From Bryobacterales bacterium (GTDB lineage Bacteria > Acidobacteriota > Terriglobia > Bryobacterales > Bryobacteraceae): DNA of 64,000 nt. Below are positions 1 to 64,000 of this stretch, piece by piece (the first letter of the stretch is position 1; every line of letters begins with the position of its first letter). The stretch lies in assembly GCA_019261985.1 (NCBI GenBank), contig JAFAQY010000088.1:1-64000 (forward strand). The letters run 5' to 3'. The position numbers and the translations under genes were made by a program. The notes beneath the pieces were generated by a model that was not told the origin of the DNA, ran no database searches, and saw only the letters and a program-made list of their open reading frames with translations.

Positions 1-165
1 TTCCTGGCAGCCAAGATTGTGCGCCATGCGGGCGGCGTACTGGTGCGATACAGCGATCACTATGCCGAAAAGGAAAGTATGGCGCGGCTCATGGATCGCC
101 TGCGCGCGATCACGTCGACGGCCAGAGGCTTCACGCCTGTGCTGGCCACGCCTCTCCGCCTCTGA
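1..165 (+). CDS. C-terminal end of an unidentified protein (partial)
   Basis: Frame 1 is open from the window edge to a TGA at 163-165 and gives 54 residues beginning FLAAKIVRHAGG and ending TPLRL. The segment is basic and probably helical in its second half (KESMARLMDRLRAI). I do not recognise the family from this fragment. It converges on cinA, with the hairpin repeat at 359-400 between them. Confidence 0.5.
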   Translation, partial: FLAAKIVRHAGGVLVRYSDHYAEKESMARLMDRLRAITSTARGFTPVLATPLRL

Positions 166-358
166 AAGCCGTCGTGCATAAATTTCTATGCACGAAACGG
201 CCAAACAAAACAACAACCTATAGGAGGAGAGCAGAACTAGTCGGATCTCAACAGCTTTCCCGACTACAGATCGGATATCAGAACCGCGCAGGAGGAATGG
301 TCTGCGCGCATAATTTAGGTTGCCAAGCCGCCTGGCCGGGTGTGCGCAAAGCCGCCCA

Positions 359-400
359 GCGCGGTTAGCAACCGCGCGCAGGCTAGGCAGCCTGCCCCAC
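359..400. repeat. Double hairpin repeat downstream of cinA
   Basis: Two perfect hairpins lie back to back: GCGCGGTT/AACCGCGC with loop AGC (359-377) and GCAGGCT/AGCCTGC with a 4-base loop (378-395), followed by CCCAC. Read on the minus strand, the outer end is GTGGGGCAGGCT, which matches the dispersed repeat seen at 17792, 27841, 33605 and 47103. It begins one base after the cinA stop codon and could act as a terminator for it. The rest of 166-401 shows no gene I can support. Confidence 0.6.
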
Positions 401-401
401 G

Positions 402-1640
402 TTACTTGCCGATGTTTCTTCTTAGAAGGTCCAATGCGGCTTGTGTGGCGAACATCCGGATCCGCGTGCGATCTCCGGGAAGATTCAGCTTGCGAACCTC
501 ACTCCCGCCCGGCCCGGCGAAGCCGATATACACGATACCGACCGGAACTCCGGTACTGCTTTCCGGTCCGGCTTCGCCAGTAGTCGATACTCCATACGTC
601 GCGCCCGCGCGCGCGCGAGCCTGCTCCGCCATTGCTTGAGCGGCTTCGGGGCTAACGGCAGTATGCCGCTCAATCAATGCATGGTCGATGCCCAACAGGC
701 TCTCCTTCATGGAATTGTTGTACACGAGAAAGCCGCCGACGAAATAATCTGAGCTGGCAGGCACGGCAGTGATGCGCTCGGCCAACATGCCTCCGGTGCA
801 GCTCTCGGCAACGGCTACGGTCGCGCCCGCCTTGCGCAGCTCGGCGCCGGTGACCGCTTCAAGCGAGTCTCCGTTGCGCGAAAAAATCCGATCGCCCAAC
901 AACTCGACAACAGGATCGCCGACCTCCGCCAGCAGGCGCTCCGCCTCTTGTTCAGTAGAGCAGCGGGCGCGCAAGTGAACGTGGATGTCGAAAGGAGAGG
1001 CAAGAATCGTCGTGGCGGGGTTCGTGAATTTCGAATAAACGGGCGCGATCAGATGATCCAGGTCCGATTCCGTCATTCCCGTGACGCGATACAGGCGAGT
1101 TCGAATCACCTGCGCCGGTAGCCGCTGCGCCAACCGAGGCATGCACTCGCGTGTGAACATTGGTTTCAGCTCGCCTGGCGGGCCGGGCAGCAGTATCACC
1201 ACATGGCCGTTTTCTTCGATCCACTGGCCAACAGCCGTACCGTTCGGGTTGGGCAGCACTTCCCCGCCCTCGATCACGTACGCCTGGCGCTTGTTGTTCT
1301 CGGCCATCTTGCGCTGACGGCGGCGAAAGCGTTCTTCGATCGCCTCCACGAGATCGTGGCGCATCTGCAAAGGCCGGCCTAATGCTCGAGCGACGGCTTC
1401 GCGCGTCAGGTCGTCTTCAGTCGGCCCGAGGCCCCCGGAGAGAATCACGATGTCGGCGTGGCGCATCGCGTCTTGAACGGCCTCGGCGACCAAAGCGCAA
1501 TCGTCGCCGATGACCAGCTTGCGGCATACTTCAACGCCGAGTCCGTTGAGTTGATCGGCGATATAAAGTGAGTTGGTGTCGAGCCGCTGCGAGGTCAACA
1601 TCTCCGACCCCACTGCGATGATCTCGGCGTTGTGGGACAT
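402..1640 (-). CDS. cinA: CinA-like competence/damage-inducible protein
   Basis: Two-domain CinA of 412 residues, the usual family length. Residues 1-170 form the molybdopterin-binding-like (COG1058) domain with the SGGLGPTED signature at 68-76. Residues 265-410 form the CinA C-terminal domain with ESCTGG at 279-284 and STTGEAGP near 355, the signature of NMN amidohydrolase (PncC) activity, which recycles NMN to NaMN in pyridine-nucleotide salvage. The N-terminal domain is associated with ADP-ribose pyrophosphatase activity in characterised homologues. It is the last gene of the minus-strand run from msrA and starts 17 bases after the propeller-protein gene ends. Cytoplasmic. Confidence 0.96.
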   Translation of the reverse strand: MSHNAEIIAVGSEMLTSQRLDTNSLYIADQLNGLGVEVCRKLVIGDDCALVAEAVQDAMRHADIVILSGGLGPTEDDLTREAVARALGRPLQMRHDLVEAIEERFRRRQRKMAENNKRQAYVIEGGEVLPNPNGTAVGQWIEENGHVVILLPGPPGELKPMFTRECMPRLAQRLPAQVIRTRLYRVTGMTESDLDHLIAPVYSKFTNPATTILASPFDIHVHLRARCSTEQEAERLLAEVGDPVVELLGDRIFSRNGDSLEAVTGAELRKAGATVAVAESCTGGMLAERITAVPASSDYFVGGFLVYNNSMKESLLGIDHALIERHTAVSPEAAQAMAEQARARAGATYGVSTTGEAGPESSTGVPVGIVYIGFAGPGGSEVRKLNLPGDRTRIRMFATQAALDLLRRNIGK

Positions 1641-1657
1641 GCTGCTGAAGGAAGCTA

Positions 1658-2680
1658 TTAGGGCAGCCGCCGCCCTTCAATACCCACGTTAACGCGGTAA
1701 AGGGCGCTGCTCGTCGCCAGAATCATCGCTTTAGACGGAGTGAAGGCCAGCCCGACGATCGACGGCCCGGATAGGAACAGCCCGGCCTGGGCATCGGCAG
1801 TGATGCGAGCCACTCCGCGCCGCCCGCCCAAGGAGGCCGAGACGTAAAGGTTTCCATTGGCGTCGAACGCCATGCCTTGAGGGCGGCCGAGGCCGCGATA
1901 GAACCGTCCTACATGGCCATCGCGCGAGATTCGGGCGATGGAATCGAAGCTGGAAGTAGTGGGGCCCGTTACGTATAGGTAACCTTCAGGACCGAAGGCC
2001 AGGTGATACGCTGCCAGCGATGGCTCCATTGTCGCGAAAACATAAATCTGACGCTCCCGGCTGATTTTGAAAATGGTGCCGCTGCGGTCGCCGACGTACA
2101 AATTGTCCTCTTCGTCGAAAACAATTCCGGTGGCGACCCCCATGCCCTCGACATACGGTACCCGGCCGCCCGTGGGCGAGATCTGGTAGACGACGCCGTC
2201 GTTCCGGCTGGATACGTACAGCGTGCCTTCCGAATCAAGCGCCAGCCCGGTGGCATTCATGATGTCGGTGACCAGCGGCTTAGCGTTTAAATTCGTGTCG
2301 ATTTTGTAAACCGAGACCGCGGTCTTCTGCCCAGCCGACCCGCTCAGCGTTGTATAAACGTTCGCCTGCGCGTCGACGACAGGATTGGATACAGGGTGGA
2401 CGCCGTCGGCAATTTGCACGCCGACTTGACACGTCCAGCTTGTGCCGCCATTCGGTCCAACGAACATTTCGCCATCCGAGGCGCCCTCAGGCACGCGAAC
2501 CACGACGTAGGAGTCCGAACCAATTACGATCGGCGCCGCCGTATCGCCGAAGCGGACTTCCGGCCGCTCGGCGCCGGCCAGGCCTTTTCCACGGACCTGG
2601 AACTCGCCCCCAGGAATGGCGGCGGGCGGGAACACATCGAGAATTTCGGGGCGGGGTGTGGCGGACTTGCGAAATGCCAT
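1658..2680 (-). CDS. IPT/TIG plus NHL/SMP-30-like beta-propeller protein
   Basis: About 340 residues. An N-terminal IPT/TIG-like Ig fold (residues ~10-80, PEILDVFPPAAIPGGEF) is followed by a six-bladed propeller in which blades carry the NLYV/TLYV-S motif (for example DSEGTLYVSS, DEEDNLYVGD, DANGNLYVSA). The ATG at 2680 is chosen because it lies 13 bases after the pgpA stop and is preceded by a CAGGA ribosome site; the longer open frame to 2773 would overlap pgpA. No signal peptide is visible, which is unusual for such propellers. It lies between pgpA and cinA and is probably co-transcribed. Ligand and role are unknown; a lactonase activity cannot be deduced. Confidence 0.8.
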   Translation of the reverse strand: MAFRKSATPRPEILDVFPPAAIPGGEFQVRGKGLAGAERPEVRFGDTAAPIVIGSDSYVVVRVPEGASDGEMFVGPNGGTSWTCQVGVQIADGVHPVSNPVVDAQANVYTTLSGSAGQKTAVSVYKIDTNLNAKPLVTDIMNATGLALDSEGTLYVSSRNDGVVYQISPTGGRVPYVEGMGVATGIVFDEEDNLYVGDRSGTIFKISRERQIYVFATMEPSLAAYHLAFGPEGYLYVTGPTTSSFDSIARISRDGHVGRFYRGLGRPQGMAFDANGNLYVSASLGGRRGVARITADAQAGLFLSGPSIVGLAFTPSKAMILATSSALYRVNVGIEGRRLP

Positions 2681-2693
2681 AAATCCTGAGGAT

Positions 2694-3161
2694 CTAATAA
2701 AGATTGAACCACACTCCAGCGGCGAGCAACACCAGTGCGCCGTACGCTCCCGCCGCCACGTCATCGAGAACAATGCCGGTTCCGGAGTGCATACGGTCGA
2801 ATTGACGGGCCGGCGGCGGCTTCCAGATGTCGAACAGGCGAAACAGAATAAACGCCGCGCACCACGATTTCCAGTTCAGGTGCGTCGCTCCGCCCACCGT
2901 GATCCATTGGCCAACGACTTCATCGGCCACCACGATGCCTGGATCGCTCATCCCCGTTTCGCGGGCGACAACCTGCGCGGCCCATATGGCGGGCCCGATC
3001 ATCGCGATTCCCAGAATCAAAACTCCGCGAGGGTTGAAACCGGCGTACTGAACCAGCAACCACGCGATCACAAGAGCGGCGAATGAACCAACTGTGCCGG
3101 GCGCTACCGGAAAATAGCCGCTATAGAACCAGGTGCCGATCAGCCGCGCGAGCGCCTTCAC
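2694..3161 (-). CDS. pgpA: Phosphatidylglycerophosphatase A
   Basis: 155-residue integral membrane protein of the PgpA family, which dephosphorylates phosphatidylglycerophosphate to phosphatidylglycerol. It shows the family's conserved acidic motifs: PGTVGS at residues ~21-26, DPGIVVADEVVGQW in the middle, and FRLFDIWKPPPAR followed by GIVLDDVAAG. Several hydrophobic helices are visible. The GTG start at 3161 overlaps the yacG stop codon (GTGA), indicating translational coupling. The gene sits between yacG and the propeller protein in the msrA-to-cinA run. Confidence 0.92.
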   Translation of the reverse strand: MKALARLIGTWFYSGYFPVAPGTVGSFAALVIAWLLVQYAGFNPRGVLILGIAMIGPAIWAAQVVARETGMSDPGIVVADEVVGQWITVGGATHLNWKSWCAAFILFRLFDIWKPPPARQFDRMHSGTGIVLDDVAAGAYGALVLLAAGVWFNLY

Positions 3162-3322
3162 TCGCCGTCTTCTTCCTGGCTTGGTCCGGCGGGCGTAGAG
3201 ATCTTATATTTCTCCGATGCCCAGTTACCCAAGTCGATGGTCCGGCAGCGGTCGCTGCAGAAGGGCATCAGCGGATCCTCGTGCGTTACTTCTTTTCCGC
3301 AAATGGGGCACCGCATATTCAT
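3158..3322 (-). CDS. yacG: YacG-like zinc-binding protein
   Basis: A 54-residue protein in the gap between rimO and pgpA. It starts MNMRCPICGK and has a C4 zinc-binding pattern: Cys5, Cys8, Cys22 and Cys26 (CPIC ... FCSDRC), followed by RTIDLGNWASEKY, the hallmark of the DUF329/YacG family. In E. coli YacG inhibits DNA gyrase; whether that holds here is inference. Its TGA overlaps the GTG start of pgpA by two bases of each codon. The start at 3322 is the first ATG; the third codon is another ATG and could be used instead. Confidence 0.85.
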   Translation of the reverse strand: MNMRCPICGKEVTHEDPLMPFCSDRCRTIDLGNWASEKYKISTPAGPSQEEDGE

Positions 3323-3406
3323 ACTGTATGGGGCAGAATGCGATCCTGCGCACGATTGCCAATCGCGCTGGGCGGGTCATCAGCGCCGGGCGGGTTGGCC
3401 ACAGGA

Positions 3407-4789
3407 TCAGCGCGCAGACAACGGCAGAATCTGTACAAACCCATTTCCTCTCGCCGAAGAATCCACCAACTCCCCTGTTAAATCGTAATCGTGCGCTTCG
3501 GTAATCCGCATGCGGCGGATCTGTCCGGCTTCCAGCGGATGATCTCCGGGATCGGATACATAGCAGACGCCATCGATCTCGGGAGCCTGCGTTGGAAGCC
3601 GGGCCTGCCAAACCAGTTCCGAATCCGGGGATGGCCCTTCCAGCAGAACCGGCATCTCGCGTCCGACCAGCTCGCGATTGCGCGCTCGCGAAATCTTCCG
3701 TTGCAGAGCCATCAGGCGGCGTTTGCGATTGTAAGTCGTCCGAGCATCCACCTTTCCGTCGAGATTATAGCTGGCGCTGGTGTCCTCATCGGAATAGGAG
3801 AAGACTCCTAAACGGTCGAACTGCGCGGCCTTGACAAAATCGCATAGGGTTTCGAAATCGTGCTCCGATTCGCCTGGAAATCCGACGATCATACTCGTAC
3901 GGATCGCCACGCCCGGAATCGTTCGCCGGATGCGCTCCATCAGCTTCAAGAAGATGTCGCCGCTGGCGCCCCGTTTCATCCGTTTCAACACCGGTGCGCT
4001 CGCATGCTGCAATGGCATATCGATGTACTTTACGAGCGCATCGTGAGCCGCGAGCGTATCGAGCAGCCTTTGCGTAACTTTGTTCGGATAACAATATAGG
4101 AACCGAACCCACTTCTCGTGCGCGGTCTCGATCTGTGCCAACCGCGCGAGCAACATTGCCAGACCGTCTTTTATCCCGAGATCTTCGCCGTAGCAGGTGG
4201 TGTCCTGTCCGATTAGGTTGATTTCGCGGACGCCTTGCGAAAACAGCCGGGCAGCCTCGGAGAGGACGCTTTCGAAGCGGCGGCTGCGGAACTTGCCACG
4301 ATATTGCGGAATGACGCAAAAGCTGCATGGGTGATCGCAACCTTCGGCGATCTTCATATAGGCGAAATGCCGGGGCGTCGCGAGCACGCGGGGCGTGGCA
4401 TCGTGGTACAAATACGGTTCAAACGGATTCGAGTCGGCCGGCTGCACGTCTTCGCACAGCGCCGTGATCCGCTCGAGCTCGTTGGTCCCGACGACCGCAT
4501 CCACCTCCGGCAGGTTTTTCTGAATTTCCGAGCGGTAGCGTTCCACCAGGCATCCGGCGACAATCAGCCGTTGCGCGCGGCCGTTTTTTTTATACTCGGC
4601 CATTTCGAGGATCGTATCGATTGATTCCTGCTTGGCCGGATCGATAAAACTGCACGTGTTCACGACGATTACGTCAGCTTCGGAAGGATGAGAAGTAAGC
4701 TCATGACCGCTAGTGGTGAGCTGGCCCATCATCACCTCGCTGTCGACAAGGTTCTTCGGGCATCCCAGACTGACGAATCCAATTTTCAC
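3407..4789 (-). CDS. rimO: Ribosomal protein S12 methylthiotransferase
   Basis: 460-residue radical SAM methylthiotransferase that adds a methylthio group to the conserved aspartate of ribosomal protein S12. The N-terminal UPF0004 domain carries the three cluster cysteines Cys10, Cys46 and Cys80. The radical SAM motif CDHPCSFC places Cys151, Cys155 and Cys158. A TRAM domain follows at ~370-435. The motif LIGQDTTCYGED and the CDHPCSFCVIP context are RimO-like rather than MiaB-like. It begins with GTG nine bases after the msrA stop. The C-terminus has a short extra tail past the TRAM domain (about 25 residues) that looks unstructured. Confidence 0.95.
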   Translation of the reverse strand: MKIGFVSLGCPKNLVDSEVMMGQLTTSGHELTSHPSEADVIVVNTCSFIDPAKQESIDTILEMAEYKKNGRAQRLIVAGCLVERYRSEIQKNLPEVDAVVGTNELERITALCEDVQPADSNPFEPYLYHDATPRVLATPRHFAYMKIAEGCDHPCSFCVIPQYRGKFRSRRFESVLSEAARLFSQGVREINLIGQDTTCYGEDLGIKDGLAMLLARLAQIETAHEKWVRFLYCYPNKVTQRLLDTLAAHDALVKYIDMPLQHASAPVLKRMKRGASGDIFLKLMERIRRTIPGVAIRTSMIVGFPGESEHDFETLCDFVKAAQFDRLGVFSYSDEDTSASYNLDGKVDARTTYNRKRRLMALQRKISRARNRELVGREMPVLLEGPSPDSELVWQARLPTQAPEIDGVCYVSDPGDHPLEAGQIRRMRITEAHDYDLTGELVDSSARGNGFVQILPLSAR

Positions 4790-4798
4790 TTCAGTGGA

Positions 4799-5272
4799 TT
4801 AAAGGTGGCAGTGCGCAAGGCCGCGCTTTTCCAAATACTGTTGATGATATTCCTCGGCGCGCCAGAACTCGGAAGCCGGCACAATTTGGGTGACGATTGG
4901 CCGGGAAAACCGCTTTTGTGCCTGGTCGCGCGAAGCCTTCGCTTTCGCTTCCTGCTCCGCGGAGTGAAAGAAAATCGCCGAGCGATATTGCGTGCCGGTG
5001 TCCGGCCCCTGCCGGTTCAGCGTAGTGGGATTGTGATTGTCCCAGAAGACCTCGAGCAGCTCACCATAGGAGGTCGTCCTCGGGTCGAACGTGATCTCCA
5101 CCGCCTCGGCGTGGCCAGTGCGATCGGTGCAGACCTGTTCATAACTCGGGTTTTGGACCTCACCTCCGGTGTAGCCCACCTGGGTGGATCTTACTCCCGG
5201 GAGCTGCCGGAATGTGGCCTCAACGCCCCAAAAACAGCCCGCGCCAAAAGTGGCTTTTTCGAGGTTTTCCAT
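4799..5272 (-). CDS. msrA: Peptide methionine-S-sulfoxide reductase
   Basis: MsrA of 157 residues when started at MENLEKATFGAGCFWG (ATG at 5270-5272); the open frame continues 17 codons further up but that part is not conserved in the family. The catalytic Cys13 lies in GCFWG; VGYTGG, GHAEAV and FWDNHNPTT are family motifs. It reduces methionine sulfoxide in proteins using thioredoxin. The C-terminal HCH may hold the resolving cysteine. First gene of the likely operon msrA-rimO-yacG-pgpA-propeller-cinA. The catalytic residue is Cys, not selenocysteine, although selA lies nearby. Confidence 0.94.
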   Translation of the reverse strand: MENLEKATFGAGCFWGVEATFRQLPGVRSTQVGYTGGEVQNPSYEQVCTDRTGHAEAVEITFDPRTTSYGELLEVFWDNHNPTTLNRQGPDTGTQYRSAIFFHSAEQEAKAKASRDQAQKRFSRPIVTQIVPASEFWRAEEYHQQYLEKRGLAHCHL

Positions 5273-5417
5273 ATCTTCATTGTACCGTCTGCTTAAAACG
5301 ATCAACCGAATTATGGAAAACAAAACCGTGCGCCAGATGGATTACGGGGCAGCTTCACCAACTATCCCGCAGCGGGCATCCGGCACGCCAAATAATGAAG
5401 ACCTCGCCGGCCTTTTA

Positions 5418-5487
5418 GCCTGCAACCCGCGTTCAGCCTCGCTTGTCGAGGCGCACCTGAGGCAATGGGTTGCAGGCGAAAGCCTGC
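5418..5487. repeat. Nested and overlapping hairpins between msrA and the RRM gene
   Basis: An 11-bp perfect outer stem pairs GCCTGCAACCC (5418-5428) with GGGTTGCAGGC (5467-5477) and encloses a 6-bp stem GCCTCG/CGAGGC (5436-5452). The right arm of the outer stem also forms a tight GCAGGC-GAAA-GCCTGC hairpin (5472-5487) with a GNRA loop, so the two folds exclude each other. It sits in the 279-base spacer 5273-5551, which otherwise has no gene I can support. Possibly a dispersed repeat, possibly a terminator for the minus-strand RRM gene. Confidence 0.5.
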
Positions 5488-5551
5488 TCATCGGGTCTTC
5501 AGCGCCCCTCGGACCGCAACCCGGTTCGCGCTAATTAGCTGTCGAATGGAC

Positions 5552-5845
5552 TTACCAGCGGCTGCTGCGGCGGCCGCCGCTTCCGGCGAAGGCTCGCTCA
5601 GGCTTCGGGCGAGCTTCGTTTACATTTAGCGTCCTGCCGTCGAATTCCTTGCCGTTCAGCGCGGCGATCGCACGATCGGCATCCGCATTAGCGCTCATTT
5701 CAACAAAGCCGAAGCCTTTAGCCCGGCCCGTGTCACGGTCGGTAATGATACTGACTTTCTCTACCGTTCCGTATGTTTCAAACAGAGAGCGAACCGCATC
5801 CTCGGTCGTCCCGTAACTAAGATTGCCGACAAATATATTCTTCAT
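5552..5845 (-). CDS. Single-RRM RNA-binding protein
   Basis: 97 residues. One RNA-recognition motif with RNP2 (IFVGNL, residues 4-9) and RNP1 (KGFGFVEM, 43-50), then a short basic, glycine/arginine-rich tail (GSGGRRSSRW). This matches the small bacterial glycine-rich RRM proteins of cyanobacteria and acidobacteria, often cold-induced. A long leader of about 110 bases lies upstream with an AAGGAAGTGAA ribosome site directly before the ATG. Likely role: RNA chaperone or post-transcriptional regulator; its targets are unknown. Monocistronic by position. Confidence 0.93.
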   Translation of the reverse strand: MKNIFVGNLSYGTTEDAVRSLFETYGTVEKVSIITDRDTGRAKGFGFVEMSANADADRAIAALNGKEFDGRTLNVNEARPKPERAFAGSGGRRSSRW

Positions 5846-5954
5846 TTCACTTCCTTCAAAGGTTAATAGGTTAATCGGGGCAGGATCGAACAGGGCGGGC
5901 GAACCGGACTAATACGACGATGCCAAACCAGCATACTTACCTGCTGTTGTTAAG

Positions 5955-5981
5955 AGTGTACCATATTGAATAAAAAATCAA
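5955..5981 (-). promoter_or_regulatory. Possible sigma-70-type promoter of the RRM gene
   Basis: On the minus strand TTGATT (5976-5981) is followed, after 15 bases, by TACACT (5955-5960), in an AT-rich stretch unlike its surroundings. The spacer is shorter than the ideal 17, so this is a weak call. It would give a leader of about 100 bases. Confidence 0.3.
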
Positions 5982-5982
5982 G

Positions 5983-7395
5983 CTATAGTTTTCGTCCGAC
6001 TAAAGCATAATCGAGGCCGGAAAAAAACGTTTTTTGAACTGGATCGGGTAAATACCCGATGGCCGGCATCGATTCTACCGCCGGTTCCAGCCTCTCAATT
6101 TGAATTTCGCCGAAACCCGCTTCTTCCATATAGAAACGCAGCAGCGCGGGGGGTACTGGGCGGGTGTGGGTAGGGTCGATATAGAAGTGGCTGGCGAAGA
6201 TCGCAAGGCATTCAGGATTCGGCGTTTCTACAACTATTATAGCGCCCCTATTTAATTTATTATTTAACAATTGTATTAAAAATGGAAGGCGTTCAGGACT
6301 TAAATGTTCGATGACTTGTGAACATAATACGCCGCCCAATGATTCATCGGGCAAACTTCCTAAGTAATCGAACATATCCGCGGCCTCGGCATTAAGTCCC
6401 TTCGAGCGGCAGATGGCGATACAATCTTCGCTCAGATCGATTCCCCGCGCGGTTAAGCCCGCTTCGCGCGCCACTTCCAGAAATTCTCCGCGCCCGCATC
6501 CTAGATCGAGGACCTCAAGCACGGCGCCTGCAAACTTTGCAGCGTGTTTGCGCTGATGCTCGCGGATCCGGTGTTCAGAGCCGCGAAAGACCTCTGCGAA
6601 ACGGATCCAGTCAATCGCTATGGGCGAAGACGGAAGCGCGGGCGAAGGCGGACTGCCATTGACTGCGCCCGCCGTCTCCACCGGTCGTTGGATCTTTTGG
6701 CGCAACAGCCGCAATTCGGTATAGATGAGCTTTTCATACTCCCCCCGAATGCGCTGCAGGTCTTTCCAAAGGCGTTCTTGAACTTCTATCGTGTTCCGTT
6801 CCAGCGCCGACGTGAAGTCGCCATGTTGCTGCCTGGCCGTCTCGCGATAATTCTGCTCCAGCAGCGTGACGCGGTGCTGAAACGCCGCTTGCAGTTCGGA
6901 AACGGTTCGAAGAAGATAGATCTCACTGGCCGAGCGCCGTTCTTCGAAAGCAGGACGCCATTCGGCCCAGTGCCGGCGAATGTCGGACAACTCTTGCAGC
7001 ACTCGGGGGATCTCGCTCTGATGCTGTTCTTGAAGCTGGCGGAGATGCGCGGCCAGCGCGGCCAGGCTGCGGCTTGCATCCGTTAACGCTTCCAGGGCCG
7101 CTTGGACGCACCCGATAGCTGCGCGATTGAACTCCACCTGTTCGCGAACGTGCCAGTCCAACCCGCGCGCAATCAATCGCTTTAGCGCTTGGACAATAGA
7201 ATTCCTGAGACCCGGAGGACGCGGGTTCACAGAGCCAATGGCGGCAACCTTGGCCTCGGCCGCATCGCGCGCGTGCAGCAGAGGCATCAGGTCGGGAGCC
7301 GCCACTCCTTCGAGCCCAAGATTACCATTGGGCGAGCGAGCCCGCGCCCGGGCGCGAACCTCTTGGATCGCCGCTGTTAGCTCGTCATCGTGCAC
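5983..7395 (-). CDS. Coiled-coil protein with C-terminal SAM-dependent methyltransferase
   Basis: 470 residues from a GTG at 7395 (VHDDELTAAIQEV); an ATG at 7455 in the same frame is possible but would overlap queF by 71 bases. Residues ~80-250 are charged and helical and look like a coiled coil. The last ~190 residues are a class I methyltransferase with VLDLGCGRGEF near residue 297, an acidic loop (GIDLSED), and a CSQVIEHLSPE motif. The layout recalls O-antigen or polysaccharide chain-terminating methyltransferases (WbdD-like), where a coiled coil measures chain length; that is inference. It overlaps queF by 11 bases, so it is probably translated from the same message. Confidence 0.8.
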   Translation of the reverse strand: MHDDELTAAIQEVRARARARSPNGNLGLEGVAAPDLMPLLHARDAAEAKVAAIGSVNPRPPGLRNSIVQALKRLIARGLDWHVREQVEFNRAAIGCVQAALEALTDASRSLAALAAHLRQLQEQHQSEIPRVLQELSDIRRHWAEWRPAFEERRSASEIYLLRTVSELQAAFQHRVTLLEQNYRETARQQHGDFTSALERNTIEVQERLWKDLQRIRGEYEKLIYTELRLLRQKIQRPVETAGAVNGSPPSPALPSSPIAIDWIRFAEVFRGSEHRIREHQRKHAAKFAGAVLEVLDLGCGRGEFLEVAREAGLTARGIDLSEDCIAICRSKGLNAEAADMFDYLGSLPDESLGGVLCSQVIEHLSPERLPFLIQLLNNKLNRGAIIVVETPNPECLAIFASHFYIDPTHTRPVPPALLRFYMEEAGFGEIQIERLEPAVESMPAIGYLPDPVQKTFFSGLDYALVGRKL

Positions 7396-7789
7396 GCTTG
7401 TCTCGTCTGGAAAAACTCGCGGTGATCTTGGTAGGAATGCCGCCGCGGGCGGCAAACTCGCCGGTTACCGTCGCTGAGATGGGCTGGGATGCTTTCACCA
7501 CATCCTGAAGCACGCGGTTCACCACATTCTCCTGAAAAATGCCGAGATTGCGAAACGCGAGCGTGTACATCTTAAGGGATTTGAGCTCCAGGCACCACCG
7601 GTCGGGAACATATTTGAGCGTTAACGTGCCGTGGTCGGGCAGGCCGGTCTTGGGGCACACGGAGGTAAACTCGGGCATCGAAATCTCGATTTCATAGCCG
7701 GTATGGAACTGATTCCGCCAGGTTTCGATTTGGGGGAGGCCGGCGCGAACGCCGGCTTCGGCATGCTCATCGCTGTACTCGCGTTTCAC
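7385..7789 (-). CDS. queF: NADPH-dependent preQ0 reductase
   Basis: 134-residue unimodular QueF, which reduces 7-cyano-7-deazaguanine to preQ1 in queuosine biosynthesis. Catalytic Cys45 lies in FTSVCPKTGLPDHG; the LELKSLKMY motif (67-75) and NLGIFQENVVNR complete the active site. The GTG at 7789 overlaps the stop codon of the upstream gene (GTGA). The much longer open frame upstream to 8134 is a shadow of that gene. No other queuosine gene is seen in the window. Confidence 0.94.
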   Translation of the reverse strand: MKREYSDEHAEAGVRAGLPQIETWRNQFHTGYEIEISMPEFTSVCPKTGLPDHGTLTLKYVPDRWCLELKSLKMYTLAFRNLGIFQENVVNRVLQDVVKASQPISATVTGEFAARGGIPTKITASFSRRDKRAR

Positions 7790-9018
7790 CGCGCCAGCGT
7801 CTCCGCTGCCGCGCGCCGGAGCTGCGCCGCGAGCAAACCAAGAAACTGGCCCACATCCGTGACAACACCGATGGCTTGCCCCGTGCCGCGGTCGCTTACC
7901 TTCGTCGCAACCGCCGGGTTGATGTCCACGCATACCAGCTTTACCCAGCTCGGCGACATATTGCCGACGGCGATCGAATGCAGCATCGAGCCGAGACAAA
8001 GCACCAAGCCCGCGCCTTTTAGCTGCTCCGCGTAGGCATCCTGAGCCTGGTTCATATCCGTGATCGTGTCCGGAAGCGGACCATCGTCGCGCAGGCTGCC
8101 CGCTAGCACGAACGGCACGCGCGCCCTCACGCATTCATACATAACGCCGCTGGTTAATCGGCCGGATGCCACCGCTTTGGCGATATTTCCCGCGTGATAA
8201 ATCGCGTTAATCGCGCGCATGTGATTGCGATGGCCGTGCTCTTCCTGGCGCCCATCGCTTTGCCGGATCCCTAGCGACGTTCCGAGCAGCGCGGCTTCAA
8301 TATCGTGCACCCCCAGGGCGTTACCCGCTAGAAGCGCGTCAACCCAACCTGCCCGGATCATCTCCGCCAACGACTGTGCGCCGCCTGTGTGAACCACGAC
8401 CGGGCCAGCCACTACGACGATCCGTTTGCCTTCCGCGCGTGTCTGCTCGAGCAAAGTCGCGGTCTGCCTCACCGCCGTTTCAAGCTGGCGCTCCGAGGAG
8501 ATGCCGTTGCTCATGAACGCGAATGCGAGGCGGTCGCGCTCCTTCGACTCGGGCATAACGCGAATTCCCCGCATTCCGACGACTACTTCATCGCCTCTGC
8601 GAAGGTCGCGGAGGCGGCGGCACGCGGCGCGGCCGCCCGAGACCACGATCATCGCATCCATGCGCTGGTTTTCGGCTTCGATCCACTGGCCCGCTCTGCG
8701 TATTAGCGTGCGGTGATTGGTGGTGGAGTAAAAATCCTCGGGCGCGCAGCAATCCCGCTCGACGGGGGCCAACTCAGCGTCGCCGGTATCGACCGGCGTA
8801 CAGCCGAAGCCGAGCAATTGGGTCAGCAACTGCTCCATTTCGGAGGTGCGTTCTGTCTCGACCCTAAGGCGCAGATAGGACGGCTCCGCGTTGGTGCGCC
8901 CGATCCGGAATTCCTGGACCTCAAAACGGCCGTTGTATTCGACTACCGTGTCGAAGATTTGCTCCATTACATGGGAATCGATCAGATGGCCCTGGGCCTC
9001 GATAACCTCTTGATGCAT
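7786..9018 (-). CDS. TIGR00300-type ornithine cyclodeaminase / LOR-SDH family protein
   Basis: 410 residues. The N-terminal ~95 residues match the LOR/SDH conserved domain (EAQGHLIDSHVMEQIFDTV, FEVQEFRIGRTNAEPSYLRL). The remainder is an NAD-binding region with VVAGPVVVHTGGA, LLAGNALGVHDIE and VCVDINPAVATKVSDRG. Characterised archaeal members convert ornithine to proline plus ammonia; the cyanobacterial ArgZ/AgrE arginine dihydrolase carries an additional N-terminal domain that is absent here. So ornithine cyclodeaminase is the better guess. Likely cytoplasmic and first gene of an operon with queF and the methyltransferase. Confidence 0.82.
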   Translation of the reverse strand: MHQEVIEAQGHLIDSHVMEQIFDTVVEYNGRFEVQEFRIGRTNAEPSYLRLRVETERTSEMEQLLTQLLGFGCTPVDTGDAELAPVERDCCAPEDFYSTTNHRTLIRRAGQWIEAENQRMDAMIVVSGGRAACRRLRDLRRGDEVVVGMRGIRVMPESKERDRLAFAFMSNGISSERQLETAVRQTATLLEQTRAEGKRIVVVAGPVVVHTGGAQSLAEMIRAGWVDALLAGNALGVHDIEAALLGTSLGIRQSDGRQEEHGHRNHMRAINAIYHAGNIAKAVASGRLTSGVMYECVRARVPFVLAGSLRDDGPLPDTITDMNQAQDAYAEQLKGAGLVLCLGSMLHSIAVGNMSPSWVKLVCVDINPAVATKVSDRGTGQAIGVVTDVGQFLGLLAAQLRRAAAETLAR

Positions 9019-9099
9019 AAGGTTAGTTTTAGGATAGCGTGACCGTCGCGGCGCCCCGGTTCTAAATAGCGGAGCGCAAGCACGCTATGGGGATGCTCT

Positions 9100-11127
9100 T
9101 TATTGCTCCTCGCGCTGGACGCCCAAATAGCGGCTTGCGAGGACCGATTCCGCAATTGCAAAAGCAAGCACCAGCACCATGATATACCACCAAAGCGTCT
9201 GCGGAATCTTCTGAGTTGCAACAGAACTTGCGGGCTGACCGGGCGATGGCTCTTCCTGAACCGCCTCCCCGCCTTTGCCCTGCCACAGCGAGATCACTTC
9301 CTCCGGCATAACGTCGAGGTTCGATTCCCGGGCATCGGGGTTCACCGCGACTTCATCCCGCTGGCCGTTGGCGAAACGGAACTGATAATACCCGGCCTCC
9401 GTGAGCTGGAATGACTGCGCGGATGCAGCCTCTCCCAAGGTGAGCGGGCGCTTACCTTCGGGGTCCGTCACCTCCACACCCTGCGCTTGTTGCTTGGCAT
9501 TGCGAAGTTCGAGATACGCCTCTACCGTGACTGCGCCCCCGCGCCGTTCGCTCCCCGCGAGATATCGCGCGGTCTGCTCTATGAAAGGAACGAATGCGGG
9601 ATTCAACGGAAAATCGTTCGTCAAATTATCGAGCCCGGAGGTGAGTAGCACCACCCGGCCCTCGCCGATGCGCTTCTCCATCAGCAGGGGCGTCTGATCC
9701 CCCAAACGAACAATCACGCGAGCGTCCGCGGGATCCACATCCAGAGCGTAGAAGAATTTCACGCCGGGCCATCCCGCGGCTTTGGCAACCGCCGGATAAG
9801 ACGAGTCGCTGTAACCGACACTCATATAACGGTCGGGAACGCGGCTGTAATCGCGCGTTTGCAGAATGCGGGCGCCGAACAAGGGAACCTGCGTACGCGC
9901 GCCGGCCGACGTCCCCGCGGCAATAAGCACGCTGCCGCCTGCGCGCACGTATCCCATTAACGAATTCTCGAGCAGCGGAGGAACCGAGTTTACGTCGGAA
10001 AGGATAATAAAGGCATAATTCGATGCCTGCCGGTCGGCGGCCTCGTTGACATTGATCGATTCGAGAGTAAACGCAGACTGAGCGGCAGCCGCAAGAGCCG
10101 TACTAATGTAGAGCGGAGAACGGCTATCGCCATAATTGTGGATGAGCAGGGCCTTTTGCGGATCGGAGCGTTGGATGGCGAAGCGGCGCAAGTCGTCCGC
10201 CGGCAGCGCATCCGCCGAGTCGATTTTGACCTCGCACCGGCTGAACCCATAAGGAACGTCCAAAGCCGGAAATTCGACGGTCGCCCGTCCGTTTGCAGGC
10301 ACGGCGACCGTTTTTGTTGCGGCCGTTTTTCCATTCGCCGCTAGCGAAACGATGCGCTGTGCCGCGGGCGTACCGTAACCGGCGATTACCGCTTGTACGC
10401 GAATAGGTTTTGTCTCCTTGCCCCAAACTTGCGCAGGGGCATTTACGGATTCCACCGTCCAGTTAGGCTGGGCTTTCGTGACGACGGGGTGCGGTATTAG
10501 GTTTATATTTCCAGGCAGCGCCATATCGGAGAACGTAGCCGCCAGGCTGGTGCGCTGCATGTCGCTAAATACATGCAGTTCGACCGGTGCGCGCGTCGAA
10601 TCGGCTATCCCGCGAACCGCGCGCGCGAGTTCGCCGAAGTTTCCATGGCCGTCTCCCGGCTGGATGGCTTGAACGGCAGCGCGCAAAGCCCCTTGATCCT
10701 CGATCGGCTGAGTCATCAATCGAAGCTGCGACCCGAAAGAAGCTACCTGCGCGCGCGCTCCACCTTTTCCGGCGAGCACGCCCATGGCTTCATTTTTGGC
10801 CTCGGCCAAACGCGTTCCCGCCCGCATGCTGAAGGAGTTGTCAATCACCAACAAAACCAAACGGTTGCTTGCCAGCGCCGCTGCGCTGCGGTTAATGAAC
10901 GGATTCGTGAACCCAAGAATTAACAACGCCAACACGGCGAGCCGGAGCGAGAGCAGCAGCAAGTAATGCAGGCGTTTGTGGCGCGTGGAGCTTTGTGTGC
11001 GCGACTCCCAGAAGAGCAACGATGGGACCGGACGGGGCGGATTTTTTTGCCGCTTCAGCAGGTGGAGATAAAGCGGAACCGCGAGGCCGGCTAGACCCGC
11101 AAGAAACCATGGTGCGAAGAATCCCAT
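9100..11127 (-). CDS. BatA-like membrane protein with VWA-type domain
   Basis: 675 residues. A BatA N-terminal region (FFAPWFLAGLAGLAVPLYLHLLKR, with a second helix at ~55-75 ending FTNPF) is followed by a VWA-like domain with a MIDAS-type DNSFS at 96-100. A long periplasmic Ig/GATase-like part follows and a final membrane helix (~640-662, WWYIMVLVLAFAIAESVLA). Family members act in envelope stress tolerance with MoxR ATPases. Its ATG shares a base with the stop codon of the upstream gene (TAATG). Last gene of the DUF4159-VWA-C13-like-BatA run. Confidence 0.85.
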   Translation of the reverse strand: MGFFAPWFLAGLAGLAVPLYLHLLKRQKNPPRPVPSLLFWESRTQSSTRHKRLHYLLLLSLRLAVLALLILGFTNPFINRSAAALASNRLVLLVIDNSFSMRAGTRLAEAKNEAMGVLAGKGGARAQVASFGSQLRLMTQPIEDQGALRAAVQAIQPGDGHGNFGELARAVRGIADSTRAPVELHVFSDMQRTSLAATFSDMALPGNINLIPHPVVTKAQPNWTVESVNAPAQVWGKETKPIRVQAVIAGYGTPAAQRIVSLAANGKTAATKTVAVPANGRATVEFPALDVPYGFSRCEVKIDSADALPADDLRRFAIQRSDPQKALLIHNYGDSRSPLYISTALAAAAQSAFTLESINVNEAADRQASNYAFIILSDVNSVPPLLENSLMGYVRAGGSVLIAAGTSAGARTQVPLFGARILQTRDYSRVPDRYMSVGYSDSSYPAVAKAAGWPGVKFFYALDVDPADARVIVRLGDQTPLLMEKRIGEGRVVLLTSGLDNLTNDFPLNPAFVPFIEQTARYLAGSERRGGAVTVEAYLELRNAKQQAQGVEVTDPEGKRPLTLGEAASAQSFQLTEAGYYQFRFANGQRDEVAVNPDARESNLDVMPEEVISLWQGKGGEAVQEEPSPGQPASSVATQKIPQTLWWYIMVLVLAFAIAESVLASRYLGVQREEQ

Positions 11128-12065
11128 TATTTCGGCGTTTCTCCGTCAATTTGGGCTTGCACCGTGGCCAGGGACAAAAGCAGTGCGTTCATCTGCTTCT
11201 TGTAATCAGCCGGCGGAATCGCAGCCTTCTGATATCGGAGCGTATCGATTTGGCTCTCCAATTCTTCCTTCTTCGCAAGTAGCTCGTGCTTCGAAGGGTC
11301 CAGAGCCGCGGTCTTGCTGGTCCCCAGACGAATCAGAATGAACTGGCTCAGCAAGCGGCCTTCGCCGTTTTCTGTAGATGCGGTGCGGACCGGATCGCCT
11401 TTACCGATGTCTTCGAAAACCGGGTGTTCCGTGGCCAGGCGCTGCTGAGAAGTATAAAAGTCCGCGGTTTTACGGTCGGCGTACTGGAAGGCTTCGCTCG
11501 CGGTGATTGAGTCGTTCTTGTCCGTATCGGCGGCGGGGTCTTGCAGCGCTTCCACCCAGTACCGCGCGAAAACCGTGGCGTTCTTTTCTGTGCCGGTTTT
11601 CGTCGCCGCAATAAGGGCGCGTCCGGGGCGCTCTAAGGCCGCTACGGAGCCGCCGCTCGCGCTCGTGGTGTTCACGATCAACTGGCGGCGCGCGGCTATG
11701 CGGTTGCACGCTTCGGCCAATTGCTCGCCGCTGATATCGGGGCCTGTGAGGTCGAATTTGTATTCAACGCCGTCATAGGAGCCGTGCCCGATCAATATCA
11801 GTACGAAATCATCCTGCGCCTTGGCGGCGGCCCCGACTTGTTGCAAAGTGGCCAAGAGCTTGGCCCGGTTGGCGTCCGCGCCAGACAGCGTGTAAACGTG
11901 AACTCCGGCGCCCGATGCTTTGAAAATTTTGTCGAGATCGGCCGCCTCGCTGTCGAAACGAGTTTGATAATCCGGCTCACCGCCGAGCCCGGCGACCGTC
12001 ACAAAATAGCTCTCGGCGTGGGCGATAGCGCTCACGATCACGAGCGCGGTGAGCCACAGTCTCAT
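11127..12065 (-). CDS. Secreted caspase/C13-fold protein without the catalytic cysteine
   Basis: 312 residues from MRLWLTALVIVSAIAHAE, a clear signal peptide; the ATG overlaps the stop of the preceding gene (ATGA). The fold resembles bacterial C13/caspase-like peptidases: a beta strand ending LILIGHGSYDG (His94) and a second strand ending IVNTTSASGGS (131-140). The nucleophile position, normally a cysteine in this second motif, reads Thr/Ser, so proteolysis is doubtful. A canonical EF-hand loop, D180 to E191 (DTDKNDSITASE), suggests calcium binding. A helical C-terminal tail follows. Probably a periplasmic partner of the flanking Bat-like proteins. Confidence 0.7.
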   Translation of the reverse strand: MRLWLTALVIVSAIAHAESYFVTVAGLGGEPDYQTRFDSEAADLDKIFKASGAGVHVYTLSGADANRAKLLATLQQVGAAAKAQDDFVLILIGHGSYDGVEYKFDLTGPDISGEQLAEACNRIAARRQLIVNTTSASGGSVAALERPGRALIAATKTGTEKNATVFARYWVEALQDPAADTDKNDSITASEAFQYADRKTADFYTSQQRLATEHPVFEDIGKGDPVRTASTENGEGRLLSQFILIRLGTSKTAALDPSKHELLAKKEELESQIDTLRYQKAAIPPADYKKQMNALLLSLATVQAQIDGETPK

Positions 12066-14377
12066 ACGATCCCCCATTTTCGCCGCAGCCACCACTCTGA
12101 AAAGCGCAAGAAGAAAAGCACCACGAAGACGATCGGTAAATTCCACAAATCCCTGGTCTCGCGCATGGTCACGCCGGCCTCGGAATAGGGAATGCGGCTG
12201 ACGAGCTTGCCAAGCTCTGACGGCTTCCAATATTGTCCTCCCGTTGCCGTGGCGAGGCGTTCGAGCAATTCGCGATTCTGTTCGGTATGGAAATTCTCGG
12301 CGACGCCGTCCATGCGCTGAAACGTTAGGACATCACGGCCTAACTCCTTGACCGTGCCCGTACTCGGATCGGCGCGCTGCGCGGTCACCTCAGTCAAATA
12401 GGCGCCTGTCTTGGCCGCCGACCACACGGCCTGGAAATGGCCTGGATTGTCGGGCACTGGCGTCATCTCGACTAACGCGCTGACGCCGCTCGGGCCCAGG
12501 ATATGCGCCTCCACCTTCGCGTCGGGGGCGGGGTTGTACTGCTGGTCGCGAACTTCTGCCGCGAGGTTTACCGCTCCATTGTCGAGCAGTACCTGAGCGG
12601 GGACCGAGGCTACTACATGGCCTGGAGTATCCGAGACCACCCATCGCAGCAGTTGCTGCCAGAACAGATGGTGCGCGGTGTCGCCGAGCGGCGAGCTCAT
12701 CTGCCAGCGCCAACTGCCGCCGGTTGCCATGATGGCGCTGCGGCCCCGGCCGAAGTTCTGCGTGATCAGTAAATGCAACTTTCGGCCCTCCGGCGTAATC
12801 ATGTCCGCAAGTACGGACGCACCCGGTTTAGGAGTGCCCGGATCTTCATAGTCCATCAAGTAAGGCAATGTTTTCCAACGCGCGGAATTCGCCTTTGGAT
12901 CATCGACAAGGCGGGTGATCGTACTGTCTACGCCGGCCGTCTCGAGTTCCGCCGTGGCATGCGTCGTGCCGTTCCTGGGATCGGCCTCGCGATGAAACGT
13001 GCCGGGTTGAGTCGGCAGAATCGTGGGGAGAACATCAACAATGGCGGAGGCGTTCCAACCTCCATCGGCCAGCGCATATTGACCGCCGAGGAGCAGCAAG
13101 CCGCCGCCGCGGCGATCCACAAAATCTCGGATCAATTGTTGCTGGCCCGGAGTGAAATAAGCGGCTTCCACCGATCCGAGGATCAATCCCTGATAAGCGA
13201 ACAGGTCCTCGGGGCGGGATGGAAAGCCGTCGGCCAATTCCTTGGGGTCGGCGATCCCCTGGCGATAGATTTTGTTGGGGCTGGTGCGGTCCATGGAGAC
13301 GATCTGCACCATGCGGTCGTCCTCCTCCGCCTCGCGGATGAATTTATACTCCCAGCGCGGCTCGCCTTCGACATAAAGAATGCGGCGCGCATCGGAGCCG
13401 GCATTCACCACTCGGGTAAGCGTATTGTTCGCGGTGTTTTGTTCACCGGCAAGGGGGCCTGCCGATATTTGCAGCGTCTTGGCGCCGGCTCCGCCGATAT
13501 TAAACATTAACGTCTCGGTCTGGATGTTTCCGTTCGCGCCTAAGTTAATCGTTCGGGTGGCGAGAACCTTCGGTTGACCGCTGCTCACATCCCGCACCGC
13601 AATATTGATGGCTGTACCTGAATACCCGTACTGATGCAGCGTTACTTTCGCCGCCAGGCGGGAGTCGGCCAGTGTGCGAGGCGCAATGACGGCGTCGTCA
13701 AGTTCCACGTCATGTTCCGCGTGTTCGCGTCCGAAGCCGACCGTGTGAACGGGGATGTGGCGGGCGCGCAAGGCGCTAATCACCTCCGCGTCGATCCCGC
13801 CGGAGTTGTCGGCTCCGTCGGTACACAGCACGATAGCGCCGATGGGGAGATCGGAAGTCTCCTCGCTTAATTGCTTCAGGCTATCGCCCAAGCGAGTCGA
13901 GGGAGCGCCCGCTTGTAGTTCCTTAAGGCTGCCGATCCGGGCGGCTCCCGAGTCGATGCGGTAGAGATGCGTTTGGAAGGATTTGTTGATGCTGTCAAGT
14001 ACTCCATTCTCCAGGGTCTTGACTGCCTGTGCCTGGCGGGTTCCGCCTTCGTCTGCGATCGCCATGCTACGCGAGTCGTCTACCAGAACCGCGATGATAT
14101 TCTGCTGCCGTCTCAGCTCGGCCACGGTGATCGCGGGCTGCCATAACAGGACCAGCACCAGCGCGGCAAGAAGCGTTTGCATGCCCCAGATCACCCACGC
14201 TCGCCAGCTGCGCATCACCGGCGCGGCTTCGTTTAACCGCGAGCGAATCATCCAAGCCAGAACGGCGCCAGCGCCTACGATCATTACGGCAAGCACCCAA
14301 TGCGGCCATGCGCCCAACAGCGCAAAGTGCCCGCGTTCATACACGGCGCGAGGATACTTGAAAAAGAATTCAAACAT
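12062..14377 (-). CDS. Membrane protein with VWA and glutamine-amidotransferase-like domains
   Basis: 771 residues. Two N-terminal helices (~27-45 and 61-80) lead to a periplasmic VWA domain with MIDAS residues in DDSRSM (100-105) and CTDGADNSGG further on. A GATase1-like segment (VEGEPRWEYKFIREA to FVDRRGGGLLLLGG) and an Ig-like region follow, then a C-terminal helix (LPIVFVVLFFLRFSEWW). This is the usual long VWA member of acidobacterial/planctomycete Bat-type operons. It follows the DUF4159 gene after 32 bases and overlaps the next gene. Likely role: envelope assembly or stress response; direct function unknown. Confidence 0.85.
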   Translation of the reverse strand: MFEFFFKYPRAVYERGHFALLGAWPHWVLAVMIVGAGAVLAWMIRSRLNEAAPVMRSWRAWVIWGMQTLLAALVLVLLWQPAITVAELRRQQNIIAVLVDDSRSMAIADEGGTRQAQAVKTLENGVLDSINKSFQTHLYRIDSGAARIGSLKELQAGAPSTRLGDSLKQLSEETSDLPIGAIVLCTDGADNSGGIDAEVISALRARHIPVHTVGFGREHAEHDVELDDAVIAPRTLADSRLAAKVTLHQYGYSGTAINIAVRDVSSGQPKVLATRTINLGANGNIQTETLMFNIGGAGAKTLQISAGPLAGEQNTANNTLTRVVNAGSDARRILYVEGEPRWEYKFIREAEEDDRMVQIVSMDRTSPNKIYRQGIADPKELADGFPSRPEDLFAYQGLILGSVEAAYFTPGQQQLIRDFVDRRGGGLLLLGGQYALADGGWNASAIVDVLPTILPTQPGTFHREADPRNGTTHATAELETAGVDSTITRLVDDPKANSARWKTLPYLMDYEDPGTPKPGASVLADMITPEGRKLHLLITQNFGRGRSAIMATGGSWRWQMSSPLGDTAHHLFWQQLLRWVVSDTPGHVVASVPAQVLLDNGAVNLAAEVRDQQYNPAPDAKVEAHILGPSGVSALVEMTPVPDNPGHFQAVWSAAKTGAYLTEVTAQRADPSTGTVKELGRDVLTFQRMDGVAENFHTEQNRELLERLATATGGQYWKPSELGKLVSRIPYSEAGVTMRETRDLWNLPIVFVVLFFLRFSEWWLRRKWGIV

Positions 14378-14409
14378 TAGAGGACTGCGGCAGGAAGCAG
14401 GTCGGCTCC

Positions 14410-15198
14410 CTAGTGCGTCATGGCATACGTGATGTAGTTCAGGACGATACGAAAGGCGAGGCCGGAAAACTTCTCCGGGTACTCCGGACTATCCGCCCAT
14501 TCCCACGCATCGCCGAGGTGCATATTGGCGCAGATCGCTACCATAATACGCCCGTGCTCATTGCGAATCGCGCGCCATTTAGGGACGTAGCCATCCTTCT
14601 CATACGTGCGGCCGGTGTTTACGTACACTTCGCTAGGGATCTGAAACTTTTCATCAATGTTGTAAAAAACGTGATAGATCTCGTCTGCATCCTGGAGATC
14701 CTCCACGGGACGGTCAGGGATCACCTGGCGCATACCGGCCATGAAATGCTCCCAATCGTCGGTGCCGTGGAAATCGTCCACCATAAGGAAACCGCCTTTG
14801 TAAAGATAATCGTGCAGGCGCTTAGCTTCCTCATCGGTGAAGGTCCATGTGTTCACATCGACGGCGTAGATCCAAGGGTAGTCGAAAATGTGATCGCTGT
14901 TCAGATCCACGACATTCAACGGTGAGGGAGAGTTGATGCGAGTCAATCGCCGCAGAACAATCAAGCAGTCGTTATCGGCCTTGGGGAAATCACGCGCCCA
15001 ACTTTGGCTATAGCCGCGGAACCCGCCGTTGGCGTAGCTGGAGGTGTATTGCAGCCGGCTCCAGTAAAACTCCGACGGCACGTTCGCGCCGCCATAGTAG
15101 TATTGCTGGCGGCGGAATCCCCCAAATTGGAAAGCAAATAATCCGGCAGCGAGCGAGAGCAGAATGGTCAGGATGAAGAGCGGCCGCACTAGCTTCAT
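14410..15198 (-). CDS. DUF4159 secreted protein
   Basis: 262 residues with a signal peptide (residues 1-22, MKLVRPLFILTILLSLAAG). The mature part has the DUF4159 core: NDCLIVLRRLTRINSP, then YAVDVNTWTFTDEEAKRLHDYLYKGGFLMVDDFHG, a GATase-like fold, and GIMVAICANMHLGDAWEW-like ending. DUF4159 genes regularly accompany BatA/VWA genes. It is the first gene of the minus-strand run to BatA. Biochemical role unknown. Confidence 0.88.
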   Translation of the reverse strand: MKLVRPLFILTILLSLAAGLFAFQFGGFRRQQYYYGGANVPSEFYWSRLQYTSSYANGGFRGYSQSWARDFPKADNDCLIVLRRLTRINSPSPLNVVDLNSDHIFDYPWIYAVDVNTWTFTDEEAKRLHDYLYKGGFLMVDDFHGTDDWEHFMAGMRQVIPDRPVEDLQDADEIYHVFYNIDEKFQIPSEVYVNTGRTYEKDGYVPKWRAIRNEHGRIMVAICANMHLGDAWEWADSPEYPEKFSGLAFRIVLNYITYAMTH

Positions 15199-15491
15199 AA
15201 CAAATAATCTACCTCTTGAGAGTAAGTGAAACGCGGCTACGCGTCAAAAGATGGGTCCGACGAGCGGGAGTTCCGTTGTCGCTGACACAAGCCCATCACC
15301 AAGCGCCCATCGACCCAGTTGAAATCCTCCCCGCCCTTTTCGAGAAGATCATCATTCCCCGCACTGGCTTGAGGTGCACCCAATGCCTACCAGCACTTCG
15401 ACGGATCACTGGAAAACCTCGAGCCAATCTCATCGTCATGGATGAACGCAACGGCGTAGTACCCGCACGATTGCGCCCACCGATGCTGCCT
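15199..15491. other. Spacer with no supported gene
   Basis: 293 bases between DUF4159 and the DUF6152 gene, both on the minus strand. The minus strand holds a 40-codon open stretch without a plausible start (NDDLLEKGGEDFNWVDGR, ending SDPSFDA near 15240) that may be gene debris. The promoter of the Bat-type operon should lie here, but I cannot pick out convincing -35/-10 boxes. Confidence 0.4.
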
Positions 15492-15884
15492 TTATTTCCC
15501 GGCTGCGTCCGCCTGCTGTACCCCACGTTCCGTATACGTCGTCCCATCGATTGTGACCGAAACGAACTGGCCGCCGATCTCGCCCGAAACAAGCGGATGC
15601 GCCATGATCGTTACCTTATTGCCGGGCTTGAGCAGCGTCGATTTCCATCCCGCCCGCGCAAGAATTCCAGGAGCGGTCATCTCCAGGTTCCAAGTGTCGG
15701 AGCCGCCCTTGTCGTTGGGAACGTCGATTTCAATCCATGAATGCGGATTGGCCCATTTGAATTGTTTAATCGTGCCGGTCAGCTTCACGGTTTTGGCGCG
15801 ATCGAATCCCGTCATTGAATGGTGCGCGCTCGCGACCGAAATTCCCAGGATGCACGCGCAAGCGGCAACCAGAAGCGTTCTCAT
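15492..15884 (-). CDS. DUF6152 secreted protein, copy 1
   Basis: 130 residues from MRTLLVAACACILGIS, with AAGGAGAGG as ribosome site upstream. The signal peptide ends VASA, so the predicted mature protein begins His-His-Ser. The core KTVKLTGTIKQFKWANPHSWIEIDV is a small beta fold shared with the copies at 17433 and 32347; all three keep the leading HHS and the NPH motif. The conserved histidines suggest metal binding (inference). Located last in a minus-strand group DUF6152-GHWxGDT-GHWxGDT-DUF6152. Confidence 0.85.
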   Translation of the reverse strand: MRTLLVAACACILGISVASAHHSMTGFDRAKTVKLTGTIKQFKWANPHSWIEIDVPNDKGGSDTWNLEMTAPGILARAGWKSTLLKPGNKVTIMAHPLVSGEIGGQFVSVTIDGTTYTERGVQQADAAGK

Positions 15885-15904
15885 ATTCGTTTTCCTCTCC
15901 TTAT

Positions 15905-16690
15905 TTAACGCGTGCTCTTCAAGCTCGGCATGTGATCGTTCAAATCCGGCAAGCACGCGGCCTCGGTAATGTCCTGATCGTCCACACGCTTCCAGCGCTT
16001 GGTCATTTTCCAATCGCCTTCCCAATTCTTGGGGTCCGTCAACGTGTATTCGATCTCCAGCGTTTTGCCGCCGTCGATCAAACGCATTCTTTCGACAATG
16101 TGCAAATCTTCGCTCGCCGGGATAGCGCTGTCGATCCAGTGGTGCTCGCCCACGAAGCCGGTCGTGTCCACCACTAGCGTGTCCTTCTCCCAATGTCCGA
16201 TGGACTCGCCATTGAAGCTGCGGACAACGACGTCCGGATCGGTGTGCTTGCGGCCGTCCATGTAAATGAAGCGCGTGCTGTTCATGAATCCGCTAATCAT
16301 GAAAAGCTCCGTCGGCGTCTGCACCATGGCGATCGGCCACACTCTCGTCATGATCACCGGCAAGCCCGCCGGCCAGCAGTGGCCGATGTCATCCTGATAC
16401 GCCCTGCCTTCCTTGGCCGCCTTCTGCCCCGCGTCGTAAATGGCCTGCGCCGCCGGTGTGAGCTTGGCGCCTGGAGGCGGCGAAAACCGGAAGCCATTGT
16501 TCGGGCCGCCCGCGTGCAGCCACGTGCCGGTGAAGTCGGCCGGCGGTTTGGGTCGTGTCTTACCAAGATTCTCGGGCGCCAGCGCGCCCAATTGCGCTGG
16601 TTCCGCCGCGGGCTTGCTTTGGGCCTGCGCCGCCCCACCAGCAAGCAGGCACGCCGCTGCCGCCATTCCGAATCGCATATGCATCGCCAT
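15905..16690 (-). CDS. Secreted GHWxGDT-family protein, copy 1
   Basis: 261 residues, signal peptide ending AAQAQ. Shared with two other copies in this window: a DFTGTW start of the mature domain, a CWPAGLP motif near residue 108, a VQTPTELFMI strand, and GHWEKDTLVVDTTGF near 190. These look like a lipocalin-like or beta-rich secreted family common in acidobacteria and sphingomonads; I know no assigned function. It stands 8 bases after copy 2 and 20 bases before the DUF6152 gene, so co-expression is likely. Confidence 0.8.
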   Translation of the reverse strand: MAMHMRFGMAAAACLLAGGAAQAQSKPAAEPAQLGALAPENLGKTRPKPPADFTGTWLHAGGPNNGFRFSPPPGAKLTPAAQAIYDAGQKAAKEGRAYQDDIGHCWPAGLPVIMTRVWPIAMVQTPTELFMISGFMNSTRFIYMDGRKHTDPDVVVRSFNGESIGHWEKDTLVVDTTGFVGEHHWIDSAIPASEDLHIVERMRLIDGGKTLEIEYTLTDPKNWEGDWKMTKRWKRVDDQDITEAACLPDLNDHMPSLKSTR

Positions 16691-16697
16691 CGCTCCT

Positions 16698-17429
16698 TTA
16701 TTTATCGCGCACTCTCATCCGCACGATGCCTTTTTCATCGACGTATTCGCGGTTGTTGTCGCAAACGAACTCCACCATCTCGTAATCGGGTATCCGCTTG
16801 TACGCCAGCGTATAAACCACGGGCTTTTCCAGGGTCACCGGGTCTTCGATCGTGATCTGGTCGTGCAACACATCGGGCGCCGCCAGCCTGAACCGCTCCG
16901 CAATCCGCATCTGCTCGCTATGCGGCATGCCGCGATACCCGTTCACGGTTGTCTTGATCCCGACGGTATCCACCGCCAAGGTGTCGCCCTCCCAATGTCC
17001 CACCGAGCGCCCGTAATAGCCGGGCGGAACATCGTCGATTTTCGCCTGTGGACGATCGATGTACACGCGCCGAACTTCGCTGAAGGCCTCGGAAATAAAC
17101 GTGACCTGCTTCGGCGTTTGAATGATCTCCACGGGATAAGTCGCGACGGACATCATGTTGGGCACGCCATACGGCACGCACTGAACGCTTGCATTGGCGA
17201 GTTGCTCGCCGCGCGCATTCGCCGCCGCTTCCGCGGCGCGCCGTGCGTCGTACGCCTTGGTATATTCCGGCTTCAACACGATGGGTCCCGCCGGAGGCGC
17301 CGCGAGTTTTGGGTCCGCGCCGCGTCCGCCTCTATATGGTCCCCAGACGCCCGTCAAATCGGGCTTGGATTGCGCCTGAAGCACAACCGCAATCCAGCCG
17401 CACGCAAACAGAACCTTCGCTAATCGCAT
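16698..17429 (-). CDS. Secreted GHWxGDT-family protein, copy 2
   Basis: 243 residues with a signal peptide (MRLAKVLFACGWIAVVLQAQ). Motifs in order: DLTGVWGPYRGG, CVPYGVPNMM, IIQTPKQVTFI, GHWEGDTLAVDTVGI, and a C-terminal CDNNREY. Same family as the genes at 15905 and 32746, but shorter in the first third. It begins three bases after the upstream DUF6152 gene ends. Periplasmic or secreted; function unknown. Confidence 0.8.
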   Translation of the reverse strand: MRLAKVLFACGWIAVVLQAQSKPDLTGVWGPYRGGRGADPKLAAPPAGPIVLKPEYTKAYDARRAAEAAANARGEQLANASVQCVPYGVPNMMSVATYPVEIIQTPKQVTFISEAFSEVRRVYIDRPQAKIDDVPPGYYGRSVGHWEGDTLAVDTVGIKTTVNGYRGMPHSEQMRIAERFRLAAPDVLHDQITIEDPVTLEKPVVYTLAYKRIPDYEMVEFVCDNNREYVDEKGIVRMRVRDK

Positions 17430-17432
17430 GGC

Positions 17433-17831
17433 CTATTGTTTCGGTTCGCGCCCCGGGCCGTTTCCCAGCACGCGCCCATCCGGCAGCGTCGCCTGCGACA
17501 GGAACCCGCCGTTTTGACCGCTCTTTAGCGGATTAATGACCAGCGTGGCTTTATCGCCCTTATGAAGGCTGCTGAATTTCCAGCCGCTGTTTTGCAGAAT
17601 GCTGGGGCTGCCGAGCTCGATACTCCAGTGCTTTGCCGCGCCGGATTCGTCGGGGACGTCAATCTCGATGTAACAGTGCGGATTGGTCCATTCGAAAGCG
17701 GTGACCGTCCCGTTCAACGTAATCCGTTTGGTCATGTCGAACATCGTAAATGAATGGTGCGCCACGACCGGCGCCACCATCATCGTAGCCAGTAGGACAA
17801 GCTTCAGCTTGTCCACGTGTTTTCCCCTCAT
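17433..17831 (-). CDS. DUF6152 secreted protein, copy 2, with a repeat inside its signal peptide
   Basis: 132 residues from the ATG at 17831, which has a GGGAGG ribosome site; a GTG at 17816 with GAGGGG upstream is an alternative. The mature protein is predicted to start at HHSF after VVA, and the core reads RITLNGTVTAFEWTNPHCYIEIDVPDE. The hydrophobic start of the signal peptide (VDKLKLVLL) is encoded by the perfect palindrome at 17795-17814, a copy of the dispersed repeat also found at 47103. So part of this signal peptide appears to come from a repeat. Confidence 0.82.
   Translation of the reverse strand: MRGKHVDKLKLVLLATMMVAPVVAHHSFTMFDMTKRITLNGTVTAFEWTNPHCYIEIDVPDESGAAKHWSIELGSPSILQNSGWKFSSLHKGDKATLVINPLKSGQNGGFLSQATLPDGRVLGNGPGREPKQ
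17792..17816. repeat. Dispersed hairpin repeat inside coding sequence
   Basis: GGACAAGCT (17795-17803) and AGCTTGTCC (17806-17814) form a 9-bp perfect hairpin with a 2-base loop, preceded by GTA. A stretch of 22 bases is identical to the copy at 47103-47125. On the minus strand the copy continues CTACTGG, which is also what follows the related copy at 47174-47196. It lies entirely within the DUF6152 copy-2 signal-peptide region. Confidence 0.75.
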
Positions 17832-17861
17832 CAGCGGACCTCCCGAATGAAAAACCGTTTA

Positions 17862-19139
17862 TTATGATACTCCAAGCCGCAGAACTAATTCCTCCTCTTG
17901 CTCCGGGAACACTGTTCGTAGATCAAGAACCAGACGATCGTTTTCGATCCGTGCAATCACCGGCGGGTCGCCCGCTCGCAACCTGCGCTCGTGCGCGATT
18001 GCATCTCCTGGCAATGCAAGAAGCCACGTGGGGAGCGTCTGCTCAGGCGTCGAGCCGCCGCCTGCTACACTTTCGCCGGGAATAATTTCGAACTGCGGTA
18101 CGCGGCAGCGGATGCGCTCGGCCCTTTCGCGGATTTCGCCAGCCGTAATCCGGATCATGCGAAGGGCGGGAACGGCAGTCCACTCCTCGAACAGCGTGTG
18201 CCGCAAAGTGGTTTCAAGGGCGCGCGTGATTAACTTATCCACACGCAGCGCGCGAAATAGCGGATTGCACCGCAGCCGCTGCACCAATTCCGCATCGCCA
18301 GCGAGAATACCCGCCTGCGGTCCACCAAGCAGTTTGTCCCCGCTGAAAGAGATCAGATTCACTCCAGCGGCGAAGCTCTCCTCCAGGCGCGGCTCGGCAA
18401 TTCCGAACGGCGCAAGGTCGGTGATGCAGCCGCTGCCCAAGTCTTCGTAAAGCGGCAGCGCGCGTTCGCGCGCAAGCGCCGCCAACTCCTGCAGACTGGG
18501 CTTGGACGTAAATCCCTCGATCCGAAAATTACTGGGATGAACTCGCATCAGCAGCCGCGTGTTCTCATGGATTGCATCGCGATAATCGTTGATGTGCGTG
18601 CGATTTGTCGTTCCAACTTCCCGAAGCCGCGCGCCCGAGGCAGCCATAATGTCGGGGATACGAAATCCGTCGCCGATCTCGATCAATTCGCCGCGGCTCA
18701 CGATCGCTTCCCCGCCCCGCGCAAGTTCGTTCAGCGCGAGCAAAACGGCGGCGGCATTGTTGTTAACCGCAATCGCCGGCTTTCCCGTGAGCCGTTCAAG
18801 GAGCCCCCCGATATGCGAATCGCGCTTCCCGCGCTTGCCCGTCGAGAGATCGTATTCGAGATTCGAGTAGCCGGTTACCGATTCGAAATGTGCCAGCGGC
18901 GCGCGGCCCAGATTTGTATGCAAAATTACGCCAGTCGCATTAATCAGCTGCTTTAGCGAACTCTCGCGCAGCCGTTGGATGTTCTCGCGTATCTCGCATT
19001 CTGCGTCGCCCGGATTTTTCGACGCGCGCATCCGCGCGAGAACTCGTCGCGCTTCGGAAACAATTAGCGAACGTGGCGCTTCAACATCGGCGAGCTTGCG
19101 AACCAGCTCGTCCACCGGCGGCAAATCCCGCAACTTCAC
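17862..19139 (-). CDS. selA: L-seryl-tRNA(Sec) selenium transferase
   Basis: 425 residues, close to the usual ~460 of SelA, a PLP enzyme that converts seryl-tRNA(Sec) to selenocysteyl-tRNA(Sec). The N-terminal SelA domain (LPPVDELVRKL) is followed by the fold-type I core: INATGVILHTNLGRAPL, VNNNAAAVLLALNELA, YEDLGSGC and the PLP-lysine motif FSGDKLLGGPQAG. The GTG start overlaps the xerC stop codon (GTGA). selB, selD and tRNA(Sec) are not in this window. I found no gene here that needs UGA read as selenocysteine. Confidence 0.93.
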   Translation of the reverse strand: MKLRDLPPVDELVRKLADVEAPRSLIVSEARRVLARMRASKNPGDAECEIRENIQRLRESSLKQLINATGVILHTNLGRAPLAHFESVTGYSNLEYDLSTGKRGKRDSHIGGLLERLTGKPAIAVNNNAAAVLLALNELARGGEAIVSRGELIEIGDGFRIPDIMAASGARLREVGTTNRTHINDYRDAIHENTRLLMRVHPSNFRIEGFTSKPSLQELAALARERALPLYEDLGSGCITDLAPFGIAEPRLEESFAAGVNLISFSGDKLLGGPQAGILAGDAELVQRLRCNPLFRALRVDKLITRALETTLRHTLFEEWTAVPALRMIRITAGEIRERAERIRCRVPQFEIIPGESVAGGGSTPEQTLPTWLLALPGDAIAHERRLRAGDPPVIARIENDRLVLDLRTVFPEQEEELVLRLGVS

Positions 19140-20056
19140 TTGTGAGCACCCCGGCGTTCTTTAGCTTTCGGGTGGGCCCGGTCGTAAACGGCCATCAAAT
19201 CGGTGAGCGAAACTTGCGTGTATTTTTGGGTCGTGGATAGAGTCGCGTGCCCCAGCAGTTCTTGAATCGCGCGCAGATCGGCGCCATCGGCGAGCAAATG
19301 CGTCGCATACGCGTGGCGAAAACTGTGCGGATGCAGCGAAGAATCGCCCGCCAAAATACGGCCGTAAAATTTCACGATGCCGAAAGCCGTTCGAGTAGCC
19401 AATCGCCTGCCGCGCTTGCTAACGAACAAGGCCTTCTCATTTGGTTTGGCCGTGCGTATCGTCAGGTATTTGTCCATCGCCGTCGCAGCCTTCGCGGCAT
19501 AAGGCACCTGCCGCTCCTTCCGCCCTTTGCCGCGAACGCGAATCCAACGCTCGTTGCGATCGATGTCTTCCAGATTAATCCCAACCAATTCGCTGATCCG
19601 CACACCGCAGCCGTAAAGCAATTCAAATAAAAGCAAATCCCGGGCGAGAAAAGGCCGATCCATTTCCGTGGCTGCGACTGAATCGATCAATCCGTTGGTT
19701 TGCTCCGCCGTTGGAACCACCGGCACGCGCTTAGGCGCTTTCGGTGTCCGCAGCAAGCGCGCGACATTGGCGGGAATCGTTTTCTCCCGCGACATGAAAT
19801 GAAACAACGATCGCACCGCAGCCAATTTACGGCGAATGGAAGTAACGTTCAAATTCTGATCGTAAAGCGCTCCGAGCCATTCGCGAAGGTCGAGCGGCGT
19901 AATCGCCGCGGGCGAAGGAGGTTCAGTTTCAGGCGGTGAAAAATAGTCCACGAATTGCCGCAAATCCGATTGGTAATTCCGCAACGTGTGCGGCGAAGCA
20001 TTTTTAATCCGCAGCGATGCGAGATAGCGGTCGATGGCTTCCGCTAATTCAGACAT
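19136..20056 (-). CDS. xerC: Tyrosine recombinase XerC
   Basis: 306 residues from [15 protein letters not shown] (ATG at 20056); the open frame runs further up but that part is the shadow of trmFO. The N-terminal SAM-like DNA-binding domain (ASPHTLRNYQSDLRQFVDYF) is followed by the catalytic domain with Arg in YGCGVRISEL, Lys in VRGKGRKERQ, HSFRHAYATHLL, LGHATLSTTQ and the nucleophile Tyr in KYTQVS. XerC-type enzymes resolve chromosome dimers at dif. Position next to trmFO, as in many Firmicutes and Acidobacteria, supports a housekeeping role rather than phage or integron integrase. No dif site is visible in this window. Confidence 0.93.
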   Translation of the reverse strand: MSELAEAIDRYLASLRIKNASPHTLRNYQSDLRQFVDYFSPPETEPPSPAAITPLDLREWLGALYDQNLNVTSIRRKLAAVRSLFHFMSREKTIPANVARLLRTPKAPKRVPVVPTAEQTNGLIDSVAATEMDRPFLARDLLLFELLYGCGVRISELVGINLEDIDRNERWIRVRGKGRKERQVPYAAKAATAMDKYLTIRTAKPNEKALFVSKRGRRLATRTAFGIVKFYGRILAGDSSLHPHSFRHAYATHLLADGADLRAIQELLGHATLSTTQKYTQVSLTDLMAVYDRAHPKAKERRGAHK

Positions 20057-21345
20057 GAGCGCAGCGGTATTCCTGCAGCGCCTCGAGCGCGCGCCGGCAA
20101 ATTTCGGCGTGGCGCAATTTCCGGTCCCGCGGCGGGTTTTCAAGACGCGGCAAAAGATCGAAAGTGATATTGGCCGGCTGATAATTCTCTTCGTCCGCGC
20201 TACATACGTATTCAACTAGCGAGCCGAGCGCGGTTTGACGTGGAACCTGTTGCGCTCCCGTCGCGTTCTGCGCCGCAATCAATCCCGTCGCAATCGATTC
20301 CACATATCCTTCCACGCCCGATATTTGACCCGCGAAATAAATATTCGGGTTCTTCTTCAGCGCGAGATTTGAATCGAGCAACGCCGGACCGTTGATATAA
20401 GTGTTCCGGTGAACTTGACCGAAGCGCAAGAATTCGGCACGCTCCAAGCCCGGAATCATCCGAAGCACTCGCTGCTGTTCCGGAAAGCGCATGTGGTTTT
20501 GGAAGCCAACAAGATTATAACTTCCGGCACGCGCATTTTCTCGCCGGAGTTGAACGACGGCGTATGGCCGTTTACCGGTTCGAGGATTTTCAAGGCCGAC
20601 GGGTTTCATCGGGCCGAAACGCAGCGTATCGCGCCCGCGCCTCGCGAGTTCTTCGATCGGCAGGCACGCTTCGAAATAACGCGCGCGATCTTGTTCAATA
20701 TGAACGGGCACGCTTTCGGCTGAAAGCAGCGCCTCGAGAAAAGTTTCGTATTCCGATTTGTCGAACGGGCAATTCAGATAATCATCGGAGTTGTCCATCG
20801 ATTTTCCATATCGCGATGCCGCGAACGCGATGGACATGTCAATTGTTTCGGCGTCGACGATCGGGCTAATGCTGTCGTAAAAGAAAAGCCGCTGCGAGCC
20901 GGTGATGCGGCCGATTTCCGCCGCTAAAGCATCCGATGTCAACGGGCCGCTGGCAACGATCCACGTTTTGGCGGGATCGAGCGAAGTGATTTCTTCACGC
21001 CGAACTTCAATCAGCGGCTCGGATTCAATGGCCCGCGTCACTTCCGAAGCGAAGAGTTCGCGATCCACCGTTAATGCGTGGCCCGCGGGAACGCGGACGC
21101 GCGGAGCGATTTCGCCCACCAGCAGCGATCCGAGCCGGCGCAGTTCTTCTTTCAGCAGCCATGGAGCGGTGTTTTCCTGCTCGGTTTTCAGCGAGTTACT
21201 GCACACGAGTTCGGCAAGCGCAGGCGTTTTATGAGCCGCCGTTTGCAGCCGCGGGCGCATCTCATACAACACGGCACGAATGCCCGCGCGCGCGACTTGC
21301 CATGCGGCTTCGCACCCGGCGAGGCCGCCGCCGATTACATTGATT

Positions 21346-21356
<11 letters not shown>
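20049..21356 (-). CDS. trmFO: Methylenetetrahydrofolate-tRNA-(uracil-5-)-methyltransferase
   Basis: 435 residues from a GTG at 21356 ([19 protein letters not shown]). FAD-binding [10 protein letters not shown] sits at the N-terminus; [19 protein letters not shown] and the C-terminal [20 protein letters not shown] are TrmFO signatures. It makes 5-methyluridine at position 54 of tRNA using methylene-THF. The frame upstream to 21428 lies inside the mutase gene and is not used. It overlaps the mutase stop by 11 bases and xerC by 8, giving the order mutase-trmFO-xerC-selA. Confidence 0.94.
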
Positions 21357-22866
<1,510 letters not shown>

Positions 22867-23008
22867 CGTAGCAGCGCGGCTGGAACAAACGTTCGCGCGC
22901 TAACATTTCCTGGCTCGCATTTTGTCGAGCGGGTTGTAATTATGTTGCTACAATCGCCGTTAGGACCGCCGCTATTTGGCGCCCGCGACAAGGAGCACAG
23001 GCCGAAAG

Positions 23009-24502
23009 ATGAAACCCGCCCCTGGCCTTCCGGAGACTGTCGGATCCCTCCGCTCTCACAACAAATATGGACAACGAGAGCTAGCGCAACGTTCTGTTAA
23101 AGACGAGCTGCGCGAGAATCTGATTTGCAAGCTGGAACGGAAGGAAACGCTTTTCCCCGGTATTGTAGGCTTCGACGATACCGTCGTCCCACAGATCGTG
23201 AATGCCGTGTTATCGCGTCACAATTTCATTCTGCTCGGTTTGCGCGGACAAGCTAAGACCAAAGTAATCCGGCTGCTGGCAAACCTTCTGGATGAACGCG
23301 TCCCGTTTATCGCCGGCTGCGAGATTCACGACAACCCTTTCAGCCCGATCTGCAAAGGATGCCGCGAACTTTTGGCCGAGAAGGGGGATGCCACGCCGGT
23401 GGCATGGCTGACGCGCGAAGATCGCTACGTGGAAAAGCTTGCCACGCCGGATGTGACCATCGCCGACATGATCGGCGACATCGATCCGATCAAGGCCGCG
23501 CGCAAGGGCCAGAACATCTCGGACGAGCTGACGGTCCACTACGGCCTGCTTCCGCGCGCGAACCGCGGTATCTTCGCGATTAATGAACTGCCGGACCTGG
23601 CCGGAAAGATTCAAGTCGGCCTGTTCAATATCATGCAAGAAGGCGACGTGCAGATTAAGGGCTATCCCGTGCGTCTGCCGCTGGATTTGATGCTGGTCTT
23701 CACGGCCAATCCCGAGGACTACACGGCGCGCGGCAAAATCATCACGCCGCTGAAAGACCGCATCGGAAGCGAAATCCGCACGCATTATCCATCCACGCTC
23801 GAACACGGCATGGATATCACGCGCCAGGAATCGTGGACGACCCGCCGCACGCCTGTGGAGCTAAAAATCCCGGAGTACATTCGCGAGACTATCGAACAGC
23901 TCGCGTTTGCCGCTCGCGAAGACAAGAAAGTGGACAAGCGCTCCGGCGTCAGCCAGCGTTTGCCGATTTCCGTGCTGGAGAATGTGGTATCGAATGCCGA
24001 GCGGCGCGCTTTAGTCGCAGGCGAGCCGGTCGCGGTGCCTCGCGTTCTGGATGTCTACGCGGCGCTGCCTTCGATCACGGGCAAACTCGAGCTGGAATAC
24101 GAGGGCGAGCTGAAGGGCGGGGATTCCGTCGCGCGCGAGTTGATCCGCCTTGCTGTTGGCAAAGTTTTCACTCGTTTTTACGATGGAGAGAATCTCAACT
24201 CGGTCGTGCAGTGGTTCGAACTCGGCGGCTCGATGAAACTGGATGAAGTACTGCCATCGGGGAAGATGCTGACAGAGCTGAATAAGATACAGGGCCTGCT
24301 TGAGAAGACCAAGCGGCTTGGCCTGACTGCGAGTGAGCCGGACGCAATCCGGGCGGGCGCGGCTGAATTTATCTTGGAAGGCCTGTACGCGCACCGGCGC
24401 ATCAGCCGCAATGAAGAGGCTGGTTTTACGGCAGAAGCACGGCGCCGCGAACCGCCATCGGATGACGCGCGTTCGAAGCCGTCCAAACGGAATTATCAAT
24501 GA
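23009..24502 (+). CDS. MoxR/magnesium-chelatase-like AAA+ ATPase
   Basis: About 497 residues from MKPAPGLPETVG. AAA+ core with a Walker A variant FILLGLRGQAKTKV, a Walker B variant GIFAINELPDLAGK and the sensor region LMLVFTANPEDYTARG. An inserted cysteine cluster (CEIHDNPFSPICKGCREL) may bind zinc. The C-terminal half is the lid and a helical extension. It is like ChlI/BchI but the neighbour, a VWA protein, argues for a MoxR-VWA chaperone pair (as RavA-ViaA) rather than chlorophyll synthesis; no other chelatase gene is near. The TGA overlaps the ATG of the next gene (ATGA). Confidence 0.85.
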   Translation: MKPAPGLPETVGSLRSHNKYGQRELAQRSVKDELRENLICKLERKETLFPGIVGFDDTVVPQIVNAVLSRHNFILLGLRGQAKTKVIRLLANLLDERVPFIAGCEIHDNPFSPICKGCRELLAEKGDATPVAWLTREDRYVEKLATPDVTIADMIGDIDPIKAARKGQNISDELTVHYGLLPRANRGIFAINELPDLAGKIQVGLFNIMQEGDVQIKGYPVRLPLDLMLVFTANPEDYTARGKIITPLKDRIGSEIRTHYPSTLEHGMDITRQESWTTRRTPVELKIPEYIRETIEQLAFAAREDKKVDKRSGVSQRLPISVLENVVSNAERRALVAGEPVAVPRVLDVYAALPSITGKLELEYEGELKGGDSVARELIRLAVGKVFTRFYDGENLNSVVQWFELGGSMKLDEVLPSGKMLTELNKIQGLLEKTKRLGLTASEPDAIRAGAAEFILEGLYAHRRISRNEEAGFTAEARRREPPSDDARSKPSKRNYQ

Positions 24503-25719
24503 GATCGGTCCGCTACTCGCGCTACACAGGCGAGGACTTCGGCCTCACGGCCGAGGACCTGATGCAGGCTCTCTCCGACTTTTTTCTCCAGAGTGGCTTC
24601 GATAATCCATACATGCAATTCAGCGAGTGGAATCAGCACACGCTGGAGGATTTAAAGCGCGCCATCGAACAGGCGTTGGAGCGCGGCGAATTTTTCGATC
24701 CGCAGCGCGCCGAGCAGATCCGCCAAAAGCTGGAGAGCATGTCTCAGGAAGAGCTGGACCAGTTGCTCAGCCGGCTGGTTCAGAAAATGGTCGACGAAGG
24801 CTACATCACCACCGAGCAGCCGCAGGGAGGCGGGCGAGGCAAGGGCGACGCCCGTGTGGAAGTGAAAGTCACGGATAAAAGCATCGACTTTCTTGGCTTC
24901 AAGACGCTGAAGGATCTTTTGGGATCGCTGGGCCATGCCAGCTTCGGCGCACACGACACGCGCGATATGGCGACCGGAATCGAGTCGAGCGGCGCGGCAA
25001 AGAAGTATGAATTCGGCGATACGATGAACCTGGACATCGGGCAGACGCTGTTCACCGCGATGCAGCGCGAAGGTGTGACGTTGCCGCTGAATTTGGAATA
25101 CGAAGACCTGCACGTTCATCAGAGCGAGTACCAAAGCTCCTGCGCAACGGTGCTGATGCTCGATTGCAGCCACAGCATGATTCTTTACGGCGAGGATCGT
25201 TTTACTCCCGCGAAGAAGGTTGCGCTGGCGCTGGCGCATTTGATTCGCACGCAGTATCCGGGCGATACGCTGCGGTGCGTGCTGTTTCACGACACCGCGG
25301 AGGAGTTGCGAATTGAGGAACTCGCTCGGGTGCAGGTGGGCCCGTATTACACCAACACACGCGATGGCCTGATCCTGGCGCAGCGGCTGCTTGCGCAGGA
25401 GCGCAAAGACATGAAGCAGATCATCATGATCACGGATGGCAAGCCGAGTGCTTTAACTCTCGACGACGGACGCATCTATCGCAATGCCTTCGGCCTTGAT
25501 CCCCTGGTGATCAGCCGGACGCTCGAAGAAGTGAGCCGCTGCAAGCGCCAGGGCGTGCTGATCAACACCTTCATGCTCGCGAGCGATTACGGATTGGTGC
25601 AGTTCATCCAAAAGGTAACCGAACTCTGCCGGGGCAAGGCGTACTTTACGACGCCGTACACGCTGGGGCAGTACCTGCTGATGGACTACATGAACCGGAA
25701 GACGCGGACGATTCATTAG
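24499..25719 (+). CDS. VWA-domain partner of the AAA+ ATPase
   Basis: 406 residues. The N-terminal ~180 residues are helical and charged ([34 protein letters not shown]). The C-terminal VWA domain carries a MIDAS motif in [25 protein letters not shown] and [10 protein letters not shown]. No signal peptide or membrane helix, so cytoplasmic, like ViaA. It is translationally coupled to the ATPase gene and together they most likely form a metal-dependent unfolding or assembly complex with an unknown client. Distinct from the membrane-bound VWA proteins at 9-14 kb. Confidence 0.88.
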
Positions 25720-25779
25720 TCGAGTCCTCTTGCGATGCTCGCATCCTGGTGGCGTTGCGGTCCGTACGAGCACACTGCC

Positions 25780-26147
25780 TCACCGTAATGGCAATTTCCG
25801 GACTCGAACGGAGACGGCATCGACCGACACAGCAGCCCCGGCGTCGATTACGTCAGCGTGTGACATCCATACGGCCCGAATAAGATTCACTTGAGCAGCA
25901 GCCTTTAGGCCCTCGATCCGCAAAAGGACAACCGAGGGTCCACTCATTCGCGTTAGGGCGATGTAAGTGTGAAAGTCATGGTCGAGTGTTATACAAACTC
26001 GGTTCTCGCGTCGGGCGAACTCCAGAATCTCAATGTCTTCCGATCGATCCAAACCGACTTCGGTACGTGAATCGCATCCCAGCCAAACGAGCGCAACAGT
26101 GCCGCCGCCACGGGGGACAACCCCTGATCAAGCAATACACGCGTCAT
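25780..26147 (-). pseudogene. DUF5615 (PIN-like) toxin gene with a frameshift
   Basis: The first 27 codons from ATG 26147 give MTRVLLDQGLSPVAAALLRS...WDAIHV, the standard DUF5615 N-terminus. The frame then ends in a stop, while the frame one base off continues the family with LDRSEDIEILEFARRENR and ITLDHDFH, then SVVLLRIEGL, to the end at 25780. Adding one base near 26068-26072 would restore one ~122-residue protein, the normal length. The acidic residues expected of this PIN-like nuclease family are present. Its ATG overlaps the DUF433 stop (ATGA). A sequencing indel cannot be excluded. Confidence 0.75.
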
Positions 26148-26385
26148 GCAACGCGGTGGAGATCATGAACCTCTTCGTCGACGACGGCCGCCGCGTAGTT
26201 TAGAGCCTGACGCAAGTCCTCTTCTTCCAAGAAGGGATATTCTTGAAGAATCTCTTCGCGCCGGTCGTAGGTGGCTAGGATTTCCAGTACGCGTCGAACC
26301 GTGATCCGCATGCCACGAATGCAGGGTTTACCGCCACATTGCCGGGCTCCACAGTGACGCGGTCGAAGGCTGGAATCTGGGCCAT
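26144..26385 (-). pseudogene. DUF433 antitoxin gene with a frameshift
   Basis: From ATG 26385 the frame reads MAQIPAFDRVTVEPG, a typical DUF433 start, then runs out of register. The neighbouring frame carries CGGKPCIRGMRITVRRVLEI, ATYDRREEILQEYPFLEEEDLRQALNYAA, the rest of the domain. One missing base in the CCCGG run near 26343-26347 explains the break. DUF433 proteins are the antitoxin partners of DUF5615. The open frame starting with GTG at 26392 reads the N-terminus out of frame and is not a natural start. Confidence 0.75.
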
Positions 26386-26458
26386 GACTCACATTGTACC
26401 GGTGTGCCGTTAGTCAACTCGGACCTTGGCAAGGTCATCGGTTTATACTCGTTAACAC

Positions 26459-27787
26459 GTGGAAAACGGCGCCGTATCAGGACCACCGGCCTCATCCCGG
26501 ATCGATCTGCGAGTTGTCGCCGGCGCAATCCTGCTTGTACCGGCAATATGGTTCACCTGGCTTACTGTGGATGGCCTCAATTCACGCCGGGAGCTCCGCA
26601 CCGACTTGGCCGAGCTTAATCACGTCCGCTACGGGCTGCTAAACGCGGCGCGTTGGCGCGATATTATCGCTCCTATCCTGAATGCCCAAATCGACAAGCT
26701 GGACTTGAAAGGGCAGAGTAAGAATCTCAGGCCGACCGTCGAACGGGCGCTCTACACGCTTCTGGATAACATCAAGACCCAGATGAGTGCCCCGAGCCCG
26801 GCCGCGCCTAAGGGATCACCCGCGGGCCTGCCCATCCCGACCAACCCGGTGCTGGTGAACCTTATTGTCGCGTCCTTGCGGCCCCATGTTCCCGAGTACA
26901 CCAATGTCGTGATGGCGGAGTTAGCAAAGCCCCAAATTCAAACCGAAATTCAAAACAGCTTCAAGGAGTCCGCCCGAGGCGTCCTGGCGGAAGGGTTCAA
27001 GAACACATTCACCAATGTGGACATGACCGACTACGAGTCAATTCTGAAGCGCTATGGGTGCGCCAGCGCCACAGTTTGCGAGCAGGCACTTGCCGGGCAG
27101 ATCGCGGAAGCGGACCAGAGAATTACCCGCTACTACCTCATCGTGCTCGCATCCATGGCGGCCGGGTTTGGCTTGGTCATAACGAGACGCCAGGCGCTTT
27201 CCCGATCCGCTGTGGTGGTGCTGATGTTGTTTTCGATTACGGTGCTGGCCGGCGGCGTGCTTAGCCCCATGATCGAGGTCGAGGCCCGCATCACGCGGTT
27301 ACAAGCTGCCTTCCTGGGAGTTCCTATTGAGTTCGGCGAGCAGTCTCTCTACTTCCGCAGCAAGAACGTGCTGGAAGTATTCCAAACTCTGCTCCGCATG
27401 GGCCGGCCCGAGATGTCGCTGGTCGCAGTGCTGGTCCTGCTGTTCAGCGTAGTGTTTCCCGCTCTGAAAATGCTCGCCCTGAGCGTCTCTCTGGTCCGGC
27501 CGGCGCTGCTCAAAACCAGCCGTCTTGTAAAGTTTCTTGCGTTTGATTCTTCCAAATGGTCGATGGCCGACGTAATGGCGCTGGCCATCTTCATGTCCTT
27601 CGTGGCGTTCAACGGTCTGATCGGAAGCGCTATGGGCGATTTGAAGGATGCCGTCGGACAGCTTGCTATACCGACGAACAGCTCCAAGATTCTGCCCGGC
27701 TATTACCTGTTCATTGCATTCTGCCTGGCGAGCATTCTTCTCTCGAAGAAGCTCGAGCGCGGCATTTCTTTGGCCCGGGGCAGTTAG
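26459..27787 (+). CDS. PqiA-like multi-pass membrane protein
   Basis: 442 residues from GTG 26459. One N-terminal helix (VVAGAILLVPAIWFTWLTV), then ~170 soluble residues, then a C-terminal membrane half resembling paraquat-inducible protein A: LFSVVFPALKMLALSVSLVRP, KFLAFDSSKWSMADVMALAIFMSFVAF and a last helix YYLFIAFCLASILLSKKLERG. In proteobacteria PqiA works with MCE protein PqiB in envelope lipid transport; no such partner is here. A TATACT hexamer ends 9 bases before the start codon, so the message could be nearly leaderless (weak). Confidence 0.75.
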   Translation: MENGAVSGPPASSRIDLRVVAGAILLVPAIWFTWLTVDGLNSRRELRTDLAELNHVRYGLLNAARWRDIIAPILNAQIDKLDLKGQSKNLRPTVERALYTLLDNIKTQMSAPSPAAPKGSPAGLPIPTNPVLVNLIVASLRPHVPEYTNVVMAELAKPQIQTEIQNSFKESARGVLAEGFKNTFTNVDMTDYESILKRYGCASATVCEQALAGQIAEADQRITRYYLIVLASMAAGFGLVITRRQALSRSAVVVLMLFSITVLAGGVLSPMIEVEARITRLQAAFLGVPIEFGEQSLYFRSKNVLEVFQTLLRMGRPEMSLVAVLVLLFSVVFPALKMLALSVSLVRPALLKTSRLVKFLAFDSSKWSMADVMALAIFMSFVAFNGLIGSAMGDLKDAVGQLAIPTNSSKILPGYYLFIAFCLASILLSKKLERGISLARGS

Positions 27788-27840
27788 CTCCGCCTTCTGG
27801 GAGTGCGTAACCAGAATTGCAGGAGTTTGCGACGCCCGCT

Positions 27841-27915
27841 GTGGGGCGGGCTTCAGCCCGGCTTCAGCCGGCATCAGCCCGCGGCGGGCTTGAGCCCGGC
27901 TTGAGCCCTCCTGAG
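27841..27915. repeat. Cluster of short inverted repeats
   Basis: The plus strand reads GTGGGGCGGGCTTCAGCCCG at 27841-27860, then four more stem units built from GGCTTCAGCC, ATCAGCCCGC, GGGCTTGAGCCC and GGCTTGAGCC. It starts with the same GTGGGGC block as the repeats at 359 and 33605. It abuts the truncated nucleotidyltransferase at 27919 and may mark the break point of that gene. The rest of 27788-28205 is covered by the two small features below. Confidence 0.6.
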
Positions 27916-27918
27916 CCG

Positions 27919-28050
27919 TTACGTGGAGTCATCGCCGATGTATCGCGGAAAACCGTGGAAGGCTACGGCGAAGGCGCCGACCACCAGGTATTCAACTTGA
28001 TTCGAGTTCAGTAATTCGACAAACTCGCGCAAGTCCTTGTTTAATCGCAT
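27919..28050 (-). pseudogene. N-terminal fragment of a MNT/AbiEii-type nucleotidyltransferase
   Basis: ATG 28050 opens a 43-codon frame: MRLNKDLREFVELLNSNQ, then VEYLVVGAFAVAFHG and FPRYIGDDST, then TAA. This is the start of the nucleotidyltransferase family (VGGxAxxxHGxPRYTGDxD) but it stops just where the metal-binding GDxD motif should be. The remaining ~100-150 residues are missing, replaced by the repeat cluster. In intact loci this gene follows the small partner gene upstream, as here. Confidence 0.65.
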
Positions 28051-28180
28051 CGGGGTGGCGACGGTCGCGGAGCTCCATCACGATCGACAGGCGTTCTTGC
28101 GGGGTCAGCTTTGCATCTGTACGGGCATCCGCTTCATCGGCTTCCCGCAAGCTGTCGAAAACACGAACGACCTTTTCCAT
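27992..28180 (-). CDS. Small partner protein of the nucleotidyltransferase
   Basis: 62 residues, MEKVVRVFDSLREADEAD then LTPQERLSIVMELRDRRHP and a C-terminal LARVCRITELESS. This pattern (MEKVxRVFxSxEEAxxAD...LTPxERL) belongs to small proteins usually encoded just before a nucleotidyltransferase, probably as the antitoxin-like or regulatory half. The 3' end overlaps the fragment above by 59 bases in another frame. The partner is truncated, so this gene may be an orphan. Confidence 0.6.
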   Translation of the reverse strand: MEKVVRVFDSLREADEADARTDAKLTPQERLSIVMELRDRRHPDAIKQGLARVCRITELESS

Positions 28181-28205
28181 TATCAGTGCCCCGCGGCGTG
28201 GCGGC

Positions 28206-30323
28206 CTAAGCTTTAGTGACCTCTTCCTTTTTCAGCTTCTCCCGCTGCTCCTTCAGAATCGCCTTGCGGCTGAGCTTGATCTTGTTGCCCTCCAGCGCCA
28301 AAACCTTCACCAGGATCTGGTCGCCTTCGTTCAACTCATCGCGCACTTGCTTGATGCGGTTCTCCGAGATTTCGGAGATGTGCAGCAGGCCATCGGTGCC
28401 GGGGAAGATCTCGACGAACGCGCCGAAGTCGACTATGCGCACGACTTTGCCCAGATAGGTCTTGCCGACCTCGGCCACAGCGCAGATATCGGTAATCATC
28501 TGGATACAGCGATCGGCGGCGGTTCCGTCCGAAGAGAAAATCTTCACGCTGCCGTCGTCTTCCACATCGATTTTGCAACCTGTGGCGTCCACGATGCCGC
28601 GGATTACTTTGCCTCCGGGGCCGATCAACTCGCGGATCTTATCCGTCGGGATTTGCATCGTGAAGATGCGCGGTGCGTAGGGCGAAAGAGCAGTGCGGGG
28701 CTTTTCGATCGCAGCCGTCATTTTGTCGAGGATAAAGATGCGCGCTTTGCGAGCTTGCTCCAAGGCTTCTTTGAGAATCGCGTGGGTAACATTCGGCACC
28801 TTGATATCCATCTGCAGGGCCGTAATGCCTGTCCGGGTGCCCGCGACCTTGAAGTCCATGTCGCTGTAATGGTCCTCGGCGCCAGCGATGTCGGTCAGTA
28901 CTGCGTAGGCGTCGCCTTCTTTCACCAATCCCATCGCGATCCCTGCAACCGGCGCGGGTATGGGCACGCCCGCATCCATAAGCGAAAGCGTCGCGCCGCA
29001 GACAGACGCCATGGAACTGGAGCCGTTCGATTCCAAAATGTCACTGACAATACGTATCGTGTAGGGGAATTCCTTCTCTTCCGGGATAACGGCGGAAAGC
29101 GCGCGCTCCGCCAAAGCCCCGTGGCCGATCTCGCGGCGGCCAGCCCCACGCATGAAACCGACTTCCCCGACGCTGAACGGCGGGAAATTATAGTGCAGCA
29201 TGAAACGTTTCGAGGTCTCGCTGGGATCCAGCAGCTCGATGCGCTGCTCGTCGTCTTTCGTTCCCAGAGTGGCGGTGACTAAAGCCTGCGTTTCCCCGCG
29301 CGTGAACAAAGCCGATCCGTGGGTGCGCGGAAGCACGCTGGTTTCGATTTCGATTTTTCTGATTTCATCGAACGCGCGCCCGTCGGGACGGCGCCGGTCT
29401 TTCAACATCTCGTCGCGGAAGATCCGTTCCTTCAGCGTGTCAAACAGCTTTCCGGCTTCGGATTTCTGCTCTTCGGCGACCGGCTCCAGCGCCTTGGCCT
29501 TGGCCTCGTCTACGCGGCTGTAGCTTTCGAGCTTGTCGTACTTCTGCGTGTTGAGCGCGTCTTGGAGCTCGCCGCGTATGGAGCTTGCGATGCGATCGTA
29601 AAGCTCCTGGTTCACCGCGGGTGGCGTGTATGCAGCCTTCGTTTTACCGGTCTTTTTAACCAGTTCGCGGATCCCGGCGGCGATCTTCTTGCAGCTATCG
29701 TGGCCGAACTGAATCGCGTCCAGAACCTCCTGCTCGGTGGCCTGCTGCGAGCCGGATTCCACCATTACGATGCCTTGTTCGGTTCCGGCAACCACGATGT
29801 TGATCTTGGCGCTCTTGGATTCCTCATACCCCGGATTCGCGATCATCTTGCCGTCTACCAAGCCCACGCGTACGGCGGCGAGCACATGATCGAACGGAAT
29901 ATCGGAGATAGCCAGCGCCGCGCCCGCGCCGATAATGGCAAGCGTGGACGGGTCACGCTCGGGATCGGCGGAAAGGACCATGCCGATCACCTGCGTTTCA
30001 TTCGAATAACCCTCGGGGAAAAGCGGCCGGATAGGCCGGTCGATCAAGCGGCTGGTGAGGATCTCCTTCTCGGTCGGCCGCCCTTCGCGTTTGATGAACC
30101 CGCCGGGAAAACGCCCCGCGGAATAAGTGTACTCGCGGTAATCCACCGTGAGGGGGAAGAAGCTCGCGCCGGGCTTCGGCTGGGGAGCCGTGACGGCGGT
30201 CACCAGGACCACCGAATCGCCCGAGCGCACCAGCACCGCGCCGTTGGCCTGCTTGGCCATTTTCCCGGTTTCGAGCGTAATCGTCCGCCCACCGCCCAGG
30301 TCGATCTCAACGGTATGCAACAT
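28206..30323 (-). CDS. pnp: Polyribonucleotide nucleotidyltransferase (PNPase)
   Basis: 705 residues, normal length. Two RNase PH-like domains ([37 protein letters not shown]) with the helical linker between, then a KH domain ([22 protein letters not shown]) and an S1 domain ([26 protein letters not shown]). It performs phosphorolytic 3'-to-5' RNA decay and is a core part of the degradosome. AAAGGAAA lies before the ATG. Downstream of rpsO, the conserved rpsO-pnp order; the 137-base spacer probably carries the processing and autoregulation region. Confidence 0.98.
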
Positions 30324-30460
30324 GTCTGAAATTTCCTTTTAACCTTTAGGTCCGCCCGCGTTCTCTGCGGCGTGAACCTGCTTTGATCAAGAGGAGACTG
30401 GAGTGAGTTTTCTGCGGGGTAGCCAGCCACCGGGGCCGGTTCTCGAGAATCGAAGCCGAA

Positions 30461-30730
30461 TTAACGGCGAATGCCTAGGCTTTGGATCAGAGTCTTGTAG
30501 CGCTCCGGACTGCGAGTGCGCAGATAATCCAGCAACCGGCGCCGCCGCGCGACCATTTGTAACAACCCGCGCCGCGAATGATGATCCTTCGCGTGCGTCT
30601 TGAAATGGTCTTCAAGATCCTTGATCCGCCGGCTGAGGATAGCAACTTGCACTTCGGGCGACCCCGTATCCGTCTTGTGAACCCGGAACTGGGAAATCAC
30701 TTTGGTCTTTGCTTCACTCGCCAATGCCAT
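30461..30730 (-). CDS. rpsO: 30S ribosomal protein S15
   Basis: 89 residues, exactly S15 length: [49 protein letters not shown] and the C-terminal [12 protein letters not shown]. It binds 16S rRNA at the central domain junction. GACGAGGAG upstream is the ribosome site. It precedes pnp in the usual order. Confidence 0.98.
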
Positions 30731-30878
30731 TCGGGAATCGATACTCCTCGTCTTTTCTTAACCGATTTGTTTCTATCAAATGATAGCACATAAGCCGTCC
30801 CAATAATGCTCAGATATTCGGCGAGACCGTCTCCCTCAGCCGAGCGACGGCGAAAATCTTTTCGCTAACCATTTCTCG

Positions 30879-31158
30879 ATTGCACAACGCTGCGCGCGTG
30901 GGTACCCGATCGAAGAAGCAGCTGTAGAGAGCGCGGTGCTTCAACTGAGGCCGCTCATGATTACGAGCCTGGCGGCGACGGTGGGGCTGCTGCCCGCGCT
31001 TTATCTCATGCCAGCGGCTCGGATTCCCAACGGTTTGCGATCGTGATTGTCCGGCGGGTTGCTCTCGGCTTGTGGCTCAGCGTGTTTCCACTGCCCGCGG
31101 TCCTCGCGGGGCCGCGCGAGGACGACGTCCGGCCGCCTGAAGCGAATAACGAAAGCTA
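30879..31158 (+). pseudogene. C-terminal remnant of an RND (CusA/AcrB-type) efflux pump
   Basis: The plus strand encodes YPIEEAAVESAVLQLRPLMI then TSLAATVGLLPAL, typical of the last transmembrane block of RND pumps (VEEAxxEGAxxRLRPxLMT). One base out of register, the text continues SHASGSDSQRFAIVIVRR and then LWLSVFPLPAVLAG, matching the GIGSDSQRPFAxVIxGG...LPVLY end of the same family. So about 90 residues remain, with at least one frameshift near 31002. The stretch 30731-30878 holds the rpsO leader and nothing else I can identify. Confidence 0.6.
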
Positions 31159-31188
31159 AACGGCGATGGACGGATACACTGAGGATTC

Positions 31189-32310
31189 ATGAGGATCCTC
31201 ATTTCGGCCGGCGAAGCGTCCGGGGACCTCTACGCGTCAAGGCTCGTCGAGGCGATCCGTGCGAGGCATCCCGAAGCCGAGTTCTTCGGCTGCGCGGGGC
31301 CGCGGATGCAGGCGGCAGGAGTTCGAGCCGTTGTGGATGCGCGGTCACTGGCCGTTGTCGGGATCGTCGAAGTGGTGGGCCACCTGCCTCGGATATGGGG
31401 AGAATTTCGGAAGCTGATCCGCGCTGCCCGTGCCCAACAGCCGGACCTAGCCATCCTGACAGATTCGCCCGACTTTCACGTCCGGGTCGCGAAGCGATTA
31501 CGTCGCGAAAAAGTCCCTGTTGTCTACCTGATCGCGCCGCAGGCTTGGGCGTGGCGAGAAGGACGGGTCAAAACGATGCGCGCGACTGTCTCTAGGCTGC
31601 TATGCATTTTCCCGTTTGAGGAAGAATTCTTCAATAAACGAGGCGTCCTGGCGACCTACATCGGCCATCCGCTCGCATCCGTGGTGAAGCCGTCGCTTAG
31701 CCGCGAAGAATTCGATGCGCGTTTCGGCTTCGCGCCATCCGAGCGTTTGCTCGCTTTACTTCCCGGAAGCCGCCACGGCGAGGTCGCGCGGCATCTGCCC
31801 GTCGTAATCGAAGCGGCGGAGGCAATTCAGCGAGAACACTCCATTACGCCCGTTCTGGCGCTGCCCCCCGGGTTTGGGGCATCTTTGAACACTCCCGGTA
31901 TGAGGACGATTGAAGGTCAGACATGGGACGTGCTGGCGCGATGCGAACTGGCTTTAGCCGCGAGCGGAACCGTGACCGTCGAAGCCGCGCTGCTCGGAGT
32001 TCCGATGGTGACGTTCTACCGCGTAAACCCGTTGAGCTGGACGCTGGGGCGTTGGCTGGTGAAGGCTCCGTTCCTGACGATGGTGAATCTGGTCGCTGGC
32101 CGGCGCGTAGTGCCGGAGTTGATCCAGCACGAAATGACCGCCGGCCGAATTGCCGCTGAAGCTGGTGGCCTGCTAAAAGATCCGGACCGCATTGCAGCGA
32201 TGAGATCCGGCCTGGCCGATGTTGCCGCACGCTTGAAAACCGAACGCGATCCAATGGAAATCGCCGCCGAGTGCGTCGAGCGCCTGTGGGAGTGTAACAC
32301 AACGAAGTGA
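31189..32310 (+). CDS. lpxB: Lipid-A-disaccharide synthase
   Basis: 373 residues, the usual length of this GT19 enzyme, which joins UDP-2,3-diacylglucosamine and lipid X to form the lipid A disaccharide. Landmarks: ISAGEASGDLYASRL at the N-terminus, FFGCAGPRMQAAGV, VYLIAPQAWAWREGRVK, YIGHPL, LLALLPGSRHGEV and ASGTVTVEAALLGVPMV. GAGGA precedes the ATG. It shows that the organism makes lipid A. The large open frame starting at 31047 in another register is a shadow. No other lpx gene is adjacent. Confidence 0.96.
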   Translation: MRILISAGEASGDLYASRLVEAIRARHPEAEFFGCAGPRMQAAGVRAVVDARSLAVVGIVEVVGHLPRIWGEFRKLIRAARAQQPDLAILTDSPDFHVRVAKRLRREKVPVVYLIAPQAWAWREGRVKTMRATVSRLLCIFPFEEEFFNKRGVLATYIGHPLASVVKPSLSREEFDARFGFAPSERLLALLPGSRHGEVARHLPVVIEAAEAIQREHSITPVLALPPGFGASLNTPGMRTIEGQTWDVLARCELALAASGTVTVEAALLGVPMVTFYRVNPLSWTLGRWLVKAPFLTMVNLVAGRRVVPELIQHEMTAGRIAAEAGGLLKDPDRIAAMRSGLADVAARLKTERDPMEIAAECVERLWECNTTK

Positions 32311-32346
32311 TACGATGTTTGACGAGCGTTTTTAGGAGTCATCCCG

Positions 32347-32730
32347 ATGAAGAAATTCTTGGCCACCGCCTTCGCAACACTTGCCCTCGCCGCCGTACCT
32401 GTCTTGGCGCATCATTCTTTCGCCGCGGAGTACGACTCCAGCGCGCCGATTACCGTAAAGGGCACCGTCACCAAAGTAGAGTGGACGAATCCTCACAGTT
32501 ACGTTTATGTCGATGTGAAAGACGCGAACGGAAACGTGGTGAATTGGGCGATTGAGGGCTATCCTCCGAACACGCTGCGCCGCACCGGGTTCACGCGCGA
32601 CATGATGAAGCAGGGCGATGTCGTCACGATCAATGGCTGGAAGGCGCGCGACGGCGTGAATCGTATGGCGGCGCGCGATGTGACGTTCGCCAACGGGAAT
32701 AAGATGTATTTCGGCCCGACGGCCCAATAA
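32347..32730 (+). CDS. DUF6152 secreted protein, copy 3
   Basis: 127 residues with TTTTTAGGAG upstream. The signal peptide ends VPVLA and the mature chain should start HHSFAAEYD. The core ITVKGTVTKVEWTNPHSYVYVDV matches copies 1 and 2, including the NPH motif; the C-terminal half differs (GYPPNTLRRTGFTRDMMKQGD). It is followed after 15 bases by a GHWxGDT-family gene, repeating the pairing at 15.5-17.8 kb. Likely periplasmic; possible metal binding is inference. Confidence 0.87.
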   Translation: MKKFLATAFATLALAAVPVLAHHSFAAEYDSSAPITVKGTVTKVEWTNPHSYVYVDVKDANGNVVNWAIEGYPPNTLRRTGFTRDMMKQGDVVTINGWKARDGVNRMAARDVTFANGNKMYFGPTAQ

Positions 32731-32745
32731 GAGAGGGGTGTAATC

Positions 32746-33510
32746 ATGAACAATCGCTTGCTCTGTATTTGCGTGCTGGGCGTTCCACTCTTTGGGCAGA
32801 CGAAAATTCCGCGCACCGCCGATGGCAAGCCCGATTTTTCGGGCGTATGGCAAGGGGGCGGTGTCAGTTTGTACGGCGAGGTCGGCGGGAATACGCGAGC
32901 CACCGCTGCCGTTCCGAAGGGCACACCTCCACCGACTGCCGCGGCGAAGCCCGAGCCGCTGGCCTTCAAAGACGAATTTGAAGCGAAGGTTCGAGCAGGC
33001 GCGGCCACCGCGGTGTTGGACGATCCCACCCTGAAGTGCCTGCTTCCGGGAGTTCCACGCATCTACGGCATGCCGATGCCCTTCGAGATCGTGCAAACGC
33101 CGAAAGAGATCGTCGTCATTTTCGAATCGTTCCATGCGTGGCGTCGCATTCCTTTTGGCGGAAAACACGACGATCCCGACCCGTCCTTTATGGGTGATTC
33201 GATCGCGAATTGGGACGGAGACACGCTCGTAGTGGATGTAACCGGGATCAATGGCAAGACTTGGCTCGACGGCCGCGGGCATTTCACGACCGAGCAAACC
33301 CATATCGTCGAACGCTATAAGCTGAACGGCGACACCATCTCTTATGAGGCGACGATCACCGATCCGACGACGATGAATAGGCCATGGACGCAGCGCTACA
33401 CGCTGACGCGGCTGAAGGAAGGCGAGAGGCCGCTCGAATATGAGTGCATCGAGAACAATCAAGATGTTCCGCACATGCAGTCGCGCGCTCCTGGCGGCCG
33501 GGGGCGATGA
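32746..33510 (+). CDS. Secreted GHWxGDT-family protein, copy 3
   Basis: 254 residues, signal peptide ending LFGQ. Order of motifs as in copies 1 and 2: DFSGVWQGGG, CLLPGVPRIYGMPMPFEIVQTPKEIVVIFE, then ANWDGDTLVVDVTGI (GHW replaced by ANW), TIVERY-like strand and a C-terminal YECIENN. GAGAGGGG is the ribosome site. The last codons (QSRAPGGRGR) overlap the presumed start of the next gene. Function unknown; always near DUF6152 here. Confidence 0.82.
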   Translation: MNNRLLCICVLGVPLFGQTKIPRTADGKPDFSGVWQGGGVSLYGEVGGNTRATAAVPKGTPPPTAAAKPEPLAFKDEFEAKVRAGAATAVLDDPTLKCLLPGVPRIYGMPMPFEIVQTPKEIVVIFESFHAWRRIPFGGKHDDPDPSFMGDSIANWDGDTLVVDVTGINGKTWLDGRGHFTTEQTHIVERYKLNGDTISYEATITDPTTMNRPWTQRYTLTRLKEGERPLEYECIENNQDVPHMQSRAPGGRGR

Positions 33511-34552
33511 ACGGGTTTGGGGGCCGGTTGCCAATCGGCGGTCGGCTGCCTACCGGGCGGTTCGGAAAGCTCCACCAGGCGGACTAGCAGTCCGCCGCAC
33601 ATTTGCAACCTGCCCCACTATACTCCTGCTGGCTAGCTTTGCATCCGCGCAGGCCCCGCGTTGCGACCGCGCCTGCCTGGAGGGGTACGTTAATCAGTAC
33701 CTGGATGCGTTGGCCGCGCACAATCCCTTCACCTTGCCGCTCGCGCCGAAGGTCCGGTTCAGTGAAAACGATCAGGTGCTGGAGTTCGGCGACGGCATGT
33801 GGAATGTGGTGGATGGAATCGGCAACTACAAGCATTACGTTGCCGATCCCCAAGCCGGGCAGATCGGCTTCTTCGGAACAGTAAAAGAAAACGGAACGCC
33901 CGCGGCGCTGGCGCTCCGGTTGAAAATTGACAATCGGAAGATCACCGAAATCGAGACGGTGGTCCTGCGTGGCGGGAACCCGAACTCTGCCACGCTCATC
34001 GAGCAACTGGGGCAGCCCGATCCGGCGTTCCTGGAGACGGTCCCTCGGGCGCAACGGCTTCCGCGCGACACGCTGGCGCAAGTTGTGCACAAATATTTCG
34101 ACGCCGTTGAAGCGGGCGTTGACAATGGCGCGTTCCATAAAGACTGTGAGCGCATCGGAAACGGGGTGAAGGTTACACACAATTCAAGCCTCAGCATGCC
34201 GGGCCTTAATTGGAACCCGTTCACGCTCGGATGCGGAGAGCAGGTCGCGACCAAGATGTATAGCTGGATTGAGACGATCTATCCACGCCGGATTCCCATC
34301 GTCGACGATGAGCGGCAAGCGGTGTTCGCGATTGCGACCTTTCAGGTTCCGGGCAACAGATTGAGCATTCAATCCCCCGGCCATGGCACATACAAGTTTT
34401 CCGACGACAACACCGTTCCCAAATTCGTTAAGGTTCCGGAAGCATTTCGCATGAAGGATGGCAGAGTGTATCGGGCTGCGGGTTTGGTGGTGGACCTGCC
34501 CTATGGGACCCAGGATGCATTCTTTAAAGACGACTGGCGGAGGAGGCGATAA
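33464..34552 (+). CDS. Secreted CDRACLEG-type protein A, start disturbed by a repeat
   Basis: Mature protein ~310 residues: CDRACLEGYVNQYLDAL at its start, then FSENDQVLEFGDGMWN, FGTVKENG, two NTF2-like halves separated by ERIGNGVKV, and VDLPYGTQDAFF at the end. No ATG, GTG or TTG lies close to the hydrophobic LLLASFASAQA segment; the nearest in-frame start is ATG 33464 (MFRTCSRALLAAG), inside the preceding gene. Between that start and LLLASF lies the 33511-33617 repeat, in frame. So the signal peptide may have been split by an insertion. Paralogue of the next gene. Function unknown. Confidence 0.65.
   Translation: MFRTCSRALLAAGGDERVWGPVANRRSAAYRAVRKAPPGGLAVRRTFATCPTILLLASFASAQAPRCDRACLEGYVNQYLDALAAHNPFTLPLAPKVRFSENDQVLEFGDGMWNVVDGIGNYKHYVADPQAGQIGFFGTVKENGTPAALALRLKIDNRKITEIETVVLRGGNPNSATLIEQLGQPDPAFLETVPRAQRLPRDTLAQVVHKYFDAVEAGVDNGAFHKDCERIGNGVKVTHNSSLSMPGLNWNPFTLGCGEQVATKMYSWIETIYPRRIPIVDDERQAVFAIATFQVPGNRLSIQSPGHGTYKFSDDNTVPKFVKVPEAFRMKDGRVYRAAGLVVDLPYGTQDAFFKDDWRRRR
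33511..33617. repeat. Repeat element between two secreted-protein genes
   Basis: Contains the perfect hairpin GGCGGACT-AGC-AGTCCGCC (33578-33596), with the same AGC loop as the hairpin at 359-377, and ends in CCTGCCCCAC (33608-33617), the same end as the element at 391-400. It begins right after the stop codon of the GHWxGDT gene. Translated in the frame of the following gene it gives an arginine-rich stretch unlike a signal peptide. Confidence 0.6.
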
Positions 34553-35439
34553 TGCGGTGGTCCGCGGTTCTATTGTTGACCGCGCCGGCTTTCGCTCAAA
34601 CGTGCGACCGCGCATGCCTGGAAGGATTCGTCAACCGGTATCTGGACGCGATGTTAGCGCACGATCCCAAGCGTCTGCCTGTAGCGCCCGATGTGAGGTT
34701 CAGCGAAAACGACGTCACTCTGCGGCTCGGGGAGGCTTTGTGGAGGACTGCCTCGGGAATCGGCAATTATAAGCTGTACTTCGCCGATCCTCAAGCCGGC
34801 CAGGCCGGTTTTTTCGGCACGATTCAGGAGAATGGCCGCGGAGCTTCGATTGCGCTCCGCCTGAAAATCGAAAGCGGAAAAATCAGCGAAGCCGAGCAGT
34901 TGGTCATTCGGGCCGCGGGCACTTACAACAATCTTGAAAAGGCCGGCTCGCCCGATCCTCTGCTGCTTGAACCCGTGCCGCTGGCCGAGCGCATGCCGCG
35001 CACGCAATTGATCAGGACCGCGAACCTGTACTTCGAGGCGATTGAGGACGGAAACGGCAAGGTTGCGCCTTTTGCTTCCGATTGCGAGCGCTTCGAAAAC
35101 GGTATGAAGACGACGCCCAAGGAAGGGTGCTCGGACCAGTTGGACACGCACGTCTTCGATTACATTCAGAAGATTTATCCGCGCCGATTTTTAGTTGTGG
35201 ACGAAGAGCGACAAATCGTCTTCGGTTTTTTCATGTTCAACCACCCCGGCGACATCACCTGGATCAACATCCCCGGCCAGGGCCGCCGCGACATGCCCGC
35301 CTCCGCGAAGAGGCCATTCAGCGTCGATGTGGCCGAGGCGTTCAAGATCCGCAACGGACAGATTCGGATGGTGGAAGCGTTGATGACTTCCCTGCCGTAC
35401 GGGGCAAACTCGCCCTTCACGCCACAGTACGGACATTAG
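34552..35439 (+). CDS. Secreted CDRACLEG-type protein B
   Basis: 295 residues with an intact signal peptide (MRWSAVLLLTAPAFAQ). The mature chain starts TCDRACLEGFVNRYLDAM and contains FSENDVTLRLGEALWR, FADPQAGQAGFFGTIQENG and SLPYGANSPF. Clear paralogue of the preceding gene with which its ATG shares one base (TAATG). Two NTF2-like folds are likely. Two copies in tandem suggest a duplication. No function can be assigned. Confidence 0.82.
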   Translation: MRWSAVLLLTAPAFAQTCDRACLEGFVNRYLDAMLAHDPKRLPVAPDVRFSENDVTLRLGEALWRTASGIGNYKLYFADPQAGQAGFFGTIQENGRGASIALRLKIESGKISEAEQLVIRAAGTYNNLEKAGSPDPLLLEPVPLAERMPRTQLIRTANLYFEAIEDGNGKVAPFASDCERFENGMKTTPKEGCSDQLDTHVFDYIQKIYPRRFLVVDEERQIVFGFFMFNHPGDITWINIPGQGRRDMPASAKRPFSVDVAEAFKIRNGQIRMVEALMTSLPYGANSPFTPQYGH

Positions 35440-35546
35440 CGCAAGGCGCCGCCGCGACTTCATTTCCGCGACTTGATTTCAAGCAGCGGCGGTCCGCATT
35501 TGATAGCATGTTAGAAACAGTATCCAAGCGTTTGTAAAGGCCGCGG

Positions 35547-35696
35547 TTGGATCATATCCGTGTCCCGATCACGTGGCCCGAGCACCGCATTACAGGCATG
35601 ACTCTATCGCTTATCCAGCTTTTGTCCTTCGTACTTGCGTGCATCATCGGCTACTTCATCGGTCGGATTACTGATTTTTTGAATCCCGGCGAGTAG
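35547..35696 (+). CDS. Possible small single-helix membrane protein
   Basis: A TTG at 35547 with AAAGG six bases upstream opens 49 codons; an in-frame ATG at 35598 would give 32. The end MTLSLIQLLSFVLACI, IGYFIGRITDFLNPGE is one strongly hydrophobic helix with a charged tail, unlikely by chance in this GC-rich sequence. No family recognised. The rest of 35440-35802 shows nothing else. Confidence 0.35.
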   Translation: MDHIRVPITWPEHRITGMTLSLIQLLSFVLACIIGYFIGRITDFLNPGE

Positions 35697-35802
35697 ACGC
35701 GTACGCTTACGCTCGCGTCAATCGCGAACCGCCGATCTAGCACGCGGCGGCCATGGAGATTCGCCTCGGAACTTTTCGCACACGTCCTCGTCTAAACCCG
35801 GC

Positions 35803-38265
35803 ATGGACGCCTTCCTCAAAGACCTGAAGCACTCGATACGCATGTTCCTTCAGACGCCCGGTTTTACGGTCGCGGCGATTGCTGCGCTCGCGCTTGGCAT
35901 CGGGACAAATACGGCAATATTTTCTGTTGTGAATACCGTGCTCCTGCAGCCGCTGGCGTTTCCGGACCCAGACCGCGTTGTGAACTTTCAGAACACTTTC
36001 AAACAAGGCGGCCGGGGTTCCAGTGCCTCGCCTTCGGAGTTTAACTTCTGGCGGCGGCAGACCGGGGCCTTTCAGGATGTCTCGGCCTCCGCGTTCAATG
36101 TCGCGAACCTCACCGGCGAAGCTTCACCCGAACAAATTCAGATGACGCGCGCCAGCGCGGATTTTTTCCGGGTCTGCGGAGCGACGGTGCTTTACGGACG
36201 CACTTACACCGCCGGCGAGGATCTGCCAAAAGAGCCAAAAACCGCGGTGCTTGCGTACAACTTCTGGCAGCGGCGCTTTGGCGGAGATCCGCAAGTGATC
36301 GGAAGGCGGATCACTCTAAGCGGCGAACGCTATGAAATCATCGGCGTGGTCGGTCCTAATCTCAAAATCGAAATCGACGAACCGCCTGACATCTACATTC
36401 CGTTTCAAATCGATCCCAACAAAGTCGACAACGGACATTACTTTAATGTCATCGGCCGGTTGAAGCCGGGTGTGACTTTAGCGGTTGCCAATGCTCAACT
36501 GTAAGCCGGATATGAGGAGTACCGCAAGCAGAATCCTGTGCCTTTCGATTACCCGCAAACCGGGTTTGCGGTGCAGCCTTTGCGGGAAGTGATTGTGGGC
36601 GGAGTTCGGGAATCGCTGCTGATTCTGGTGGGCGCTGTCAGCCTGGTGCTGCTAATCGCTTGCGCGAATGTCGCCAATTTACTACTCGCGAGAGCAACCG
36701 GACGAAAGCGCGAGATCGCAATTCGGGCGGCAGTGGGCGCCGGCCGGGGGCGGATCGTCCGTCAACTGCTGACCGAGAGCGTGATACTGTCCGTCGTTGG
36801 CGGCGTCTTTGGTTTGGCGCTCGGCTATGTAGGAATTCGCGCGATTCTCAGCGTGAGCCCGGGCAACATTCCCCGCATCGGACTGCACGGCGGCAATGTC
36901 GCCATCGATTGGCAGGTTTTGGCGTTCACGCTGGCGCTTTCGCTGGTAACGGGAATCCTTTTCGGCCTGGTGCCCGCGCTCCAGTCTTCGCGAGCCGATC
37001 TCAATACCGCCCTCAAAGAGAGCAGCAATCGCAGCGGGACCGGATTGCGCCATAACAAAACGCGAGCGTTGCTCGTAACCACGGAGATGGCTCTGGCCTT
37101 GGTCCTGCTTATCGGAGCGGCGCTGCTGATCCGGACCTTTATCGCGATCCGGAACGTCAATCCTGGATTCGACGCGCGCAATATTCTGCAAATGCGGATG
37201 TCGCTCACCGGACCGGAATTCGCGCACGTAAGCGGTGTTACACGGTTAGTTCACGAAGGTCTTCGCCAGATCAATGCGGTGCCGGGCGTGGAGGTTGCGG
37301 CGGCTACCTGCTGCGTGCCTTTAGAAGGCGGCTTTGGTCTGCCGTTCCAAATCATTGGCAGGCCGCCGGGGCCAACGGCCAGCGGCGGCTCCGGATGGAC
37401 TATGGTTTCGGCGGGTTACTTCGAGACCTTCAAGGTGCCCGTCCTGCGAGGCCGTAGCTTTATCGAGAAGGACGACGGTGGACCGCCCCTCGTGATTATC
37501 AATCAGGCGCTCGTGAAGCAGTTCTGGAAGCATAGCGACCCGTTGAACGATCGGATCGTCATCGGCCGCGGGGTTGGTCCCGCGTTTACGGACGAGCCGC
37601 CTCGTCAAATTATCGGCGTCGTAGGAGATGTACGCGACGGAGCGTTGAATGCAGACCCGCGGCCCAACATGTATGTTCTTTCGTCGCAGATCGGAGATGG
37701 CGAGTTCGCCCTAGCTTCTCAGATTGTGCCCTGGGCATGGGTGGTCCGTACGCGAGTGCCGCCGCTTTCGCTGAGTAATTCGATCCAGAAAGCCTTACAG
37801 GAATCGAGCGGCGGCTTGCCCGTCGCGCAGGTCCGCACCATGGAGGAGACGATGTCTCGCTCCACTGCCGCGCAAAGCTTCAACACCCTTGTTCTAACGA
37901 TCTTCGGTTGCTCGGCGCTGCTGCTGGCGGCGATTGGAATTTACGGTTTGATGGCCTACTCGGTAGCCCAGCGCACGCAAGAGATCGGCATTCGAATGGC
38001 TCTCGGCGCGGGAGCGAGCAGAGTCCGGAACCTGGTTGTGCTTCAGGGACTGCGTCTCGCCGCGGTGGGAGTGATCGTCGGCTTGGCCGCGGCATTTGGC
38101 TTGACGCGGCTGATCGCAAGTTTTTTATATGGCGTGAAGGCTTGGGATCCTCTGGTTTTCTCAAGCGTGCCGCTGGTCCTGCTTGCGGTCGCTTGGATCG
38201 CGGTGTGGGTTCCCGCGCTCCGCGCCAGCCGCGTCGATCCCATCGAGGCTTTGCGGTATGAATAA
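35803..38265 (+). pseudogene. ADOP-type MacB/FtsX permease split by an in-frame TAA
   Basis: Reads as one ~820-residue permease in a single frame apart from a TAA at 36502-36504. Before it: MDAFLKDLKHSIRMFLQTPG, the first helix and a MacB periplasmic domain. After it: AGYEEYRKQNP, then helices with LVLLIACANVANLLLARATG, KREIAIRAAVGAGRGRIVRQ, a second periplasmic domain, and the repeat FtsX block QEIGIRMALGAGASRVRN to the end VDPIEALRYE. A CAA or GAA codon probably mutated to TAA. A downstream GTG (36538) could restart the second half. These permeases are abundant in acidobacteria. No ATPase adjoins it. Confidence 0.8.
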
Positions 38266-38279
38266 TAGTTTCTGTCCTT

Positions 38280-39209
38280 ATGAAGATCGCCCTTCGGGTC
38301 GCTGCATGCATTCTGGTAGCTCCAGTGGTTTTGTTTTTCGGCGCGCGGGGCGCGATCCTGCTTGCAACGAAAGTCTTGGAACACCGCTACCCGCCGCCGG
38401 GGCAGATGGTCGACGTGGCTGCGGACCGGCGGTTGCATCTTTACTGCACAGGTAGCGGCAGCCCCACGATCGTTTTGGAGACCGGGATCGGGACGGATTG
38501 GATCTCGTGGCGGCCTCTCTCCTCCGCGCTGGCCGAATCGCACAAAGTTTGCGTTTATGATCGCGCGGGCTACGCCTGGAGCGATCCGGGACCGATGCCG
38601 CGAACGGCACTCGCGACCGCGACAGATCTTCATGCGATGCTCGCCAATGCGCCGGTTGCGGGTCCATATTTGCTTGTGGCGCATTCGTTCGGCGGCTACA
38701 TCGCGCGAATGTACGCCAGCCGGTATGAGGACTCACTCAGCGGAATCGTTATGGTCGATCCGCTGCAGGAAGAGGATGGGCATGCACCGAATCCCGGCCC
38801 ACGCGGGTTGCTTGCCCTGCTGCCGCCGATCGGCCTGGACCGGCTGAAGCGCCTATATAAAGGCGCTGCGGCGCTGCCACCGGATTTAAAGGACGCCCCG
38901 GAGCCATATCAGGACCGGTTTATATTCGCGTCATCCATGGTGCAGTTGAAGAGCGAGCGCAACGAGTTCGACTCGCTTCCGCTGAGCGAACAGGAGCTAG
39001 CGGGCGTGCAATTTCCAGCCGATGTTCCACTCACCGTCATCACCGCGGGGCACGATCCGGAACACTGGAGGCGTCAGGAAAGGCTCGTGCATATGTCGCG
39101 TCTCGGCGCGCATGTGCGCGCAGCCGACAGCGGACACTCTGTGCAGCAGTTTCAGCCCGACATAATCATGAATGCGGTCGAAGAGATGCTTAAGAAAACG
39201 GGTTCATGA
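38280..39209 (+). CDS. Membrane-anchored alpha/beta hydrolase
   Basis: 309 residues. An N-terminal hydrophobic segment (residues 7-30) is followed by an alpha/beta-hydrolase core: oxyanion strand IVLETGIGTD, nucleophile Ser136 in VAHSFGGY, acid Asp in TAGHDPEHW (~259) and His in ADSGHSVQQF (~286). All three catalytic residues are present. Substrate unknown. The TGA overlaps the ATG of the glycosyltransferase downstream (ATGA), so it is probably in the polysaccharide operon. Confidence 0.87.
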   Translation: MKIALRVAACILVAPVVLFFGARGAILLATKVLEHRYPPPGQMVDVAADRRLHLYCTGSGSPTIVLETGIGTDWISWRPLSSALAESHKVCVYDRAGYAWSDPGPMPRTALATATDLHAMLANAPVAGPYLLVAHSFGGYIARMYASRYEDSLSGIVMVDPLQEEDGHAPNPGPRGLLALLPPIGLDRLKRLYKGAAALPPDLKDAPEPYQDRFIFASSMVQLKSERNEFDSLPLSEQELAGVQFPADVPLTVITAGHDPEHWRRQERLVHMSRLGAHVRAADSGHSVQQFQPDIIMNAVEEMLKKTGS

Positions 39210-40948
39210 AATATCCGGTCGTGTTTGTGGCAATCGTAGTCCTGCTCGGCGCGGGCCTGCGGCTTTCCACGCTCGATAAGCGGAGCATTACTCACCCGGA
39301 GATGTACGTTCCGGGCATCCGGCTGCCGGCTGCCATTTCAGAACCCGCGGAGCGGTTGACAATCACGAGCATTCTTACCGGAACATTTTCCTCCGACACG
39401 CATCCGCCAGGTTATTATTTGGCGATGTTTCCCTGGACGCGGATTGCGGGAACCAGCTTGCAAGCGATCCGGCTCCCTTCGGCGCTGCTGGGGATCGCGT
39501 GCATTCCGCTGCTCTATGCGGTAGGCGCGTTGATCGGGCGTCCGGGGGCGGGTGCGGCGGCTGCTGCGATGCTGGCGCTCAGCGGTTATCACGTGTTCTG
39601 GAGCCAGGTGGCGAGAATGTTCGCGCTGAGTTGCTTTTTAGGCCTGTGCGCTACCGTTCTGCTGCTCTGGATCGTGCGGTTCAACAAGCCTCGCCCGCTG
39701 GCGACCGCGGTTTACGTGGCTGTTTTGTTGGCCGGAGTCACAACGCATGTGTTTTTCTGGGGCATCTTGGCCACGCACTTGATTTGGGCGCTCGGCAACG
39801 GTTGGGGTTTGAAAAGGCTGCCTGTTATTTGCCGCGCCCAGCTTCTGGCGCTGATACTCGGATCGCCGCTGATTGCCTTCGCGGGATATCAGAGCGGAAA
39901 TGTCGTCGCCGATCTCAGCCGCGACGTCCCGAGCTTCGTTGCCGATCTGGTTTCCTTCGGATTCGTGCTGCCGGCGGAACGCTCAGGATTCTTTCCGGAT
40001 GCCGTTCCCTTCACGGGCGCCTGGGCGTGGTGGGTTTTGCGCGCAGCGGTTGCGCTCACGGGCGCGGCGTTGCTGATTGTCGGATTGGGCCGGCTCTGGC
40101 GCGAAGGCTCGGGCAAAGCAGTGCTCGTGGGGTCATCCAACGCGCGAATGACCTGGAGAATCGCCTGGATCGTCGCGGGTATTTTTGGATCGCTTGCGAT
40201 CATGGGGTTCCTCGCTATGTCGTTACGGCTTCCGGCCGATCAACTTCATCCAACGATTCGGATCACCAAGGCGCTGTTGCCGCTCCCGGTGCTTGTGGCT
40301 CTGTTTGCCGTCGTGCTCGACGCCCTATGGGTCCGGTTGCCGGCGGCCGGAAATTGGCGGCGGGCGTTTGCAGGCGAGCAGCCGCTGATTGCGCTCCTGG
40401 CGGTTGTTCCGTTCACTTTACTTTCGCTCCTGGCGCTGGTTCGCCCGGTTTTAAACCAACGTGGCCTGATGGTCGTCGCACCGTACGTGCTGCTCGTCAT
40501 GGCTGCGGGCTTGGTGTCACTGCGGAGTAAACTCTGGATCGCGGCAAGCTGCGCTGTGGCATCGATCGCATTCGCCTCCGGGATCGTGGGCTACGGCCGG
40601 ATGACGGTCGATCCCGCCGATTACCGGCAGTTCGCCTCGGCCGTCAAAGCGGAAATTCATTCGCAGGATCTCGTGTTTGTCAGAAAGGCATGGTATGAGA
40701 CGCCGATCTTTTACTATCTGACCCCTGATCGCTACCGCCTGATCGGACGTAATTTCACGCAGGCCGCCGGCGAAAATCCCGAAGCTCGCATCTGGGCCGT
40801 GCTACTCTACGAGGACCAAACGCCAGATGAAATGCGAGCTGCGCTAAGAGGATATCGGATCACGCGCACAATTACGATGCCGCATGCCCATGCGTTTTTA
40901 TTCGAGCCCGCGGCGATTCAGTCGCTAACGGCTGGGGTGAGCCGCTAA
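39206..40948 (+). CDS. GT39/GT83-like membrane glycosyltransferase
   Basis: 580 residues with about ten hydrophobic helices. The N-terminus has the pattern of dolichyl-phosphate-mannose/ArnT-like enzymes: an acidic luminal loop after the first helix (STLDKRSITHPEM), then DTHPPGYYLAMFPW and RLPSALLGIACIPLLYA. Such enzymes use polyprenyl-phosphate sugars in the periplasm. The C-terminal ~120 residues are soluble (DYRQFASAVKAEIHSQDLVF). Followed after three bases by a GT2 gene. Sugar and acceptor unknown. Confidence 0.82.
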   Translation: MKYPVVFVAIVVLLGAGLRLSTLDKRSITHPEMYVPGIRLPAAISEPAERLTITSILTGTFSSDTHPPGYYLAMFPWTRIAGTSLQAIRLPSALLGIACIPLLYAVGALIGRPGAGAAAAAMLALSGYHVFWSQVARMFALSCFLGLCATVLLLWIVRFNKPRPLATAVYVAVLLAGVTTHVFFWGILATHLIWALGNGWGLKRLPVICRAQLLALILGSPLIAFAGYQSGNVVADLSRDVPSFVADLVSFGFVLPAERSGFFPDAVPFTGAWAWWVLRAAVALTGAALLIVGLGRLWREGSGKAVLVGSSNARMTWRIAWIVAGIFGSLAIMGFLAMSLRLPADQLHPTIRITKALLPLPVLVALFAVVLDALWVRLPAAGNWRRAFAGEQPLIALLAVVPFTLLSLLALVRPVLNQRGLMVVAPYVLLVMAAGLVSLRSKLWIAASCAVASIAFASGIVGYGRMTVDPADYRQFASAVKAEIHSQDLVFVRKAWYETPIFYYLTPDRYRLIGRNFTQAAGENPEARIWAVLLYEDQTPDEMRAALRGYRITRTITMPHAHAFLFEPAAIQSLTAGVSR

Positions 40949-40951
40949 CCG

Positions 40952-41839
40952 ATGAGCCGTATCTCGGTGGTGATCGCATCGCTCGTAGGCCCTCCATTTA
41001 TCGACGATTGCCTGAAGTCGGTCGAAGCTCAAGCCCAGGAGCTCGGGGCCGAAGTAATCGTGATTGCTTGCGGCGACAAGGAATACGCGAACCGAATTGC
41101 GCGCGGTTTTCCGTGGGTGAAAGTGATTCACGTGGCGCAGCGCGAAACCGTTCCCGCCCTGCGGTTGCGCGGCGTCGAGGCAGCCTCCGGCGATATGATC
41201 GCCATCGTCGAAGAGCACTGTCTGGCGTCGCGCGATTGGCTCTCTCGCGCCAGTGAAGCCTTCGCGGACGGCTCATTTGGTGTGGTGGGCGGCCCGGTTG
41301 TCGATTACGACTATAAGCGCCTCCGCGATTGGGTGGTTTACTTTATCGAATACAACAACTACCTTCCCCCATGGCGGTCCGGCGAGCGGCACGATTTAGG
41401 CAGCGCCAACATCGCTTATTTGCGCGAATTAATTCTCAAATACCGCGAATACATGAAGGACGGCTATTGGGAAGCGAGCTTGCATCCCCGTTTATTCGCC
41501 GATGCCGTGAAATTCCGGCCCGTTCCGGAGATGAAAGTGCATCACCGCGGCCCTTTCAACTACGGCTACTACCTCGGCCAGCGCTACTGGTTCAGCCGCG
41601 CATTTGCCGGGGCGCGCCAAATATCGTCCGCCGCAAAGATTGCGTATTTGATTGCTTCGCCTCTGGTTCCATTCTTACTGCTTGCTCGCATGAGCCGGCG
41701 AGTCGCCGAGCGAAACTGCCGTTTCGGCAAATTCATACAAGCAGTCCCTCTGATCTTCCCTGCCCTATGCGTCTACGCGGCGGGCGAGTTCATGGGCTAC
41801 CTGGCCGGGCCGGGCGACGCGCTTTCGAAAGTGGAATAA
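40952..41839 (+). CDS. Family 2 glycosyltransferase, first of two
   Basis: 295 residues. GT-A fold: ISVVIASLVGPPFIDDCLKS at the N-terminus and the nucleotide-sugar motif MIAIVEEHCLASRDWL near 90. Two C-terminal hydrophobic segments (AYLIASPLVPFLLLARM; VPLIFPALCVYAAGEFMGYL) suggest attachment to the inner membrane. The second aspartate of the usual DxD motif is replaced by EEH. Its TAA is directly followed by the ATG of the next, related gene. Confidence 0.85.
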   Translation: MSRISVVIASLVGPPFIDDCLKSVEAQAQELGAEVIVIACGDKEYANRIARGFPWVKVIHVAQRETVPALRLRGVEAASGDMIAIVEEHCLASRDWLSRASEAFADGSFGVVGGPVVDYDYKRLRDWVVYFIEYNNYLPPWRSGERHDLGSANIAYLRELILKYREYMKDGYWEASLHPRLFADAVKFRPVPEMKVHHRGPFNYGYYLGQRYWFSRAFAGARQISSAAKIAYLIASPLVPFLLLARMSRRVAERNCRFGKFIQAVPLIFPALCVYAAGEFMGYLAGPGDALSKVE

Positions 41840-42829
41840 ATGGCATCCGATTCACCAGTTCTGTCGGTTGTCGTAGCCATCGTTAGCGATACCACGGGAC
41901 CGCCGGACGCCTGCCATCTTGATCCTTGTCTGGCCGCGCTCATCGGGCAGAAGAACGCGCCTTCCATGGAGATTATCGTCGCGCATCTTCCTTCGGTAGA
42001 AGGGCTAACGCGAGTGCGCGAGCGGTACCCGCAAGTCCGGTTTCAAGAGGCTGACAATCTCCGTATGTATACGGGGCTGCCCGGCAGCCGCGAACATCAC
42101 GATGAGATCCGCGCGCGCGGTTTGGCGCTGGCGCGCGGAAGCATTATTGCGCTGATCGAAGATCATGGCGTCGCGTGTGAAGACTGGAGCGCCAGGCTTT
42201 TAGAGGCGCATGGCAAAGGCTTTGCGGCCGTCGGCGGCGCGATAGAAAACGGCATCGATAAGCCACTCAACTGGGCCGTCTACTTTTGCGATTTCTTGCG
42301 TTATCAGCGGCCATTGCCCGAAGGCGAGTCGGCGATCGCCAGCGACGCGAATGTTTCCTATAAACGCGCCGCGCTCGAAAAAATTCAACCCGTCTGGGCG
42401 GAAGTATTCCACGAACATTCTGTAAACGCCGCGTTGCGGGCCCAGGGCGAGCGGCTCGCGCTCGCGCCCGATGCAGCGGTTTATCAACATCGACTGAATT
42501 TGAAACTGGGACCAGCGATGAAGGAGCGGTTTGTGTGGGGCAGATCGTACGCGGCTACACGCGCGGGCTTATCCTCAGCGGGCCGCCGTCTGTTCTATGC
42601 GATCTTCTCGCCGCTTTTGCCGGTACTGATGCTTGCCCGCATGACCTTAATGGCTTGGCAGAAGCGGCGCACCTTCGGCGCATTCATCAAAGGGGTTCCA
42701 TTGACCGCGCTGCTGATTGTCAGCTGGTCTTGTGGCGAGTTGATCGGCTATCTCACAGGCCGTGCAAACGCGGCCGGAGCCCAGGCGGCGGAGGCGATCT
42801 CCCGCGGCGCATCGAGCGCCTTGAGATAA
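41840..42829 (+). CDS. Family 2 glycosyltransferase, second of two
   Basis: 329 residues, same architecture as the preceding gene: LSVVVAIVSD start, IIALIEDHGVACEDW (EDH at the place of DxD), YQHRLNLKLGPAMKER and two C-terminal helices (LFYAIFSPLLPVLMLARM, VPLTALLIVSWSCGELIGYL). It looks like an old tandem duplicate that diverged. No spacer between the two genes, so translation is coupled. Likely part of exopolysaccharide or O-chain synthesis with the flippase at 45601. Confidence 0.85.
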   Translation: MASDSPVLSVVVAIVSDTTGPPDACHLDPCLAALIGQKNAPSMEIIVAHLPSVEGLTRVRERYPQVRFQEADNLRMYTGLPGSREHHDEIRARGLALARGSIIALIEDHGVACEDWSARLLEAHGKGFAAVGGAIENGIDKPLNWAVYFCDFLRYQRPLPEGESAIASDANVSYKRAALEKIQPVWAEVFHEHSVNAALRAQGERLALAPDAAVYQHRLNLKLGPAMKERFVWGRSYAATRAGLSSAGRRLFYAIFSPLLPVLMLARMTLMAWQKRRTFGAFIKGVPLTALLIVSWSCGELIGYLTGRANAAGAQAAEAISRGASSALR

Positions 42830-42836
42830 TAACGGC

Positions 42837-43646
42837 ATGCGCCGCCTGCGGTGCGCCGTTGCAGCCGTACTTTTCGCCGCCTGCGCCGTCGCGCAGTCCG
42901 CCACGCCTCGTCCGGCATTCGAGGCTTTTGAAGTCGCGACCATCAAGCCCACGGGCCCCGATGCGCGCGGCCGGTTCTTTCGAATGCAAACCGCGCAACA
43001 GTTCGTGGCTCAGAACCATGCCCTGAAACCGCTGATCGCGGCGGCCTACAATCTCCATCCGGACACGATTTTGGGCGGCGCTGCCTGGGTTGACTCCGAT
43101 CATTACGATATCCGCGCCAAGACGCCGGGCGAGGTCCGGCCCAACCTCGATGAGCAAATGGCGATGCTGCGCAATCTCCTGGCCGAGAGATTCAGTCTCA
43201 AATTCCATCGTGAACAGAAGGACCTTCCGGTTTATGCTCTGACGGGAGCGAAGGGCGGCCCGAAGTTGACGGAGAGTACCACTTCTCCCGATGCTTCTCC
43301 CGAAGGACCTCCTCCGCTGATCTTCGTTATTTCGCCGGCTCTCGTTCGCTTGCCCGCCCGGAACGCAACGATGGCGGAGCTTGCGTCGATAATGCAGCGC
43401 GCCGCGCTCGATCGTCCGGTAATCGATCGGACAGGCCTAAGCGCAAGGTACGATTTCGACCTCGAGTTCACGCCCGATGAGACGGTATTCGGTGGGGCGT
43501 TCGCAGCGCCGCCCGCTACGGATGATGTCGCCAAGCCTGACCTTCGTGCAGCCATGCAGCAGCAACTTGGACTGCGATTGGAAGCGACCAAGGGACCAGT
43601 GGCCCTGCTCATGATCGATCACGCGGAGCGGCCTTCGGCGAACTAG
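42837..43646 (+). CDS. TIGR03435-type soil-associated secreted protein
   Basis: 269 residues, signal peptide ending CAVAQS. The sequence FEVATIKPTGPDARGRFF, ALKPLIAAAYNLHPDTI, FSLKFHREQKDLPVYALT and the C-terminal GLRLEATKGPVALLMIDHAERPS match the TIGR03435 family, expanded in Solibacter-like acidobacteria. Function unknown. It starts seven bases after the second GT2 gene and may be carried in the same message. Confidence 0.92.
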   Translation: MRRLRCAVAAVLFAACAVAQSATPRPAFEAFEVATIKPTGPDARGRFFRMQTAQQFVAQNHALKPLIAAAYNLHPDTILGGAAWVDSDHYDIRAKTPGEVRPNLDEQMAMLRNLLAERFSLKFHREQKDLPVYALTGAKGGPKLTESTTSPDASPEGPPPLIFVISPALVRLPARNATMAELASIMQRAALDRPVIDRTGLSARYDFDLEFTPDETVFGGAFAAPPATDDVAKPDLRAAMQQQLGLRLEATKGPVALLMIDHAERPSAN

Positions 43647-43731
43647 TATCTACTTGGATCAGTACAACGGGGCTGCGGCGTTGGAGCCGAAGCGGCATTG
43701 CCTGTACAATCACAAAATAAGGGAAACAAGC

Positions 43732-44136
43732 ATGAGCCAGCAAGGTCGAATCCTCGGCATCGGCGGCATCTTCTTCAAGTCCGCCAATTGGGAACAAATG
43801 CAGGAGTGGTACTCAAAGCATCTCGGCCTTGCCGACAGCGGCCATGGTGTCATGCTGCCGTGGCGAGAAAAAGACAATCCCGAAAGTGAGCAGATGACAA
43901 TCTGGAGCATTTTCCCCGGCAACAGCAAATACTTCGAGCCCAGCCCAGCCTCGTTCATGGTCAACTACATCGTCGACGATCTCGAAGCACTGCTCGACCG
44001 CCTGGCGAAGGAAGGCGTCCGCATCGATCCTAAGCGCCAAGACGAAAGTTACGGCCGCTTCGCGTGGATTTACGATCCCGACGGCAATAAAATCGAGCTG
44101 TGGCAGCCGCTGAATGCGGAAAAAGAGGCGGGGTAA
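43732..44136 (+). CDS. VOC-family (glyoxalase-like) protein
   Basis: 134 residues from MSQQGRILGIGGIFFKSAN; the upstream part of the open frame has no conserved content. Two beta-alpha-beta-beta-beta modules: WEQMQEWYSKHLGLADSG, then FMVNYIVDDLEALLDRLAKEGV and FAWIYDPDGNKIELWQP, the usual metal-binding Glu of the VOC fold being in the last motif. Cytoplasmic. Substrate unknown; may be a dioxygenase-like or resistance protein, but nothing in the context tells. Confidence 0.88.
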   Translation: MSQQGRILGIGGIFFKSANWEQMQEWYSKHLGLADSGHGVMLPWREKDNPESEQMTIWSIFPGNSKYFEPSPASFMVNYIVDDLEALLDRLAKEGVRIDPKRQDESYGRFAWIYDPDGNKIELWQPLNAEKEAG

Positions 44137-44433
44137 AGTCTGCCCACAAGGTTCTCCCTGCCGGCCCCCTCGCGTCGCGTCGCGGCTCAGAACATGATGT
44201 GAGCCAAGCTCCCATTCCGAGGAGCGGCCTCACAGGTAGGCTTATAGTCCCGCAAAGTGGGATTAACCGTACCTTTGGAACAAGCCCCTTCAAGTCCGGC
44301 CGAGAGCACGCCATGCAACAGATAACCTCCTGAATTACAATGTGTTATTTGTGCTGGGGCCAGCTCGGCTCACCCTTACTGCTAAATGGCAGATAGCGTG
44401 CCATTGCAGGGGTAGCTCGTCGAAGTCAATCAC
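44137..44433. other. Spacer with no supported gene
   Basis: 297 bases between the VOC gene and the radical SAM gene. No open frame of interest on either strand and no strong hairpin. The promoter for the radical SAM-flippase pair is expected here; I cannot choose one with confidence. Confidence 0.4.
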
Positions 44434-45600
44434 ATGAATCTCGGAGGCCGGCTTGTTCGCCACGCGCGCATTACCTGGAAGAACTATGCTGGCTTGCCTA
44501 GTCCTCCCTTCCTGATTCTGTTCATAAACTCCATCTGCAATCAGAAATGCGAGCACTGCTTCTATTGGAAAAATCTCAACCGCCGCGATGACCTCACGAA
44601 AGACGAGATCTTTGAGCTTTCGCGATCGCTTGGACGTATCGAAAATCTGAACCTCTCAGGCGGGGAGCCATTCCTGCGCGCCGAATTCGGCGAAATCTGC
44701 CGGCAGTTCATTCGTCACAACCAGGTCCGGCAGATTTACGTTCCGACGAATGGATACTTCACCGATCGGACCGTCAAGCAGATTACGGAAACGCTGAAAG
44801 AGAAAGATCTCGACCTGTTCGTGGCGGAAATTTCGCTCGATGGAGTCGGCGAATTTCACAATAAGTTCCGCGGCTCGCCGGGCGCTTTCGACAAGGCGAT
44901 GCAAACCTACGATGCATTGGCCAAGCTCCAGGAAACCGACCCGCGCCTGCGCATTCACTCCATCTCGACGGCGACGGACGTCAATATGGACGAAATCCGG
45001 CGGCTGACATCATACCTGTTCGATCGCTGCCCGAAGATGGACCATCACAACCTCGCGCTTATTCGCGGCGACCGCAAGAATCCGTCGCTTCAGGGACCAA
45101 GCCTGGACCAATACCGGCGGCTGTATGAATACATCCGGCGCTTGTGGGCGCCGCGCGAGCATGGGCGGTACGGCTCGGTGGTCGAGCCGATGCTACAGTG
45201 GGCGAAATCGCGGACGGCAACCGCGCAGGAGCAGATCATTCCGTGCCGCGCGGGCGTCCTGAGCGCCGTCGTTTATTCTAACGGCGACGTAAGTGTGTGC
45301 GAAAGCCATGCGCCGCTTGGAAATCTCAGGCAAAAAAGTTTTCCGGAGATCTGGCGCTCGGCCGAAGCCGAAGCATTACGTAAGTCGATCGCAGCCAAGC
45401 AGTGCTATTGCACGAACGAAGTGTTCCTTTGGCCGAGCATTACCTATCAACCGCATCAGCTTGTGCGCACCATTTTGGGAGCAAAGGTGTGGAGATCGGC
45501 TCCGGCGCTGGCGGAGGAGGAGCGGGAACCGTATACCGTAAATGCATCGCCGGATCACGAGCGGCTAGTCAGCATTCAAACTCAACGGGAGAGGGCTTAG
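44434..45600 (+). CDS. SPASM-type radical SAM protein
   Basis: 388 residues. Radical SAM motif CNQKCEHC places Cys35, Cys39 and Cys42; [11 protein letters not shown] is the SAM-binding GGE motif. A C-terminal SPASM-like cluster region follows: [20 protein letters not shown], a further Cys pair CYC near 325. Family members modify peptides or act on lipid or sugar substrates. Here the gene directly precedes a flippase (TAG then ATG without a spacer), which suggests a role in making the exported glycan or its carrier; that is inference. Confidence 0.85.
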
Positions 45601-47094
45601 ATGCAACCTGCCCCTGCCGCGCAGAACCCCTCAATGGTGGATGCCAAAGCAGCGCCCGCGCCGCAGGGCCTTGCGACGAACCTGCTGTTTCTGCTTTCAG
45701 GAGAGTTTGCGGCAAAGCTCCTGACGTTCGCCAGCTTCAGCTACCTTGCGCGGACGCTCGGCCCGCGCGATTACGGTTTCATCGAATTTACGCTCGCCTT
45801 AATGGTCTTTTTTACGCTGCCCGTGGATCTGGGACTGGGATCTTACGGCGCGCGTGAAATCGCGCGCGATCCTTCGCGCGCGCCGCAGCTATTGCATGAG
45901 ATTACGGGCCTGCGTCTCTTTTTGTCGATTTGCTCGATGGCCGCCCTCGCCATAGTGGCGCCGTTTCTTCATCAATCGCACAAGCTTAAAGAATTGCTGG
46001 TCCTGTACGGCTTAAGCCTGCTGGGCGCGCCCTTTTTGCTGCAATGGCTATTCCAGGGCCATGACCAAATGCGCTGGGTCGCGTTGACCTCCATCGTCCG
46101 TCAGTTGAGCTATGCCGGCTTGGTTCTTCTCGTGTTTCGTCGTGGCACGCCGTTGCTCTACATCGGCGTGATCGAATGCGCATCGGTCGCAGCCGCGGCG
46201 CTGTTCTGCGTATACGTGACGCGGAAACGGATGCAGCTCGCATGGCCCTGGCCGGATCTGAAGCTCAAACGGCTGCTGGTTCATTTAAAGGAATCTTCTC
46301 CCATCGGCCTGACGGAGCTGGCGTGGGGGTTCATGTGGTATTTCTGCACGGTTCTGTTGGGCATGATTTTTTCGGATGCGACGCTGGGATGGTGGGGCGC
46401 TTCGCACCGGGCGTTGATGGCGCTGCACACTTTCGTGTGGCTGTATTTCTTTAATCTTCTCCCGTCGATCTCACGGTGTGCGCTGCGGTCGAAAGAAGAT
46501 CTGCTCGATCTGATGGATGAATCCGTGCGTTTCACCGCGTGGACGGGTCTGTTCGCGGGCGGCTTCCTGATGGTTGCCGCGGCAGACCTGCTCGGATTGC
46601 TGTATGGGCCGAATTTCCGGAATGCCGCGGGGTCGTTCTCGGTGCTGGTATGGATGCTGCCAGTGGCGATGCTGAGCGGCCATCATCGCTACATTCTGAT
46701 CGCATACAAACAGCAGGGCCGCCTGTTGGTGTGCACGGCAATCTCCGCCGCCACCGCCGTAGTGCTGGGGCTGATTCTGGTGCCGCGCTATGACGGGCCC
46801 GGCGCAGCATGGGCGCTGCTGATTGCCAATATCGTCAACTTCGCCCTAGTTTATTTTTCCGTAAAACAACTCGTCGTTGAAGTGCCGGTTCATAAAGAAC
46901 TCGTGGCCCCGCTAGTTTCGCTGACGTTGGCCGCCGCTGTTTTTCTTACATTAAACGGGATCAATTATTGGATCGCACTTACGGCCGCCTGCGCGGTATA
47001 TATAACCAGCTTCGCCTTCGTGGACGGCCGCCGCTTTGCGGAAATCGTAATGGCAGCCGCACGGCGCCGCCAATTAGCCGGCCAGGTTTTGTAG
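45601..47094 (+). CDS. Wzx-like polysaccharide flippase (MOP superfamily)
   Basis: 497 residues with about 12-14 hydrophobic helices. It begins NLLFLLSGEFAAKLLTFASF and SYLARTLGPRDYGFIEFTLA, characteristic of oligosaccharide flippases that move undecaprenyl-linked repeat units across the inner membrane. RYILIAYKQQGRLL and VLGLILVPRYDGPGAAWALL are the second-half landmarks. With the GT genes at 39-43 kb it suggests a surface polysaccharide cluster, although no Wzy or Wzz is seen. Confidence 0.9.
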   Translation: MQPAPAAQNPSMVDAKAAPAPQGLATNLLFLLSGEFAAKLLTFASFSYLARTLGPRDYGFIEFTLALMVFFTLPVDLGLGSYGAREIARDPSRAPQLLHEITGLRLFLSICSMAALAIVAPFLHQSHKLKELLVLYGLSLLGAPFLLQWLFQGHDQMRWVALTSIVRQLSYAGLVLLVFRRGTPLLYIGVIECASVAAAALFCVYVTRKRMQLAWPWPDLKLKRLLVHLKESSPIGLTELAWGFMWYFCTVLLGMIFSDATLGWWGASHRALMALHTFVWLYFFNLLPSISRCALRSKEDLLDLMDESVRFTAWTGLFAGGFLMVAAADLLGLLYGPNFRNAAGSFSVLVWMLPVAMLSGHHRYILIAYKQQGRLLVCTAISAATAVVLGLILVPRYDGPGAAWALLIANIVNFALVYFSVKQLVVEVPVHKELVAPLVSLTLAAAVFLTLNGINYWIALTAACAVYITSFAFVDGRRFAEIVMAAARRRQLAGQVL

Positions 47095-47102
47095 ACGAGG
47101 TT

Positions 47103-47196
47103 GTAGGACAAGCTTCAGCTTGTCCATGCTTCACCTTGTCTTTTGCACGACAAGCTTCAACTTTTCGACCGATGGGCAAGCTGAAGCTTGCCCTAC
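47103..47196. repeat. REPIN-like cluster of three hairpin repeats
   Basis: Copy a (47103-47125): GTA plus GGACAAGCT-TC-AGCTTGTCC. Copy b (47149-47169): an imperfect GACAAGCTT...TTCGAC. Copy c (47174-47196): GGGCAAGCT-GA-AGCTTGCCC then TAC. Copies a and c are in opposite orientation, so the whole block begins GTAGG and ends CCTAC. Compared with copy a, copy c has a paired A-T to G-C change, keeping the stem. It lies between the flippase and the protease genes. Confidence 0.75.
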
Positions 47197-47238
47197 TGGG
47201 AGGAAACGCCTCCTCAATTTATTGCGTCGTTAGGGGTG

Positions 47239-50025
47239 ATGCAATCTCAGAGGATTAGGACGTCCTTTTTTGGCCTTTTCGCCTTTATTTTATTCTGTTT
47301 AGCAGCCGCTGCACAGCCCAGCCGGATTACCCGGCGAATCGATGACGGCGATCGCATCAGCCTCCGAGGGCATATCCATCCAAAGGCCCTGCCGGACTAT
47401 GATCAGGGCCGGGTTGCTCCTTCCTTCGATCTGTCTTACGTAAGCCTGGTATTAGCGCCTTCGGCCGCCCAACAGGCGGACCTCGAAAATCTGCTTGTGC
47501 AGCAGCGCACGCCCGGCTCTCCGAATTTTCATCGGTGGCTGAGTCCGGAGGATTTCGGAAAGCGTTTCGGTCCTAGCGACGCCGATATCGCCCAGATCGC
47601 CGCATGGCTACAAAACCAGGGGATGAAGGTAACGTATGTAGCGCGCGGCCATGAGTGGATCGCGTTCGATGCCACCGCCGCGCAAGCCGAGGCCGCATTT
47701 GGAACGGAGCTGCATCAATATCTAGTCAACGGCGAATTGCATTTCGCCAACGCGACCGCGCCTTCCATTCCAAGCGCGCTCGCAGGCGTCGTCGCCGGCA
47801 TCCGTGGGCTGCACGATTTTCGGCCACACCCACGGGCAATACGGAAATCGGTCGCGGATTACACCTCGGCGAATGGAACACATTATGTCGCGCCCAACGA
47901 TATCGCAACCATCTACGACATTGCGCCTTTGTATAACGCAGGAATCGACGGGTCGGGTCAAAAGCTCGCGGTAGCCGGGCAGTCGAACATTTCGCTGTCC
48001 GACATTGAGCAGTTCCGAAGCACCTTCGGACTTCCAGCGAACGATCCGCAAGTCGTGCTGGTGCCGGGTTCGCGCAATCCGGGCATTGTATCGGGCGACG
48101 TAGATGAATCGCATCTGGATCTGGAATGGGCCGGGGCGATTGCGAGAAATGCCCAAATAATCTACATCTACGCCCCGGACGTGTCTACGTCGGAGCAATA
48201 TGCTATCGATCAGAATATCGCTCCCGTGCTGAGCGAAAGTTACGGCGGGTGCGAGCCGGAGACCTTCCCGGCCGATGCAACCGCCATGCGCTCCCTGGCG
48301 CAGCAAGCGAATGCGCAAGGCGTCACGTGGTTCGCTCCCTCCGGGGACAACGGCGCTGCGGATTGTAATGACGCGCAAAATCCGGGACTGGCCGTGGATA
48401 TTCCGGCCGCCATTCCTGAAGTGACGGGGGTCGGCGGAACGCAGTTCGACGAAGGCGTCGGCAATTACTGGAACGTGACTAACGACGCCACGGGCGCTTC
48501 CGCACGATCGTACATTCCCGAAGCCGCGTGGAACGATAGCGCCCTCGAAGGTCAGCCTTCGGCGAGCGGCGGGGGCGCAAGCATCTTTTTCGCGAAACCT
48601 TCATGGCAGACTGTTGCGGGCGTACCCAATGATAATGCGCGTCACGTTCCGGACATCGCGCTGAATGCGTCGCCGAGTCATGACGCGTACATCACCTATT
48701 CGAGCGGCCGGCAATTCGTGGGTGGCACTTCGGCGGGGGTCCCGATCTATGCCGCTATCGCCACGCTCCTGAATCAATATTTGGTCGGAACAGGCGCGCA
48801 ATCCGCGCCGGGACTCGGAAATATTAACCCGAACCTGTACGCGCTGTATCAGGCGGTGCCTGAGGCTTTCCACGATGTGACCACCGGCAACAATATCGTC
48901 ACAGTGGCTTGCCCGGTTCGAAGCCGTTCGGGCTGCGCTGCTACGCCCGTTGGATACAGCGCCGGCCCGGGTTATGACCAGGTGACCGGATTGGGATCGG
49001 TGGACGCATACGCGCTGATCACCAATTGGACGAGGGCCGGAGCGGTGAGCGGAACCTCATCGGTGCAAATGACCTTGGTGCCGAGCCAGACGACGGTGGC
49101 AGCGGGCGATCAGGTCGACCTGATTGCGACGGTAACGGACCCAAGCGGAACAACACCCAGCGGAACGGTCGTGTTCACGTCCGGCAAGGCGGTGCTCGGA
49201 TCGGTGGTGCTTACCGGATCGGGAATGACAGCCACAGCGACGCTAACCGTAAACGGCTCCCAAATACCCGGTGGAACAATCGCAGCCTCCTACACGGGGC
49301 CGTCAGGAAATCAGACGGCGACGGCATCGGTCGTGACGTCCTCTCTCGCGCGCAGCTCCAACGCGGCTCCGAACATTGCAGCCCTGATAAATGGGGCGTC
49401 TTTCCGGCAGGCACATGCGCCGGGCGGAGTAGCAACGGTATTCGGGTCGCAGCTTTCTCAATCCACTCAGGCTGCGGGCAGCGTGCCCTTGCCGGTATCG
49501 ATGGCGGGAGTCACGGTTACTGTGAACGGGGTCATCGCGCCGTTGTATTATGCATCTCCAACCCAAGTGAATTTTCAGATTCCATATACCACGCCAACTG
49601 GAACGGCGACAGTGGCGATCAATAATGATGGTCAGGTCACTTCTCAGAGCATTACCATCTCCGCCCTCGCGCCAGGAATTTTCACGGATCAAAACGGCGT
49701 GCTGGTCCCGAGCGGCTCGGCTTCCAGCGGTCAAGTGATTTCGCTTTATTTCACAGGCGCGGGCGCCATATCGCCGGCGTTGTCCACCGGCAGCGCGCCA
49801 TCGATGCAAGCCCAGATCGCCTCACTGCCGCGGCCGCTGCAGATGGTAGGGGTGACGGTGGCGGGCGTCTCGGCTCCCATCCAATTCGCCGGCGATGCAC
49901 CTGGGCTGGTGGGCGTGATCCAGGTCAATTTTCAGGTGCCTGGCGGAGTGCCTACCGGTCCGCAACAGGTCGTAGTCACAGTGGGCGGCGTTGCCAGTCC
50001 GCCGGTGATGCTGACGATTCATTAA
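47239..50025 (+). CDS. S53 (kumamolisin-like) protease with C-terminal TIGR03437-type module
   Basis: About 928 residues from MQSQRIRTSFFGLFAF, a signal peptide ending AAAAQ. A pro-kumamolisin activation domain (~40-190) is followed by the sedolisin domain: Glu~290 and Asp~294 in DESHLDLEW, Asp~368 in SGDNGA and the nucleophile Ser~497 in GGTSAGVP, so the triad is complete. Next an Ig-like repeat (~610-700) and a TIGR03437-type module (~710-928: NAAPNIAALINGASFR, PTQVNFQIPY, GVIQVNFQVP), typical of Solibacter surface proteins. Acid-active extracellular peptidase is the likely role. Confidence 0.93.
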   Translation: MQSQRIRTSFFGLFAFILFCLAAAAQPSRITRRIDDGDRISLRGHIHPKALPDYDQGRVAPSFDLSYVSLVLAPSAAQQADLENLLVQQRTPGSPNFHRWLSPEDFGKRFGPSDADIAQIAAWLQNQGMKVTYVARGHEWIAFDATAAQAEAAFGTELHQYLVNGELHFANATAPSIPSALAGVVAGIRGLHDFRPHPRAIRKSVADYTSANGTHYVAPNDIATIYDIAPLYNAGIDGSGQKLAVAGQSNISLSDIEQFRSTFGLPANDPQVVLVPGSRNPGIVSGDVDESHLDLEWAGAIARNAQIIYIYAPDVSTSEQYAIDQNIAPVLSESYGGCEPETFPADATAMRSLAQQANAQGVTWFAPSGDNGAADCNDAQNPGLAVDIPAAIPEVTGVGGTQFDEGVGNYWNVTNDATGASARSYIPEAAWNDSALEGQPSASGGGASIFFAKPSWQTVAGVPNDNARHVPDIALNASPSHDAYITYSSGRQFVGGTSAGVPIYAAIATLLNQYLVGTGAQSAPGLGNINPNLYALYQAVPEAFHDVTTGNNIVTVACPVRSRSGCAATPVGYSAGPGYDQVTGLGSVDAYALITNWTRAGAVSGTSSVQMTLVPSQTTVAAGDQVDLIATVTDPSGTTPSGTVVFTSGKAVLGSVVLTGSGMTATATLTVNGSQIPGGTIAASYTGPSGNQTATASVVTSSLARSSNAAPNIAALINGASFRQAHAPGGVATVFGSQLSQSTQAAGSVPLPVSMAGVTVTVNGVIAPLYYASPTQVNFQIPYTTPTGTATVAINNDGQVTSQSITISALAPGIFTDQNGVLVPSGSASSGQVISLYFTGAGAISPALSTGSAPSMQAQIASLPRPLQMVGVTVAGVSAPIQFAGDAPGLVGVIQVNFQVPGGVPTGPQQVVVTVGGVASPPVMLTIH

Positions 50026-50033
50026 GCGGCTCT

Positions 50034-50056
50034 AGCCTGCGATACCGCCGCAGGCT
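50034..50056 (+). terminator. Hairpin after the S53 protease gene
   Basis: AGCCTGCG (50034-50041) pairs with CGCAGGCT (50049-50056) around a 7-base loop, 8 bases after the stop codon. There is no T-tract, so it may be a bidirectional or Rho-assisted terminator, or another dispersed hairpin. Confidence 0.4.
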
Positions 50057-50078
50057 GAGGCCCCTCCCCTAAACCCGG

Positions 50079-50309
50079 CTAATGCCCCGGGTTTTGGACC
50101 TTCTGCTGCGCCTGCCAGTCCAACTGACGCACCATCTCCTCGGGATCTTTGGAAAGCTCCTGGTTATCCAGATCGGTGGCGATCACGGGAGCGGGCGGGA
50201 CGTCGAGGTCGATCGTCTTCGCGCGTTTGGAAGGCTTGGGCACGGGTGGAAAGTAATCTTTCTTTCCGCTGCGCAGATCATCGAGGACGGCACGAATGTA
50301 TTTTTTCAT
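50079..50309 (-). CDS. Small hypothetical charged protein
   Basis: 76 residues: MKKYIRAVLDDLRSGKKDYF, then a Pro/Lys-rich stretch PPVPKPSKRAKTIDLDVPPA and an acidic helical end SKDPEEMVRQLDWQAQQK. No signal peptide or known domain. The ribosome site is poor (GAGG only one base from the ATG). Composition is typical of a real small protein. It lies convergent to the protease gene. Confidence 0.45.
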   Translation of the reverse strand: MKKYIRAVLDDLRSGKKDYFPPVPKPSKRAKTIDLDVPPAPVIATDLDNQELSKDPEEMVRQLDWQAQQKVQNPGH

Positions 50310-50410
50310 GCCTCATGTTGAGCACGGCGCATTCGCCCTCCCAAGCTCATGCGCCGTAAACCTAGGCGGCTGCTCAACATTTAGATTTGTCCGTCTCGTG
50401 ACCTGGGTTC

Positions 50411-51040
50411 CTACCAGCGGAAACCGAACGACACCGGTACGTAATCCGTATGGATCGAGCTGGTCAGGAAAATGCGAGTCCAACGCGCTTCGGCAAAGAA
50501 TTTTCCGCGCGCGCGAGGGCCGAACGCAATTCCCATGCCGCCGTTAATTCCAGGCTTGTTCACCGTATAAGAGGCGAGAACCTGATTGGCCGGCACGCCC
50601 ACTGGGTAAAAGAAGCCGAAAAACGGGTTAAACCCGGTAAAAGTCTGAATCGTCGGAGCGGTGAATTCCTGCGTCCGATGATACAAGCCGCCCCCGCCAA
50701 TCGCATAAATATCGAAATGGCTGTGCGGAATCAGATGAACGATGGGATTCACGGTCGCCGAGAAAATATTCACGTTACCCCCCGGTACGCCAATATTATT
50801 TAAAACCGAGGATTTGATACCCATCGAGTTGTAATCGAGTTGGAGCTTCGCGCCGACAACGGGCGAAAAATTATAGCCAATGCCGCCTTGAACATTCCAC
50901 CCCATATCCAGATGATCGGCGGATCTGCTTACCGGCGAGGTGAAGCCAGCGCCGAAATCCACAAGGACGTGCTGGAACTCCTGAGCCGAAGCCGTGCCAA
51001 TGACAAAAAGAGAGCATGCCGCTAGAGCCGATGCTTTCAT
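50411..51040 (-). CDS. Outer-membrane beta-barrel protein
   Basis: 209 residues, signal peptide ending TASAQE. Alternating hydrophobic strands with glycine turns (GGIGYNFSPVVGAKLQLDYN; IYAIGGGGLYHR; GMGIAFGPRARGKFFAEARW) and a terminal FGFRW, the aromatic C-terminus that BAM recognises. Eight strands are likely, as in OmpA/OmpW-like barrels. It is divergent from the ABC transporter genes. Confidence 0.87.
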   Translation of the reverse strand: MKASALAACSLFVIGTASAQEFQHVLVDFGAGFTSPVSRSADHLDMGWNVQGGIGYNFSPVVGAKLQLDYNSMGIKSSVLNNIGVPGGNVNIFSATVNPIVHLIPHSHFDIYAIGGGGLYHRTQEFTAPTIQTFTGFNPFFGFFYPVGVPANQVLASYTVNKPGINGGMGIAFGPRARGKFFAEARWTRIFLTSSIHTDYVPVSFGFRW

Positions 51041-51121
51041 GAGACCACCTCCGCACGAATGATGAATGGAATTTGGCTGTCGTTTCAGCGGCTGGCCCTT
51101 GAGATGATGGAAGCAGACCTA

Positions 51122-51862
51122 ATGCCGGCCACCTTAAGCGTTATTAATCTGAGGAAGCATTACGGCGACGTAACTGCCGTGGACGGGGTTTCATTCGAGG
51201 TCGCGCGCAATGAGATTGTCGGTCTTTTGGGACCAAACGGCGCGGGAAAAACGACCACCATTAATATGATTTTGGGAGTTCTTGAGCCCAGCGCGGGCAC
51301 CATTTGCATCGAGGAAGTGGATCTGGCAAGGCACCGGTCCAGGGCTTTAGAGCGCACAAATTTCGCCGCTGTCTATGCCGCTCTTCCCGGCAATCTGACG
51401 GTGGCGCAAAACCTGCGAATATTCGGAATGCTTTATGGCGTAAAAGAGCTCAGCACCCGTATTCGCGAGCTGATCGAGCAATTCGATCTTGTGAAATTTC
51501 GCGATACTAAATATGGCCTGCTCTCCTCCGGCGAGCAGACGCGCGTCTCGCTTGCCAAGGCGATGTTGAATGAGCCATCGCTTTTGCTGCTGGATGAGCC
51601 GACAGCTTCGCTCGATCCGGCCACCGCCCGCGAGATCCGTTCCCAAATCCGCGCGTTCGCGCTTCAGGGTACCAGCGGCGTGCTATGGACTTCCCACAAT
51701 ATGTATGAAGTCGAAGACGTCTGCGACCGGGTGCTGTTCCTTTCCCACGGCAAAATCCTGCTGGAAGGAGATCCCAAGACTCTGCCGCGCGAGCACGGCA
51801 AGGCAACGCTTGAGGATCTGTTCATCCAGGTCGCCCGCGAACCGTTGACGCTTCAGGACTGA
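51122..51862 (+). CDS. ABC-2-type transporter ATP-binding protein
   Basis: ~246 residues from MPATLSVINLRKHYGD; in-frame ATGs up to 51059 add a non-conserved N-terminus. Walker A GPNGAGKTT, Q-loop region AALPGNLTVAQNL, signature LSSGEQTRVSLAKA, Walker B LLLLDEPTASLD and H-loop WTSHNMYE are intact. Closest to the drug/polysaccharide (CcmA/NodI-like) type. Four bases separate it from its permease gene. The direction suggests export; substrate unknown. Confidence 0.92.
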   Translation: MPATLSVINLRKHYGDVTAVDGVSFEVARNEIVGLLGPNGAGKTTTINMILGVLEPSAGTICIEEVDLARHRSRALERTNFAAVYAALPGNLTVAQNLRIFGMLYGVKELSTRIRELIEQFDLVKFRDTKYGLLSSGEQTRVSLAKAMLNEPSLLLLDEPTASLDPATAREIRSQIRAFALQGTSGVLWTSHNMYEVEDVCDRVLFLSHGKILLEGDPKTLPREHGKATLEDLFIQVAREPLTLQD

Positions 51863-51865
51863 CCT

Positions 51866-52759
51866 ATGCGGGCACTGCAACAACCAGCGCACAACGCCCG
51901 CCGGAGCGGCCCGGGTTTGGGCAGCAATGGAGCGCCGGCATCAGGCGCCGGGCGCGCTGCGCTGAATCGAACCGGAGCAATCGTGCTTCGCCAGCTTTAT
52001 CTGTTATCCGGAAGCCCGGCTCGAATTGTGCCTTTGTTTGCGTGGGTGGCGATCGATATCGTGCTGTGGGGTTTTATAACGCGATATCTCAATTCGGTAA
52101 CCAACTCCGGTTTGAATTTCGTTCCCGCGCTTTTGGGAGCCGTTCTGCTGTGGGATTTCATGGTCCGCGTGATGCAGGGGATCACGACAACATTCTTTGA
52201 AGATGTTTGGACCCGTAATTTTCTCAATTTCTTCGCGACCCCCCTCAAAACCTCTGAATATGTTTTGGGGCTGGTGCTGTCCAGTATTGCGACCAGCCTG
52301 GTCGGGCTCGCGGTAATGCTGATCCTGGCTTCTGCCGTCTTCGGGCTTTCTTTCGTTGTATATGGGGCCATGTTGGTGCCGTTTCTTCTGGTTCTATTTA
52401 TGTTGGGCATCGGGCTCGGCATAGCAGGAAGCGCGATCGTGTTGCGCCTGGGACCTGTCGCGGAATGGTTTATTTGGCCGATTCCAGCGCTGTTGTCACC
52501 GTTTGCGGGGGTGTTTTATCCCATCTCGACGCTACCCGGTTGGATGCAATACTGCGCTCGCCTACTGCCCGCATCGTATGTCTTTGAAGGAATGCGGGCG
52601 GTAGTCTCGTCGCGTTCGATTTCCATCCCGAATCTGCTACTCGGCGGCGCTCTTGCTGTTCTGTATATTTTCCTCGCCGGTTGGTTCTTCGGCTATATCT
52701 ACCGCCACGCCGTTAGAAACGGTTTGATCGCGCGATACAGCGCTGAAGGACCGGGTTAA
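51866..52759 (+). CDS. ABC-2-type transporter permease
   Basis: 297 residues; six hydrophobic helices (LFAWVAIDIVLWGFITRYL; PALLGAVLLWDFMVRVMQG; GLVLSSIATSLVGLAVMLIL; MLVPFLLVLFMLGIGLGIAG; FIWPIPALLSPFAGVFYPI; ALAVLYIFLAGWFFGYIYR). The ABC-2 signature is PISTLPGWMQYCARLLPASYVFEGMR. The first ~35 residues are a soluble, low-complexity extension. It forms a simple exporter with the upstream ATPase. The sortase operon begins 290 bases later; a functional link is possible but unproven. Confidence 0.9.
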   Translation: MRALQQPAHNARRSGPGLGSNGAPASGAGRAALNRTGAIVLRQLYLLSGSPARIVPLFAWVAIDIVLWGFITRYLNSVTNSGLNFVPALLGAVLLWDFMVRVMQGITTTFFEDVWTRNFLNFFATPLKTSEYVLGLVLSSIATSLVGLAVMLILASAVFGLSFVVYGAMLVPFLLVLFMLGIGLGIAGSAIVLRLGPVAEWFIWPIPALLSPFAGVFYPISTLPGWMQYCARLLPASYVFEGMRAVVSSRSISIPNLLLGGALAVLYIFLAGWFFGYIYRHAVRNGLIARYSAEGPG

Positions 52760-53048
52760 TTCCACGCATTCCTCTTTAAACGGGCGTCGCGTATTTTTAA
52801 ATAAAAGCGCGCCACGTGGGGACATCTCCCGCGACAAATGAGCGAGCGGCGGGTGTTTTCTACCGTGTCCTACCGCTCTCTCTGCAAGAACTCCGTAACG
52901 CCCGTAAAAAATTCACGCGCAAACGCAAGGTCCAAAGCGTAAACGCCTCAATTGCAAATGCTTTTGTGTTGCGGAACAGTATTTGCACAAGTAAAGGCGA
53001 GTGGATCCAGTCAGGTTACCTGGATGGAGGAAAGGAGAAGAAAAGAGA
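52760..53048. other. Leader and promoter region of the sortase operon
   Basis: 289 bases, AT-richer than its surroundings, with no convincing gene. Near the end, CCAGTCAGGTTACCTGG (53007-53023) forms a short hairpin just before the GGATGGAGGAAAGGAG ribosome site of the next gene, so it could affect translation. I cannot assign -35/-10 boxes safely. Confidence 0.35.
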
Positions 53049-53807
53049 ATGAAGTCGTCAACTAAAAAAGCCGCCGTTCTTTGCGGTGTGGCTATGGCCG
53101 CGGGTTTTTTTGCTTTCCGCGCCAACGCGGATGAATGGGACAAGAAAACGATTCTGACAGTGAATCAGCCGATTCAGATATCGGACACCTATCTTGACCC
53201 CGGTACGTACGTGCTGAAGCTTGATCGCTCGCCTTCCGATCGTCATATTGTTCGAATTTATAACGAACGGGAAAATCATCTATATAACACGGTGTTGGCT
53301 TATCCTAACTATAGAATTCGGCCCACCGGCAGTTCACAATTCACGTTCTACGAAACGCCTGCCGGAACGGCTCGCGCGATGCGTGCGTGGTTTTACCCCG
53401 GAGATAACTTCGGTCAAGAATTCCCGTACCCAAAGAGCCTCAGACAGGTAGCGGTAGCGACTATCGCGCCGGCCCCTGCGGCCCCGCCCGCGCCCGCCCC
53501 TCAGGTAGTAGAACAGGAAGCGGCTCCTGCGCCGGCCCCTGCCCCTGCGGTAGCTGAAACCCAGCGGCAGGAGGAGACACAAGTAGAGATCGCGCAGAAC
53601 AATAGTCCTGCGCCGCCGCCTGCAGCGCCCGTAGAAACAGCACCCGCCCAACCGGAAACTCAGCCCCAGGTGAATACGCAGCCTCAGACTGCGAATACCC
53701 AGCCTCAAGAGTTGCCGCGGACGGCGAGTGTTTTTCCTCTAATCGGCCTTGCCGGTCTTATTTCGTTTGGCCTTTATGGCCTGTTGCGCGCTAAACAATT
53801 ATCGTAA
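53049..53807 (+). CDS. Secreted proline-rich protein with LPRTA sorting signal
   Basis: 252 residues. A signal peptide (1-27, ending RANA), then an N-terminal domain (DKKTILTVNQPIQISDTYLD, SDRHIVRIYNE, ARAMRAWFYPGDNFGQEFPY) that recurs widely in acidobacterial secreted proteins. Residues ~140-221 form a Pro/Ala/Gln-rich linker. The end is a complete cell-wall sorting signal: LPRTA at 222-226, a hydrophobic stretch SVFPLIGLAGLISFGLYGLL and a positive tail RAKQLS. The sortase two genes on is of the class that cuts LPNTA-type signals. This is the probable sortase substrate. Confidence 0.88.
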   Translation: MKSSTKKAAVLCGVAMAAGFFAFRANADEWDKKTILTVNQPIQISDTYLDPGTYVLKLDRSPSDRHIVRIYNERENHLYNTVLAYPNYRIRPTGSSQFTFYETPAGTARAMRAWFYPGDNFGQEFPYPKSLRQVAVATIAPAPAAPPAPAPQVVEQEAAPAPAPAPAVAETQRQEETQVEIAQNNSPAPPPAAPVETAPAQPETQPQVNTQPQTANTQPQELPRTASVFPLIGLAGLISFGLYGLLRAKQLS

Positions 53808-53834
53808 GTAAGCAACTTACAAAGCGAGGCAGAT

Positions 53835-54749
53835 ATGAACCGGCGCTCGGCACTGCGAATCTTGGCAGGGGGCGCCGGTTGCTTTTTGCCCCGCGCGTTC
53901 GCCGCCCGTTCCGACCAACAGGAAGAATTTACGTTACGCAGCGAAACGCGACTGGTTTTAGTCGATGTCAGCGTGCAGGATGGTCAGCGCAACTATGTGA
54001 CCGGTCTTTCGAAGGAAAACTTCGTTTTGTCGGAGGACGGGCGGCCGCAGACGATTACTATCTTCGATAATGAGGATTTGCCGGTGACCGTCGGTATCCT
54101 TGTCGATGAGAGCCGGAGCATGGGACCGAAGAGAGACGATGTCTTGCAGGCGGCCACGGAATTGATTAGCGAAAGTAATCCGTTGGACGAAGTATTTGTC
54201 CTGAATTTCAACGACATAGTAACCGCCGGATTACCGCCGGACAAATTATTTTCCTCCGACATTATGGAGTTACAATCGGCGCTTTATCGAGGTTTTCCGC
54301 AGGGCCGGACGGCGCTATACGATGCGGTCGCAGCCGGGCTGCGGCAACTCAAACTTGGCCGGCAAAACCGAAAGACCCTGGTTCTGATCAGCGATGGCGG
54401 CGATAATGCCAGCGAACATACCCGTCATGACGCGGTCGACCTTGTCGAAAATAGTTTTGCGACGATTTACACTGTCGGCTTGTACGACGCCGACGATCCC
54501 GATAGCAAACCCGGCATTCTCACCCACCTTGCGCATATAAGCGGAGGCGAAGCCTATTTCCCCGAAAATCCTCCCGAAACCATCCCCATCTGCCGTAGGA
54601 TTGCGAAAGAAATCCGCTCGCGTTATACCTTGGGGTATCGTCCAGAAGCGGGTTCCGGCAAGGAACGTGTGCGTCACCTTCGCATTCAGGTCAACGCGCC
54701 GGGGCGCGAACATTTACGCGTTCGCGCACGGGAAAGCTACCGGCTATGA
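53835..54749 (+). CDS. Secreted VWA-domain protein of the acidobacterial VWFA-related type
   Basis: 304 residues with a Tat-like signal sequence (NRRSALRILAGGAG, ending RAFA). The mature part starts with a beta segment, SETRLVLVDVSVQDGQRNYV then TGLSKENFVLSEDGRPQ, typical of the TIGR03436 family. A VWA domain follows with MIDAS residues Asp91, Ser93 and Ser95 (DESRSMGP) and LISDGGDN. The C-terminus has no LPxT signal. Encoded between the LPRTA protein and the sortase, its TGA overlaps the sortase ATG, so it is probably a partner of the system. Confidence 0.87.
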   Translation: MNRRSALRILAGGAGCFLPRAFAARSDQQEEFTLRSETRLVLVDVSVQDGQRNYVTGLSKENFVLSEDGRPQTITIFDNEDLPVTVGILVDESRSMGPKRDDVLQAATELISESNPLDEVFVLNFNDIVTAGLPPDKLFSSDIMELQSALYRGFPQGRTALYDAVAAGLRQLKLGRQNRKTLVLISDGGDNASEHTRHDAVDLVENSFATIYTVGLYDADDPDSKPGILTHLAHISGGEAYFPENPPETIPICRRIAKEIRSRYTLGYRPEAGSGKERVRHLRIQVNAPGREHLRVRARESYRL

Positions 54750-55843
54750 CCCGCACCGGCAGGACCCGCTTGTCGCGCGTGCTGGAGCGAGCTTTTCTTT
54801 TCCTCGGGTTGCTGGGAGTGCTCGCATGGGCGGGTTCAGAGGCTGTGTCCGCAATCTGGCAGGACTGGGGCGGTTGGGTGCTCGATCGCGAAGTCGCTGG
54901 AAAAACAGTAAACATTGCGGATTATCTCGCCGACCGCGGAGACGCGCTTAAGCAGCGCATGGAAGAATGGATCGGCGCCGCTGCGCCGCGGCGCGCAACG
55001 GCCACTGTGCAGCCGCGTTCCGTAACTCCACCAACTCTATCGAAACGAGCGCCCTTCATCGGGCCAGATGGCCTTGTTGGGCGCGTCACGATCCCCCGCT
55101 TGAGTTTGAGCGCCATCGTTCGTGAAGGGACCAGCGGCAAAACTCTAAGCATCGCTGCCGGACATATCCCTGGAACTGCGTTTCCCGGCCCATCTGGAAA
55201 CACCGCAATAGCAGGGCACCGGGATACACTATTTCGCGGTCTAAAGGACATCAAGAATGGCGACGTGATTGATTTCGAAACGCTGCAAGGCCAGTTCGAA
55301 TATGAAGTTGAATCAACGGAAATCGTGACACCGAAAGATGTAGAGGTGCTGAATCCCGGTCCCCACCCGCAGCTGACATTGGTCACTTGCTATCCGTTCT
55401 ATTACGTCGGGAACGCGCCAAAGCGGTTCATCGTGAAAGCACGGTTAATGTCCGAAGCACAGCCAGAACCCGGCGTTATACGCGAGGTCGCGTTACAGGC
55501 ACAGAGACCGGCTCCGCCGAAACCATCTCAGCCATTGGTCGAGCGAAATCACGGTCCCCGTAAGCTGTCATTCACCATCCCCGTCCATCACAGCCGCCAG
55601 CTCACTCCCGGAATATCACTGGGCATTACGGATGCAAACGTCGAGGGAGGTGGCGTGTACGGCTGGATGTGGCTCATGCCGGACAGGCGCACGATCTGGC
55701 TCCACGACCGGGGCATCGACGACCCTCTGATTTTTTCCAGCGGCCCCGGCGGCGAACGCGCGGAGCTGACGATTACAAAAATCGGCGAGGAGTCGGTGTC
55801 TGGGTACGTGGTTTTGCCGGAGCAAAAGCCCGAACAACAGTAA
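54746..55843 (+). CDS. Class D-like sortase with a C-terminal extension
   Basis: 365 residues. One N-terminal membrane helix (14-33) with the catalytic domain outside the cytoplasm. The sortase core spans ~110-235: GRVTIPRLSLSAIVREGTS, His158 in NTAIAGHRDTLF, Cys215 in LTLVTCYPFYY and Arg227 in APKRFIVKA, all three catalytic residues present. AGHIPGTAFPGPSGN and YYVGNAPKRFIV are class D features. After residue ~255 there is an unusual ~110-residue beta-rich extension (VHHSRQLTPGISLGI to GYVVLPEQKP). It likely anchors the LPRTA protein to peptidoglycan or another amine. Confidence 0.92.
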   Translation: MTRTGRTRLSRVLERAFLFLGLLGVLAWAGSEAVSAIWQDWGGWVLDREVAGKTVNIADYLADRGDALKQRMEEWIGAAAPRRATATVQPRSVTPPTLSKRAPFIGPDGLVGRVTIPRLSLSAIVREGTSGKTLSIAAGHIPGTAFPGPSGNTAIAGHRDTLFRGLKDIKNGDVIDFETLQGQFEYEVESTEIVTPKDVEVLNPGPHPQLTLVTCYPFYYVGNAPKRFIVKARLMSEAQPEPGVIREVALQAQRPAPPKPSQPLVERNHGPRKLSFTIPVHHSRQLTPGISLGITDANVEGGGVYGWMWLMPDRRTIWLHDRGIDDPLIFSSGPGGERAELTITKIGEESVSGYVVLPEQKPEQQ

Positions 55844-55922
55844 CGACGTACTGATAAAGGGACGCCCGCTGAACCCGAGCTAGCTCGATCAGGCACCCGG
55901 TATACTGGAAGCGGAGAACCAA

Positions 55923-56909
55923 GTGTCAATCGGACGTTTTCTGCGCCTTTCGGCCCACCTGCAGATGCTCCCTATTTTAGAAGGGGGCGAAGAAACCCTC
56001 ATCGGCGGGCAAGCCGTGATGGAGGGCGTGATGATGCTCGCGCCGCACAGCTGCTGCATTGCCGTGCGCAAGCCGGACGGCGAAATCGTCACGGAAGAAA
56101 GGCCGGTTCAGAAGGTCGCCGACCGCTATCCTATCTTCAGGTACCCGATTTTGCGCGGGCTGGGGAGGATCGGGCAGACAATGGCGCTCGGCAGCAAGGC
56201 GCTGAAGTATTCGTTCAATCAGGCGCTGGCGGCAGAAGCAGCCGCATCCGATGCCAAGAAGCCCGCTGAAGTAAATTCCTGGATGATGACGGGAAGCCTG
56301 ATCTTCTCGGTCGCCCTTTTCCTATTCCTTTATAAATTCATCCCTCTGTTTTTGGCGACGAATTTGGGGCACGCGGTCCCGGTGCTTTCGAGTCGCTTCG
56401 CCATTAATATGACGGACGGCGCGATCCGCATCGCGATCTTTCTTACCTACCTGATGGTGCTATCCCGGCCTAAAGATATTCAGCGCGTGTTTCAATATCA
56501 CGGCGCGGAGCACAAGGTGGTCTTCAATTACGAATCCGGCAAGCCGCTGAGTGTCGAAACCGCGCAGAAGTTCACGACGTTCCATCCGCGCTGCGGGACC
56601 TGCTTTTTGCTGGTGATGCTGGTGATCGCAACCGTAGTTTATGCGCTGCTTCCCGTCGATGGCTTTCTGGCGAAATTTGCGCTGAGGATCGCGTGCCTTC
56701 CGCTGATTGTGGGTCTAAGCTATGAACTGATCCGCTTCGCGGCACGGCGGCAAGGTACGCTCCTTGGTATGCTGACCGCTCCCGGGCTGTGGCTTCAGCG
56801 AATCACGACCAAGCCGCCGGATGATACGCAGGCGGCGGTAGCCATTCACGCGCTGAATGGCGCGATGGCGCTCGAAGCCAAGCAGGGCGGCGAGCTCATT
56901 GTCGCCTGA
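55923..56909 (+). CDS. DUF1385 (YqhQ-like) membrane protein
   Basis: 328 residues. The conserved N-terminal IGGQAVMEGVMMLAP and the central block RVFQYHGAEHKVVFNYESGK, then KFTTFHPRCGTCFLLVMLV are DUF1385 hallmarks; His, Glu and the CGTC pair may bind a metal. About five hydrophobic helices. A GTG with GGAG upstream is the best start; an ATG at 55965 is the alternative. DUF1385 genes often precede prfA-prmC, as here. Function unknown. Confidence 0.9.
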   Translation: MSIGRFLRLSAHLQMLPILEGGEETLIGGQAVMEGVMMLAPHSCCIAVRKPDGEIVTEERPVQKVADRYPIFRYPILRGLGRIGQTMALGSKALKYSFNQALAAEAAASDAKKPAEVNSWMMTGSLIFSVALFLFLYKFIPLFLATNLGHAVPVLSSRFAINMTDGAIRIAIFLTYLMVLSRPKDIQRVFQYHGAEHKVVFNYESGKPLSVETAQKFTTFHPRCGTCFLLVMLVIATVVYALLPVDGFLAKFALRIACLPLIVGLSYELIRFAARRQGTLLGMLTAPGLWLQRITTKPPDDTQAAVAIHALNGAMALEAKQGGELIVA

Positions 56910-56922
56910 TACCGGAACATAG

Positions 56923-58002
56923 ATGCAATATCAGCAGAGGCTGGATGAGGCGGAGCGGCGCTTCGAGGAACTGACCGCGCAGATGGCCGATCCGGCCGTC
57001 ATAAACGATCCTTCGCTGTATCGCAAAGTCAGCAAGGCCCAGAGCGATATGGTGGAGATCGTCACCAAGTACCGAGAGTGGAAAACCGCTCACCGGGACC
57101 TGGAAGGCGCCCGGGCGATGCTGGCTGACTCCGATGCGGATTTGCGGGCGATGGCTCAGGAAGAGATCCTACGCCTGGAACCGCAGCTTGCCGACGTCGA
57201 GCAGCAGCTTAAGTACCTGCTGCTTCCGAAAGACCCCAACGACGAAAAGAACATCATTTTAGAAATCCGCGCCGGGACTGGCGGCGATGAGGCCACTCTT
57301 TTTGCGGCGGAAGTATTTCGCATGTATTCACGGTTCGCGGAAGCGCGGCGGTGGAAGGTAGAGGTAACCTCGTCAAGCGAATCTTCGGTGGGAGGACTGA
57401 AGGAAGTCATCGCCCTCGTGAGCGGCAACAAAGTCTATAGCCAGCTGAAGTACGAGAGCGGCGTGCACCGAGTTCAGCGCGTGCCCGAAACCGAGCAGCA
57501 AGGCCGCGTGCACACCTCCGCGATCACCGTGGCGGTGCTTCCGGAGGCGGATGAAGTCGAGATCAATATCGACGAAAAGGATCTTCGAATCGATACGTTC
57601 TGCTCTTCCGGTCCCGGCGGCCAAAGCGTGAACACCACCTATTCCGCCGTGCGCATTACGCATCTCCCGACGGGTCTCGTGGTTTCCTGCCAGGATGAAA
57701 AATCGCAGATCAAGAACCGCGCCAAGGGCCTGCGCGTGCTGCGCTCCCGGCTTTATGAGCTCGAGCTCGAAAAGCAACAGGAAAAGATCGGGGCCGAGCG
57801 GCGCAGCATGGTGGGTTCGGGGGACCGCAGTGAAAAGATCCGTACCTACAACTTCCCGCAAAACCGCATCACCGATCACCGCATCGGTCTAACGCTGCAT
57901 CAACTCAATCTGGTGATGGAAGGCAAGCTTGACCCGATTGTGGATGCGCTGACTAACTTCTATCAGACCGAAAAGCTGAAGGAACAGAGCGAAGCGGCGT
58001 AG
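56923..58002 (+). CDS. prfA: Peptide chain release factor 1
   Basis: 359 residues, standard length for RF1, which ends translation at UAA and UAG. The codon-recognition tripeptide is PET (188-190; PxT type as in RF1), and the GGQ motif is at 232-234 ([11 protein letters not shown]), the glutamine being the one PrmC methylates. prmC follows directly. The start at 56923 has only a weak ribosome site. Confidence 0.97.
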
Positions 58003-58035
58003 ATCCGCCTCCCGGCCGCGAGGAGCGGTAAGCCC

Positions 58036-58878
58036 GTGGACATCCGAACCGCGTTGCTTCAGGGCCGGCAATTGCTGGAAGAAGCCGGTATCGCGGCGCC
58101 CAGGCTCACGGCCGAAGTCCTTCTAATGCACGCGATCGGCTGCGAGCGCGCGTGGCTCTACGCACACTCCGATGACGAGCTTCGCGAGCTGTGGTGGATC
58201 CATTACGGCCGTTACTTGCATGAGCGGCTGAAAGGCAAACCCACGCAGTACATCACCGGGCGGCAAGAATTCTATGGCCGTGAATTCCGCGTGACCCCCG
58301 ACGTCCTGATTCCCCGCCCCGAAACCGAGCACTCTGTGGAGGCGGCGCTGGAGCTTGCTCGCGAAGCGCGATCAATTGTCGATATTGGAACCGGCTCGGG
58401 CGCGATCGCCGTCACGCTGGCGCTCGAAACCAAGCTGCGCATTGTCGCAACCGATATTTCGGAGCGGGCGTTACGCATCGCGCGGGGAAATGCCGCCCGG
58501 CTGGGAGCCGCGGTTGACTTCGTCGCCTGCGATCTCGGTTACGCTCTCCGCGACGGTGCCTTCGATCTGGTCGTTTCCAATCCGCCCTATGTTCCGGGGG
58601 CCGATAAAGAAAACGTGCAAAAAGAAGTCCGGGAGTATGAGCCGCATGTGGCCTTATTCGGGGGCCTCGACGGCCTCGATGTCTGCCGGCGGCTGATTCC
58701 TGAGGCGCGCCGATTGCTCCGGCCCGGAGGCGTGCTGATCGTAGAAATCGGCGCTCTCATGGAACAACAAATGCGACAACTTCTTGCCGGGTGGCGGGAC
58801 ACTTTCGTTAAAACCGACCTTGCCGGTTTGCCGCGCGTTGTGGTGGCGCGGAGGCCGAGTCCGCCCGCCGTGTCATGA
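58036..58878 (+). CDS. prmC: Release factor glutamine N5-methyltransferase
   Basis: 280 residues. A helical N-terminal domain (1-85; TRALLQGRQ-like) and a SAM-binding domain with VDIGTGSGAIAV (115-126) and the catalytic NPPY at 182-185 (SNPPYVPG). It methylates the GGQ glutamine of release factors. GTG start with GGAGCGGTAAGCCC before it. Directly downstream of prfA, the common arrangement. Confidence 0.96.
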   Translation: MDIRTALLQGRQLLEEAGIAAPRLTAEVLLMHAIGCERAWLYAHSDDELRELWWIHYGRYLHERLKGKPTQYITGRQEFYGREFRVTPDVLIPRPETEHSVEAALELAREARSIVDIGTGSGAIAVTLALETKLRIVATDISERALRIARGNAARLGAAVDFVACDLGYALRDGAFDLVVSNPPYVPGADKENVQKEVREYEPHVALFGGLDGLDVCRRLIPEARRLLRPGGVLIVEIGALMEQQMRQLLAGWRDTFVKTDLAGLPRVVVARRPSPPAVS

Positions 58879-58885
58879 TGTCGGC

Positions 58886-59623
58886 ATGCAATGGTTCGAG
58901 AACGAAGAATTCTGGAGTCTTTTGTATCCGAGGCTGTTTCGCGACCGGCATTTTGAAGCCGCGCCCGAAGAAGTAGATCGCGTACTGGCGCTCAGCGGAG
59001 TTCACCAGGGCGCAGCCCTCGACTTATGCTGCGGACCGGCCCGCCATAGCGTTTCACTCGCGAACAAGGGATTCCGCGTGACGGGAGTGGACCGCTCGCC
59101 TTTCCTGTTGAACAAAGCGCGGGAGCGCGCCGCGGGCGCCGATATCGAATTCGTGCAATGCGATGCGCGGGAATTCGTGCGCGAGCGCGCGTTCGATCTG
59201 GCGATCAGTCTGTATACGTCTTTCGGCTATTTCGAAACACGCGAAGAAGACATGCGCGTGCTGAAGAATGTAAGAGGAAATCTGAAGCCAGGCGGTGTGT
59301 TTGTCATTGATGTGATGGGAAGAGAGGTTGTGGCGTCGAAACCGTGTCACACGCTCTGGGAGGAGTTCCCGGATGGCTCGATTTTTGTTGAACACAATCA
59401 GACTCTCCCCGGCTGGACGAGGATTCGCCTCCATTGGCTGTTGGTGCAGCAAGATCGTGCGCATCGCTTTGACTTCGAACTGAGCATTTATTCCGGGCAA
59501 GAATTAAAGGAAGCTTTGGAACAGGCGGGGTTCTCGGATGTACAGATTTTCGGGAGCCTGGCAGGGACACCGTACGACGGAAATGCTGCCCGTTTAGTGG
59601 CGCGGGCGGTTGTGGTGGATTGA
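58886..59623 (+). CDS. Class I SAM-dependent methyltransferase
   Basis: 245 residues from MQWFENEEFW; the open frame extends upstream into prmC but that part is not conserved. SAM motif I is LDLCCGPARHSVSLA (45-59), then VTGVDRSPFLLNKAR and FVQCDAREF, followed by GGVFVIDVMGRE. Resembles small methyltransferases of the UbiE/BioC type; substrate unknown. It starts 7 bases after the prmC stop. Confidence 0.88.
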   Translation: MQWFENEEFWSLLYPRLFRDRHFEAAPEEVDRVLALSGVHQGAALDLCCGPARHSVSLANKGFRVTGVDRSPFLLNKARERAAGADIEFVQCDAREFVRERAFDLAISLYTSFGYFETREEDMRVLKNVRGNLKPGGVFVIDVMGREVVASKPCHTLWEEFPDGSIFVEHNQTLPGWTRIRLHWLLVQQDRAHRFDFELSIYSGQELKEALEQAGFSDVQIFGSLAGTPYDGNAARLVARAVVVD

Positions 59624-59627
59624 GGCA

Positions 59628-59657
59628 GGGCAGACGATCGGTTTCTGTCGTCTGCCC
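59628..59657. terminator. Hairpin between convergent genes
   Basis: GGGCAGACGA (59628-59637) pairs with TCGTCTGCCC (59648-59657) around a 10-base loop. It lies between the methyltransferase (+) and the secreted protein gene (-), so it may end transcription in both directions. No T-tract follows. Confidence 0.55.
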
Positions 59658-59681
59658 AGTTTGCCAGTACCGCCATTGGTG

Positions 59682-60323
59682 TTATTCAGCGGCGGCCACT
59701 CCAGTTCTATGAGCCAGGTTGACCGCCACTGCAACGTAATCGGACGGAGCCGCGACCGTTTTGAACTCGACGTGATCTTGGCATTTCACGTTCGACCGCG
59801 CCCATGCGCCGTCTACGTAAGTGCCTTGGCACATAATCGACTTGGAATTATCGATCACGGTGCTTGGCTGAACGTCCCGTGAAGTGGTCCATTCGAACAT
59901 TGCAGCAACATCTGCACGGCCGCCTTTGCGAATAGACAGCACTCGCCGTTCGGCATCGCTTAATTCTTCGGGCCGGAAATAAACGCTGAATGTGTAATGC
60001 GTGTTGTTGTACTCGTCAGAGGCCAGCGCGTGCCCTTGGTAAGAATAAGTCACTTTGTAAACACGCTCGAACGTCTTAGCCGTCGCAGGCGCGCAGAACA
60101 TGGAACCGCCTGGCTCACTTCGCTCCGCTATTTCGCATCGGCCATCCGGGACCGTTTCGGCGCTGCTTGCGAGCGTGACCATCTTCACGCCTTCGAATTT
60201 GATGGTGGAAAGATTGGAGCCGGCGGGGATGTAAGCAACCTGGTTCGTCTGCGCGGAAGCGATGCTCAGTGTAGCCGCTAGGGTCGCCGCAGCCGCGAAT
60301 CGTTTGGAATTGACTTTCTTCAT
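59682..60323 (-). CDS. Secreted hypothetical protein
   Basis: 213 residues with a signal peptide (MKKVNSKRFAAAATLAATLS, ending SIASA). The mature chain has four cysteines, CEIAERSEPGGSMFC early and MCQGTYVDG/VKCQDHVEF late, likely two disulfides, and beta-rich text between. AAGGAG precedes the ATG. I do not recognise the family. It is divergent from the large secreted protein at 60634, with two palindromes between. Confidence 0.7.
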   Translation of the reverse strand: MKKVNSKRFAAAATLAATLSIASAQTNQVAYIPAGSNLSTIKFEGVKMVTLASSAETVPDGRCEIAERSEPGGSMFCAPATAKTFERVYKVTYSYQGHALASDEYNNTHYTFSVYFRPEELSDAERRVLSIRKGGRADVAAMFEWTTSRDVQPSTVIDNSKSIMCQGTYVDGAWARSNVKCQDHVEFKTVAAPSDYVAVAVNLAHRTGVAAAE

Positions 60324-60348
60324 CGTATTTCTCCTTTTTTAAATCTCT

Positions 60349-60365
60349 ACCGAGCCTTGCTCGGT
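60349..60365 (-). promoter_or_regulatory. Hairpin in the leader of the secreted protein gene
   Basis: ACCGAGC and GCTCGGT form a 7-bp stem with a 3-base loop, about 8 bases upstream of the AAGGAG ribosome site on the minus strand. It might influence translation or message stability. Confidence 0.35.
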
Positions 60366-60461
60366 TGGCAGAGGGATTTGCACGCTGCCAGCCACAATTG
60401 TTTTTTCAAAAATACGTCCAAAATGTTGAAAAAGCGGGGCTGGTCCGCCGAACGCGCGCTC

Positions 60462-60483
60462 GTGTTAACACTTCGGTTAACCG
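60462..60483. promoter_or_regulatory. Two adjacent GTTAAC palindromes, possible operator
   Basis: GTGTTAACAC (60462-60471) and CGGTTAACCG (60474-60483) are perfect 10-bp palindromes with the same GTTAAC core and centres 12 bases apart. They sit in the 310-base divergent spacer 60324-60633, roughly mid-way, where a regulator of both genes could bind. No other gene is seen in this spacer. Confidence 0.4.
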
Positions 60484-60633
60484 GACGTAAACAGCGAGGC
60501 TAATGAGAGTCGCCATTTAGGCAGCTCTGAGATTCCATGGCAGGCTCGCGGGTTCACTTTTGATTCACGTTTCCAAACGGAGGTTGAACGCTATTCCGCA
60601 CCGGGATAGAATCGCTGCATTGGAGACGCTCCC

Positions 60634-62565
60634 TTGATCACTCAACTCCGTATCACCTCGCGAATTCCCATGTTCTTGCTCACGGCGCCACTTCTCTCCG
60701 CGCTCGCCGCACCGCTCGCAGCCGAGTGCGTCGATTACTCGAAAGATCCGGCTGGATGCCAGCCCTCCACCTTCGACACTCCGATCGGGCAGATGCCTTC
60801 GGTCCGGGTGAATGCGAAGGGGGAAATCGATCCGTTCTCCTCGGAGCAGGACGCGCGGGCAGGCGTCGCGAGGCTCGAGAAAGAGCTGCACTTATTCCGC
60901 AACATGGAGCACATTCATTGGGTCCTGACCGTTCCTTCCACGAAGGACCCGGCTACCGGGGCGTGGCGCGGCGGCGATCTCGATGCGGCGGGCGATGGAC
61001 GCGGGCTCGGCATCGCCGGGAATTGCATTTTTGTCGGCCATCAGAACGGACCAGGACGAAAGCACGCCATTAATATTTTCAAAATTCAGCCGGATCCGGA
61101 AAAGCAGCCTCCTATGCAGGTCGGCGAGATTCCGGCGATGTTCGAAGGCAATCAGGGCTTCGACGACCGCGAACTCCGCGGGTTGGTTTACAAGACCTCA
61201 CAAGGCGAGGACCGCTACCTTCTTGCGCGCAACGCGGGCACGAACACCATCGGCAGAATGGAGACTTACTGGATCGACATAAATACATGCTTGCCCATGT
61301 CGAAAAGCGAAATAACCGATTTTGGCGGGCAATCGCACGAGTTCTTCCTTTGGCACGATCCCGCGAACACTAATCGCGTGTTGATTTACATGACCAACTG
61401 GACTTCGGGATTGCCCGACCAGGAGCATCCCGGCCTGAAAACGCCGGATCTTTTCGTTCTTGCCGCTACCGACGAAAACACCGGAGAAATGTTGCCGAAA
61501 GCGAAGCTGCTTGCGACTTTCACGTTGCAAGAGGTCGGCGGCCCCCCTGTGAACGAGAAGCCGGACGCAACCGGTCTGTTTTCGGACGGCCGATTTCTCG
61601 ATTTCAGCGACAACAAAAATCTGTTAGGGCGTGGCGGAAATTTCCAGAACAACGAACAAAACCGGCTGCATTCGCTTTCGGTATTAGACGACGGAGAACG
61701 CGCCTACATAGCCGGCACGACCGCCGGGTTCTATGTGCTGGATACAGAGGCCATCGCTCACCATCGCGATGCCGAGCTGGCGGCGGGAGCCGCGGGGTGC
61801 AACCAGCGGTCGACGATTGTCTCCGTGAATGGCGCCATCGACTCCTCCAGGCTTCCGGTTGTGGCGAACGATTGTCTCCACATGGTGATCAACAACGACC
61901 CCGGGCTCAAGGCTTATTTGGCGTCGAACGCTTCCGATCAGGCCAAAGCGCAGCGCTATTTAGTCCTGCTGACCCGCTCGCGGTTCGACGTTTACCCGCC
62001 GGTAAACGCGACGCCGACAGGAACGCACAGCGCGGTTTTCGTGCCGAACCGTCCAGCGCAGGTTAAAGGCAACACAAAAGGCCGGCCCGCTTACGTCTGG
62101 CTGACCGACGAAAACGGAGGGTGCCCGTTGAATTACGCCCGAATGGTGTCGGTGGAGTCGGAGATTACTCCCATCATGGTCGGGGCGTTTTCCATTCCGG
62201 ATAATCAACTAGACGAATGTCTCACGCAGGCGATCACGGAGCCGAACGGCGCACGCCGGCAAATCGTGGCTCAACAGAATCACAACCCGACGGTTTTCAA
62301 AAATCTGGTGTTCAATACCTGGTACGGTCACGGTCTCCGCGTAATCGATATTTCGATTCCGCAGACTCCGAGAGAAGTGGGGTATGCGTTAACGCTTCCG
62401 CACGGTATCGCCAGAACCTATCCGGTTTTTCGAGACGGGTTGATTTACTGGGTGGATAATAAGACCGGGCTGCACGTGGCCAAGTACACTGGACCGCGCG
62501 CGAATGAGCTGCCGGGTCCAGGGTCCGGTGTTTACGAAGGGAATGCCACCAGCCCGCATCGGTGA
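60634..62565 (+). CDS. Large secreted propeller-like protein (LVIVD-like)
   Basis: 643 residues from TTG 60634, with GGAG eight bases upstream; ATG 60670 is an alternative without a ribosome site. A signal peptide ends PLAAE. The mature protein has repeated beta-strand units with GLRVIDISIPQTPREVGYAL near the end, the pattern of LVIVD-type propellers, and several cysteines (ECVDYSKDPAGC; GCNQRS; NDCLHM; GGCPLNY). A conserved-looking HGIARTYPVFRDGLIYWVDN closes the propeller. Function unknown; grouped with the metal-domain and cytochrome genes downstream. Confidence 0.75.
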   Translation: MITQLRITSRIPMFLLTAPLLSALAAPLAAECVDYSKDPAGCQPSTFDTPIGQMPSVRVNAKGEIDPFSSEQDARAGVARLEKELHLFRNMEHIHWVLTVPSTKDPATGAWRGGDLDAAGDGRGLGIAGNCIFVGHQNGPGRKHAINIFKIQPDPEKQPPMQVGEIPAMFEGNQGFDDRELRGLVYKTSQGEDRYLLARNAGTNTIGRMETYWIDINTCLPMSKSEITDFGGQSHEFFLWHDPANTNRVLIYMTNWTSGLPDQEHPGLKTPDLFVLAATDENTGEMLPKAKLLATFTLQEVGGPPVNEKPDATGLFSDGRFLDFSDNKNLLGRGGNFQNNEQNRLHSLSVLDDGERAYIAGTTAGFYVLDTEAIAHHRDAELAAGAAGCNQRSTIVSVNGAIDSSRLPVVANDCLHMVINNDPGLKAYLASNASDQAKAQRYLVLLTRSRFDVYPPVNATPTGTHSAVFVPNRPAQVKGNTKGRPAYVWLTDENGGCPLNYARMVSVESEITPIMVGAFSIPDNQLDECLTQAITEPNGARRQIVAQQNHNPTVFKNLVFNTWYGHGLRVIDISIPQTPREVGYALTLPHGIARTYPVFRDGLIYWVDNKTGLHVAKYTGPRANELPGPGSGVYEGNATSPHR

Positions 62566-62569
62566 GCCA

Positions 62570-63565
62570 GTGACACGCAAGTTCTTCGGGGGCATTTCGA
62601 TTTTTGCGCTGTTAGCCGCAGCATCGGCGGCGTGGGCGTTCTTCCAGGGTTCCACTCCGGAGGAAGAAACCGCCTGGGTGTGCCCGATGCATCCGGACTA
62701 CACGATGGAGGTTCCAGGAAAATGTCCGCGCTGCGGAATGGATTTGGTTCACGCCGCGCCGTTCGATGTCAGCGATTACCGGCTCGATTTCCAAACTACG
62801 CCAGCCGTGGTGAAGCCCGGGCAAAAGGCCACATTGACGTTCAAGATGTTTCACCCGGGTACCGGCGAGCAGATCAAGAAATTCGAGACAGTGCATGAAA
62901 AACAGTTTCATCTATTCGTGATCAGCCAGGATATGGACTATTTCCAGCACATTCACCCGCAGGAGCAGCCCGATGGTACCTGGACCATTGATGCTACGCT
63001 TCCGAAAGCCGGTTACTACAAGATCTTGTGTGATTTCATGCCGAGTGGCGGCGCCCCGCAGTTCCTCGCCCGACCCTTAGTGACCGCCGGTTACACCGGA
63101 GACTTAGAATCCGGTAGCGCCCATTTGACCCCGGATACGAAAGCTTCAAAGACCGTCGAAGATATCACCGCAAGCGTTTCTTACGACCCGCCCGCCTGCG
63201 TGGTGGGGCTGTACTGCCACATGAATTATTTCCTGACGGATTCCTCGACCGGCAAGCCGGTGACGGACCTTCAAACATATTTAGGAGCGTTCGGACATAC
63301 GCTCATCATGAGCGAAGATATGATCGATTACGTCCATTCGCATCCGCTGGACATATTGGCGATGCCCGACGATGACGGCGGTCCCCCGGTGTTCTTGATT
63401 CCTCCGGGCGCTGACCTAGAAAAACTGCGTGGCGGGCCTGAAGTAACGTTTGAGGGTTTGATGCCGAAGCCCGGCCGTTATCGCGCCTGGACGCAATTCC
63501 GCCGCAACGACAAAGTCCATACCTTTGCATTTACGTTCAATGTGGTCAATGCTCCCAGTGAATAG
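62570..63565 (+). CDS. Membrane-anchored protein with heavy-metal-binding domain
   Basis: 331 residues from a GTG five bases after the preceding stop codon. An N-terminal hydrophobic segment (7-24), then a heavy-metal-binding YHS-like domain: WVCPMHPDYTMEVPGKCPRC with Cys38, His41, Cys52, Cys55 and Met57. Further on, beta domains rich in His and Met (DMDYFQHIHPQ; MSEDMIDYVHSHPLDILAM), resembling the periplasmic parts of copper-handling proteins. It likely binds Cu or Zn in the periplasm. Followed by the cytochrome gene. Confidence 0.82.
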   Translation: MTRKFFGGISIFALLAAASAAWAFFQGSTPEEETAWVCPMHPDYTMEVPGKCPRCGMDLVHAAPFDVSDYRLDFQTTPAVVKPGQKATLTFKMFHPGTGEQIKKFETVHEKQFHLFVISQDMDYFQHIHPQEQPDGTWTIDATLPKAGYYKILCDFMPSGGAPQFLARPLVTAGYTGDLESGSAHLTPDTKASKTVEDITASVSYDPPACVVGLYCHMNYFLTDSSTGKPVTDLQTYLGAFGHTLIMSEDMIDYVHSHPLDILAMPDDDGGPPVFLIPPGADLEKLRGGPEVTFEGLMPKPGRYRAWTQFRRNDKVHTFAFTFNVVNAPSE

Positions 63566-64000
63566 CTCCATCAAAGCGGGCGCGATTGCCGCCGCGATCT
63601 GCGCATTCGGATTACTGGCAGGGATGGCGCTGGCGCATGAGACGCTGACCACAACCGTCCTTTTCGACCGCGAAATCGTCCGGATCTTGAGTAAGCACTG
63701 CGTGATGTGTCATGACCAAGGCGGCCCATCTTTTCCGCTGGATACTTATGAACAGACTTTTCTTCAACGCCGTAAGATCCGAGCCGAAATCATTGCGCGC
63801 CACATGCCGCCCTGGGCTGCTGTGCCCGGCTACGGACAGTTCGCGAACGATAACAGCCTGACGCTACAGGAGACCCAATTTATCGTGTCCTGGGTTGAGG
63901 GTTTAGGCCCGCGCAACTCCGGGACTGTGTTCACCAACGTTGCAGGCGCCGATGCGGCCCGTCCAAATGAGATCAGGGCACATGCGGACGCCGGCCATTG
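63549..64000 (+). CDS. c-type cytochrome, N-terminal part (cut by window end)
   Basis: Open from ATG 63549 (or GTG 63558) to the window edge, about 150 residues. A signal peptide (ending GMALA), then HCVMCHDQGG with heme-binding Cys51, Cys54 and His55. IIARHMPPWAAVPGYGQFAN follows, the pattern of acidobacterial cytochromes that precede copper-type monooxygenase or other oxidase domains. It overlaps the metal-domain gene by 17 bases. The rest lies outside the window. Confidence 0.8.
   Translation, partial: MLPVNSSIKAGAIAAAICAFGLLAGMALAHETLTTTVLFDREIVRILSKHCVMCHDQGGPSFPLDTYEQTFLQRRKIRAEIIARHMPPWAAVPGYGQFANDNSLTLQETQFIVSWVEGLGPRNSGTVFTNVAGADAARPNEIRAHADAGH

Follow-up and report, generated by a model that had tools for sequence, protein, structure and literature searches.

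A dedicated sortase and its LPRTA protein in Acidobacteriota: a putative tether to the periplasmic peptidoglycan

What does a sortase do in a bacterium that has an outer membrane, and to what does it join its substrate? The question is raised by an operon in a 64,000-nucleotide stretch of a Bryobacterales genome (contig JAFAQY010000088.1), referred to here as the window. To our knowledge the role of a sortase inside a diderm envelope has not been established by experiment, and the open-access listings searched showed no such study.

Organization of the locus

Three plus-strand genes in a row, spanning 53049-55843, form one operon that encodes a sortase substrate, a VWA-domain protein and a sortase (Table 1). 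The initial annotation had described a secreted LPRTA protein, a VWA protein and a sortase in a Gram-negative bacterium bearing lpxB, and this layout was borne out gene by gene. The start-stop overlap claimed for the last two genes is an ATGA shared by the VWA stop and the sortase start. The lpxB gene lies at 31195-32190 on the same contig, and because of it the host is taken to be diderm, which supports the outer membrane that had been expected. An OMP_b-brl gene was tried as a constant outer-membrane partner and rejected; it sits 2 kb upstream of the operon on the opposite strand here, and between substrate and sortase at locus L087.

Table 1. Positions of the operon's genes, their parts and the upstream element in the window
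Feature	Position	Strand	Details
Sigma-54-like -24/-12 element CGGAACAGTATTTGCA	52972..52987	+	ends 61 nt before substrate ATG
Sortase substrate gene	53049..53807	+	252 aa; ATG 53049; family alignments
Substrate parts			signal peptide aa ~1-27; beta domain ~28-129; Pro/Ala/Gln-rich linker ~130-221; LPRTA sorting signal
N-terminal all-beta domain of substrate	53127..53459	+	AlphaFold2 pLDDT 89.5, 10 strands
Lys129 of YPK motif closing the beta domain	53433..53435	+	candidate nucleophile if the substrate polymerises
Cell-wall sorting signal: LPRTA, hydrophobic helix, basic tail	53712..53804	+	profile match E 5e-16
VWA-domain protein: signal peptide, MIDAS motif (DESRS...T...SDGG), no sorting signal	53835..54749	+	304 aa; TIGR03436, Pfam
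Sortase: N-terminal membrane helix, catalytic domain aa 109-234, extra C-terminal beta domain	54746..55843	+	365 aa
Extra C-terminal beta domain of sortase, aa ~272-357	55559..55816	+	eight strands, mostly high pLDDT

The VWA protein passes TIGR03436, the acidobacterial VWFA domain (167 bits, cut-off 81.25), and matches PF13519/PF00092 in Pfam. TIGR03436 gives 27 match rows in the operon's genome, 25 of them over the cut-off. Alignments were made of 53 VWA orthologues. The description "Tat-type" holds for this protein (MNRRSALRIL...) but not for all of 22 orthologue N-termini.

The upstream element fits 9 of the 12 specified positions of a sigma-54 consensus. Taken alone it is weak, 24 of 248 control upstreams scoring as high. 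Ahead of substrate genes such elements are over-represented (43 of 78, with the start Met chosen heuristically for 77 of 81 substrates and for the window's substrate). An rpoN gene was found in the genome.

The substrate and its sorting signal

No Pfam family was found for the substrate at E 0.001. A Foldseek search of the beta-domain fold against the PDB gave a best match at E 0.59, with TM at most 0.33 among the matches listed, and a sequence profile of the domain returned a single PDB chain, a ribosomal protein at E 0.69. DUF2911 appeared below threshold in three of ten relatives scanned with Pfam (best E 0.0013) and is treated as a lead only.

At the other end of the protein, LPRTA occupies residues 222-226 (nt 53712-53726), followed by a hydrophobic helix and the sequence ...LLRAKQLS. 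The helix and positive tail had been claimed, and a profile of the relatives' C-termini recovers them in the operon's own genome at E 5e-16, with one other protein at E 3e-11 and the next at E 0.56; judged by this profile, the match exceeds chance. The LPXTG anchor domain TIGR01167 gave no match to the window substrate at E 0.1 and at least 15.9 bits for five of ten other family members, none of which reached the PF00746 cut-off. The linker has a median of 73 residues among relatives, which by our own estimate would be long enough to span the periplasm. Named genomes were scanned with sortase-linked substrates as seeds, and the best 80 of 119 were taken; an [LM]PxT[AGS] motif was found in 77 of 81 substrates, LPxTA being the commonest form.

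Pairing and co-evolution across genomes

Co-occurrence of LPxTA proteins and the sortase in related genomes had been proposed as a check, and its absence as grounds for abandoning the idea. Among 101 genomes of the host's family, the substrate domain is found in 67 and a sortase in 69, and all 67 are shared; a lack of co-occurrence was looked for and every substrate genome had a sortase. The pairing of sortase and LPxTA protein is well supported, and it is widespread in Acidobacteriota. In the seeded scan, 72 of 81 substrates have a sortase no more than 4 kb away, a rate inflated by seeding with sortase-linked substrates and by taking the best 80 of 119. Conservation of the trio, which had also been proposed, stands in part: it is the commonest arrangement in that scan (51 of 81 substrates, best 80 of 119), but pairs without the VWA gene are frequent. 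The full trio is present in Acidobacteriaceae bacterium KBS 96 (L261) and Bryobacterales bacterium F-183 (L268), which carry no MAG label and which we take to be cultured strains.

Exceptions occur on both sides. Sortases with no recognised partner within 2.6 kb amount to 13 of 57 and 12 of 60; some lie at contig ends, and L112 and the first sortase of L103 do not. Locus L071 has a VWA gene and a sortase with no recognised substrate, and L298 has a substrate and a VWA gene with more than 6 kb downstream free of a sortase. These phylum neighbourhoods took in 60 of 82 sortase places (L161 is one with a sortase match), and each ORF of the relatives was taken to begin at the first start codon that follows a stop, or at the locus end. 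The operon's own genome has a second protein, with LPKTA, on another contig, and because it has no sortase nearby strict one-to-one pairing is weakened.

In 44 pairs drawn from 27 genomes, substrate distances correlate with sortase distances (r = 0.65), and none of 5000 within-genome shuffles reaches this value. Two of 46 pairs had been dropped for their short domains, and 11 of the 27 genomes contribute two or more pairs. By this test adjoining substrates and sortases show a co-evolution that genome phylogeny does not account for. Fortuitous or non-functional neighbours, with an LPRTA that merely happens to lie close to a sortase unrelated to it, would be hardly credible; this reading was rejected on the conserved pairing, the invariant active site described below, and the co-evolution.

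The sortase

Membership in the sortase superfamily is given by PF04203 (111.5 bits, cut-off 26.6) and by the presence of His, Cys and Arg. The intact His158, Cys215 and Arg227 reported earlier are invariant in 63 aligned sortases. Nearness to class D was also confirmed: the window protein and ten of ten relatives score highest with class D profiles, and the nearest PDB sequences are 2ln7, presumably a class D sortase, and 4d70, titled Sortase D5. The class D cut-offs themselves are missed by the window sortase (NF033746, 125.4 of 165; NF058671, 130.8 of 140), and of the ten relatives none passes NF033746 and two pass NF058671. The class C pilin sortase cut-off is missed as well (NF033745, 76.7 of 160), and so is TIGR03784 of class GN (98.8 of 158.25, with none of the ten relatives passing). 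Membership in class GN was rejected on this score, with five of five sortases from long-partner cassettes of the same phylum passing TIGR03784 as a positive control. Since no named class has a curated cut-off that the window sortase reaches, a class D acceptor is transferred to it by analogy. The enzyme is best read as a dedicated, class-D-like sortase.

A sortase tree of 126 columns is mostly unresolved, and the substrate-linked enzymes do not form one clade in it. The substrate-linked label requires 20 changes against a shuffled mean of 37, on these few columns, and the hand-assigned long-partner label (7 rows) requires 3. The extra C-terminal domain, which the initial annotation had not mentioned, also occurs in separate membrane or coiled-coil proteins; it matched no Pfam family at E 10 and no PDB sequence below E 0.28. 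Against viral predicted structures, the best match of the whole sortase was a His1 virus protein (E 3e-4, 90 columns, domain unspecified).

Such an enzyme could act as a processing protease, or join its substrate to a polysaccharide, a lipid or another envelope protein, and not to peptidoglycan or to the substrate itself. The layout of motif, helix and basic tail is common to the Gram-negative exosortase and rhombosortase systems in the available text of PMC3237569, and the sigma-54-like promoters recall an RpoN-dependent PEP-CTERM gene (PMC9850573, in part). The sortase fold and the invariant catalytic residues are unlike those enzymes. The sortases known so far act as amine-using transpeptidases, which also counts against this reading, and we regard it as improbable.

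The YPK lysine and polymerisation

A second alternative comes from the lysine that closes the beta domain. Of the family members that have a sorting signal, 121 of 138 carry this residue, as do 7 of 20 that lack the signal, with identical domains counted once and with 3'-cut rows without a signal and rows gapped at the Tyr column left out; at least three of the 20 (L086, L266, L064) look truncated or interrupted. After clustering at 70% identity the contrast is 48 of 60 versus 6 of 17 (p 0.0008), and at 60% it is 23 of 34 versus 5 of 14 (p 0.057), by Fisher tests that ignore relatedness. A universal YPK was rejected, the motif being absent from a divergent subfamily.

The conserved lysine suggests a protein acceptor instead of peptidoglycan. 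The YPK lysine of another substrate copy might resolve the acyl-enzyme. The product would be a covalent oligomer or a fibre resembling a pilus, finally anchored to peptidoglycan, that would lie in or run through the periplasm. Gram-positive major pilins use the lysine of a YPKN motif (PMC3297441, in part). Structure comparison places class C pilin sortases among the best matches to the window sortase, and the co-evolution is that expected of a dedicated pair. As to what marks a pilin, YPK and LPRTA are both in the substrate and the fold has no PDB match. Against polymerisation stand the reduced lysine contrast at 60% clustering, the lack of YPK in divergent sortase-linked members and in the genome's second substrate, a VWA protein without a sorting signal, and class C scores below those of class D. 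We also know of no export route through the outer membrane for such a fibre, and polymerisation is judged unlikely. Still more doubtful is its fullest form, a peptidoglycan-rooted covalent fibre of beta domains in which the Thr of one substrate is joined to the YPK lysine of the next, the VWA protein serves as a non-covalent cap or tip, and multi-locus genomes build parallel fibres with their own sortases.

Relation to known systems

Dedicated Gram-negative sortases with one adjoining LPXTG protein have already been described as TIGR03784/TIGR03788 (PMC3237569, in part), which makes the present operon less surprising. It shares with this class GN a diderm host and a dedicated sortase adjoining one LPXTG-type protein. 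It differs in having a short target of beta domain plus linker, and a separate VWA protein without a sorting signal. Class GN cassettes occur in the same phylum: besides the five control sortases beside long proteins, three of four tested long partners pass TIGR03788. On these profiles the operon is distinct from the cassettes of its phylum but belongs to a similar dedicated kind.

One system to compare is that of Bacillus anthracis SrtC and its LPNTA proteins (PMC3297441, as excerpted). We take SrtC to be a class D sortase. Class D is the best-scoring class, with an LPxTA signal and with 2ln7/4d70 nearest; the present system is below the cut-offs, in a diderm host, with no recognised substrate family and with an extra C-terminal sortase domain. 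Class C and its YPKN pilins (same source) resemble it in the dedicated pair, a YPK near the sorted domain and a similar sortase fold; the present system is set apart from them by its score and by its single substrate per locus, of a fold unmatched in the PDB. The PEP-CTERM/exosortase and GlyGly-CTERM/rhombosortase systems have a C-terminal motif, helix and basic tail in Gram-negatives (PMC1569441 and PMC3237569, both in part), but their processing enzymes are not homologous to sortase, a point that the latter source states for exosortase only.

A proposed mechanism

With the pairing, the motif, the active site, the co-evolution and the diderm host supported by comparison, the operon is read as a dedicated sortase system of Acidobacteriota that tethers its substrate to the periplasmic peptidoglycan, at a probability of about 0.55. 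The signal peptide would export the substrate, and the C-terminal helix would hold it in the inner membrane. The membrane-anchored, class-D-like sortase would cut LPRTA between Thr and Ala, forming an acyl-enzyme on Cys215, and hand the substrate to meso-DAP of a peptidoglycan precursor, whose free amine would accept it. A small beta domain would then be tied to the wall in the periplasm, with the Pro-rich linker as a flexible connection. The VWA protein is secreted and unanchored, its metal site most likely binding the substrate or the substrate's ligand. The genome's lone sortase probably also processes the second LPKTA protein.

The host's own MurE carries a DNPR motif, which we take as a mark of mDAP-type peptidoglycan, and an acceptor of this type probably exists in the cell. 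B. anthracis SrtC cuts LPNTA with m-Dpm as the nucleophile (PMC3297441, in part), and this, together with LPxTA being the commonest motif, is counted in favour of anchoring at mDAP. The LPxTG motifs of the seeded scan (15 of 77, best 80 of 119) argue against it.

Significance

The system pairs one enzyme with one adjoining substrate, and it has both a clear motif and a candidate for the acceptor. Should that acceptor be peptidoglycan, the substrate would be tethered covalently to the wall by a chemistry other than that of Braun's lipoprotein. The operon places a wall-anchoring enzyme of Gram-positive type beside its most likely target in a soil Acidobacterium with an outer membrane, where its role is open to direct testing.

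Operon and products

The initial annotation gave positions for the three genes that were borne out by reading of the sequence. The domain of the secreted substrate is predicted to form a compact all-beta fold (pLDDT 89.5), with no match among PDB structures and no family in Pfam. Relatives' linkers (n = 75) are 53-197 residues long, with a median of 73. The family also includes members without a sorting signal. The VWA protein belongs, by a family-model match, to an acidobacterial VWFA family that has 27 match rows in the window's genome. An ATGA overlap joins its gene to the sortase gene, and 27 of the 53 VWA genes with a sortase next downstream in named relatives end in ATGA. Its metal site and the location of its gene between the other two argue for the VWA protein as a putative binding partner.

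The extra beta domain of the sortase has no match in Pfam. It is found on 5 of 71 sortase ORFs in the named set and on 4 of 57 sortases in the relatives' set, window included. In related genomes (loci L097-L101) it also caps separate membrane-helix/coiled-coil proteins (architecture by eye). An OMP_b-brl beta-barrel gene lies 2 kb upstream of the operon; a second, in a relative (locus L087), lies between substrate and sortase, and the two C-termini are alike by eye.

Features of the operon and of related loci
Feature	Location	Size	Description
Operon	window 53049-55843 (+)		substrate, VWA and sortase genes
Substrate		252 aa	signal peptide; ~105 aa domain ending EFPYPK; ~90 aa Pro/Ala/Gln/Glu-rich stretch; LPRTA-helix-basic tail
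VWA protein		304 aa	signal peptide; MIDAS motif; no sorting signal
Sortase		365 aa	N-terminal helix; sortase domain PF04203; extra C-terminal beta domain
Extra beta domain	window 55559-55816	~90 aa	C-terminus of sortase
OMP_b-brl gene	window 50411-51040 (-)		beta-barrel
OMP_b-brl gene	L087:5780-6625		relative
LPKTA protein	L316:8121-8822 (-)	233 aa	window's genome (G000), contig C15

Gene neighborhoods

The species-genome collection was scanned with the substrate alignment, giving 119 relatives. The best 80 of the 119 loci were kept and contain 81 substrate ORFs. A same-strand substrate-VWA-sortase trio is formed by 51 of the 81 and another 21 have a sortase within 4 kb, a linkage rate that is an upper bound because the scan query was built from sortase-linked members. 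No sortase accompanies eight substrates, all at most 3 kb from the end of their locus, and one other; among the eight, L298 has more than 6 kb of downstream sequence, still without a sortase. An [LM]PxT[AGS] end is present in 77 of these 81 substrates (55 LPxTA, 15 LPxTG, 4 MPxTA and 3 LPxTS).

Starting from the sortase, a substrate-family or sorting-signal neighbor lies within 2.6 kb of 44 of 57 sortases from close relatives (20 of the 57 have an adjacent VWA) and of 48 of 60 phylum-wide sortases. Those 60 have 23 substrate-family neighbors and 10 adjacent VWAs. Some sortases without a partner are at contig ends; a few (that of L112, the first of L103) are not. In four loci (L109, L116, L118, L120) a gene of ~590-660 aa with a conserved C-terminus lies between substrate and VWA/sortase.

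Co-occurrence and pairing

The window's genome (6.49 Mb, 98.8% complete) has lpxB, rpoN and a sole sortase in one copy. Among this genome and 60 relatives, 34 of 61 have sortase matches, which in three (G022, G025, G059) cover the C-terminal domain only, and 29 have substrate matches. In a family sample of 101 genomes, the substrate domain is present in 67 and a sortase in 69; 67 have both, two a sortase only and 32 neither (Fisher p 3e-24, kinship ignored). In one sortase-only genome (G027) an unrelated LPKTG protein adjoins one of the sortases (L088); the other (G422) has a partial match only. Across the whole phylum, 59 of 297 sampled genomes have a sortase. Record titles place the substrate scan's named relatives in the Acidobacteriota (Bryobacterales, Terriglobia, Solibacteraceae, Acidobacteriaceae and others), with one exception. 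Locus L263, labelled Betaproteobacteria, has a typical acidobacterial trio and is probably a mislabelled or mixed bin. Genome G358 has six substrate-domain copies, five in two clusters (contigs C113, C398), yet a single sortase match.

Substrate-domain and sortase-domain distances correlate (r = 0.65; 44 neighboring pairs, 27 genomes). Shuffling sortases only within the same genome 5000 times gave a mean r of 0.23 and a maximum of 0.56. Thus substrates follow their own sortase beyond species descent. The window's genome encodes a second, LPKTA protein on contig C15, a divergent substrate-family member (tail profile E 3e-11, domain E 4e-15). The surrounding 17 kb has no sortase, so this protein is presumably served in trans; it counts against strict sortase-substrate exclusivity. 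By eye, a 1,091 aa gene downstream of its gene resembles a TonB-dependent receptor.

Sortase class

By class-model scores, class D is closest for the window sortase and 10/10 relatives, with the window sortase below the cut-off of every sortase class model; the LPxTATN-specific class D model is passed by 2/10 relatives. The nearest PDB entries by sequence are 2ln7 and 4d70. Sortases of classes C, A, D and E all figure among the top Foldseek matches, so the fold points to no single class.

In six loci (L096, L185, L189, L198, L199, L210) a long protein (647-722 aa) adjoins the sortase. All five tested sortases of such loci (all but L198) pass TIGR03784, the model of the known Gram-negative (class GN) sortase, and 3/4 tested long partners exceed the cut-off of its target model, TIGR03788. 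Thus the known Gram-negative cassette is present and recognizable in the phylum. The window sortase scores 98.8 bits against TIGR03784 (cut-off 158.25) and 0/10 of its relatives pass. The window's system is separate from that cassette.

Promoter

GG-N10-GC elements were scored over the 12 specified positions of a sigma-54 consensus. A score of at least 9/12 is found upstream of 43/78 substrates (3.3 expected from single-base shuffles) and in 24/248 other upstream regions of the same loci; at least 10/12, in 19/78 versus 5/248 (the loci are related and none of these counts is independent). Elements upstream of the substrate gene in L268 and L295 match all 12 positions. Of the best 80 of 119 loci, 9 have a GAFTGA-type activator no more than 3 kb from the substrate; a script found none in the window.

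Acceptor

The natural reading is that the adjacent sortase would cut the substrate at LPRTA. It may then polymerize substrates, joining one to the YPK lysine (Lys129) of the next copy. This lysine, which closes the beta domain, is the main reason that polymerization is kept in play; it is present in 121/138 members with a signal and 7/20 without. However, the difference weakens once similar sequences are clustered at 60% identity (p 0.057), and the lysine is absent from divergent sortase-linked members. B. anthracis SrtC, which cuts LPNTA, is described as using m-Dpm (PMC3297441). The MurE of the window's genome, which has DNPR, suggests mDAP peptidoglycan in the host. Because of these two points a monomer is preferred; the first choice is that the substrate would be bound singly to wall precursors.

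Relation to known systems

Dedicated Gram-negative sortase/LPXTG cassettes have been described (PMC3237569). The paper reporting the genome of Candidatus Solibacter usitatus has a table row, 'Sortase 6 1 6.0' (PMC3174227), taken here to mean that this genome has six sortases. A search of the open-access literature found no description of the substrate family, trio or promoter. As far as can be told, the system is therefore a variant of a known theme.
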